Source of the DNA: a virus
Direction: 5' to 3' (one strand)
Length of the DNA stretch: 32,800 bases
Virus record (IMG/VR): IMGVR_UViG_3300047373_000707
Span: 1 to 32,800 of that record
Part shown: in pieces, positions 1 through 32,800 of the stretch
Position numbering within the stretch: position 1 is the first letter of the stretch
Layout of the letters: the number at the start of each line of letters is the position of its first letter
Position numbers and translations under genes: made by a program
Notes under the pieces: generated by a model
The model's input: only the letters and a program-made list of their open reading frames with translations
Databases searched by the model: none
What the model was told of the DNA's origin: nothing

Positions 1-1
1 A

Positions 2-853
2 ATAAAAGAGGAAATAGTTAAATCTATATCAGAAAAAATTAAAAATAAATCTAAAGAGGATAGTAAGATATCTGAAAAACCTGAAGAAGAGGAGTTTGTT
101 GACGTAAACATTTCTAAACCTCAAGATGTTGAAGGTAAAATTCCTGATGCAGTCACTTCTTCAATAGAGGGTTTAGAGAATTCTAAAGAGGAAGCATTAA
201 AAATAAAAGAAGAGGAGCTTGCAAAAAGAGAAGAAGAGTTAAATCAGAGAGAATCTTATTTAAAATCAATCGAAAAAGAAAGTGAATACGAACCAGAACT
301 CCCAGAACAAATAGAAGAGTTAGAGCCAGAAAAGCTTTTTATTTTTGATGAAAATGATATTTCTGTAGGTGCTGAAAAATTGTCCACTTTAGAAATGAAT
401 TTATTAAACAATCCAGAAGAAAAAACCAACATGAGAACTATGTGGTTAAAAGATGCTGTTAAAGATGTTGATTTATATGTTGCCAACTTTGAGAAAATAG
501 GTAATATAGAATTTGACCCATTTGAAGGTACTGCTGAGTTTAATGCCAACACAAACAAAGAAGTTGAAGAAATAGATTCTGAAGACATAAAGCTGGATAT
601 GCAAGGTAATATGAAAGATTCAATTGAGCCAGTTAGCAATGTAACTCAACCCATAATAAATGAATCGGTAGAGCTTAATCCTAAATCTGAACAATTAGCT
701 GAAGACATACTTGCTTCAATTATTAGAATAGATGACTCAATGCCTTATCAAGATTTTGCTATTGCAGTAGCTAGAGTTCTAGAAGATAGTTATGGGTCTC
801 ATAATTATTTGCCTTTTATAAAAGAATTAGAAAAGCAACTTTTAAATGATTAA
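2..853 (+). CDS. C-terminal part of an acidic coiled-coil phage protein, 5' end outside window
   Basis: The reading frame is open from the first bases of the window to the TAA at 851-853, giving 283 residues of a longer protein. I do not recognise the family. The first half is very rich in Glu and Lys and includes a heptad-like stretch (EEELAKREEELNQRE, near residues 65-80) that should form a coiled coil. The second half is acidic and ends in a more ordered segment (SMPYQDFAIAVARVLEDSYG). A TTG at 380 could be read as a start, but the frame continues upstream without a stop, so I treat that as internal. The next gene overlaps its end by 8 nt. Position just before small prohead-type genes suggests a virion or assembly role; that is inference only. 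Confidence 0.7.
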   Translation: MKEEIVKSISEKIKNKSKEDSKISEKPEEEEFVDVNISKPQDVEGKIPDAVTSSIEGLENSKEEALKIKEEELAKREEELNQRESYLKSIEKESEYEPELPEQIEELEPEKLFIFDENDISVGAEKLSTLEMNLLNNPEEKTNMRTMWLKDAVKDVDLYVANFEKIGNIEFDPFEGTAEFNANTNKEVEEIDSEDIKLDMQGNMKDSIEPVSNVTQPIINESVELNPKSEQLAEDILASIIRIDDSMPYQDFAIAVARVLEDSYGSHNYLPFIKELEKQLLND

Positions 854-1331
854 GGAATCTTATAAACATAGAATTCAAAGTTTAGCTGGGGTTATTTCTG
901 AAAACAATGTTGAATTAAGTTCAGATACAGGGAGGAGTGACAAATACACCTTAGGCTGGTACTCAGAAGAGTATCTATTAAAATTGGGCTCTGAAATATT
1001 AAACAATATAGATAAGGTGGCAGATGAAGATGCGAATCTAACCTTGAAGTTGATAAAAAAATCAACAAAAATAAATCAGAACTCTTTATTTATAAATGTT
1101 ATTTTACACAAGGATGTAGATGGTTCAAAAGTTGATGATGAATTTGATTTAGTTTTGACTGTTCAGTTTTCAAACGACTCCAATACTGTTGCTTCAACAA
1201 ATTATAAAGGAGTTGATAGCAGGTTTAATTTAAACTCTAAACATTCTGCTGGAGATTTAGAATTATTCAAGAGTGAAGTAGTAAATAATATATTTAATTC
1301 TATTAAACTTTCTTCTTATAAAGAAAAGTAA
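846..1331 (+). CDS. Hypothetical phage protein with N-terminal R-x-x-L-A-G motif
   Basis: A 161-residue protein of unknown function. Its ATG lies inside the end of the preceding gene, so the two are probably translationally coupled. The N-terminus reads MIKESYKHRIQSLAGV; the RIQSLAGV part resembles the C-terminus of the scaffold protein in this window (RMKQLAGI). The remainder alternates short helices and strands and is acidic, with no signal peptide or membrane segment. The context between an acidic coiled-coil protein and head genes fits a prohead or internal head protein, but there is no direct evidence of function. Confidence 0.7.
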   Translation: MIKESYKHRIQSLAGVISENNVELSSDTGRSDKYTLGWYSEEYLLKLGSEILNNIDKVADEDANLTLKLIKKSTKINQNSLFINVILHKDVDGSKVDDEFDLVLTVQFSNDSNTVASTNYKGVDSRFNLNSKHSAGDLELFKSEVVNNIFNSIKLSSYKEK

Positions 1332-1388
1332 TTTATCGTTTACTTTTAGTAATTATCAACTATTTTCGAATTAAATAAAAATTTAATT

Positions 1389-1748
1389 ATGAAAGTTTGG
1401 AAAATAACAAATACAGCAAGAGAATCTGTAAAAATTGCTTGTAAAACTGCTTCAATGCACTCAAAAGGTATAATATTACAACCAGGTGAATTTTGTTTAT
1501 CAGAAGCACAATTGACAGCATCAATGGATGCTCAAGAAAGAAGAGGGTTTATATCTGTAGATAGAGAGTTTGATAATTCTAAATTAAACTTAAAATTTGT
1601 TGAAAATTATACACAAAAATATGTGGATAATTTAATTTTAGAATCAAGTATTGAAATAGAGCCTATGGATTATGAGGTTTCAGCTAACAAATCTGATTTT
1701 GAAAGAGCGGCTGAGGATGCTGAAAAATATATAAATAACAATAAGTAA
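1389..1748 (+). CDS. Hypothetical phage protein
   Basis: A 119-residue protein that I do not recognise. The N-terminal part (MKVWKITNTARESVKIACK) looks like beta strands, followed by a segment containing the phrase ILQPGEFCLSEAQLTASMDAQERRGFI, written here in two pieces as ILQPGEFCLSE and AQLTASMDAQERRGFI. The C-terminal third is acidic and probably helical. The start ATG is preceded by an A/T-rich leader with no Shine-Dalgarno sequence. It ends 4 nt before the next gene, which suggests cotranscription. A virion structural role is possible from position only. Confidence 0.65.
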   Translation: MKVWKITNTARESVKIACKTASMHSKGIILQPGEFCLSEAQLTASMDAQERRGFISVDREFDNSKLNLKFVENYTQKYVDNLILESSIEIEPMDYEVSANKSDFERAAEDAEKYINNNK

Positions 1749-1752
1749 TAAT

Positions 1753-2445
1753 ATGCCTGAATCTTTTGGTGAAATTAATTTATCTGATAGCGATAGTTTG
1801 GTGTATACCACTAATACTACTATTGCAGATAATGAAATTAAGCTGACAAATTGCAGCCCTTATATTTCTTGGAATGATTTTAATATTCAAATTTCAAAAA
1901 ATTTAAATTTACAAAAAAGAAACAATAACTTTCTTATAGTAAATTCTGGAAAAACTTGTATTACTTGGTCTGATGAAATAGGTTCTTGGGTAGAATACAA
2001 AGTTTGTAAGCTAGAAAAAAAATTTAAAAAGAATTTAAAATCAAAAGAATGTAAACCTTTTAGAGGTTCTGATACAGATGATGGTTGTAATCTTAATGTT
2101 ATGGATATTTTAATATGCCAAGAAGGCAACTATTATGTAGACTTAAAAAATAGTTTATACTATGTTTTTAGTGATGGCTTTTGGAATAGTGTAGATTTAA
2201 TTGGTGAATTAACATTAGAAATTGAAGGAGATTTCAACTTAAACAAGATAAAAAACAAAAGTAAACAAAAGAGTCTTTTATTAGAAACTTGGAAGCCCTT
2301 ATCTTTTAGTTTGGACAAGGGTTATATTTATGCGCCTTATGTGCCTATCAACAATTGTAAAAAGCTAAATGAAGATTTGACTGAATCTTTTAGTGCGTAT
2401 GAAAAAATTAGTTCAAGATTTTACAGCACCATTAACATTGCCTAA
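1753..2445 (+). CDS. Hypothetical protein with a major-capsid-like C-terminal motif
   Basis: A 230-residue protein of unknown function. Most of it has no recognisable motif: Asn- and Lys-rich beta-type sequence with six or more cysteines. The C-terminal 50 residues include GYIYAPYVPI and end in SSRFYSTINIA. The major capsid protein at 7885-9444 has GYVYAPYIPL followed by NNRFYGVICI in the same order and at similar spacing (the spacing is a few residues shorter here). This points to a shared ancestry or shared binding surface with the gp23 C-terminal region. It could be a small capsid-related protein, for example a vertex or connector component. It starts 4 nt after the preceding gene. Confidence 0.65.
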   Translation: MPESFGEINLSDSDSLVYTTNTTIADNEIKLTNCSPYISWNDFNIQISKNLNLQKRNNNFLIVNSGKTCITWSDEIGSWVEYKVCKLEKKFKKNLKSKECKPFRGSDTDDGCNLNVMDILICQEGNYYVDLKNSLYYVFSDGFWNSVDLIGELTLEIEGDFNLNKIKNKSKQKSLLLETWKPLSFSLDKGYIYAPYVPINNCKKLNEDLTESFSAYEKISSRFYSTINIA

Positions 2446-2492
2446 TAGAATACAAGAAATTAAAAATAAAAAAAAATAAAAACAAAAAAATT

Positions 2493-3725
2493 ATGTCTGA
2501 TAAAATAAAAATATTATTTCAACCTTCTGACCTGGCTGGTGTAGGTCACTTCCGCTCTATTTGGCCTGCTCAAGAAATGCAAAGAAAACACAAAGATTCT
2601 TTTGAGGTTAAAATTGATTTAAGTCCTAACTTTAATGATTTAGAATCATTAAAAAAATATGATATTATACATTTTCACAGACAATTTGGCCCAATAGAAA
2701 GGATTGATGAAATATTTGACACTCTTCAGGGGGCTGGCGTTACTATGGTAATGGATATTGATGATTATTGGTCTCCACCAAAGTCTCACCCGATGTATCA
2801 TGCGGCAAAAAATGAGCGTATAGAAGAGAAAATAACAAAAACACTAATAAAGTCTGATTATGTTACAACTACAACAGAGATTTTCAAAAAAGAAATACTC
2901 AAGTATAATAAAAATGTAATTATTATGCCCAATGCCATAGATGTAAATCATAAGATGTGGAGAAATACTGAAAAAATTGAAAAAGGAGATAAACTAAGAG
3001 TGTCATGGATAGGCGGTTCTTCTCATTTAGAAGATTTAAAGTTATTGGAGAATTCTATGGGCAGATTAAATTCAGATGATACATTGAAAGATAAATATCA
3101 AATTATATTATGCGGGTTTGATACAAGAGGTCATATTACTGAAATAAATCAAAATACTGGCGAGAAAAAGACTAGAAAAATAACACCTGATGAAACTGTT
3201 TGGAATCGTTTTGAAAGCATTTTTACAACTGATTACAAAATAGTAGATGAAGATTATAATAAGTTTTTGAAAACTTATAAAAACGAAGAATATAAAGGTG
3301 ATTACTCTAATTTAAATTACGTCAGAAGATGGACGCTTCCACTTACACAATATGGTAGACATTATAATTATTGTGATGTTTGTTTAGCTCCTCTGGTAAA
3401 AAACACTTTTAATAAAGTTAAATCAGAACTTAAAATAATAGAGGCGGGTATGACTAAAAAAGTTTTAATTGCACAAGATTTTGGAATATATAAAGATTTA
3501 ATAGAGCATGGTGAAACTGGGTTTTTGGTGCAAGATGCTAGAAATCATAAAGATTGGTATAAAAATATAAAAACTTTAATAAACAATCCAGAAGAAGTTG
3601 AAAGACTGTCTACAAATTTACACAATTTTGTAAAGGAAAGATATAGCTTAGAGAATGTCACTAAAAATAGAGTAGAAAGCTATATGGTGCTACATAAAGA
3701 AAAAAGCTTACTAACTGTAAATTAA
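2493..3725 (+). CDS. GT-B type glycosyltransferase (GT4-like)
   Basis: A 410-residue protein that reads as a GT-B fold glycosyltransferase, transferring a sugar from a nucleotide sugar to an unknown acceptor. The N-terminal domain starts with ILFQPSDLAGVGHFRSIWPA, giving the Gly-rich loop near residues 14-20. The C-terminal domain has CDVCLAPLVKN followed by SELKIIEAGMTKKVLIA, the family's acidic E-x7-E type nucleotide-sugar binding region near residues 325-340, and then ETGFLV. Glycosyltransferases of this kind occur in T4-like phages, sometimes modifying DNA or virion proteins. Here it lies among head-assembly genes, so capsid or tail glycosylation is an attractive guess. The leader is A-rich. 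Confidence 0.8.
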   Translation: MSDKIKILFQPSDLAGVGHFRSIWPAQEMQRKHKDSFEVKIDLSPNFNDLESLKKYDIIHFHRQFGPIERIDEIFDTLQGAGVTMVMDIDDYWSPPKSHPMYHAAKNERIEEKITKTLIKSDYVTTTTEIFKKEILKYNKNVIIMPNAIDVNHKMWRNTEKIEKGDKLRVSWIGGSSHLEDLKLLENSMGRLNSDDTLKDKYQIILCGFDTRGHITEINQNTGEKKTRKITPDETVWNRFESIFTTDYKIVDEDYNKFLKTYKNEEYKGDYSNLNYVRRWTLPLTQYGRHYNYCDVCLAPLVKNTFNKVKSELKIIEAGMTKKVLIAQDFGIYKDLIEHGETGFLVQDARNHKDWYKNIKTLINNPEEVERLSTNLHNFVKERYSLENVTKNRVESYMVLHKEKSLLTVN

Positions 3726-3736
3726 AATTTCTTTCA

Positions 3737-3743
3737 TATTTAT
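3737..3743 (+). promoter_or_regulatory. Candidate late promoter element TATTTAT
   Basis: TATTTAT preceded by CA, with 16 nt between it and the ATG at 3760. It is one of nine copies of the same heptamer placed just upstream of plus-strand gene starts; see the finding on this motif. In AT-rich DNA single copies occur by chance, so confidence for this one is modest. Confidence 0.4.
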
Positions 3744-3759
3744 TTGAAAAAGATTTATA

Positions 3760-4572
3760 ATGAAAAAAATTAGCCTAAACTTCGGTGCATTAAAAGATAC
3801 TGTTTACAAATTATCTTGTAAAGAGATTGTTTCTGAGTCAAATAAAGATTCTAAAAAAGAAAATTCTTTAACTAAGTTTATAAAAAAACTAAAAGAAGAG
3901 CCTTTATTAAAAGTTCAATATATGATATTTGAAAATTTGACAAAGGGTCACTTTGAAAGTGAAAGATTAGCCGAGAGATATATTAACGAAAATATGTCTT
4001 TAGCTGAAAAGTTAGATTGGAATAAGCTTTTGGAGGTTAACAAAATAATGAGAAAAGAAATTTTAGATGAACATTTTGTTCAGGGCTCTGATGGATTCGA
4101 AGATTTATATGAAGCTATTCACACTCTAATAGAATCTAGAAGCAATATAGCATATTCTAACGTTAACAAATCACATGAATCATATGAAACTATATTATCT
4201 CACTTACAAAGGGAAATGTCAGATTCCTCAAGAAAAGAAGAGGAAACAAATGATATGCCTAAATTTTTATCCTGGAGATATGTGAATGAACATGCTGTTA
4301 GCAATTTTAATAAAAGATATAAACATCTAAGCGATTCTGATAAAAAGGTTTTTAAAGTTTTAGTATCTTCTGATGAAGTTAAAATAAAATACGCGGAAGA
4401 TTTAAAAAGCGAATGCTTATCAATGGTTGAAAAAGCAATTATAGAAGAGGGAGATTCTTTTTTAGATAAATTTAAAGATAAATTAAACTCTATCAAGGAT
4501 ATTAACTCTAATAATGTTGATGAAATTATTATAAACTGTTCTGAACTTAATGAAAGTTTATCTAAAAAGTAA
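3760..4572 (+). CDS. Hypothetical phage protein, helical, possible prohead protein
   Basis: A 270-residue, highly charged and probably all-helical protein with no signal peptide and no recognised domain. Sequence such as SLTKFIKKLKEEPLLKVQYMIF and long Lys/Glu runs are typical of internal head or core proteins, but also of many unknown phage proteins (the first phrase spans SLTKFIKKLKEEPL and LKVQYMIF). It is followed after 6 nt by a small gene that begins with a KEEL-type N-terminus, and both precede the prohead protease. I therefore suspect a prohead-core role. This rests on position and composition only. Confidence 0.6.
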   Translation: MKKISLNFGALKDTVYKLSCKEIVSESNKDSKKENSLTKFIKKLKEEPLLKVQYMIFENLTKGHFESERLAERYINENMSLAEKLDWNKLLEVNKIMRKEILDEHFVQGSDGFEDLYEAIHTLIESRSNIAYSNVNKSHESYETILSHLQREMSDSSRKEEETNDMPKFLSWRYVNEHAVSNFNKRYKHLSDSDKKVFKVLVSSDEVKIKYAEDLKSECLSMVEKAIIEEGDSFLDKFKDKLNSIKDINSNNVDEIIINCSELNESLSKK

Positions 4573-4578
4573 TTTAAA

Positions 4579-4977
4579 ATGAAATTATCAAAAGATAAAT
4601 TAAGATATATTTTAAAAGAGGAATTAAATGTATATATAAATTCTTTAAAAAGTGAAAAGTTGCTTAGCGAAATAAAAGAAACAATTAATCACAATTTAAT
4701 TAATGAATCTAATAAACCAAATTACAGTCCAAAATTAGGAACAACACTTTCTCAGTTTATTGATGAATTAACAGACAAACAATTAACTAATGTTAAATTC
4801 GTTGAAGAAGATACTGAAGGACGAATGGTATTTTCTACAACAACTTTACCCAACAATGTTATTGTTCAATCTTTAAATGATGATAAAGAATTACCACCTT
4901 CAAAATCAATAGATGATGGTACTGGTAAAACTCTTTTATATTTTGATAAAGAAAAAGGTGTAGACACTTCTATTTAA
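4579..4977 (+). CDS. Hypothetical small protein with K-x-x-L-R-x-I-L-K-E-E-L N-terminus
   Basis: A 132-residue acidic protein of unknown function. It starts MKLSKDKLRYILKEEL, a basic amphipathic helix ending in Glu-Glu-Leu. Short N-termini of this style recur among small proteins of T4-like marine phages; I recall this as a general pattern and cannot verify it here. A targeting helix for the prohead core is one possible reading. The rest is acidic and probably beta-rich. It starts 6 nt after the preceding gene and is the last plus-strand gene before a convergent minus-strand gene. Confidence 0.6.
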   Translation: MKLSKDKLRYILKEELNVYINSLKSEKLLSEIKETINHNLINESNKPNYSPKLGTTLSQFIDELTDKQLTNVKFVEEDTEGRMVFSTTTLPNNVIVQSLNDDKELPPSKSIDDGTGKTLLYFDKEKGVDTSI

Positions 4978-4995
4978 TTATAGATTAAAAACATT

Positions 4996-5568
4996 TTATT
5001 TTTTAGCCCTGTATATTTCAAACTCCTTTTTACTTTTTAACAAATCTGATTCTGCTATTATCTGACAAACTTTTTTAGACTCATCAAGTAATCTAGTATC
5101 ATTTTTTTCACTTAAAGAATATGCTTCTTGTATATTTTCATTTATGTTAATAGTGTGTAGATTAAGCTCTAAAGAAACAAAGCTCCTTTTTTTATTATAA
5201 TTTATATTATCAGGATAATCGTATACAAATATGTTTTCTAGATATTTTGGAAAAATATTATTGTTTCTCAAAAACTCTTTTAAATCTTTTCTATATATAT
5301 CCCTTAGATAAGATGATAGTTTTTTCGAAATGTCTGAATTATAGTCATAAAAGGAATATCTGTCACTTTCTTTTGGAGGTTGTCTTTCTTTTATATCTAT
5401 CCAGAATCCACATTCTATATATATAGTTTCAGGCTTTTGCTTATTAAACACGGCTCCAACTTTAAATTTTAAATCACTGTTATTAAAGATTTCTCCGTCT
5501 ATTTTAATTTCTTTTCCTGTTCTTTTTGTCTTTTTGTCTTCTAATGTTAAATCATTACTAATATTCAT
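4996..5568 (-). CDS. Hypothetical protein on the opposite strand
   Basis: A 190-residue protein of unknown function, transcribed against its neighbours and lying between small prohead-type genes and the protease gene. It has a beta-rich N-terminal half (including TIYIECGFWIDIKER) followed by a helical, Lys- and Tyr-rich part with no membrane segment. The 18-nt gap to the convergent gene on the plus strand contains no hairpin. Its 145-nt upstream region is shared with the protease gene's candidate late promoter, so the two would be divergently transcribed. Opposite orientation suggests an early or accessory gene inserted into the head module. Confidence 0.65.
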   Translation of the reverse strand: MNISNDLTLEDKKTKRTGKEIKIDGEIFNNSDLKFKVGAVFNKQKPETIYIECGFWIDIKERQPPKESDRYSFYDYNSDISKKLSSYLRDIYRKDLKEFLRNNNIFPKYLENIFVYDYPDNINYNKKRSFVSLELNLHTININENIQEAYSLSEKNDTRLLDESKKVCQIIAESDLLKSKKEFEIYRAKK

Positions 5569-5664
5569 TTCAAGTTATACAATAAATTAAATCTGCTACA
5601 CAATACAATTTTATATGTTTTTTTTAATTAAAACAAGTTTTTTAATTAAAAATTAATAAAGAGA

Positions 5665-5681
5665 TTTTTCAAACTATTTAT
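5665..5681 (+). promoter_or_regulatory. Candidate late promoter upstream of prohead protease
   Basis: TTTTTCAAACTATTTAT, with 32 nt between its end and the ATG at 5714. The 19-bp string TTTTTCAAACTATTTATAT occurs identically at 17286-17304 upstream of another structural gene, which makes these two sites the best-supported copies of the motif. Confidence 0.55.
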
Positions 5682-5713
5682 ATGTGTTGAATATTCTATA
5701 AAAAAAAATAAAA

Positions 5714-6358
5714 ATGAATTCAGATAAGTACGTAATATCAGAGTTTTATGCTTTTGAAGCAGACTCTTCTTTAATAAAAGAAGCTGAAGAAAAAAATCAA
5801 CCTATCATATTGAAAGGTATACTTCAGAAAGCAAACACTGAAAATAGAAATGGAAGAGTTTATCCATTAGATATATTAAAAAGAGAAGCAAAAAAATACG
5901 AAGAAGCTGTTAATGAAAAAAGAGCTACTGGAGAATTGGACCACCCAGACAGTGCTGTAGTAAGTTTGTCTAACGTTTCTCATATAGTAACAGAGATGTG
6001 GTGGGAAGGAGATACTTTGATGGGCAAAGTTAAATTATTAGAAACTCCTTCTGGTAACATATTAAAAGGACTTCTTAAAAGCGGGGTTATGTTAGGCATA
6101 TCTTCTAGAGGGGTAGGTTCTGTTAAAAACAAAAGTGGTCTTGATGTAGTTCAGGAAGATTTTGAATTAATTGCATTTGACTTTGTTTCTTCACCATCTA
6201 CACCAGGAGCTTATTTATTTAAGGAATCAAAAAGTTGGGGACTTACAAGGCTTGATGGTAATAGTTCGAAAATATTAAAAACAAATGACTTAGATAATTT
6301 TAATAATTCTATGACGAATTTATTAAAAATGTCTGAAAAAGAATTCTGGAAAAAATAG
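5714..6358 (+). CDS. 21: Prohead core protease (T4 gp21-like)
   Basis: Serine protease that, in T4-like phages, cleaves the scaffold and trims the capsid and core proteins inside the prohead. The length of 214 residues matches T4 gp21 (about 212). The family's histidine region is present as GELDHPDS (His near residue 77) and the serine region as GISSRG (Ser 130/131). The PSTPGAYLF segment near residue 161 is also typical. It is followed directly by the scaffold and major capsid genes, the normal T4-type order. A candidate late promoter lies upstream and the leader is A-rich without Shine-Dalgarno sequence. Confidence 0.9.
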   Translation: MNSDKYVISEFYAFEADSSLIKEAEEKNQPIILKGILQKANTENRNGRVYPLDILKREAKKYEEAVNEKRATGELDHPDSAVVSLSNVSHIVTEMWWEGDTLMGKVKLLETPSGNILKGLLKSGVMLGISSRGVGSVKNKSGLDVVQEDFELIAFDFVSSPSTPGAYLFKESKSWGLTRLDGNSSKILKTNDLDNFNNSMTNLLKMSEKEFWKK

Positions 6359-6389
6359 TGATTTAAATGGAATTTAATTTTTTATAAAC

Positions 6390-6396
6390 TATTTAT
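6390..6396 (+). promoter_or_regulatory. Candidate late promoter element TATTTAT upstream of scaffold
   Basis: AAACTATTTAT ending 33 nt before the ATG at 6430. It shares the AAACTATTTAT core with the sites at 5671 and 17292, so it is among the stronger copies. Confidence 0.5.
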
Positions 6397-6429
6397 CCGT
6401 AAACCTTTCATTTAAGTAAAAAAAATAAA

Positions 6430-7857
6430 ATGTCTGAAAAAAATAAAACATCTCTAGAGAAAGCATTATTAGAAACTAGAGAAATAGAAAAAGCTGCCGT
6501 TGATAGTGCAAGAAAAATAGTAGAAGAATCTACTGTTGCTAAAATGGATGAAGCTGTAAAAAAGGCTCTTGAAGAATTAGAATCAAAAACTATTGAAGAA
6601 GGTGTTGAAATTGAAGTTGGTGATGCTGACGTTTCTGTTAGCGTTGAAGATGGAGTTGCTTCTATTAAAGTTGATGCTGAAGAGGAAGACTTAGTTATTA
6701 ATACTACTGATGAAGAGGTAGAAGGTGAAGAGTCTGAAGAAGAAGTTGAAAAAGAAACTGAAGAAGAGTCTGAAGAAGATTCTGAAGAAGGCGAAGAAGA
6801 CGAAGAAGATGAATTATTTGAAATAAACTTAAAGGAAGAAGACGAAGAAGCGCCTGCTGAAGAAGAAGTGCCTGCTGAAGAAGAAGCGCCTGCTGAAGAA
6901 GAAGCGCCTGCTGAAGAAGAAGCGCCTGCTGAAGAAGAAGCACCTGCTGAAGAAGAATCGTCTGAAGCTAATACGGTAGAAGTTCCTACTGCATCAGCTA
7001 TTGAAGATTTATCTGCAAAATTAGATACAATACTTTCTAAATTAGAAGAACCACAAGAAAATGCAGATGCTGCTAATGCAGATGCTGCCACAGAAGATTC
7101 TGAAGAAGCTCCTTCTGCTGAAGGTGAGGTTGAAATTGAAATTACTGATGACGAAGCTCCAGAAGCTCCAGAAGAAGAGGTGGTTTCTGAAGATAGTTTA
7201 GAAGAAATAGAAATAGTTGATGAAGAAACAACATCAGATAAAGAAATAGCAGCTATGATAGATGATATGATGCCTACTGAAAAAGAGGAAGATGAAGTTT
7301 TAGATATTGACATCGAAAATGATAATGAATTAGAAGAAGTAATGGGTGTTGGACATGGAGTTAATAGAGCTTTTGGAAATAGTACAAAAGACCAAGGACA
7401 CCACGCACCAGTTGCTCCTTTACATGAAGATATAGCTCAAAATGAGGCTAAAATAGCTGAGCTCACACAGGAAAACGTAAGTTTAAAAGAATCCCTAAAA
7501 GAGTACAAAGAATCTTTCAAAGTACTCAGAAAACAAATCAACGAGGTTCAAACTTTTAATGCAAAGTTAGCATATGTTAACAAATTGTTCTCCAAGGGAG
7601 GCTTGACAAATGATGAAAAAGTTAAAATCGCTGAAAATTTTGATGGAGTGAATACAGTCGAAGAGGCTAAAACACTTTATAATACAATTATAAGCGAAAG
7701 TAACAATTTATCAAATGGTAAAGCTGAACAATTAAAAAGCAAATTAAAGTCTACTAGTCCGTCTATCACTCCTGCAACTAAAGCAGAAGCGTTATACGAA
7801 AACAAGGAAGTTTCTAGAATGAAACAACTTGCTGGTATTAAAACCTTGAATTCTTAA
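6430..7857 (+). CDS. 22: Prohead scaffold protein (T4 gp22-like)
   Basis: Major scaffold of the prohead, later digested by the protease. The recognisable part is the C-terminal third: a coiled coil (NEAKIAELTQENVSLKESL) followed by NAKLAYVNKLFSKGGL and a VNTVEEAKTLYNTI segment, which match the conserved gp22 region. It ends RMKQLAGIKTLNS. The N-terminal two thirds is extremely acidic, with six tandem x-PAEEE units (6850-6957). At 475 residues it is much longer than T4 gp22 (about 269), mostly because of this acidic expansion. It sits between protease and capsid genes. A long Ser-rich reading frame on the other strand is only the shadow of its GAA-rich codons. Confidence 0.88.
   Translation: MSEKNKTSLEKALLETREIEKAAVDSARKIVEESTVAKMDEAVKKALEELESKTIEEGVEIEVGDADVSVSVEDGVASIKVDAEEEDLVINTTDEEVEGEESEEEVEKETEEESEEDSEEGEEDEEDELFEINLKEEDEEAPAEEEVPAEEEAPAEEEAPAEEEAPAEEEAPAEEESSEANTVEVPTASAIEDLSAKLDTILSKLEEPQENADAANADAATEDSEEAPSAEGEVEIEITDDEAPEAPEEEVVSEDSLEEIEIVDEETTSDKEIAAMIDDMMPTEKEEDEVLDIDIENDNELEEVMGVGHGVNRAFGNSTKDQGHHAPVAPLHEDIAQNEAKIAELTQENVSLKESLKEYKESFKVLRKQINEVQTFNAKLAYVNKLFSKGGLTNDEKVKIAENFDGVNTVEEAKTLYNTIISESNNLSNGKAEQLKSKLKSTSPSITPATKAEALYENKEVSRMKQLAGIKTLNS
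6850..6957 (+). repeat. Six tandem 18-bp units inside the scaffold gene
   Basis: Six copies of an 18-bp unit, GCGCCTGCTGAAGAAGAA with single-base variants at the first codon (GCG, GTG, GCA), encode APAEEE, VPAEEE and so on. Units are in frame, so copy-number change by slippage would alter length without a frameshift. Confidence 0.9.
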
Positions 7858-7884
7858 CAAAACTTAAATTTAAAAAAAAAAAAA

Positions 7885-9444
7885 ATGAGTGAATTATTAA
7901 ACAGCGGTAATGTTGGTTTAACAAACTTAAGAACACTTTCAGAACAAAGACGTGAAATCGTTGGAAACTGGGATAAATCAGGTCTTTTAGAAGGTCTTGG
8001 TGGTTCTAAGAAATCAAACATCGCACAATTATTAGAAAATCAAGCATCTCACATGTTGAATGAGGTAACACTTGATTCATCTGCAGGTCGTTTTGACACT
8101 GTAGCGTTCCCAATGGTAAGAAGAATCTTCTCAAGATTACTTGCTAACGAAATCGTATCTGTACAGCCTTTAGCACTTCCTTCTGGATTGTTATTCTATA
8201 TGGATGCAAGAGTATCAACTGACAAAGTTGCTCCAGCTAATACAGCTAACGGGCAAGCTGGTCCTACTTTCTCTAATGACTCTGCTTATGAGAGATTTTA
8301 TGACAATAGAGGTCAAGATGCTTCTTTCGGTACTGGTGCAACTTCTTTCGGAACACCACAAACTTTAACTTCAGGTGATACTACTGATGGGTTAGTTGAA
8401 GCAACTTTCGCATTAGGTTCTGACTTTGATGTTAATGTACAACAATCAAGCTCTACGCTTAGATTCTCAGCTGTAACTGCTGTTGAATACAATGGTACTG
8501 CAGTATTTGCTGCTGGTGCGAGCATTAAGTATTACTCTCAATTACAAACTTGGGGTTCTGACCAATTTGCTGGTCAAGAAGCTAAAGTTATTCTTGATGT
8601 AAGACCTGCTGGAGTTTACGGTTCTGACTTTGATTCAACTTTATTGTCTGACTTTGATGTAGTTCCTGCTTTTGAAGTATTTAATGACCTTGAGGCTAAA
8701 TCAGAAATGAGTGAGCTTACAATCAGATTCTCTTCTGTAACGGTAAATACTATCACAAGAAAAATGAGAGCACACTGGACTCCTGAGCTTGCTCAAGATT
8801 TAGAAGCATACCACAGTATTGATGCTGAGGCTGAATTAACAGCTTTATTATCAGAAGAGGTTGCTGCTGAAATCGACAGAGAGATTATCAGAGACCTTAT
8901 CAATGGTGCAATGTTCGAAGCTAGATGGGATTATGCTGGTTTAAGAAACAACGCAAACTTCTTCGGAACTCAAAAAGACTGGAACCAAACTTTAATTACT
9001 AGAGTTAATGAAATTTCAGCTCAAATTCACAAAGCTACACTAAGAGGTGGTGCTAACTGGATTATTTGTTCTGCTGAGGCTGGTGCTATCTTTGATGACC
9101 TTGAGTACTTCCACGTAGATGGTTCTGCTCAAGCTGAAGCTGAGAAGTATAACTTAGGTATCGAGAAAATCGGTAACTTAGGTAACAGATATGTTGTATA
9201 CAAAGACCCTTACATGCCTGCTAACATCGTGTTATGTGGACATAAAGGAGACACTTTCTTAGAAGCTGGTTACGTTTATGCACCGTACATTCCGTTGCAA
9301 TTAACGCAAACTATCTATGACCCGAATGATTTCACACCTAGAAAAGGAATCATGACGAGATATGCTAAGAAGATGGTTAACAACAGATTCTACGGAGTAA
9401 TCTGCATCGATAATATCAATACTTACCAACAAGTATATAGCTAA
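7885..9444 (+). CDS. 23: Major capsid protein (T4 gp23-like)
   Basis: Main shell protein of the head. The length of 519 residues is nearly that of T4 gp23 (521). The N-terminal region (NIAQLLENQASHMLNE) and the following FPMVRRIFSRLLANEIVSVQPL match the gp23 family. The family's C-terminal signature is present as AGYVYAPYIPL followed by DPNDFTPRKGIMTRYAKKM. By analogy with T4, where the protease cuts after L/I-x-E, cleavage after Glu60 (MLNE) would remove the propeptide; this is inference. The ATG is preceded by 13 consecutive A residues. Codons are richer in C-ending forms than most of the window, as expected for very high expression. A strong terminator follows. Confidence 0.95.
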   Translation: MSELLNSGNVGLTNLRTLSEQRREIVGNWDKSGLLEGLGGSKKSNIAQLLENQASHMLNEVTLDSSAGRFDTVAFPMVRRIFSRLLANEIVSVQPLALPSGLLFYMDARVSTDKVAPANTANGQAGPTFSNDSAYERFYDNRGQDASFGTGATSFGTPQTLTSGDTTDGLVEATFALGSDFDVNVQQSSSTLRFSAVTAVEYNGTAVFAAGASIKYYSQLQTWGSDQFAGQEAKVILDVRPAGVYGSDFDSTLLSDFDVVPAFEVFNDLEAKSEMSELTIRFSSVTVNTITRKMRAHWTPELAQDLEAYHSIDAEAELTALLSEEVAAEIDREIIRDLINGAMFEARWDYAGLRNNANFFGTQKDWNQTLITRVNEISAQIHKATLRGGANWIICSAEAGAIFDDLEYFHVDGSAQAEAEKYNLGIEKIGNLGNRYVVYKDPYMPANIVLCGHKGDTFLEAGYVYAPYIPLQLTQTIYDPNDFTPRKGIMTRYAKKMVNNRFYGVICIDNINTYQQVYS

Positions 9445-9485
9445 TTAATTTAGCTTTAGGCTTGAACGTAAGTTCATCGAAATAG

Positions 9486-9516
9486 AAGAGGTCAACAATG
9501 TTGACCTCTTTTTTTG
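9486..9516 (+). terminator. Intrinsic terminator after major capsid gene
   Basis: AAGAGGTCAACA and its complement TGTTGACCTCTT form a stem of about 10-12 bp (9486-9510) followed by a run of T residues, 42 nt after the capsid stop codon. Confidence 0.9.
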
Positions 9517-9582
9517 TTTATACTTTTTTTGAAAATAAAAAATAGTGTAAAATTTAAATATGAGATAAATTTTTCTTAATAA

Positions 9583-9589
9583 TATTTAT
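9583..9589 (+). promoter_or_regulatory. Candidate late promoter element TATTTAT
   Basis: AATATTTATAT ending 13 nt before the ATG at 9603, just after the capsid terminator. A promoter is needed here because the terminator separates the two genes. Confidence 0.45.
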
Positions 9590-9602
9590 ATAAAAAAACA
9601 TT

Positions 9603-10775
9603 ATGGATATATGGCTTCAACAAATTAAAGACATTGATAAAATGCCTTATTATCTTAATAGGTTAGGTGAATTGTCTATAGAAGATAATAATATAGTACT
9701 AAATTATAATTCAGGAACAACAACTAGTTCAGGAACGACTTCTGGTGATACGTCTAACAAAGCTTTAGGTGCAGGATTTACTATTCAGGATGGAGACGGA
9801 GCTGGTAATGATGTTCACTTTCAAATAGGAAAACTAAATACTGTTGACTCAATTGGTATTAATGATTATAGTGGAGATGTTGGCTATAATAATTTGGGTT
9901 TTGTGACTGAATTAAATGATATTGTTATTAGAAATTCAGACTTAAATGATTTGGATGGTTCTAGAGTTTTAGCTGAAGGTGATATTTTAGATGGAGGAAG
10001 TAATTATTCTGAAACTAAAAGAAATGTTAGAATTTTAAATAAAACATCTATTTCTAACCCTAGTGTTGAAGATTTGTTACCAGGAGAAATATTTGTTAAT
10101 GTTTCTGAGGGCAAAATATTTACTCTTAAAAGTTCTCAGGACGGAAATTATGAAGTTGTTCAATTTATAGGTAATGTTTTGCAAGAAAATGTTGAGTTAG
10201 CAGAGTCTGCATCATTAGATTCATCAATTACTACAAACAACTCTAATCGTGTAATAGCAATGACAAAAATTGAAAACAATGCAGATAGTAATTCAATTTG
10301 TAATTTACATCATTTTTATAACACACCTTCAGATACTATGAAACCAGTTTCTTGGAATATAAATAGCGCTACAGTTCCTGCAAAAATATCCTTCACAGCC
10401 CCAGAAAATGGAAATGTAAGAGTTGTAATGAGAACTTATCTACAAGATGGAGGTGGAACTTCTGAATCTTTTGTTGGTTTACATGATACTTTCGAAGACA
10501 CTAAAAGTCCAAGTGAGGGTTGGTATCAAATAGTTAAAGAATCTGAAAAAAATGAACATGATTTAGAAAATATAGAATTTTTATTAGAAGGTTTAACTCC
10601 AGGGCAGTCTTATACTTATTATTTTGTTGCAGTTACTACACAGTCTAGTGGTGTTGCTTTTTTAGCAGGTAGAACTTCTTCTAGCGATTGGTCTAACATT
10701 GATTTAGCGAAACCAACCACTATTACAGCTTATGATATGGGCGATGTAAGCATTGTTACAAATCCAACTGTATAA
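9603..10775 (+). CDS. Probable virion fibre or head decoration protein
   Basis: A 390-residue protein placed alone between two terminators, right after the capsid gene. The N-terminal 40 residues form a possible anchor, followed by a Ser/Thr/Gly-rich linker (SGTTTSSGTTSGDTS). The middle contains fibre-like beta sequence (DVGYNNLGFVTELNDIVIRN). The C-terminal 170 residues look like a beta-sandwich, with KISFTAPENGNVRVVMRTYL followed later by LEGLTPGQSYTYYFVAV, the latter recalling a fibronectin III-like strand pattern. No enzyme motif is seen. Position suggests a head fibre, Hoc-like decoration or other surface structure. The precise role is unknown. Confidence 0.65.
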   Translation: MDIWLQQIKDIDKMPYYLNRLGELSIEDNNIVLNYNSGTTTSSGTTSGDTSNKALGAGFTIQDGDGAGNDVHFQIGKLNTVDSIGINDYSGDVGYNNLGFVTELNDIVIRNSDLNDLDGSRVLAEGDILDGGSNYSETKRNVRILNKTSISNPSVEDLLPGEIFVNVSEGKIFTLKSSQDGNYEVVQFIGNVLQENVELAESASLDSSITTNNSNRVIAMTKIENNADSNSICNLHHFYNTPSDTMKPVSWNINSATVPAKISFTAPENGNVRVVMRTYLQDGGGTSESFVGLHDTFEDTKSPSEGWYQIVKESEKNEHDLENIEFLLEGLTPGQSYTYYFVAVTTQSSGVAFLAGRTSSSDWSNIDLAKPTTITAYDMGDVSIVTNPTV

Positions 10776-10804
10776 AAAAAGGCCAACATCTGTTGACCTT
10801 TTCT
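10774..10804. terminator. Bidirectional terminator between convergent genes
   Basis: AAGGCCAACA and TGTTGACCTT (10779-10800) form a 10-bp stem with one C-A mismatch on the plus strand, which is a G-U pair on the minus strand. T-rich tracts follow in both directions: TTTTCTTGTTTT on plus, TTTTTTT on minus. It lies between the convergent genes ending at 10775 and 10822. Confidence 0.85.
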
Positions 10805-10821
10805 TGTTTTATTTAGCTTGG

Positions 10822-11289
10822 TTAAAATGGATATTTTTTGTTCAAAATTAACTTAGTTGAGTCGTTTTCTATTACCACGTCAAATTGAAATGCTCTTTTT
10901 GTTGCATTTTCTTTATTTGTATAAAACAATGTATAAGTTGATTCTCCTATTTTTTCAATATTTGTTAATTTAGACTTAGACATATTAGTAAATTTGTTCT
11001 CGTAGTAAGATTTTAAATGAGATTCTCCATATTTATCTAAACTTTCACTAGATGTGAACTTAACCATCTCATCATACTTGCCTAACTTCCTTAAAGATTT
11101 GAAAAAAGTCAAAAAATCAACACCATATATGATTGCAGGATTGGAAAAGTCAGATTTAACTGTATTTACATTGTTTTTTTCTTTTTTTTCTGTTTTTACA
11201 CTGGTTTCTAGTGATTTTTCGTTTTTTGTGTCCATATTTGAACAAGAAAACATAATTAAAGCCGATAATAAGATAGTTAATTGTTTCAT
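10822..11289 (-). CDS. Small predicted lipoprotein
   Basis: A 155-residue protein with a lipoprotein signal peptide: MKQLTILLSALIMFSC, with Lys at residue 2, a hydrophobic core and Cys at residue 16. A Lys/Glu/Asn-rich linker follows (about residues 17-45), then a domain of about 110 residues with helices and a beta-rich C-terminus (STYTLFYTNKENATKRAFQF). After processing it would be anchored to the host membrane. Phage lipoproteins in such accessory regions often block superinfection, but nothing in the sequence proves that here. A host-type promoter lies 30 nt upstream. It could also have been picked up from the host. Confidence 0.75.
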   Translation of the reverse strand: MKQLTILLSALIMFSCSNMDTKNEKSLETSVKTEKKEKNNVNTVKSDFSNPAIIYGVDFLTFFKSLRKLGKYDEMVKFTSSESLDKYGESHLKSYYENKFTNMSKSKLTNIEKIGESTYTLFYTNKENATKRAFQFDVVIENDSTKLILNKKYPF

Positions 11290-11318
11290 TTGATTTAATT
11301 TTAATTGATTATATGTTA

Positions 11319-11347
11319 TAAACGTATATTTTATTAAAATATTACAA
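11319..11347 (-). promoter_or_regulatory. Candidate host-type promoter for the lipoprotein gene
   Basis: On the minus strand, TTG (11347-11345), an 18-nt spacer, then TACGTTTA (11326-11319). This is one base off the Bacteroidetes minus-7 consensus TAnnTTTG. The same octamer TACGTTTA stands upstream of the minus-strand gene at 12207-12653. The spacer is AT-only, so chance cannot be excluded. Confidence 0.45.
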
Positions 11348-11430
11348 TAAAATGTTTTTTTTTAAAAATAATTCATTAAAACGACTTATAACAGTTTCTA
11401 TAAGTAATGCTTTGCACTACTCATAGCTTT

Positions 11431-11588
11431 GTGTTACCCTCCATTATTACAACCGTGAGCAATTAATCCAAATGTTATCCATTCAATAAATCTACCCAAC
11501 CAACCAATACATTCTCCGCATTTTTGGCATTGGTAACTTTTGTATTCTTTTTCGTTTTTCATATTAATAAATTAACGGTGGGTAACAC
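11431..11588. repeat. Imperfect inverted repeats flanking a tiny ORF
   Basis: GTGTTACCCTCC at 11431-11442 and GGTGGGTAACAC at 11577-11588 are reverse complements with one mismatch. The right arm can also fold locally with GTG..CACC (11606-11615). Left of the left arm, CTTATA and TATAAG (11385-11404) form a second small hairpin. The 343-nt interval 11290-11632 otherwise holds only the lipoprotein promoter and the 42-residue ORF. Confidence 0.55.
11434..11562 (-). CDS. Tiny cysteine-rich protein, 42 residues
   Basis: A 42-residue reading frame with an ATG start at 11562 and TAA stop at 11434-11436. It begins MKNEKEYKSYQCQKCGECIG and continues with a hydrophobic, Trp-rich part (WLGRFIEWITFGLIAHGC). 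The CQKCGEC cluster resembles half of a zinc ribbon; four cysteines occur in total. The hydrophobic segment could be a short membrane or amphipathic helix. No known function is assigned. The leader is A/T-rich. The gene lies inside a pair of inverted repeats and its stop codon is within the left arm. It may be a real small gene, but the length makes chance possible. Confidence 0.45.
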   Translation of the reverse strand: MKNEKEYKSYQCQKCGECIGWLGRFIEWITFGLIAHGCNNGG

Positions 11589-11632
11589 TATATAAAAACA
11601 AGTTCGTGCCTCACCAATTTTTATACTAAACG

Positions 11633-11899
11633 TTAGTCATTGTTTATTAATATGGCCAGGAACGCATCTCCTTTATATTCAAAGTTTTTTTCTTCTGCGC
11701 CATATCTCAATATACTTTGGTGTATCAAATTGCCATCATCATCATGTTGGTAATTTATTAACCACTCTCTTTCTTTTTCGCCTTCTTTTGTTAGTGGTAA
11801 TACAATTAATTCAGGATGATATAATTTATCTAATTCTTCCTTAAAAAAATCATAAGCATATTTTTTTATACCATTAGGCAATTGCTCTTTCCAATCCAT
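11633..11899 (-). CDS. Hypothetical small protein
   Basis: An 88-residue protein of unknown function. It begins MDWKEQLPNGIKKYAYDFFK, is acidic, and has no signal peptide or membrane helix. It lies 10 nt downstream of another small unknown gene, so the two are probably cotranscribed. The composition is that of a small soluble protein. Nothing can be said of function beyond its place in the accessory minus-strand island. Confidence 0.55.
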   Translation of the reverse strand: MDWKEQLPNGIKKYAYDFFKEELDKLYHPELIVLPLTKEGEKEREWLINYQHDDDGNLIHQSILRYGAEEKNFEYKGDAFLAILINND

Positions 11900-11909
11900 T
11901 TAATATTCA

Positions 11910-12191
11910 CTAATAGTTAATGCGTAATACAATCCAGCTTGGTTGTGAATTAAAAAACTGTTCATCACAAGTAATTGTTGCCCACTCTTGGTCTATGCCC
12001 CAATTAATATAGTTACTCTCTTTCTTAACAGTCCAATCAATATTGTTTTTTATATTGTATTCATTAATTAAAATAATTATTTCATCTAATGAAGTATGTT
12101 TTGATAGCCATAATGCATCACCATCACCGCTTTCAGATGTAATTGATGAATGAATTAAGTCTAAAACTTTTTTACTATTTTCTTTATTCAT
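11910..12191 (-). CDS. Hypothetical small protein
   Basis: A 93-residue protein of unknown function beginning MNKENSKKVLDLIHSSITSE. I chose the ATG at 12191 because a longer form would need a TTG at 12203. It is acidic, soluble, and Trp- and Ile-rich in the C-terminal half (INWGIDQEWATITCDEQFF). It follows the UVR-motif gene by 15 nt and precedes another small gene by 10 nt, so these three form one short operon. Its role is unknown. Confidence 0.55.
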   Translation of the reverse strand: MNKENSKKVLDLIHSSITSESGDGDALWLSKHTSLDEIIILINEYNIKNNIDWTVKKESNYINWGIDQEWATITCDEQFFNSQPSWIVLRINY

Positions 12192-12206
12192 GTTTGACAA
12201 CAATTT

Positions 12207-12653
12207 TTAATGAACTGTACTGTTCATTTCATCCCTTAACTTCGCTGCAGTTTCGTAATCTTCATTGTCAATAGCAATTTTTAATCTTTGTTCTTGAGTT
12301 AAAACTTCTTCACTATCTTCTTTGGATACAAATTTACCTATCATAGACATAAAAACTTTAGACCCCTCATGTTCTTCGGTGATATATCCTCTAAAATCAA
12401 ATACATTTAAATTATCAGTCATATCAATTATCACATATGCAGAATTTAAACATAAATCCTTGAAAACTTGATTTAATTCTTCAATATCACCTGAATAACA
12501 AAAAAATATAGTACTTGCACTTTTTGTATATTCTACATTATTGTCATCGAAAAATTTTTCAATTAAATTTTCTAAATCAGATATAATTTCCAAAGGCTTT
12601 GAACACAAAAGGTTTGCCACATAAAATCTTTCTTCGTCTTTTTGTTTTTTCAT
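12207..12653 (-). CDS. Unknown protein with a C-terminal UVR motif
   Basis: A 148-residue protein. The C-terminus carries LKIAIDNEDYETAAKLRDEM (about residues 124-143), a clear match to the UVR motif found in UvrB, UvrC and McsA/ClpC-type proteins, where it forms a helical hairpin for protein-protein contact. The first 120 residues are unrecognised alpha/beta sequence and do not resemble UvrB or UvrC. It may therefore act as an adaptor, perhaps for host repair or proteolysis complexes. That is inference from the motif. A host-type promoter element lies about 23 nt upstream of the ATG. Confidence 0.65.
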   Translation of the reverse strand: MKKQKDEERFYVANLLCSKPLEIISDLENLIEKFFDDNNVEYTKSASTIFFCYSGDIEELNQVFKDLCLNSAYVIIDMTDNLNVFDFRGYITEEHEGSKVFMSMIGKFVSKEDSEEVLTQEQRLKIAIDNEDYETAAKLRDEMNSTVH

Positions 12654-12675
12654 ATGATGTTTTTATTTATTTTAA

Positions 12676-12683
12676 TAAACGTA
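12676..12683 (-). promoter_or_regulatory. Candidate minus-7 element TACGTTTA
   Basis: On the minus strand TACGTTTA lies 22 nt upstream of the ATG at 12653, close to the Bacteroidetes minus-7 consensus TAnnTTTG and identical to the element upstream of the lipoprotein gene. No clear minus-33 TTTG is seen. Confidence 0.35.
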
Positions 12684-12703
12684 TTTTTATAAAAAAAATT
12701 ACA

Positions 12704-14326
12704 TTATTTCTTTTTTCTCCAAGAATCTTTTAATGGCAAAACCATGTTCCATACACCTTTTGACTCTTTGTTATAATATCCATTTCGCTCAAACTGAACG
12801 GTGTATCCTTCTTTTTCTTCTGAAGTAGATATTTCAGTAAAAGCTTTAACTTCTTGTTTAGATTCTTTATTAAATTCATTTAAAAAATCTTCTGTAGGTT
12901 CTTCAACAGAAAAAAGTCTGTCATAAACATTAACATTTATAGGAATGTTATTGTCAGCATTTACCCAATGTAATGTGCCTTTTATTTTTCTGCCATCATC
13001 AGACCATCCACCTCTTGTTTCAGGGTCGTATGTACATAACAGCTCTATAATTTTACCATCATTATCTTTAACTACCTCATTACAAGTAACATAGTATCCA
13101 TATTTAAATCTAACCTCCTTGTTGTTACTAAGTCTAAAGAATTTTTTTGGAGCATTCTCCATAAAATCTCCTCTCTCTATATAAAGATGTTTTCCAAAAT
13201 TAACCATTCTATAGTTTTCTTCTTCGGATTCTGGATTTAGTTTAGCTGGTAACATTTCTTCACCACCTTCCCAGTTTGTTATTGTTACTTTTAAAGGGTC
13301 AAACACGGTCATTCTTCTGTTGGCATCCTTATTTAAAACTTCTTTTATACAAGATTCAAACAAAGAAGAATCAATTAAACTTTCCCTTCTTGATATTCCA
13401 ATTTTTTCACAAAACAATTTAATTGCTTTAACAGGTATTCCTCTCCTTCTCAATCCAGACAAAGTTGGTAGTCTAGGGTCATCCCAACCGTCTACAATAC
13501 CCTCTTCAACTAATTGTTTTATTATTCTCTTACTCATAACTGTATGAGACAAGTTAAGTCTAGAGAACTCTATTTGTCTTGGCTTTATATCTCTGTCTAT
13601 TAATTCATTTATAATCCAGTCATAAAGAGGCCTATGTGGCTCAAACTCTAAAGTACATACAGAGTGAGTTATATTTTCTATAGCATCAGATAAACAATGA
13701 GCGAAGTCATACATAGGATATATACACCATTTATCTCCAGTGTTATGGTGATGCTCTTTTTTTACACGATATATAATAGGGTCTCTCATATGAACATTAG
13801 AAGATGACATATCTATCTTAGCACGTAAAGTCATTTTACCATCTTCAACATCTCCGTTTCTCATAGATTCAAATAAAGATAAATTTTCCTCTACGCTTAA
13901 ATCTCTATTTGGACTTGGTTTACCTGGGCTGTCTGTTGTACCCATATACTCTTTTATTTCTTCAGAGTTTAAAGTACATACATAAGCCTTTCCCTTATTA
14001 ATTAGTTCTAAAGCAAAATTATATATCTTATCAAAATAATTAGAAGCATAATATATATTAGCTGGCTTTACACCTAACCATTCAATATCTTTTTTCATAG
14101 ACTCTACAAACTCCATAGATTCAGTAGAGGGGTTGGTATCATCAAATCTTAAATTACATTTACCATTGTATTTTTCTGCTAATCCGAAATTTAGAAATAT
14201 AGATTTAGCATGTCCAAGATGCAACGAATTTCCAGATGGTTCTGGAGGAAATCTGGTGACAATATCTTTCACATTTCCTTCTTCAATTATTTCTTCTATG
14301 AAATTTTTACCTTCTTTATTATCCAT
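12704..14326 (-). CDS. glnS: Glutaminyl-tRNA synthetase
   Basis: Class I enzyme that joins glutamine to tRNA-Gln. At 540 residues it is full length (E. coli GlnRS about 554). The nucleotide-binding signature is RFPPEPSGNSLHLGHAKS with HLGH at residues 36-39, and the second signature is TVMSKR, the KMSKS equivalent. The segment CNLRFDDTNPSTE and the C-terminal beta-barrel region are also typical. I see no frameshift or missing catalytic motif, so it is probably active. It is encoded near a phage tRNA-Gln (15060-15130) on the same strand, but separated from it by a terminator, DHFR and tRNA-Leu. This enzyme is uncommon among phage-encoded synthetases. Confidence 0.95.
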   Translation of the reverse strand: MDNKEGKNFIEEIIEEGNVKDIVTRFPPEPSGNSLHLGHAKSIFLNFGLAEKYNGKCNLRFDDTNPSTESMEFVESMKKDIEWLGVKPANIYYASNYFDKIYNFALELINKGKAYVCTLNSEEIKEYMGTTDSPGKPSPNRDLSVEENLSLFESMRNGDVEDGKMTLRAKIDMSSSNVHMRDPIIYRVKKEHHHNTGDKWCIYPMYDFAHCLSDAIENITHSVCTLEFEPHRPLYDWIINELIDRDIKPRQIEFSRLNLSHTVMSKRIIKQLVEEGIVDGWDDPRLPTLSGLRRRGIPVKAIKLFCEKIGISRRESLIDSSLFESCIKEVLNKDANRRMTVFDPLKVTITNWEGGEEMLPAKLNPESEEENYRMVNFGKHLYIERGDFMENAPKKFFRLSNNKEVRFKYGYYVTCNEVVKDNDGKIIELLCTYDPETRGGWSDDGRKIKGTLHWVNADNNIPINVNVYDRLFSVEEPTEDFLNEFNKESKQEVKAFTEISTSEEKEGYTVQFERNGYYNKESKGVWNMVLPLKDSWRKKK

Positions 14327-14359
14327 TTTTTAAACTTTTTATAAAGTTACTTAAATTAG

Positions 14360-14400
14360 ATATAAAAAAAAAGCTGAAGACGCTTTAAAACATCTTCAGC
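14360..14400 (-). terminator. Terminator after the tRNA-Leu/tRNA-like unit
   Basis: On the minus strand GCTGAAGA (14400-14393) pairs with TCTTCAGC (14380-14373), 8 bp, and is followed by nine T residues. It separates the DHFR/tRNA-Leu/tRNA-like unit from glnS, so glnS needs its own promoter or read-through. Confidence 0.85.
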
Positions 14401-14406
14401 ATTTAG

Positions 14407-14534
14407 AACTCGATGCAGGAGTCCAACCTGCTTAACTTATATTCGCCATTCACAATGAAGTGGTTAACCAATGGTTTATTATTAAAGCCAGCCCACATAT
14501 CTGTGGGTCGTGTATGTCATTCCACCTATCGAGC
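14407..14534 (-). ncRNA. 128-nt tRNA-like RNA, diverged tRNA-Leu relative
   Basis: On the minus strand the 5' end GCTCGAT pairs with ATCGAGT at the 3' end as a 7-bp acceptor-like stem (G-U first pair). Just inside the 3' side is a T-arm: stem GCAGG/CCTGC with loop TTGGACT. At the 5' side GTG/CAC form a D-like stem. The first 27 nt closely resemble tRNA-Leu 6 nt upstream (GGTGGAAT and ACACG shared). Between lies a hairpin CCCAC-AGATAT-GTGGG, with a 6-nt loop instead of 7 and no U33, and about 59 nt of unexplained sequence with further weak hairpins. The D loop lacks GG and the T loop has G56 in place of C56. It is not a normal tRNA. It may be a decaying copy, a tRNA with an insertion, or a distinct RNA. 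Confidence 0.5.
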
Positions 14535-14539
14535 ATTAG

Positions 14540-14623
14540 TACTCGGGGCGGGAATCGAACCCGCACTCCCAAATGGGAACAAGATTTTAAGTCTTGCGTG
14601 TCTACCTATTCCACCACCCGAGC
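14540..14623 (-). tRNA. tRNA-Leu (anticodon UAA)
   Basis: 84 nt. Acceptor GCTCGGG/CCCGAGT (first pair G-U), anticodon stem CAAGA/TCTTG with loop CTTAAAA (anticodon TAA), long variable arm CCCATTTGGG, T-arm GCGGG-TTCGATT-CCCGC. The 3' CCA is not encoded. It reads UUA, a leading Leu codon in this AT-rich genome. The 5' end directly abuts the TAA stop codon of the DHFR gene. Confidence 0.95.
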
Positions 14624-15010
14624 TTAATCTGTATCAAATTTATAAATAATTTTCTTACCAGAAAAATTTTTCAGCTCTGGCATTTTTGTATCACCTATAG
14701 TTTCATCATTTATTTCAGAGATATGAAGTTCATCACATAAATGAATTGTAGATTCGTATATTCTTTTCCCCCCTATAATCCAATCAGGCTTTTTTTCCAA
14801 AGCCTGTTCAAGGGTATTATATCCTTTTCCAACAACAATTACCTCTCTTCCTTTTAGGGTAGGCATAGATTCATAAGTTGTTCTACCTACAAGAATCTTA
14901 CATCCCATTGTTAAGTTTTTAAAATGCTTTAAATCCTCTTTACAATTCCAAGGAAGTTTATTATCCTTTCCAATGTATCCTACTTTATTTGTTGCAATTA
15001 TTGCTTTCAT
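14624..15010 (-). CDS. folA: Dihydrofolate reductase, short form
   Basis: Reduces dihydrofolate to tetrahydrofolate with NADPH, supporting phage nucleotide synthesis. Starts MKAIIATNKVGYIGKDNKLPW, with the LPW loop and an acidic residue in KEDLKHFK, followed by GRTTYESMP and WIIGGKRIYE, all conserved in DHFR. At 128 residues it is shorter than typical bacterial enzymes (about 159 or more): the C-terminal beta region is trimmed, yet the catalytic and cofactor-binding segments are present. I chose the ATG at 15010; a longer form would begin in an upstream hairpin. The stop codon touches the 5' end of tRNA-Leu. A terminator hairpin lies just before the start, so expression may depend on read-through. 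Confidence 0.9.
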   Translation of the reverse strand: MKAIIATNKVGYIGKDNKLPWNCKEDLKHFKNLTMGCKILVGRTTYESMPTLKGREVIVVGKGYNTLEQALEKKPDWIIGGKRIYESTIHLCDELHISEINDETIGDTKMPELKNFSGKKIIYKFDTD

Positions 15011-15014
15011 GTTT

Positions 15015-15058
15015 TTAAAAATAAAGAAACACAATCAAATTAATTGACTGTGTTTCTT
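15015..15058 (-). terminator. Terminator-like hairpin between tRNA-Gln and DHFR
   Basis: On the minus strand AAGAAACACAGTCAA (15058-15044) pairs with TTGATTGTGTTTCTT (15038-15024): 15 bp including one G-U, 5-nt loop. It is followed by TATTTTT. It starts 2 nt after the tRNA-Gln and ends 13 nt before the DHFR ATG, so it could terminate the tRNA transcript or control DHFR translation. Confidence 0.75.
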
Positions 15059-15059
15059 G

Positions 15060-15130
15060 TTGGCCTACTAGGACTCGAACCTAGAATGGAGGTACCAAAA
15101 ACCTCAGTGTTGCCATTACACCATAGACCA
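15060..15130 (-). tRNA. tRNA-Gln (anticodon UUG)
   Basis: 71 nt. Acceptor TGGTCTA/TAGGCCA with the weak U1-A72 pair typical of tRNA-Gln; anticodon stem GAGGT/ACCTC with loop TTTTGGT (anticodon TTG); T-arm CTAGG-TTCGAGT-CCTAG. Discriminator is A73 and position 37 is G, unlike E. coli tRNA-Gln (G73, A37). CCA is not encoded. The phage also encodes GlnRS 0.7 kb downstream. Confidence 0.95.
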
Positions 15131-15143
15131 ATAACTTATTTAG

Positions 15144-15215
15144 TAGCCCGTAAGAGAATCGAACTCTTGTTACCAGGATGAAAACCTGGCGTCCTAACCA
15201 CTAGACGAACGGGCC
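15144..15215 (-). tRNA. tRNA-Glu (anticodon UUC)
   Basis: 72 nt. Acceptor GGCCCGT/ACGGGCT (first pair G-U), D-arm with AGTGGTTAGGAC, anticodon stem CCAGG/CCTGG with loop TTTTCAT (anticodon TTC), T-arm AAGAG-TTCGATT-CTCTT. CCA is not encoded. It reads GAA, which is extremely common in the acidic scaffold and other structural genes. Confidence 0.95.
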
Positions 15216-15262
15216 ATTTTCTGATATAAATATATTGATTTTTATTAAAAAGTAAATTATTA

Positions 15263-15589
15263 TTAGCAATACCGAACAGCACGAACTCTAATCGTGTAGT
15301 TCTTACTGCTGCCGTTCTGGGTGCCGTTTGAGAAGTACTGAGTCCAAACGCCGAAGTTATTGTACTCGGTAGAACTCCAATAGTAGTTATTAACAAAGCC
15401 GCCAATTTCTTCCTTTTTTTTATAAAGCATATTCAATTCATCTTTTGTTGGCAATCTCCATTCTAATCCTAGTTTTTTACAAGCAATTTTTGCGTCATGC
15501 CAATTCATACGACCTAAATCACGAGACACTTCCAATCCGTTAACTGATTTTTTACCTTCTAGTAATATGTGTTTTGAATTAACATTCAT
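15263..15589 (-). CDS. Lectin-fold (DUF1566/Lcl-type) protein, candidate DGR variable protein 1
   Basis: A 108-residue stand-alone domain with no signal peptide. Its pattern GLEVSRDLGRMNWHDAK, EWRLPTKDEL, YWSSTEYN and VRAVR matches the DUF1566/Lcl C-terminal family, a C-type-lectin-like fold. In DGR targets of this type the C-terminus is the variable region. Here residues 69-108 fit that: fixed W-SST, W, F, NG, Q, K and VRAVR positions with non-matching residues in between when compared with the paralogue. Codons change abruptly: the first two thirds use A/T-ended codons, while the tail is dominated by NNC codons (TTC, GGC, TAC, AAC, ACC, AGC), as expected if AAC codons of a template were mutated at their A residues. 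It lies 15 nt after its paralogue. No template repeat or reverse transcriptase is seen in the window. Confidence 0.75.
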   Translation of the reverse strand: MNVNSKHILLEGKKSVNGLEVSRDLGRMNWHDAKIACKKLGLEWRLPTKDELNMLYKKKEEIGGFVNNYYWSSTEYNNFGVWTQYFSNGTQNGSSKNYTIRVRAVRYC

Positions 15590-15604
15590 TAAACTAAGTC
15601 ATTA

Positions 15605-15931
15605 TTAGCAATGCCGAACAGCACGCACATTATATTTGTAACTCTTGTGGAAGTAACCTTGAAGACCGTTAGTGAAAATGTGGAACCAAGCAAGAGTTTT
15701 ATCATAATCTGTAGAGCTCCAATGAATATTGTTACCAAGGTCACCAATTTCTTCCTTGTTTTCAAAAAACATATTCAATTCCTTTATTGTTGGCAATCTC
15801 CATCCTTGCCCGAGGTTTTTAGAAGTCTCAATTGCTTCATACCAAGTCATATGTCCTAGATTATGAGACACTTCCAATCCGTTAACTGATTTTTTGCCTT
15901 CTAATAGTATATGTTTTGACTTAACACTCAT
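15605..15931 (-). CDS. Lectin-fold (DUF1566/Lcl-type) protein, candidate DGR variable protein 2
   Basis: A 108-residue paralogue of the next gene, colinear without gaps and strongly similar in the first 65 residues (LLEGKKSVNGLEVS, WRLPT, EL-M, NKEEIG). The C-terminal 40 residues differ at about half the positions: HWSSTDYDKTLAW versus YWSSTEYNNFGVW, and later LQGYFHKSYKYN versus TQNGSSKNYTIR. Both end VRAVR-x-C, encoded by the identical CGTGCTGTTCGG then ATTGC. Variable positions again often carry NNC codons (TTC, CAC, TAC). Silent C/T differences from the paralogue show the two were not copied from one single template recently. The ATG overlaps the stop of the PcfJ-like gene (TAATG). Confidence 0.75.
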   Translation of the reverse strand: MSVKSKHILLEGKKSVNGLEVSHNLGHMTWYEAIETSKNLGQGWRLPTIKELNMFFENKEEIGDLGNNIHWSSTDYDKTLAWFHIFTNGLQGYFHKSYKYNVRAVRHC

Positions 15932-16590
15932 TAAACTAAGTCATTATTACTTTTATTAAACTTAAGTTTATATTTTGTAAGATATTCTATAACGAATTCT
16001 CTACTTTCTTTTGAAGCGGGGTAATTAGAATGTGCTTTTAGCTGGTTGAATACCAAATCATTATCAACAACTGCAAAACCTAAAGTCAACCTTTCCCAGG
16101 ATTTTTTATTAAAAAACTTAAATCCTACATATTCTCCTTCTGCAATTATATATCTATAAGTAGCTATACAATGATTCATATACTTACCTTCCCAATCTAA
16201 TTGTTTTATATCTTGTATTAATTCGATTTTATAATTTTCTTCATCACAAGATAGATGACTGTAATTATCTACTCGTTGTTGAAACTTCTGCTCCAGATAA
16301 AAATCTGAATCTGCCTTAAAATTTCTTACTAACTCAAGATGATATCCAAGAAGATTCTTTTTTTCTACAGAAAGAAGAGTGTCTGTATCTTGATTCATTA
16401 TTTTAAGAGTTCTATATGTGTCTATATAATACTCAACTAACGTTTCGTGATTTATTTTTCTTTCAAAAATATTTTCAATATGCTTCGCTGGTAAAATTTC
16501 ACCGTCTCCAAAATTATTATTTAAATAATCAAAAAATATTTCGACTTCTATTTTAGAAGACTTTTGTTCTAATAAATTTTTATCAATCAT
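15931..16590 (-). CDS. PcfJ-like protein
   Basis: A 219-residue protein. The segment LDWEGKYMNHCIATYRYIIA followed by EGEYVGF (residues about 135-160) matches the conserved core of PcfJ-like proteins (L-x-x-E-G-x-x-M-x-H/N-C), named after a gene of plasmid pCF10 and widespread on plasmids and phages. The biochemical role of the family is not known to me. The N-terminal 120 residues are helical. It overlaps the upstream ATPase gene by 4 nt (ATGA) and the downstream lectin gene by 1 nt (TAATG), so all three should be translated together. The association with hypervariable-type lectins is unusual. Confidence 0.65.
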   Translation of the reverse strand: MIDKNLLEQKSSKIEVEIFFDYLNNNFGDGEILPAKHIENIFERKINHETLVEYYIDTYRTLKIMNQDTDTLLSVEKKNLLGYHLELVRNFKADSDFYLEQKFQQRVDNYSHLSCDEENYKIELIQDIKQLDWEGKYMNHCIATYRYIIAEGEYVGFKFFNKKSWERLTLGFAVVDNDLVFNQLKAHSNYPASKESREFVIEYLTKYKLKFNKSNNDLV

Positions 16591-17258
16591 AATTGTGTTT
16601 GTAAAGATAAATTATCGGAACCATATCTATTTTTTATAAGATTAATTTTTGCGTTAAATCCATTATCAACATTAGTAGTTTTATTAACAGTCATATATAC
16701 ATCACTCCAAATTAAAGTATTATTAATAGAATGGAAGGCTCTTGTTTCTAAATCACTGTTTAAACTTCTCTGTAAACTTGTAGATATGTAACAACTTACA
16801 TCACAAACATTTGAAATGTCTCTAATTGAATCCATATTTTCCTTTATTGTATCTCTGTTTGTTAATGAAAATTTTCTTTCGATTGTTTTTTCAGTCAATA
16901 GTCTTTTGCTATGTTTAAGTATATTTTGTTGGTATCCAACATAATCATCAAAAAATATAGATTTAATTTTATTGTGGTTAACAATCTTTTCAATGAGGTT
17001 AAAATTATCATTGGATAAATGAAACAAGCTACCATTATTTTCATTTTTTTTATATGCAAATTGTTCCTTTTTTCTTTTAATTCTATTAAAAAAATAACTT
17101 GAAGAAACTTCTCCAACATACAAACAGTTAAAACCTTTTTGCATATGCTCTAAAATTAAAGATTCTAAAACAGATGATTTACCCCCTCCAGCGGTAGAAG
17201 CTATTACTGTTGTGTTACTCTCAAAATAAGGAAGGTCGAAATGATTTAATATATTCAT
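16587..17258 (-). CDS. Stand-alone RecA/DnaB-like P-loop ATPase
   Basis: A 223-residue protein with the core of a DnaB-type RecA-fold ATPase. Walker A is ASTAGGGKSS (residues 20-29; the first Gly is replaced by Ala). CLYVGEVSSS (45-54) corresponds to the S-L-E-M strand with the catalytic Glu50. Walker B is SIFFDDY (100-106). LIKNRYG near residue 211 resembles the arginine finger region (K-N-R-x-G) of DnaB helicases. It lacks the N-terminal primase-interacting domain, so it is not a complete replicative helicase. It could be a reduced helicase or a motor for another process. It begins the minus-strand operon directly downstream of a strong host-type promoter; the first in-frame ATG is only about 6 nt after the minus-7 box, so the transcript may be leaderless. 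Confidence 0.75.
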   Translation of the reverse strand: MNILNHFDLPYFESNTTVIASTAGGGKSSVLESLILEHMQKGFNCLYVGEVSSSYFFNRIKRKKEQFAYKKNENNGSLFHLSNDNFNLIEKIVNHNKIKSIFFDDYVGYQQNILKHSKRLLTEKTIERKFSLTNRDTIKENMDSIRDISNVCDVSCYISTSLQRSLNSDLETRAFHSINNTLIWSDVYMTVNKTTNVDNGFNAKINLIKNRYGSDNLSLQTQL

Positions 17259-17263
17259 AACCT

Positions 17264-17294
17264 CAAATCTAATATAATAGATTCTTTTTTCAAA
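17264..17294 (-). promoter_or_regulatory. Bacteroidetes-type promoter of the minus-strand island
   Basis: On the minus strand TTTG (17294-17291), a 19-nt spacer, then TAGATTTG (17271-17264). This is an exact match to the Bacteroidetes housekeeping consensus (TTTG at minus 33, TAnnTTTG at minus 7, spacer about 19). It would fire just before the ATG at 17258. Confidence 0.8.
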
Positions 17295-17302
17295 CTATTT
17301 AT
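17286..17302 (+). promoter_or_regulatory. Candidate late promoter divergent from the early promoter
   Basis: TTTTTCAAACTATTTAT ending 19 nt before the ATG at 17322. The 19-bp string extending to 17304 is identical to that at 5665-5683. It overlaps the minus-33 box of the divergent host-type promoter. Confidence 0.55.
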
Positions 17303-17321
17303 ATATAAAAATAAAAACATC

Positions 17322-17597
17322 ATGAATACAAGCGCAAATTATAAAGCTATTCCTTTAACGGGAACCATGGGAGAAGACGTACTAGGAAATGGTGTGACAG
17401 GAACAAGTGTTCATCAAGTTTATTGCTTAGCTGCTGGTGCTATTCAAATTACTGCAGCAGGTGGTGGAACCTTTACTTGGAATGCTACAACTAACTCATC
17501 TATAGATGTTGTTGTGAAATCTGTTACAGTTACAACTGGTACATTTATAGGCTTTAAAGCTAAAACAGACCCTTTTCAATTTGGTCCATTTAGTTAA
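17322..17597 (+). CDS. Small beta-rich virion-type protein
   Basis: A 91-residue protein, Gly-, Thr- and Ala-rich, with alternating beta-strand pattern (GAIQITAAGGGTFTWNATTN, then VVVKSVTVTTGTFIGFKAK). No signal peptide, no catalytic motif. It is the first gene of the neck module and lies 17 nt before the gp13-like gene. Proteins of this size and composition are common minor virion components, for example decoration or stabilising proteins, but I cannot assign a specific one. Confidence 0.6.
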   Translation: MNTSANYKAIPLTGTMGEDVLGNGVTGTSVHQVYCLAAGAIQITAAGGGTFTWNATTNSSIDVVVKSVTVTTGTFIGFKAKTDPFQFGPFS

Positions 17598-17614
17598 TAA
17601 ATAAAAAATATATT

Positions 17615-18844
17615 ATGAGTCAAGGTTTTGGATACTGTGAAATAATGTCTGAGGACTGTTTAAGTGGAATGACTGAACAGCAAACCTCTAGGATATTCAA
17701 AAGAATTAGAAGAAAGTTAGGTGAACCTGTTATGGGTGTAGAGCTAGAAGATGAGCAACTAGAAGAATGTTTATGTGAAGCTATTGAAGAATATTCTTCA
17801 TATATACATCAGTGGGGTTTAGAAAATAGACTTTCTCAAATGCTTGGATTGCCTAGTGATATTGATTTTACGTTAAAATTTGTATCTCAAAATTTTGGTT
17901 TTGAAAGAACTTTTTCAAGAGCTTATGCTGAACAGGTAAATGGTTTAGGTGGTGTAAACAGTATGAGGGAACTCAAATTGGGACACATACCTCTTACTGC
18001 TGGTACTCAAGACTATATTATACCTGCAGGACAAGAGTTAAATGAAGTTCTTTGGTTCACGCCTAACTTTATAAACTTGTTTGGTCTTGACCCGTTTGCC
18101 AATTCAAATATAGCTTTTTCTGAATTTGGAGCTTCATTTGCAGGGCACACTTTGTATCACGTAATGCCTGTTTATGATACTATATTAACGGCTCAAGCTG
18201 CTGAATTAAGAAACAAAGTTAGAGGTTCAGAATATTCATATAGAGTTAGGGGTGGTTCTGATGGTTCTAAAGTAATCTCTTTATATCCAATACCTAGAGT
18301 TAATACAACTGCTGGCGTAGGGTCTTCTAATATGGGTATTGGTGGAGGCGCAGGAACGCCAGGTACTATGTTTTATTATTACTATGATACTATCGGAATA
18401 GGTGGTAATGAAGCTTTTAGTGGAAATACCGCAAATCCAGGTTTTTCAGGAAGCACTAACCCTATAGACGGATTGCCAGACCAAGGTAATGGTTTAGTTT
18501 CGGGGCCTTCAGATGCTATTTTATATAATTTGAGATATAATGAATTGAACGACCCTGCTAAAACTTGGGTTAAAAAATATGCTCAAGCAAACGCTAAGGA
18601 ACTTTTAGGAATTGGTATTAGAGGTAAGTTTTCAGGTGAATTACCTATACCAGACGCTTCATTGACAATGAATCACTCTGATTTAATAACAAATGGTAAA
18701 GCTGACATGGATAAACTAAAAGAAGAGTTAAGAGACCTTTTAGATAGATTAAATTATAAAGCCTTACTTGAAAATAATGCTTTAATGCAAGAATATGTAA
18801 ATAAAACATTGAGTTACGGACCGCTTCCGATTTATTTAGGTTAA
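17615..18844 (+). CDS. Neck protein (T4 gp13-like head completion)
   Basis: A 409-residue structural protein. The N-terminal half begins with a helix-rich part (QTSRIFKRIRRKLGEPV, then LEECLCEAIEEYSSYI) as in neck/head-completion proteins, followed by beta sequence and a Gly/Asn-rich insertion (about residues 235-310) that looks disordered. The C-terminal part, WVKKYAQANAKELLGIGIRG and then DASLTMNHSDLITNGKADMD, resembles the gp13-type neck proteins of T4-like phages. It is longer than T4 gp13 (about 309) because of the insertion. It is followed after 9 nt by the gp14-like gene, the expected neighbour. The assignment is by memory of the family pattern and context. Confidence 0.65.
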   Translation: MSQGFGYCEIMSEDCLSGMTEQQTSRIFKRIRRKLGEPVMGVELEDEQLEECLCEAIEEYSSYIHQWGLENRLSQMLGLPSDIDFTLKFVSQNFGFERTFSRAYAEQVNGLGGVNSMRELKLGHIPLTAGTQDYIIPAGQELNEVLWFTPNFINLFGLDPFANSNIAFSEFGASFAGHTLYHVMPVYDTILTAQAAELRNKVRGSEYSYRVRGGSDGSKVISLYPIPRVNTTAGVGSSNMGIGGGAGTPGTMFYYYYDTIGIGGNEAFSGNTANPGFSGSTNPIDGLPDQGNGLVSGPSDAILYNLRYNELNDPAKTWVKKYAQANAKELLGIGIRGKFSGELPIPDASLTMNHSDLITNGKADMDKLKEELRDLLDRLNYKALLENNALMQEYVNKTLSYGPLPIYLG

Positions 18845-18853
18845 TAATTTGTT

Positions 18854-19417
18854 ATGGCTAGAAATGTAGGAAATAACAATAGAGATAGATTGCTTAATAG
18901 GAATGAAAAAAAACCTTCCGAAGCAAGAGAATTAGATAATTCACAAAAAGGCGTTAAAAAATTTTTCGGTGAAAAAGAAAAAAAATTTTTTGAAAGTTCA
19001 GGAAGGGAAATAACAGAAGAAATTTTACAAGAGTCTTTAATTCTTTATAGAATAGATTATAAAAGAACAAGAACTCACGATTTATACGGTGAATCTAAAA
19101 AGAAAGTTCATTTAGACCCTGTTGAAGTATTTGGAAGAATAAACGTAGAGGCTCAGTCTCCTAATTACATTTCACCAGGGGGGTTAATTAGAAAAGGTTT
19201 TGGAAAGTTAACTGCAAGTATTTATGTATCACACTTGGATGAGTTAAATGCAGAAATAAGAATGGGTGACTTTGTTTATCACAAAGGAAACTATTATGAG
19301 GTTACCGATGATGGAAGTTCAAACATAGACAATAAGCACTCTTGGGGTGGGGATAAACTATTTTCAATTACAGTAATGGCTGTTGAGGTGAATAGTGACG
19401 TATTCAATGCAAGATAA
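18854..19417 (+). CDS. Neck protein (T4 gp14-like), tentative
   Basis: A 187-residue protein. After a charged, probably flexible N-terminus of about 60 residues comes a compact domain containing LILYRIDYKRTRTHDLYGES, then VFGRINVE and GFGKLTASIYVSHLDELNAE, and IRMGDFVYHKGNYYEVTDDG. This has the look of a head-tail connector beta-barrel and the place of gp14 in T4-like phages, between gp13 and gp15. It is shorter than T4 gp14 (256). It could equally be a head-tail joining protein of another type. It closes the upstream neck unit: the next gene is on the other strand. Confidence 0.55.
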   Translation: MARNVGNNNRDRLLNRNEKKPSEARELDNSQKGVKKFFGEKEKKFFESSGREITEEILQESLILYRIDYKRTRTHDLYGESKKKVHLDPVEVFGRINVEAQSPNYISPGGLIRKGFGKLTASIYVSHLDELNAEIRMGDFVYHKGNYYEVTDDGSSNIDNKHSWGGDKLFSITVMAVEVNSDVFNAR

Positions 19418-19418
19418 A

Positions 19419-19447
19419 AATATACTATTACTTACTATTAGTATATT
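19419..19447. terminator. Weak AT hairpin between convergent genes
   Basis: AATATACTA (19419-19427) and TAGTATATT (19439-19447) can form a 9-bp AT-rich stem between the convergent genes ending at 19417 and 19492. No T tract follows, so a terminator function is uncertain. Confidence 0.3.
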
Positions 19448-19491
19448 AATCCGCCGTATGTTAGTAAAATAATATGCACAGGTCAAAAAAA

Positions 19492-20271
19492 TTATATTAA
19501 CTCTATTGAAAACCCTATATTCTTTAGAATGGAAGAGTCTTTTCGACTATAATAATGCTTACCTTTTATTAGTTCTCCATTATTACATAGTTCATCGAAA
19601 AGTTCTTTTCTACAATTTTTTAAAACCGTAACGTATTTTTTCTTTATTGACACAATTCCCATATTAACCATTCTCATTAATTGGTTATATCCTGTCATTT
19701 TTGTTTTATTCAACATTTCACCAATAGTTTCACAGCATATAAAAGTATCAAAATTTATCCTTTCACTCGCAATTGACCGTTTTAAGACTTCTGGACTAAT
19801 CCCGCTTTTTCTTAATTTGTTAATTTGGTCTCTTTTCCGCATAAGCGAGTTGGATTTACCTTTGATAGTATATCTCTGTTTATTGAGATTGTTAATTAAA
19901 ACTTTAGAATACAATCTAGTTTTAACATCTTGTACACTTTCAGAATCACGGAACATTATTGAACCACATCTATTGTTATGGTTCACTCCGTAAATTTTTG
20001 AAATCTTCTCTATAGAAGAAAATGTAATATTATTACCCCCAGATTTATTTTTTACAGTATTGATAATATTCATATTTTCCATTTTTTTTAAATGAAATTT
20101 TATAGAATTTGGAGAAACCCCTATTAATCTAGAAGCTTTTCTTACTGAAAAATTATAAATAGTTGAATTAGAGTATAGATATTTTAGTTTTATAAAATAA
20201 GAAAACGTCAAAATCTCTTCGGACTTTATTAGCCTTTTAATTAAGCTGTGTGTTATTCTTACTTTTTTCAA
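19492..20271 (-). CDS. Helix-turn-helix DNA-binding protein
   Basis: A 259-residue, strongly basic protein. The segment FSVRKASRLIGVSPNSIKFH and LKKMENMNII (about residues 41-71) reads as a winged helix-turn-helix. The C-terminal half has a second possible DNA-binding part (FICCETIGEMLNKTKMTGYN). This suggests a transcription or replication regulator. The start must be the TTG at 20271: an in-frame stop lies 15 nt further upstream and no ATG follows for about 65 codons. It sits alone on the minus strand between neck and tail genes, so it may be a recently inserted gene, in the manner of morons or homing elements, though no endonuclease motif is visible. Confidence 0.65.
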   Translation of the reverse strand: MKKVRITHSLIKRLIKSEEILTFSYFIKLKYLYSNSTIYNFSVRKASRLIGVSPNSIKFHLKKMENMNIINTVKNKSGGNNITFSSIEKISKIYGVNHNNRCGSIMFRDSESVQDVKTRLYSKVLINNLNKQRYTIKGKSNSLMRKRDQINKLRKSGISPEVLKRSIASERINFDTFICCETIGEMLNKTKMTGYNQLMRMVNMGIVSIKKKYVTVLKNCRKELFDELCNNGELIKGKHYYSRKDSSILKNIGFSIELI

Positions 20272-20338
20272 ATTAAAACAATTTCAGCGAATATAACAGA
20301 ATAAAAATAAAATTCAAATGTTTATTAAAATTATTTAA

Positions 20339-20345
20339 TATTTAT
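20339..20345 (+). promoter_or_regulatory. Candidate late promoter element TATTTAT
   Basis: AATATTTATTATT, ending 23 nt before the ATG at 20369. It follows a minus-strand gene, so the downstream tail genes need a promoter here. Confidence 0.45.
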
Positions 20346-20368
20346 TATTAAGGATAAAAATCAAATAA

Positions 20369-21085
20369 ATGTCTATTCAGAAAAATATCAACGACAATCT
20401 TAATGATAGTTTTAAAAACACTAATTATTTACCTCAGAAACTTTTATTAGAAGACTCTGATAGGGGGATGAGAGATTTTATTATTGACTTAAACATAACT
20501 GTTGAAAATTCTGAAGGGAAAGACATAAGGGTGCCTGTTATATTTTTAACACAAGAAAGATGGGCGGAATTTAAAATGAACTGGAAATTCCTTAAGGATG
20601 AGAGTGGAGAGGAAATTACTATGCCTTTTATGACGCTGAGAAGAAAAGCCGTAAAGAAAGGAACATCACCTTTAAAAAGAACAATACCTAAAAAGCTGAA
20701 ATTTACATATTGTAAAGTTCCAACTACTGACGGCGTTTTGGCTGGCTATGAAATTTTCAAAATACCTCAACCTACTTGGGTTGATGTTGAATATGAATTG
20801 AGATTTGTAACTCACTACATGCAAGATGTTAATATATCTTATGAAAAAATGTTAGAAGAAGGCTTTTCAGATGGACAAGGGTATATGAAAATTAATGGAT
20901 ATAACATACCTGCAATATTGGGAGACCCAAGTGAAGACAACACTGTAGATAGCATAGATGCGGACAGATTTTTTCAGTTGGTATACCCATTAACAGTACA
21001 CTCTAGGATAGTAGACCCTAAAAAATTTGAAAGAGTTCAAACTATTACAAAAATTTCTATACAAATTCAAGAGGATGAATGTTAG
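20369..21085 (+). CDS. Tail terminator / proximal sheath stabiliser (T4 gp15-like)
   Basis: A 238-residue protein. It has the gp15 family layout: an early RVPVIFLTQERWAEFK segment, then TLRRKAVKK followed by KLKFTYCKVPTTDG, then PTWVDVEYELRFVTHYMQDV with the typical Y-E-L-x-F-x-T-x-Y core, and a later D-x-D..R-F-F-Q-L-V-Y-P-L-T-V. T4 gp15 is about 272 residues and caps the tail at its head-proximal end. The gene comes directly before the sheath gene, as expected. A candidate late promoter precedes it. Confidence 0.75.
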   Translation: MSIQKNINDNLNDSFKNTNYLPQKLLLEDSDRGMRDFIIDLNITVENSEGKDIRVPVIFLTQERWAEFKMNWKFLKDESGEEITMPFMTLRRKAVKKGTSPLKRTIPKKLKFTYCKVPTTDGVLAGYEIFKIPQPTWVDVEYELRFVTHYMQDVNISYEKMLEEGFSDGQGYMKINGYNIPAILGDPSEDNTVDSIDADRFFQLVYPLTVHSRIVDPKKFERVQTITKISIQIQEDEC

Positions 21086-21103
21086 TTTTGAGTTTTTTTA
21101 TCC

Positions 21104-21110
21104 TATTTAT
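21104..21110 (+). promoter_or_regulatory. Candidate late promoter element TATTTAT upstream of sheath
   Basis: TTTTTTATCCTATTTATTG, with 35 nt between the heptamer and the ATG at 21146. Confidence 0.45.
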
Positions 21111-21145
21111 TGTAAAACTGTACAAAATTAAAAATTTAAAATAAG

Positions 21146-23458
21146 ATGGCAACTATATTCGTATCGCCCGGTGTCTACACAAGAGAGCAAGATTTTTCTG
21201 TATTCGCATCAAGAGTAGGTCTAACTAAGTTAGGGCTTGTTGGATTAACACAAAAAGGACCAGCATTTGAACCTGTAAGAGTGAGAAGCACAGATGAGTT
21301 TTTGTTTAGATTTGGTGGAACAAACACCGATTTACAATTACCTTATGTAGCAAATTCATTCCTTACACAATCAAATGAACTAACTGTAACTAGAGTTCTT
21401 GGAAAAGAAGGATTTGACGATTCTAACGCATGGAACATTACTGCAGATGGAGGTACCATTATCGCTGTAATAAAAAGTAAGTCTGCAGATGAAGGGTTAA
21501 CTTTCTTAAACAATTCTGCAACTGATATTCAAAAAGGACCCTCAGCTTCCCCTTTAGGAAGTTTTGTTTTAAGTGGTGCAACTGGTGATTTTTCAGCGAA
21601 TACATTAACTGTTTCATTAGATGAAAGTAGAGATGATTATATTGTTAATGTTATAGGTAGAAACCCTAGAAAAATAGAAGGTGATTATGGAATTTATGTA
21701 GACACTATATTTCCTAACTTTTTAAGACAAGCTACTCAAGAAGGTACAATTACTTCTATTGATTCAGGGATGACATTTTCAGATGATTCAAGATTTACTG
21801 ATTTTGTTGGACCATATACAAACCCTGAAACTCCATGGATTGTTTCTAATTTAGTTGGTGGTCAAGTTAGACAATTATTTAAGTGTCAATCAGTTTCTGA
21901 TGGTAACTCTGCAAATAGAGAAATAAAAATATCTATCACTAATATAGATACAATAACAAAAACTTTTGATGTATTGGTTAGAGATTTCAATGATACTGAT
22001 GCGTCTGCATTTCAAACTGCTCTAGAAAGATTTAGAGGAGTAACAATGGACCCAAGTCAAAGAAATTATATAGCTAGAGTTATTGGTACAACCGATGAGG
22101 AGTATCCAAGACAGTCTTTGTTTATAACTCTTGACATGAAAGAGGGACACCCTGGTAACGTAGTTCCAGCAGGTTTTGAAGGTTACTCTCAAGTTAGTTT
22201 ACCTGCCTCAGGTATAACTGCAGCAGATTTATATTATAAGAAATCTTATTTTTCAGGAGATTCAGTGAATAAAACATTCTTAGGAGTGTCTGAATTAGCT
22301 TATACTGCATTTACTGCAGATAAAGTTAGTTTCTCAAATGTAATAAACAATGTAGAAATAGATACATTTAAATATATTGGTACAGGAAGTGCTGGAAAAG
22401 AAGTTGTACCTGGTTTTCACATTGAAATCGGTGCACCTGCATCATTTGTTTCTGGTGACTTAGCTTTAAGTGCATACACTAAAGCTGAAAGAAAGTTCAC
22501 ACTAGCCCCAGCAGGAGGATTTGATGGGTGGAATAAATTTAAACTCCCTTCTTTTGGAGTTAATACTCAAGACTCTTCAAATAGAGAAGCTTTTAAAGAG
22601 GCTGTAGATGTATTCACAAATCCAGAAGAGGTAGATGTTAACTTGTTCGCAACACCAGGTATTGATTATGGAAATAATGAAGAATTAGTAAAGTACACTC
22701 TAAATATAATGGAAGACAGAGCTGATACTCTTTACATAATGGATTCACCAAGACTTACAACAAGTGTAGCAAAAGGAACCCCAGAAGAAGCTGTATTAGC
22801 TATGCAAGATACTGGTATTGATTCTAACTATGCTGCAACTTATTGGCCTTGGGTTCAAATAGAAGACCAAACTACTGGTCAATTTGTTTACCTATCACCA
22901 ACAGCAGAAGTAGTTAAATCTATTGCACTTACGGATAATGTAGCATTTCCTTGGTTTGCACCAGCAGGTATAAACAGAGGTACTGTTGGAGATTCGGTTA
23001 GAAGAGCTGATATTAAACTAAGTCAAGCAGATAGAGACACACTATATGAGGGAAGAATAAATCCAATAGCAACATTCGTTCAAAACGGTGTAGTAATATA
23101 TGGACAAAAAACTCTTCAAATTAGACAATCTGCTCTTGATAGAATTAATGTAAGAAGATTACTTCTTCAAATTAGAAGAGTTGTTGCTGCAACATCTCAA
23201 ACTTTATTGTTTGAGCAAAATGACCAAACTTTAAGAGACCAATTCTTATCTAAGGTTGAACCATTATTGTTGCAAATACAAAACCAGAGAGGTTTAACTG
23301 GATTTAGAGTTATAATGGACGAAAGTAATAATCCACCTGAAGTGGTAGATAGAAATACTTTAGTTGGTAAGATTCAATTGAAACCTACAAGAACTGCAGA
23401 ATTTATTGATTTAACATTCCAAGTTCTACCAACTGGTGCAAGATTTGAAGATTTTTAA
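21146..23458 (+). CDS. 18: Contractile tail sheath protein (T4 gp18-like)
   Basis: A 770-residue subunit of the contractile sheath. The start, FVSPGVYTREQDFSVFASRV, is the standard sheath N-terminus. The conserved C-terminal part is clear: VYLSPTAEVVKSIA, FPWFAPAGINRGTV, VQNGVVIYGQKTLQ, LDRINVRRLLLQIRRVV and PTGARFEDF at the end. It is longer than T4 gp18 (659 residues), with extra sequence in the variable middle region that forms surface protrusions. It is followed by a strong terminator and then the tube gene. This is one of the firmest assignments in the window and establishes the contractile tail. Confidence 0.95.
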   Translation: MATIFVSPGVYTREQDFSVFASRVGLTKLGLVGLTQKGPAFEPVRVRSTDEFLFRFGGTNTDLQLPYVANSFLTQSNELTVTRVLGKEGFDDSNAWNITADGGTIIAVIKSKSADEGLTFLNNSATDIQKGPSASPLGSFVLSGATGDFSANTLTVSLDESRDDYIVNVIGRNPRKIEGDYGIYVDTIFPNFLRQATQEGTITSIDSGMTFSDDSRFTDFVGPYTNPETPWIVSNLVGGQVRQLFKCQSVSDGNSANREIKISITNIDTITKTFDVLVRDFNDTDASAFQTALERFRGVTMDPSQRNYIARVIGTTDEEYPRQSLFITLDMKEGHPGNVVPAGFEGYSQVSLPASGITAADLYYKKSYFSGDSVNKTFLGVSELAYTAFTADKVSFSNVINNVEIDTFKYIGTGSAGKEVVPGFHIEIGAPASFVSGDLALSAYTKAERKFTLAPAGGFDGWNKFKLPSFGVNTQDSSNREAFKEAVDVFTNPEEVDVNLFATPGIDYGNNEELVKYTLNIMEDRADTLYIMDSPRLTTSVAKGTPEEAVLAMQDTGIDSNYAATYWPWVQIEDQTTGQFVYLSPTAEVVKSIALTDNVAFPWFAPAGINRGTVGDSVRRADIKLSQADRDTLYEGRINPIATFVQNGVVIYGQKTLQIRQSALDRINVRRLLLQIRRVVAATSQTLLFEQNDQTLRDQFLSKVEPLLLQIQNQRGLTGFRVIMDESNNPPEVVDRNTLVGKIQLKPTRTAEFIDLTFQVLPTGARFEDF

Positions 23459-23481
23459 AAATACTTTTAAACAAAATAAAC

Positions 23482-23508
23482 AAAGGAGCTTTAGGGCTCC
23501 TTTTTTTG
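23482..23508 (+). terminator. Intrinsic terminator after sheath gene
   Basis: AAAGGAGC/GCTCCTTT stem (23482-23489 and 23496-23503) with 6-nt loop, followed by a T tract. Confidence 0.9.
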
Positions 23509-23580
23509 TGTATAAAAAATTCAAATCTAATTTTTTTAAAAAAAATATTTAAATATAGTCAAATAATTTTTTTTGTCTAA

Positions 23581-23587
23581 TATTTAT
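23581..23587 (+). promoter_or_regulatory. Candidate late promoter element TATTTAT upstream of tail tube
   Basis: CTAATATTTATAAG, with 29 nt between the heptamer and the ATG at 23617. The sheath terminator lies between, so the tube gene needs its own promoter. Confidence 0.5.
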
Positions 23588-23616
23588 AAGTGTTAAACAA
23601 ATTAAATAACTATAAG

Positions 23617-24105
23617 ATGGCTACAATGTTTAGACCAGTTCCTGTTGAGCAGGAACCAAAGAGAAAAAATAGATTCGTTTTAGAATTTCCTTCAGAGTTG
23701 GGAATAGAATCTTTTAATGTTCAAACTTCTGGAAAACCTACAATAGAAATCGGTAGTACTGAAATTCAATATATGAACACTAGTACATTTGTTGCTGGTA
23801 GATACAAGTGGTCTGCAATTGACATTGAGTTCATTGATGTAATTGGTCCATCAACTACTCAAAAAGTAATGGAATGGGTAAGACTTCATGCTGAGTCAGC
23901 TACAGGTAGAATGGGTTATGCTGTTGGATATAAAAAGAACTTAGTTCTAAAAGCACTAGACCCAGTAGGGGTTGAAGTTGAAAAGTGGACAATGATTGGA
24001 TGTTTTATAACAAATGCTTCTTTTGATAGTTATGACTATGGAGCAGATGATATTTCAAAAGTTAAAATTAACGTACAACCAGACAGATGTCTATTGAACG
24101 CTTAA
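23617..24105 (+). CDS. 19: Tail tube protein (T4 gp19-like)
   Basis: A 162-residue protein, almost the same length as T4 gp19 (163), forming the inner tube of the tail. It has FRPVPVEQEPKRKNRFVLEF at the start and the typical core (WSAIDIEFIDVIGPSTTQKV, then MEWVRLH). It ends in ISKVKINVQPDRC. I chose the ATG at 23617, preceded by an A-rich leader like that of the sheath gene (ATAAGATGGC in both); a GTG at 23590 would add nine residues inside the promoter leader. It directly follows the sheath unit, the conserved order. Confidence 0.92.
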   Translation: MATMFRPVPVEQEPKRKNRFVLEFPSELGIESFNVQTSGKPTIEIGSTEIQYMNTSTFVAGRYKWSAIDIEFIDVIGPSTTQKVMEWVRLHAESATGRMGYAVGYKKNLVLKALDPVGVEVEKWTMIGCFITNASFDSYDYGADDISKVKINVQPDRCLLNA

Positions 24106-24130
24106 AAAATATAAAATAAATTATTATTAA

Positions 24131-24165
24131 AAAGGAGACTGTTTAGATACAGTCTCCTTTTTTGT
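24131..24165 (+). terminator. Intrinsic terminator after tail tube gene
   Basis: AAAGGAGACTGT/ACAGTCTCCTTT, a perfect 12-bp stem with loop TTAGAT, followed by TTT and TTGTT. Confidence 0.92.
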
Positions 24166-24168
24166 TAC

Positions 24169-24175
24169 TATTTAT
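24169..24175 (+). promoter_or_regulatory. Candidate late promoter element TATTTAT for the fibre unit
   Basis: TTACTATTTATTT, with 28 nt between the heptamer and the ATG at 24204, directly after the tube terminator. It would drive the whole fibre operon. Confidence 0.5.
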
Positions 24176-24203
24176 TTAAGAAGAAATATCTTTTTTTTTA
24201 AGT

Positions 24204-24566
24204 ATGACTTATTTAAGGCTCTATAGAGATTTTTATTGTATAAATTCATCAATTTTAAGTGGTGAAACTTATGATATTATAAACGTTGAAGATATATCTG
24301 GATTTGTTAAGCCAGAAGGCGGTTCATCTGTTGTGGAAATTCCAGAAATAATCAACGAATCCGAAGGAAGATATTATGTAAACCTAACACCAGGATTATA
24401 TAATATAGACGATGTATATGAAATGAATTGGATTGTTACATATACACCCCAGAGTCCAGAAAAAAAATTAATAACAAGATTTAAGTTAAATCCTGTTGTA
24501 GTAGGTCAAAATGTTGATATAAGACTTAATAACCAAGATATAAGATTAGAGATAGTTAATAGTTAA
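24204..24566 (+). CDS. Fibre-accessory or baseplate-associated protein
   Basis: A 120-residue, acidic, beta-rich protein (GRYYVNLTPGLYNIDDVYEM, then NWIVTYTPQSPEKKLITRF). No known domain. The region preceding, GFVKPEGGSSVVEIPEI, is also strand-like. It opens the fibre operon and is 4 nt upstream of a BppU-like gene. The general pattern resembles the small beta-domain proteins that sit at the base of fibres, so an adaptor role is plausible. This is inference. Confidence 0.6.
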   Translation: MTYLRLYRDFYCINSSILSGETYDIINVEDISGFVKPEGGSSVVEIPEIINESEGRYYVNLTPGLYNIDDVYEMNWIVTYTPQSPEKKLITRFKLNPVVVGQNVDIRLNNQDIRLEIVNS

Positions 24567-24570
24567 AATT

Positions 24571-24930
24571 ATGGCAAGAGGAGAAAAACCATTTATAATG
24601 AAAAGAAATGACACAGCGCCAGCTTTAATAGCAACTGTATACGATAAAGGGTGCTTAGGTGGCTGGAACAGATTGAATTTAAGTGCAGTTACTAAGGTTG
24701 ACTTTTCTATGGCTGATGACTGTGGTGCTTTAGTAATTTCTTCCCAATCTGCACAAACAATATCTGCAAATAGTGGGATAATTCAATATTCTTGGAAAGA
24801 AGGAGATACTTCTATGGCTGGTAATTTTACTGGTGAATTTGAATTATTTTTTGCTGACGGGACAAAAATGTCCTTACCCAGAGAAGGAGGTATCAATATT
24901 AGGATAGAAGAAGACATAAATAATATATAA
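24571..24930 (+). CDS. BppU N-terminal-like baseplate/fibre protein
   Basis: A 119-residue protein resembling the N-terminal domain of baseplate upper protein (BppU-type): KRNDTAPALIATVYD followed by AVTKVDFSMADD and a beta-sandwich region GIIQYSWKEGDTSMAGNFTG and ELFFADGTKMSLP. In phages with this domain it anchors receptor-binding parts to the tail tip. Here it stands alone and directly precedes the first long fibre gene by 1 nt, so it probably serves as a fibre attachment or connector subunit. Length is that of the isolated domain. Confidence 0.65.
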   Translation: MARGEKPFIMKRNDTAPALIATVYDKGCLGGWNRLNLSAVTKVDFSMADDCGALVISSQSAQTISANSGIIQYSWKEGDTSMAGNFTGEFELFFADGTKMSLPREGGINIRIEEDINNI

Positions 24931-24931
24931 A

Positions 24932-27900
24932 GTGGCTGGACAATATTTTTTTAAAATAGATGATAAGTTTTTACCTCTAAGTGGAGGTACGGTAAGCGGT
25001 AACACATATGTTAGTGCCAATTTATCTGCTGATACTTTAAATTTAGTTAATATACCAAATAATGACGACTCCTTAACTCAAATATTAGCAAGAAATTCTG
25101 TAAATGGAGATGTTGAATATAGAGATGTACAATCTATAATAAGTGCAGCTACTTCTCAAGACACTTATGTAACTGGAGGTACTTATAATGATGTTTCTAA
25201 TGAATTATTATTAGAAAGAAATGATGCCGTAAATATAATAATAAGTGGATTTTCATCAGGAGCCCAATTCGGAACAACATATTTTGTCGCACCAGAAGGT
25301 GATGACTTAACAGGTGAATATGGAAACATATCAAAACCTTTTAAAACAATTACTGGTGCTAGAAATCAATTATTGATTGACTCCTTATCTGGACAAACTC
25401 TAATATATGTATTCCCAGGAACTTATGATGAAACTGAATTACAGTACCCTAATGGTAAAATGTATTTATCGCCTGGCTCTTTAATTAAACCTTCTGCTAA
25501 AATTAATGGTGTTGGCGCTGGAATGACCGCTGTAAATCAAGGTACTAAAACTTTCACGTTTAATGGCAATTGGGCCAGTTACTTAATAATAGGTAAGAGA
25601 TTTGAAGTTGTTGGAGGTTCTAATGGTGGTATTTACACAATTATTTCCTCTACAGATGTAGGAGGAACTACAGAGGTTGTGGTTTTAGAAACAATACCTT
25701 CATCGTCTGTTGGCGGTACATTAAGAACTAATGAAGTTATTTTTCTATTAGGTGATACACCTCTTAACGCACCGTCTGGTTCTGCTTCTAATAAATTTGA
25801 TTTATATGGTGAGGGTGATATAGATATCGTTAAATCATTAGATGATGATTGGTCAAAAGGCATTGTAACCTCTTTCGGTAGTTCAGAATTTTACGGAGAA
25901 GCCGTGAGTTGGAGGATGGAAAAGGGTGTTATTATGGGGTCTTATGACGATTCTAAAATGACATTTAATGGTTCTAGTTTAGAGTTATATGGTGGAAGTG
26001 GTTATGTTACAACTGTTAGAGACTCTAGTGATACAACATTTAATTTTGATAGAATATTATGTAATGGAAGTTACACCTTTTACGTTAGATATGGCTCAAA
26101 CCCTACATTTAATGGTAGTTGTGTTGTAACATCTAACGTCATAAAGTCAACAGATTCTTCACAAACAATTGGGATACAAAGAATGGGCCCAGGTGGTAGG
26201 GTTGTAATTAATTCACCTATTGTTGAAAGTGAAAGTTTTACTTTAAATGCAGCACAAAATTCAGGTGGTGAATTTATTTTAAATGGTAATATAGTGGCAA
26301 CTACACCTAGCGGTAGTGGTATTGTAGCGGGACTAGATTCTGGTAACGAAGCTTCTTTTACTATAAACGGTAATATTACCACAGATAGTAATCGTGCATT
26401 TTGGGGTGTTGGCTCTGTTAACAGTAATTGGTATTTGAACGGTAATATTGAATCTCTTTCGGGTAGTACTGACCCTATTTTAGATTTAGGGTCTGGTTCT
26501 GGTAGTATTAATTTAAATGGTAGTGTTAAAAACACTGATGGTGGTGTAACTTTAGACGGTATCTCAACAGGCGGTGTTTCTGTTATTGTTGAAAATTTAG
26601 ATGTTGTAGCTGATAATGAAACTATTACATCTTCATCACCACAAACAGTAGAAATTTTACATTCCCTAAGTATAAATAATTCTTTAGGTTCTAATATAAC
26701 AACAACTGGTTTATATAATTTTACAGGAACTACAAATGTTGGTGATTTAGTAATTTATAATACACCTACAAACGATGATTCACTGACTCAGATATTAGGT
26801 AGAAACTCTACTACAGGAGATGTGGAGTATAGAGATGTGCAGTCTATAATAAGTGCAGCAACTTCTCAAGACACTTATGTAACAGGTAGTACGTTAAGTG
26901 GTGATACTTTAGTTTTAAGCAGAAATGATGGTGTTGAGTTAACAACTGATTTAAGTTCCATTATACCAGATTCAGATTTGGGTCAGATATTATTTGTTTC
27001 AACAACAGGGGACGATTCTACAGCATCCAAAGGAGATATACACAAACCATATAGAAATATATACGCTGCCAAAAGTGGTGCCACCATAGGAGATACTATT
27101 TATGTATTTCCAGGTACGTGGACTTACGACAATACAAATTCAGTAGGTAATCCTTATAATGGGAATATAGAAACCCAAGTTAATTTGTGGAAAGATGGTA
27201 TTAATTATTACTTCTCTCCAGGCTCTAAGGTGGTTTTTAGCAACCAAACAGTTACTGGTGATAGAATGTATTTATTTTCACCAATGAGTTCTGGTTATGA
27301 AACATGTAACGTATATGGGGAGTTAGAGTGGGAAGGTAGTTCTATAGGGGCTAATAGTTCAAATGGACATACACACATTTTTTATATAGATGAGAATCAA
27401 CCTTTAAATGAGGCATATAGTTGTAATATGGAAATAAAATCAGCCATATCCATATCTTCACAACCTATAAATGGTGGTAGTGTTCACACTGGTTCTACAA
27501 CTACTTATTTCAACTTAAAAGCGGATACTGTAGCTTGTGATTATTCACAAGGACAATCTGGAAGTGGTGGTGGAATACACCTTTGGGGAGGTGGTAAACA
27601 GTATAATAATGTTGAGGTGAATGAGATTAGGAGTAATTTTTTCACTTTATACTTAAGAACTGATGATGGCCAAGATGGATTTAATTTAAATCTTACATCT
27701 AATAGACTTTATTCTAAAGGAACTACTGTAATTTTAAATAGAGGTTTAGTTGGTGATATAAATATAAACTTTAAGGAAGCTTTTATTACTAACGCTTTAT
27801 TACAGTCACAAAATAACACAGTTGGTACCACCGTAATAAATGGTACAATAATAGATAATGTGGGTACCACAACTTACCCTATTTTTAACTTAACCTCCAG

Positions 27901-28537
27901 CAACCAATGTAAAACCATATTTAATGGAATTGTAAAACCAAAAGTTAATTCAGGCAATGGTCGTAGGTTGATACAAATATCACAACCCAACAACGATATG
28001 ATTTTCAAGGGTGATGTTTTTTATGATAGTACCACGTCAACTACCTCAAATATGTTTAATCTATTAGCAGATAGTGAATTAGTCTTTAATGGTAATGTGT
28101 TGGGTACTTTTAGTGGTAAAATTGGTAATGTTAGAAATGGTAAATTAATAATTAAGGATAGTCATTTTGAATCTAATACTAGTGGTAATGTTTTGTTTGA
28201 TAACGATGTAACATCATCAACTGGTATAACTTCTATAAGAAATAGCACTTTTTTATTAAACAACTCTACAACAGATTTGCATGATGGTCAGTATTTAAAC
28301 ACTTATATTTTAAATTCAAACATTAAGAACTATGGTTCTTCAGATATATTTACTAACAGCACTAATACAGGGTTATTGCAAATTCAAAATAGTAGTTTAG
28401 TATGTGTTTCGGGAGAAACTATTAATGTTTCTGGTAATGCACCATTAATTTTAAATAACACTACAACAAACACAACGTTTTTTGCAAACAATATAAGTGG
28501 TACAATAACAGAAATAACAGAATTAGACATAGAATAG
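24932..28537 (+). CDS. Long tail fibre or tailspike with duplicated beta-helix domains
   Basis: A 1201-residue protein starting at a GTG that follows the previous stop by 1 nt. The N-terminus reads FLPLSGGTVSGNT, a common fibre-anchor phrase. A linker module (EYRDVQSIISAATSQ) follows, then a pectate-lyase-like parallel beta-helix beginning near residue 112 (FVAPEGDD..ISKPFKTI..IYVFPGTYDE). The linker recurs near residue 630, and a second beta-helix begins near residue 682 (FVSTTGDD..IHKPYRNI..IYVFPGTWTY). The rest is Asn/Gly/Thr-rich repeat sequence typical of stacked beta-helix coils. It probably binds or depolymerises a host surface glycan. No catalytic residues can be assigned by eye. Confidence 0.82.
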   Translation: MAGQYFFKIDDKFLPLSGGTVSGNTYVSANLSADTLNLVNIPNNDDSLTQILARNSVNGDVEYRDVQSIISAATSQDTYVTGGTYNDVSNELLLERNDAVNIIISGFSSGAQFGTTYFVAPEGDDLTGEYGNISKPFKTITGARNQLLIDSLSGQTLIYVFPGTYDETELQYPNGKMYLSPGSLIKPSAKINGVGAGMTAVNQGTKTFTFNGNWASYLIIGKRFEVVGGSNGGIYTIISSTDVGGTTEVVVLETIPSSSVGGTLRTNEVIFLLGDTPLNAPSGSASNKFDLYGEGDIDIVKSLDDDWSKGIVTSFGSSEFYGEAVSWRMEKGVIMGSYDDSKMTFNGSSLELYGGSGYVTTVRDSSDTTFNFDRILCNGSYTFYVRYGSNPTFNGSCVVTSNVIKSTDSSQTIGIQRMGPGGRVVINSPIVESESFTLNAAQNSGGEFILNGNIVATTPSGSGIVAGLDSGNEASFTINGNITTDSNRAFWGVGSVNSNWYLNGNIESLSGSTDPILDLGSGSGSINLNGSVKNTDGGVTLDGISTGGVSVIVENLDVVADNETITSSSPQTVEILHSLSINNSLGSNITTTGLYNFTGTTNVGDLVIYNTPTNDDSLTQILGRNSTTGDVEYRDVQSIISAATSQDTYVTGSTLSGDTLVLSRNDGVELTTDLSSIIPDSDLGQILFVSTTGDDSTASKGDIHKPYRNIYAAKSGATIGDTIYVFPGTWTYDNTNSVGNPYNGNIETQVNLWKDGINYYFSPGSKVVFSNQTVTGDRMYLFSPMSSGYETCNVYGELEWEGSSIGANSSNGHTHIFYIDENQPLNEAYSCNMEIKSAISISSQPINGGSVHTGSTTTYFNLKADTVACDYSQGQSGSGGGIHLWGGGKQYNNVEVNEIRSNFFTLYLRTDDGQDGFNLNLTSNRLYSKGTTVILNRGLVGDININFKEAFITNALLQSQNNTVGTTVINGTIIDNVGTTTYPIFNLTSSNQCKTIFNGIVKPKVNSGNGRRLIQISQPNNDMIFKGDVFYDSTTSTTSNMFNLLADSELVFNGNVLGTFSGKIGNVRNGKLIIKDSHFESNTSGNVLFDNDVTSSTGITSIRNSTFLLNNSTTDLHDGQYLNTYILNSNIKNYGSSDIFTNSTNTGLLQIQNSSLVCVSGETINVSGNAPLILNNTTTNTTFFANNISGTITEITELDIE
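25061..25176 (+). repeat. Fibre linker module, copy 1
   Basis: Encodes DSLTQILARNS..GDVEYRDV..IISAATSQDTYVTG. Four DNA-level copies of this roughly 116-bp module occur in the two fibre genes (25061, 26771, 28624, 29070). Confidence 0.8.
26771..26886 (+). repeat. Fibre linker module, copy 2
   Basis: Second copy in the same gene, encoding DSLTQILGRNSTTGDVEYRD and the shared IISAATSQDTYVTG, immediately before the second beta-helix. Confidence 0.8.
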
Positions 28538-28538
28538 A

Positions 28539-31500
28539 ATGAGCACTAAACAAAATATATATGGTTCTTTATTTGTTAGTAATAACATAAGTGGTGATAC
28601 ACTATCCTTATCCACACTAAACAATAATGATTCTTTAACTGAAATGTTAGCCAGAAACAGTTCTGGCCTAATTGAGTATAGAGATGTACAATCTATAATA
28701 AGTGCAGCCACTTCTCAAGATACATTTATTACTGGGTTTACATATAATGATTCAAATACTTTTGTAATATCCGATAACAGCGGCTCTACATTTAGTGCCA
28801 CAATTAATAATGTAACAGGATTAACTAGTGTTGGGGATATAAACATCATTGGAAATCTTGTTGTTACTGGGGGCACAGGGAATGTAATTACTAAACAAAT
28901 TTATTTAGAAGGTAATTTAGGTTTAGATTGGGACTTTCTTTCTAGTTCTGTAGTATTAGGAAATAATGTTAATGGAACAATTGTAAACGGCACAAGTTTA
29001 ACAGTTAATAGTGACACATTAGTTAATGGAAGCATAACAGGAAATAGTTTAAATTTATCTTCAACAACTAATGATAATTCCCTAACACAAATTTTAGGAA
29101 GAAATTCTACAACTGGAGATGTTGAATATAGAGATGTATCTTCTATTATTGGAGCAGCTTCAGCAGATACATATGTTGTTTCTGGTAACGCGGATGCAGC
29201 CACGTCACAGTTAAGCTTTACTTACAATACAGGAGGAACTTTTACCGTTGCAAATTCTGCAGCACTGTTTTCAGATAATGACATTAACGTTACAGGAGGT
29301 ACCTATAATCCAAGTACTGGCTGTGTTACATTTGCAACAAATAGTGGGACTACATTTGATGTTTGTGGTTTTGTTACGGGAATAACTGACAGCTATACAA
29401 CTGGTTCTACATTGGTGGGAGAATCAATACAATTCGATAATAACATATTAGGCTCAAACTATTATAGTGTTAGTTTGACACCAGCATTAAGTGGAAAAAC
29501 TGATGTTTCAACTTTTGAATCTTATACCGCAAATACTAAAGTAGAAATAGATAGTAAATTAAATATATCAACGTTTAATAATTATACCGCCAACACAACA
29601 GATTTTTTTGTTACTGGCGGAACTTATTCTTCTGGTACAGCAACATTTGAAAACAATAATGGTGACTCATTTAATGTAACGGGATTTACAGAACCATTTA
29701 CAGGAAATACATCTGGAGACTGTATTGATGAATTGTGGGTTAAAAACATAAGTGGATGCACAAGTGAAGATTTACATATTGGAGTAGAATCAGGAAAAGA
29801 TATTTATTTTGATTCGACAGGAACAACTGACTCTCCATCATTATATATAAATTCAAGAGGACAAATAGGTGTAGGTACTAATACTCCTTTTAGTTGGGCA
29901 ACTACAGATGGTACAGGTATTGAAATTCACAATGACAGTATAAACAATCAGATACCATTTGCGGTCACAGAAACTGGGACTAGAAGGTTTTTTATAGAGA
30001 CAGATTTTGCAACCACATCTAATCCTGTACACATTAAAGGTAGTAGTAGCACTAATTTAATGACATTTTATACATCCTCCTCTTCTTCTAGAGTTGGTAT
30101 CGGAACAACTATACCAGAAGGTTCTTTTCAGATTGCTAAATCAGGAACGGTTTCAGACCAAACTAAATATCCTTCAGAAACAAATGTTGTAATAAACAAT
30201 ACTAGTAATGGTTATTCTGGTTCAACTGGAGCTGCTAACAGTGCTGCATTTAGATTCGACCATGAAACTTCGGAAATACCAGGCGGACTTATCACATCTA
30301 AGCGTAGAGATACTTGGGGAAGTGGCGAAAAAAGTACTTCTTTTGAAATATGGAATAATTCTGGAGAAACTCTAATTAAGAGATTTGAAATTTTACCTGA
30401 TGGAAAAACGACAATAATAGGCTCTTTAAATATAGACACAATATTAAGCGGCACACCAGTCATTAATTTGGGTATAGATTCTAGCGGAAATGTTGTTACA
30501 GGAATTACTGACACGGTAGATATAACAAGAGTTCAACCTGGTACTAACATAAATACAGGAGGAACGGCAAACAATCCTATTGTTAATCTTGAAGACGACA
30601 TTTTATTAACTTCTGTTTCTGCAACAAATGTAAGTGGTGGAACTATATACTCTGGAAGCACTGACCTTTCTGATATATTTTTAACAACAGCAGATGGAAA
30701 CGATATTACAAGAGTTCAAGGAGGAACAAACATAACAACTGGTGGGACCGCAAACAATCCTACGGTTAATCTTGATTCTGATATTTCATTAAATTCTATT
30801 TCTGCAAATAATTTAAGTGGTGGAACTATATATTCTGGCTCAACAGATTTATATAATATTATAGAAAGTTTAGACACCTATATTACTGGAGGCACATATG
30901 ACGAGTCTACAGATAGCATTACTTTAGGCAGAAATGACGCTGGAAAAGTGCTTATAACTGGTATAACTGACACTTTTTATTGGACAACTGGTTCAACGGG
31001 AAATTTTTCATTAAAGGCAATAAATGACAGCGGACTAGACGCCACAGGAAATTATGCAGTAGCAGAAGGTGGTGGAACTATTGCAAGTGGAAACTATTCT
31101 CATGCAGAAGGTTTTGAAACAACAGCATCAGGTCCAGAAGCTCATTCGGAAGGCTACCAAACAACGGCAAGTGGAGAAGATTCACACGCTGAAAATTTAT
31201 TTACAATTTCTAGTGGAGACTATTCTCATGCTGAAGGCTGGAGTACAACGGCTAGTGGAGAAGATTCACATTCAGAAGGTTTTGGCAATGTGGCAAGCGG
31301 TGCAGATTCACATGCAGAAGGGCTAAATAATACGGCTAGCAATACAGCTTCTCATGCTCAAGGCTTTAATACTACATCAACAGGTACCGCTTCTCATTCA
31401 GAAGGTTTTGACACACTATCAAGTGCTGACGCATCTCATTCAGAAGGCTATAGTTCAACAGCTAGCGGATTAGCTTCACATGCGGAAGGTTTTGAAACAA

Positions 31501-32800
31501 CATCAAGTGGTTCATTTTCTCACTCAGGAGGCTTTGGCTCAATTGCATCTGGTGACACTTCTTTTGTGCATTCAACAAACTCTTTAGCAAGTGGTTCTAG
31601 GAGTGCAGTTTTAGGTGGACAAAACATCACAGGAACAACTGATGATACGGTATATGTTCCTTATTTAAACATAAACAATTTAGCATCAGGCACATCCATT
31701 AATAATATAGGCTTAGATTCTAGCGGAAATGTAGTTTTGGGAGTTGATGGAAACGACATTACAAGAGTTCAAGGTGGAACAAATGTTTCAACTGGAGGAA
31801 CTGCAAACAATCCGATTATTAATCTTGATTCCGACATTTCATTAACTTCTGTTTCTGCAATTAATTTAAGCGGTGGAACTATATACTCTGGAAGCACTGA
31901 CCTTTCTGATATATTTTTAACAACAGCAGACGGTAATGATATTACAAGAGTTCAAAATGGAATAAATACATTTACTGGTGGAACTGAAAACAATCCAACA
32001 ATTAATGTTACAGCTCTCACAATAGACAATATAACTGTTTCTGGAGATTCTAGTTTTGATTCAGCTTCCGCAAATACAATTTATTCTGGAAGTACCGACC
32101 TTTCTGATATTTTCGCAACAAAAGCAGAAGACTCATTTAGCACTGGAGGTACTGTTACTCAAAAAGCTACAAGTGCTAGCACTGAAGTGGTTATACAAAT
32201 AGATGGAAATAATGATTTTTCATCTTATAACGTTACAGGTCTGACAGACACTTTTGTTAGTGACTTTACTTATAGCGCAAACACATTTACTATAAATCAA
32301 AATGACGGTAATAGTATTGACGCAGAAATTGACACTATAGATTTATCTTCTGTTCTGAGCGCAGTAACTTTTGATATAGGAACTACAGGAAGTATATCTG
32401 CTACAACTTTTTACTCTGGAAGTACTGACCTTTCTGAAATATTCTTGACTGAAGCTGATGGAAACGATATAACAAGAGTTCAACCTGGCACCAACATTAA
32501 TACAGGTGGAACTGCAAACAATCCGATTGTAAATCTTGATGATGACATCTTTTTAAATTCCGTTTCTGGAAATACTTTAAGTGGTGGAACTATATATTCT
32601 GGTTCAACTGATTTATACGATATTTTCTTAACAGAAAATGACGGAAACGACATTACAAGAGTTCAAGGCGGAACAAATATTTCAACTGGTGGAACTGCAA
32701 ACAATCCGATTGTAAATCTTGATGATGACATCTTTTTAAATTCCGTTTCTGGAAATACACTAAGCGGTGGGACTATATATTCTGGTTCAACTGATTTATA
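28539..32800 (+). CDS. Giant tail fibre, 3' end outside window
   Basis: Open from the ATG at 28539, 1 nt after the previous stop, to the last base, more than 1420 residues. It begins with two copies of the linker module shared with the first fibre. Mid-protein segments contain IGVGTNTP and RVGIGTTIPEGSFQI, phrases usual in phage fibre repeats. From about residue 838 to 1025 there are about 13 YadA-like head repeats (SHAEG..TTASG pattern with 14-residue spacing), forming a left-handed beta-roll in trimeric adhesins. Three pairs of a 61-residue unit (DITRVQ..TGGTANNP..LSGGTIYSGSTDL) flank them. It is Ser/Thr/Asn/Gly-rich throughout. It is probably the main long fibre or receptor-binding protein; its tip lies beyond the window. 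Confidence 0.85.
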   Translation, partial: MSTKQNIYGSLFVSNNISGDTLSLSTLNNNDSLTEMLARNSSGLIEYRDVQSIISAATSQDTFITGFTYNDSNTFVISDNSGSTFSATINNVTGLTSVGDINIIGNLVVTGGTGNVITKQIYLEGNLGLDWDFLSSSVVLGNNVNGTIVNGTSLTVNSDTLVNGSITGNSLNLSSTTNDNSLTQILGRNSTTGDVEYRDVSSIIGAASADTYVVSGNADAATSQLSFTYNTGGTFTVANSAALFSDNDINVTGGTYNPSTGCVTFATNSGTTFDVCGFVTGITDSYTTGSTLVGESIQFDNNILGSNYYSVSLTPALSGKTDVSTFESYTANTKVEIDSKLNISTFNNYTANTTDFFVTGGTYSSGTATFENNNGDSFNVTGFTEPFTGNTSGDCIDELWVKNISGCTSEDLHIGVESGKDIYFDSTGTTDSPSLYINSRGQIGVGTNTPFSWATTDGTGIEIHNDSINNQIPFAVTETGTRRFFIETDFATTSNPVHIKGSSSTNLMTFYTSSSSSRVGIGTTIPEGSFQIAKSGTVSDQTKYPSETNVVINNTSNGYSGSTGAANSAAFRFDHETSEIPGGLITSKRRDTWGSGEKSTSFEIWNNSGETLIKRFEILPDGKTTIIGSLNIDTILSGTPVINLGIDSSGNVVTGITDTVDITRVQPGTNINTGGTANNPIVNLEDDILLTSVSATNVSGGTIYSGSTDLSDIFLTTADGNDITRVQGGTNITTGGTANNPTVNLDSDISLNSISANNLSGGTIYSGSTDLYNIIESLDTYITGGTYDESTDSITLGRNDAGKVLITGITDTFYWTTGSTGNFSLKAINDSGLDATGNYAVAEGGGTIASGNYSHAEGFETTASGPEAHSEGYQTTASGEDSHAENLFTISSGDYSHAEGWSTTASGEDSHSEGFGNVASGADSHAEGLNNTASNTASHAQGFNTTSTGTASHSEGFDTLSSADASHSEGYSSTASGLASHAEGFETTSSGSFSHSGGFGSIASGDTSFVHSTNSLASGSRSAVLGGQNITGTTDDTVYVPYLNINNLASGTSINNIGLDSSGNVVLGVDGNDITRVQGGTNVSTGGTANNPIINLDSDISLTSVSAINLSGGTIYSGSTDLSDIFLTTADGNDITRVQNGINTFTGGTENNPTINVTALTIDNITVSGDSSFDSASANTIYSGSTDLSDIFATKAEDSFSTGGTVTQKATSASTEVVIQIDGNNDFSSYNVTGLTDTFVSDFTYSANTFTINQNDGNSIDAEIDTIDLSSVLSAVTFDIGTTGSISATTFYSGSTDLSEIFLTEADGNDITRVQPGTNINTGGTANNPIVNLDDDIFLNSVSGNTLSGGTIYSGSTDLYDIFLTENDGNDITRVQGGTNISTGGTANNPIVNLDDDIFLNSVSGNTLSGGTIYSGSTDL
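28624..28735 (+). repeat. Fibre linker module, copy 3
   Basis: Third copy, in the N-terminal part of the giant fibre gene, encoding SLTEMLARNSSGLIEYRDV and IISAATSQDTFITG. Confidence 0.75.
29070..29185 (+). repeat. Fibre linker module, copy 4
   Basis: Fourth and most diverged copy: NSLTQILGRNSTTGDVEYRD followed by IIGAASADTYVVSG. Confidence 0.75.
30525..32800 (+). repeat. Three pairs of 183-bp repeat units in the giant fibre gene
   Basis: The string ACAAGAGTTCAA marks the unit start at 30525 and 30708, at 31761 and 31944, and at 32472 and 32655. Each pair is exactly 183 bp (61 codons) apart. Copies encode DITRVQ-x-G-T-N..TGGTANNP..LSGGTIYSGSTDL..DIFLT; the last pair is nearly identical in DNA. 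Confidence 0.85.
31050..31620 (+). repeat. YadA-like head repeat array
   Basis: About 13 degenerate units of roughly 42 bp (14 residues) with the core SHAEG or SHSEG followed by xxTTASG, ending at SLASGSRSAVLGG. In-frame in the giant fibre. Confidence 0.9.

Follow-up and report, generated by a model that had tools for sequence, protein, structure and literature searches.

Why does a phage keep a gene for glutaminyl-tRNA synthetase (GlnRS) near a tRNA-Gln, and do the two work together? The window, which is the whole stretch of DNA analysed here, is an entire IMG/VR record of 32,800 bases and probably a fragment of a larger phage genome. Among its genes are those for a tail sheath and for a gp23-type capsid protein, which shares 93% identity with the capsid protein of a 232-kb record (G003). 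The named isolates that match this capsid protein best are a Microcystis phage (35% over 90% of its length) and Flavobacterium phages (41% over 66%). The main grounds for inferring the host are therefore the tRNA and the GlnRS tree; the phage is probably a large T4-like (gp23) phage infecting Bacteroidota.

In order of transcription on the minus strand, the locus begins with a tRNA unit in which tRNA-Glu(UUC) (15144..15215; ARAGORN and Rfam) is the upstream partner of tRNA-Gln(UUG) (15060..15130). This order is also found in the related contig L001, while L002, L003 and L006 have a tRNA-Asp in between. A terminator-like hairpin (15024..15058), with a matching hairpin in L001 and L002, lies directly 3' of tRNA-Gln. 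Then come a dihydrofolate reductase (DHFR) gene (14624..15010; PF00186, E 1.7e-29), tRNA-Leu(UAA) (14540..14623; ARAGORN; Rfam 60.9 bits), a tRNA-like RNA (14408..14534), a second terminator-like hairpin with a T run (14373..14400; same hairpin in L001), and finally glnS (12704..14326). Two overlapping neighbour ORFs are also on the minus strand (15931-16590 and 16587-17258), one with a PcfJ-like match and the other with a marginal STAND NTPase match.

The enzyme and its origin

The product of glnS, 540 aa long, scores 660.9 bits against the NCBIfam glnS model TIGR00440 over residues 23-537, well above the cut-off of 425.8, and is thus a full-length GlnRS by the curated standard. Pfam finds the catalytic domain and two anticodon-binding domains (PF00749, PF03950, PF20974), and the E. 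coli GlnRS of known structure aligns with residues 8-538 (E 1.7e-179). The class I motifs of HIGH/KMSKS type, HLGH and VMSKR, are both there, and so are the glutamine-binding and anticodon residues: R30, D66, Y211, HxGH, MSKR, R341, R402, R410, Q517 and R520 (E. coli numbering) are all unchanged. Together with the ARAGORN and Rfam calls of the tRNA, this bears out the preliminary description, in which a complete GlnRS with these signatures was placed near a tRNA-Gln(UUG). Like cellular bacterial GlnRSs such as that of E. coli, the window enzyme has the complete set of domains, the HIGH and MSKR motifs and the anticodon-contact residues, but about half of its residues differ from cellular homologues and it has one extra residue before HIGH. 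Judged by its conserved residues, it is apparently functional. A proline at the site of E. coli D235, a position that we take to be an acceptor-stem contact in the E. coli enzyme, was considered as a specificity change and rejected, as cellular GlnRSs are variable there (D in 33/80). A structure model from a 7-row alignment was of low confidence (mean pLDDT 62) and was left unused.

The extra residue deserves attention. Aligned with six phage relatives, codons 33-34 (Asn-Ser; 14225..14230, minus strand) stand just before HLGH where other GlnRSs have a single residue, giving GNSLHLGH against GxLHxGH; among 106 GlnRSs with a readable motif this occurs in the window only. The GlnRS of L001, 92% identical, does not have it, and over a single block of 100 bases early in glnS the DNA identity between the window and L001 falls to ~70%. 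Because of this local drop, the extra residue could come from local recombination, from an assembly chimera or from a real variant, and it might impair the enzyme.

Where did the enzyme come from? In a GlnRS tree to which another 20 enzymes from Bacteroidia had been added, the window clade joins the GlnRS of genome G072 (support 100/99), whose glnS sits among the chromosomal genes hemA, ftsX, bacA and exbB/exbD, and the clade of L174 joins the GlnRS of G037 (100/98). The position of the window clade beside a chromosomal enzyme of Bacteroidia argues that the window GlnRS was probably captured from Bacteroidota; the capture would not be recent, because the branches are long. A single phage-specific clan of GlnRSs, suggested by a first tree, was withdrawn once the 20 Bacteroidia enzymes were added. 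Some candidates for phage glnS were dropped as well: L167, L169-L173, L177 and L187 group with E. coli GlnRS, are nearly identical to it, and are probably chromosomal flanks of prophages in viral-called IMG/VR contigs, and L007 and L008 group with Bacillaceae. Both tRNAs and synthetases are known from huge phages, where the enzymes have been proposed to charge the phage tRNAs (Al-Shayeb et al. 2020, PMC7162821), and the GlnRS loci of LR745206 and LR756502 belong to large uncultured-phage records of that kind. Like them, the window phage is large and carries tRNAs and a synthetase akin to those of Bacteroidota; unlike those phages, which have many synthetases, the relatives of the window have GlnRS only, where tested.

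Identity bases of the tRNA-Gln

Is the tRNA-Gln itself unusual? It is called by ARAGORN at 15059-15130 and by Rfam at 15060-15130 (56.2 bits). Read on the minus strand, it has U1-A72, G2-C71, G3-C70, the loop UUUUGGU (U32, anticodon UUG, G37, U38) and A73, with no encoded CCA, which confirms the bases first reported. The contrast with E. coli, from which an unusual identity had been concluded, was in itself fair: the discriminator base is part of the E. coli Gln identity set (PMC9976931), and A37 with U32-U38 is a mark of gamma- and beta-proteobacteria (PMC3927822). Thermus GlnRS, on the other hand, works with a G37 tRNA-Gln (PMC3927822). For the window phage, E. coli is the wrong reference. 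Host genes were read with a covariance model built from six phage tRNA-Gln genes, a model that favours look-alikes, yet it matched in 57/60 Bacteroidia genomes and lower-ranked matches were read too; in 51 genomes of one class-wide sample, with one tRNA-Gln(UUG) gene read from each, A73 is found in 47, G37 in 47 and U1-A72 in 49. Genomes with GlnRS only show the same pattern (A73 in 13/15). As for named genomes, A73 and G37 occur in Filimonas, Mucilaginibacter and Emticicia, A73 and A37 in Chryseosolibacter, and A73, G37 and A1 in Spirosoma; the comparison thus covers the class Bacteroidia and five named non-flavobacterial genera.

The window tRNA, with its cloverleaf, UUG anticodon, U1-A72, G37, A73 and D-arm GGTGTAA..GG..AACAC, is therefore of the Bacteroidia type, up to 89% identical to host genes and the same as them at the identity positions examined; the closest host gene belongs to a Saprospiraceae genome. 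The apparent oddity stemmed from taking E. coli as the yardstick, and that claim is now removed: host tRNA-Gln carries the same bases 37 and 73 at class level, the very outcome named beforehand as fatal to it, and the basis for an orthogonal pair falls with it. As A73, G37 and U1-A72 are the Bacteroidia norm, the locus looks like a phage topping up Gln-tRNA charging and not like an orthogonal system. Beside these ordinary tRNAs, UUG-anticodon tRNAs with a long class-II variable arm and U1-A72 occur near or directly upstream of glnS in other records (L005:5561-5646, L174:9663-9744, L207:19820-19901, L208:19731-19815); they look like tRNAs of Leu/Ser type converted to glutamine.

Possible roles of the phage GlnRS

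What is the enzyme for? A charging role is likely. We consider it fairly probable that a GlnRS captured from Bacteroidota sustains the supply of Gln-tRNA by charging phage and host tRNA-Gln alike. In this scenario, a lineage of large T4-like phages would have captured the enzyme, which during infection would attach glutamine directly to tRNA-Gln. As the identity bases of the phage tRNA-Gln are those normal for Bacteroidia, the phage GlnRS should charge both this tRNA and the host tRNA-Gln, and the host machinery would charge the phage tRNA too. The benefit would be a Gln-tRNA supply maintained after host gene expression is shut down. The enzyme is intact, its functional residues are conserved, the tRNA is ordinary, both genes are kept in related contigs, and two large relatives yielded no synthetase other than GlnRS; the activity, substrate range, expression, benefit and host are what we infer. 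Counted against a supply role, tRNA-Gln is equally present in relatives that have no GlnRS, and nothing ties the two genes functionally.

Then why GlnRS alone, when phages of this lineage carry as many as 61 tRNAs? This is the sharper question left. When ORFs of 270-1100 aa were scanned with Pfam, GlnRS was the only synthetase found in G003 (232 kb) and G004 (363 kb), the latter with 61 tRNAs; ORFs spanning tile borders may be missed by these scans, and the records may be incomplete. Pfam was used because NCBIfam scans of all ORFs were swamped by sigma factors and DNA polymerase and were uninformative for synthetases. No match to the synthetase families PF00587, PF00152 or PF00133 turned up in G001-G004 or G006, while G005 has one short PF00587 fragment. 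Glutamine thus seems to be singled out. G004 and G005 (L194-L206) are phage records of 353-363 kb with 61-65 tRNAs, where the isoacceptors for an amino acid are arranged as tandem pairs or runs.

One answer would be a pathway bypass: the host is a member of Bacteroidia without GlnRS that uses a non-discriminating GluRS and GatCAB, and the phage GlnRS installs a direct route independent of the host amidotransferase. We regard this as a minor possibility, less likely than a sustained Gln-tRNA supply. Among 60 Bacteroidia genomes, 36 have GatB without GlnRS, 16 have GlnRS only and 8 have both. In such hosts a sole synthetase for glutamine would make sense, since other amino acids could use host enzymes and glutamine could not. 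Yet the nearest cellular GlnRS comes from a genome that itself bears GlnRS, the genome with the closest tRNA-Gln (89%) has GlnRS too, an older set of Bacteroidetes has GlnRS without GatCAB in 12/14 (PMC3927822), and related phages with tRNA-Gln manage without GlnRS. If the bypass were true, a virus would be switching its host from one route of aminoacyl-tRNA synthesis to another, and this would explain a glutamine-only synthetase in relatives so rich in tRNAs. A host name would bear directly on the matter, as many Bacteroidia do not have GlnRS. Two genomes with GlnRS (G027:C19:17848-19227 and G072:C57:2150-3493) also give lower-score GatB-family matches in open frames of ~1,115 aa; these may be amidotransferases that are fused or divergent.

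Are the two genes paired at all? GlnRS and tRNA-Gln may be independent passengers of tRNA-rich large phages, close to each other by chance and shared ancestry, which we think unlikely. The six related GlnRS contigs (62-92% GlnRS identity), three of which, L002, L003 and L006, are near-copies, all have a tRNA-Gln(UUG) within ~5 kb (6/6). As a control we took capsid relatives of the window, 11 large records without GlnRS, and all six of them with at least 10 tRNAs carry tRNA-Gln. Co-presence of glnS and tRNA-Gln is uninformative because these tRNA-rich relatives have the tRNA too; tRNA-Gln is not confined, or mainly confined, to genomes with glnS, and co-occurrence was rejected as proof of coupling. 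Of the self-sufficient pair in the preliminary description, the joint retention of both genes in related contigs stood, and co-occurrence gave no sign of the coupling. A conservative test of whether tRNA-Gln lies closer to glnS than other tRNAs do gives a combined p of ~0.10 over five records, which is not significant. Within the window, tRNA-Gln and glnS have DHFR and both terminator-like hairpins between them. Against mere passengers, glnS is intact across phages down to 62% identity, tRNA-Gln is nearest to glnS in G003, which has 7 tRNAs only, 3-4 tRNA-Gln genes stand immediately before glnS in three huge phages (L174, LR745206, LR756502), and the 54.5-kb L179 record has two tRNAs in total, both tRNA-Gln. 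Functional coupling of the phage GlnRS and tRNA-Gln is thus plausible. Four of the capsid relatives without GlnRS (L359, L361, L369, L374) have tRNAs with anticodons CUA and UUA, which suggests stop-codon suppression or recoding.

It is highly improbable that the phage enzyme alone serves a tRNA that evades host GlnRS or a host defence which cleaves tRNAs: the E. coli contrast at A73 and G37 and the general fact that phages counter anticodon nucleases are all that speaks for it, but A73, G37 and U1-A72 are the host norm, which leaves no visible identity difference, and the anticodon-contact residues of the phage enzyme are the usual ones.

A tRNA-like RNA beside glnS

The RNA at 14408-14534 (minus strand) is perhaps more novel than the GlnRS and tRNA-Gln. 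It resembles a tRNA with a long variable region and without an anticodon loop, and neither ARAGORN nor Rfam calls it. Together with its terminator, which contributes part of the signal, it folds better than 200/200 shuffles (z -4.2). In G003 (L192:1275-1399), G006 and L383 a homologue lies between tRNA-Met and tRNA-Asn; no further members were found beyond these and the window. A match in L386 was rejected, being inside a 610-aa ORF. The window element and the homologue alike show an acceptor stem of 7 pairs, a D-arm-like segment and a T-arm whose loop is non-canonical, and their stem ACCC-N10-GGGCT leaves no normal anticodon loop. They share the string TTAATAATAA, and in the acceptor and anticodon-like stems six pairs differ on both sides between the window and the G003 copy with pairing kept. 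The G003-type homologue alone folds no better than shuffles (z -0.3). By analogy, the element is possibly akin to rnaC and rnaD of phage T4 (139 and 119 nt), which it resembles in size and in lying within the tRNA cluster of a phage of T4 type. Like rnaC it has a T-arm, but the T-loop is canonical in rnaC and non-canonical here; the likeness to rnaC and rnaD is thus one of size and place, with the T-arm added for rnaC.

Follow-up and report, generated by a model that had tools for sequence, protein, structure and literature searches.

Tandem lectin-fold genes of a T4-like phage belong to a family whose tails appear to derive from DGR templates on bacterial chromosomes

The window, by which we mean the whole 32,800-nucleotide stretch of DNA analysed here, comprises all of IMG/VR record IMGVR_UViG_3300047373_000707. 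It is a fragment of a T4-like phage with a GC content of 31.5%, containing genes for a gp23-type major capsid protein, a head protease and a tail sheath; no near DNA relatives were found among GenBank phages. On the strand opposite to the structural genes lie two tandem open reading frames of interest, whose features are as follows.

15263 to 15589, minus strand: Lcl_C copy 1 (W_u1), an open reading frame of 108 amino acids (PF07603, 6e-12) with a C-type-lectin fold
15605 to 15931, minus strand: Lcl_C copy 2 (W_u2), an open reading frame of 108 amino acids (PF07603, 4e-10), first in transcription order
15272 to 15403, minus strand: tail of copy 1, 132 nt, resembling a variable region (VR); it matches the bacterial template (TR) L223, and the TR search also picks this place
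15614 to 15745, minus strand: VR-equivalent region of copy 2, 132 nt, with no adenine bias
15272 to 15286, minus strand: 3′ end of copy 1, GTTCGTGCTGTTCGG, identical to the 3′ end of TR L223; candidate initiation region
15614 to 15628, minus strand: 3′ end of copy 2, GTGCGTGCTGTTCGG
15269 to 15937, strand not applicable: segment missing from the colinear phage G462 (empty site), in which the flanks at 15143–15269 and 15937–16536 adjoin

Both products are Lcl_C (DUF1566) proteins with a C-type-lectin fold, as judged by Pfam (PF07603), a structural model and a fold search. The AlphaFold2 model of copy 1 (pLDDT 88.6) has as its closest solved fold the C-terminal domain of Legionella pneumophila Lcl (8q4e; E 6e-8, 35% identity, query TM-score 0.76), with animal C-type lectins next in the search. 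From this fold, the phage Lcl_C proteins are predicted to bind ligands. Their genes lie outside the tail module, a position that gives no indication of a tail-adhesin role. DUF1566 has been reported as the commonest target domain of DGRs (PMC6642488).

The Lcl_C genes adjoin tRNA genes in two genome contexts, one shared by the window and its relative G003 and the other by the relatives G001, G002 and G004. In the window, three tRNA genes (14539–14623, 15059–15130 and 15143–15215, minus strand) are present, tRNA-Gln(TTG), tRNA-Glu(TTC) and tRNA-Leu(TAA), together with a dihydrofolate reductase gene (14624–15034) and a gene for a 540-residue class I Glu/Gln-type aminoacyl-tRNA synthetase, read as GlnRS (12704–14326, minus strand). 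Among the plus-strand structural genes sits a minus-strand gene (19492–20271) with weak winged-helix and NUMOD1 matches, whose product is perhaps related to homing endonucleases. Two long plus-strand frames (24932–28537, with no Pfam match, and 28539–32798, which runs off the record) share NSxTGDVEYRDVQSIISAATSQDTYVTG, the second also containing TGGTANNPxVNLD; they are likely to encode tail-fibre-like proteins.

A sequence-only reading of the window had proposed that the two genes are DGR targets, on the grounds of a conserved head, a diverged tail and an abrupt change in codon usage. These descriptions are accurate. The two proteins align without gaps and are identical at 42/65 positions in residues 1–65 and at 20/43 in residues 66–108, a contrast that is modest at the protein level. 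Codons ending in C rise from 5/65 in the head of copy 1 to 18/44 in its tail; the corresponding counts for copy 2 are 6/65 and 11/44. The shared 3′ sequence CGTGCTGTTCGG is present in both genes; the next six bases are TATTGC (copy 1) or CATTGC (copy 2), so that one base precedes the ATTGC previously noted. Silent differences between the tails, raised in that reading as a point against a recent common template, were also confirmed: the pair differs at 15, 16 and 22 first, second and third codon positions of the tail, which indicates that the copies did not come recently from one template. Likewise, neither an RVT_1 domain nor a copy of the template was detected in the window, in which the best chance match to a template disagrees at 10 non-A positions over 60 nt.

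The window copies were compared with templates from bacterial genomes. The nearest template to copy 1, L223, differs from it at 17/47 A positions and 11/85 non-A positions, a weak adenine bias (p=0.002), and the 3′ end that had been put forward as an initiation region, GTTCGTGCTGTTCGG, is also the 3′ end of this TR. Copy 2 fits no TR; its best comparisons give 21 changes at A and 27–29 at non-A positions (p about 0.3). A purpose-built query of 240 genomes of the G356 family returned no template that beats L223 for copy 1, although a nearer one may exist. By themselves, therefore, the window pair do not prove DGR activity. It is the relatives rather than this pair that decide the link to DGRs.

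Five IMG/VR phage contigs (G001–G005) carry one to five tandem copies of the same Lcl_C gene, each encoding a single domain of 107–108 amino acids, with an array period of 344 bp in G001 and G002. Array-bearing phages include those of IMG/VR records 3300020185_004330, _000312 and _004010. G003 is about 90% identical to the window and colinear with it; at the corresponding locus, the first of its copies is freshly derived from a template. By contrast, both Lcl_C genes are missing from G462 (capsid protein 93% identical), in which the flanks are joined. In the tail, variation among the copies falls mainly on first and second codon positions. In ten copies (G003u2 and G004u1 omitted), 21/37 first, 24/37 second and 8/37 third codon positions of the tail vary, compared with 21, 14 and 24 of 60 in the head. 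The 174-nt heads of G001u1 and G002u2 are identical, whereas their 132-nt tails differ at 24 positions.

Several further observations concern Lcl_C genes in viral records. The same Lcl_C tail occurs in two phage contigs of a single metagenome (L021:3007-3321 and L023:9684-9998), on heads that differ at 16/180 nt, reflecting either phage-to-phage tail swapping or an assembly effect. In the array at L022:9958-11316, no ATG lies upstream of the conserved head in copies beyond the first, which makes it uncertain whether the array copies are expressed; the likeliest start is a TTG within the repeated 38-bp spacer. A 327-kb record, IMG/VR 3300044644_001125 (L042, L064, L066, L072 and L075), contains dozens of short Lcl_C-type frames in several clusters (WRLPT...VRDLKDD and similar) and no RT match.

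A degenerate template pattern was used to query GTDB genomes and returned ten stretches, of which three on Flavobacteriales contigs (L114, L116 and L121) are nearly letter-for-letter the template inferred from the phages. An RT, a bAvd-type gene and a target gene of the Lcl_C type accompany each of them. For L114 and L121, RVT_1 and bAvd were verified with Pfam; the RT frame of L116 is broken. The DGR of L114 was also located on a chromosome (L318) with ribD, oxyR, recF and lumazine synthase as neighbours, read by eye from translations. Complete bacterial DGRs thus provide fitting templates (L114/L318, L121 and, with its broken RT frame, L116) for the relatives and not for the window copies. 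Compared with their own templates, the bacterial targets of L114 and L121 have 24 and 23 changes at A, respectively, and none elsewhere. An initial template guess from the phage consensus, with AAT at codon 21, was discarded, as the real TRs have AAA. This is the sole A-ended codon of the TR, and its third base alone varies freely in phage tails, an exception that the AAA codon explains.

The phage tails were compared with a composite TR, namely that of L116 with codon 14 set to the AAC of L114 and L121, chosen after seeing the copies. The A/non-A changes were 23/0, 19/6 and 14/0 for G001u1 to G001u3; 23/3, 27/0, 19/2, 28/1 and 23/2 for G002u1 to G002u5 (one inserted codon having been removed from the last before comparison); 23/0 for G003u1; and 22/1 for G005u1. 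G004u1 was compared with the L114 TR and gave 26/2, including the distinct 3′ end of L114. Pooled over these 11 copies, changes affect 247/562 template A positions and 17/890 others; the p-value of 1e-96 is nominal, given the relatedness of the copies and the post hoc choice of composite, and single TRs show the same picture. Within AAY template codons, positions 1, 2 and 3 account for 116, 102 and 5 changes, and per-position change frequencies correlate between phage and host tails (r=0.72). Three TR alleles are represented in the phages: CGCGCTGTTCGG, CGTTCGGTCAGG (G004u1, as in L114) and the CGTGCTGTTCGG form. The phage heads resemble host target genes at 25–43% of positions in the 120 nt beside the VR.

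A second feature shared by the relatives and bacterial targets lies downstream. Downstream of many VRs in Flavobacteriales stand GCTTTTTAAC and copies of ATTTAWC; the matching TRs are followed by GGTTTTAAACAA. The ATTTAWC copies recur every 9–10 bases or so 3′ of the VRs in L114, L116, L121, L226, L229, L230 and L233 and are absent after the TRs, making this AT-rich motif a candidate target signal for Flavobacteriales DGRs. At this place, the phage copies carry GCTTCTTAACAATTTAAC or a close variant of it. The host-like flank follows 11/11 A-biased copies and 0/3 others (both window copies and G003u2), so that the copies without it are those lacking clear A-only change (p=0.003, on 14 related copies). 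An exact-pattern scan of viral contigs for the flank matched only G001, G002 and G005.

Taken together, the comparisons show a mosaic of a phage head and a tail of bacterial TR type, with adenine-only change and a common target-side flank. Matching templates were found only in bacterial chromosomes, so the phages appear to borrow the bacterium's retroelement. We consider that the Lcl_C genes of this phage family are probably DGR targets whose RT, Avd and template reside on the host chromosome, and that the window pair look like old or retired members. Neither window copy has the flank, and ordinary substitutions have accumulated in both; the rewriting of this family is found elsewhere. It is also, on balance, likely that RT-less phage targets bear the target-side signals of a host DGR, allowing a bacterial retroelement to diversify phage proteins during infection. 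The earlier proposal of targets with a remote RT and template, and with more than one template, is thus strongly upheld for the gene family, whose members include near-perfect TR products of at least three alleles, but the location of the machinery on a bacterial chromosome had not been foreseen. For the window copies, the same proposal is weakly supported, given the p=0.002 of copy 1, the unbiased copy 2 and the missing downstream element of both.

In an infected cell, RT and Avd of the bacterium would reverse-transcribe the TR RNA of the host, making errors at adenines, and the resulting cDNA could home into the phage gene by means of the GTTCG..CGG 3′ end and the downstream AT-rich element. 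The last 132 nt would be replaced while the phage-specific head is retained, and tandem duplication would multiply the targets, up to five. Homing of this kind would take place on the phage genome, in trans. There is an experimental parallel in BPP-1, for which plasmid-supplied TR, RT and Avd work on a lytically infecting phage (PMC3240598). No description of natural host-to-phage DGR action was found in a word search of the literature, most subscription journals lying outside its scope.

The template match is the one link to the host, and the machinery could instead be the phages' own, with RT, Avd and TR on an unsequenced part of the genome and the arrays serving as ordinary remote targets in the same genome. 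We regard this as unlikely. Every array-bearing record is a fragment (20–88 kb) and none is complete, which leaves room for a phage-borne copy, and phages often carry DGRs; indeed, a TR-like stretch occurs in nine other viral contigs, in most of them next to an RT frame. (These nine were rejected as templates for the family, being of another DGR type and differing from each of the present phage tails at 28 or more non-A positions.) However, about 285 kb of array-bearing phage sequence contains neither RT nor TR, and scans of 2.9 million viral contigs gave no hit to either of two TR patterns to which the bacterial TRs conform. The phage tails, moreover, mirror several bacterial TR alleles, and TR L114 lies among ordinary chromosomal genes. 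No RT was found in the window, in G001–G005 or in 23 capsid relatives; as 0/23 of the latter carry an Lcl_C gene, their missing RT says little.

Less likely still, homologous recombination could have captured bacterial VRs that were already diversified, without retrohoming on the phage. The product would look alike inside the VR, and G001u1 and G003u1 have an identical tail on different heads, showing that tails can move between genes. Yet the heads beside the VR are unlike the bacterial ones, which would limit recombination to the VR and its flank, and tails were acquired independently many times. In addition, the flank keeps a phage-specific codon, TCT, where the host has TTT, and G004u1 retains the AGG of the TR where the L114 target has CGG. 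Many Lcl_C genes occur in 240 bacterial genomes searched for phage-type arrays, and those inspected include none like the phage genes.

It is quite improbable that the window pair are plain duplicated lectin genes shaped by point mutation and selection on the binding face, with no link to DGRs. The pair on its own would fit, since third positions differ as much as first and second ones and copy 2 has no A bias, but this account does not explain why eleven relatives, including one at the orthologous locus, have fixed third bases and A-only change, or why copy 1 retains some A bias and a TR-type 3′ end. An assembly artefact in which bacterial VR reads were fused to phage contigs is more improbable again: short, similar VRs assemble badly and one metagenome is the source of three of the phage contigs, but the pattern occurs in records from three metagenomes, each tail is different with none of those compared identical to a bacterial one, and the arrays hold an exact 344-bp period with the flank intact.

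Large DGR surveys seek an RT with an adjacent VR, a limit for remote targets that has been stated (Roux et al. 2021, PMC8144416), and RT-less viral targets are invisible to such a design. If the favoured reading of host-encoded machinery is true, targeted hypermutation passes from cell to virus, phage proteins can diversify without machinery of their own, and a template match records in sequence the host lineage that supported replication of the phage. The AT-rich candidate signal for Flavobacteriales DGRs is now testable.

A possible second case involves Chlorobium phaeovibrioides, whose complete DGR (L317) has changed its own target at 23 A and 0 non-A positions. The Lcl_C tails of the viral records L053 and L056 differ from the L317 TR at 14 A/3 non-A and 19/5 positions (p 2e-5 and 7e-7, respectively). 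No RT was found in either record, and L056 encodes a phage-type DNA polymerase and helicases. These Chlorobium-type tails suggest that rewriting of phage targets by host DGRs may have arisen more than once, a case that is weaker because their flanks are without the bacterial VR-side sequence.

Among known systems, the DGR of phage BPP-1 (mtd, avd, TR and brt) likewise rewrites a phage-borne C-type-lectin-fold gene at its 3′ end, specifically at adenines, and has a target-side signal beyond the VR. In BPP-1, however, RT, Avd and TR lie beside the target, whereas none was found on the phages here, and its signal is a GC-rich hairpin, whereas the candidate flank of the phage family is AT-rich. 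The Flavobacteriales DGRs (L114, L116, L121 and L223) share the TR family, VR length, 3′ end and VR-side flank with the phage genes, but their targets are large bacterial proteins and not single domains; Legionella Lcl, the closest solved fold, is similarly a domain of a larger bacterial protein. Remote targets in Treponema denticola and Trichodesmium also have a VR distant from the RT and TR (PMC4891356, PMC8867640). There, target and machinery occupy one cellular genome, whereas here the target is on a virus.
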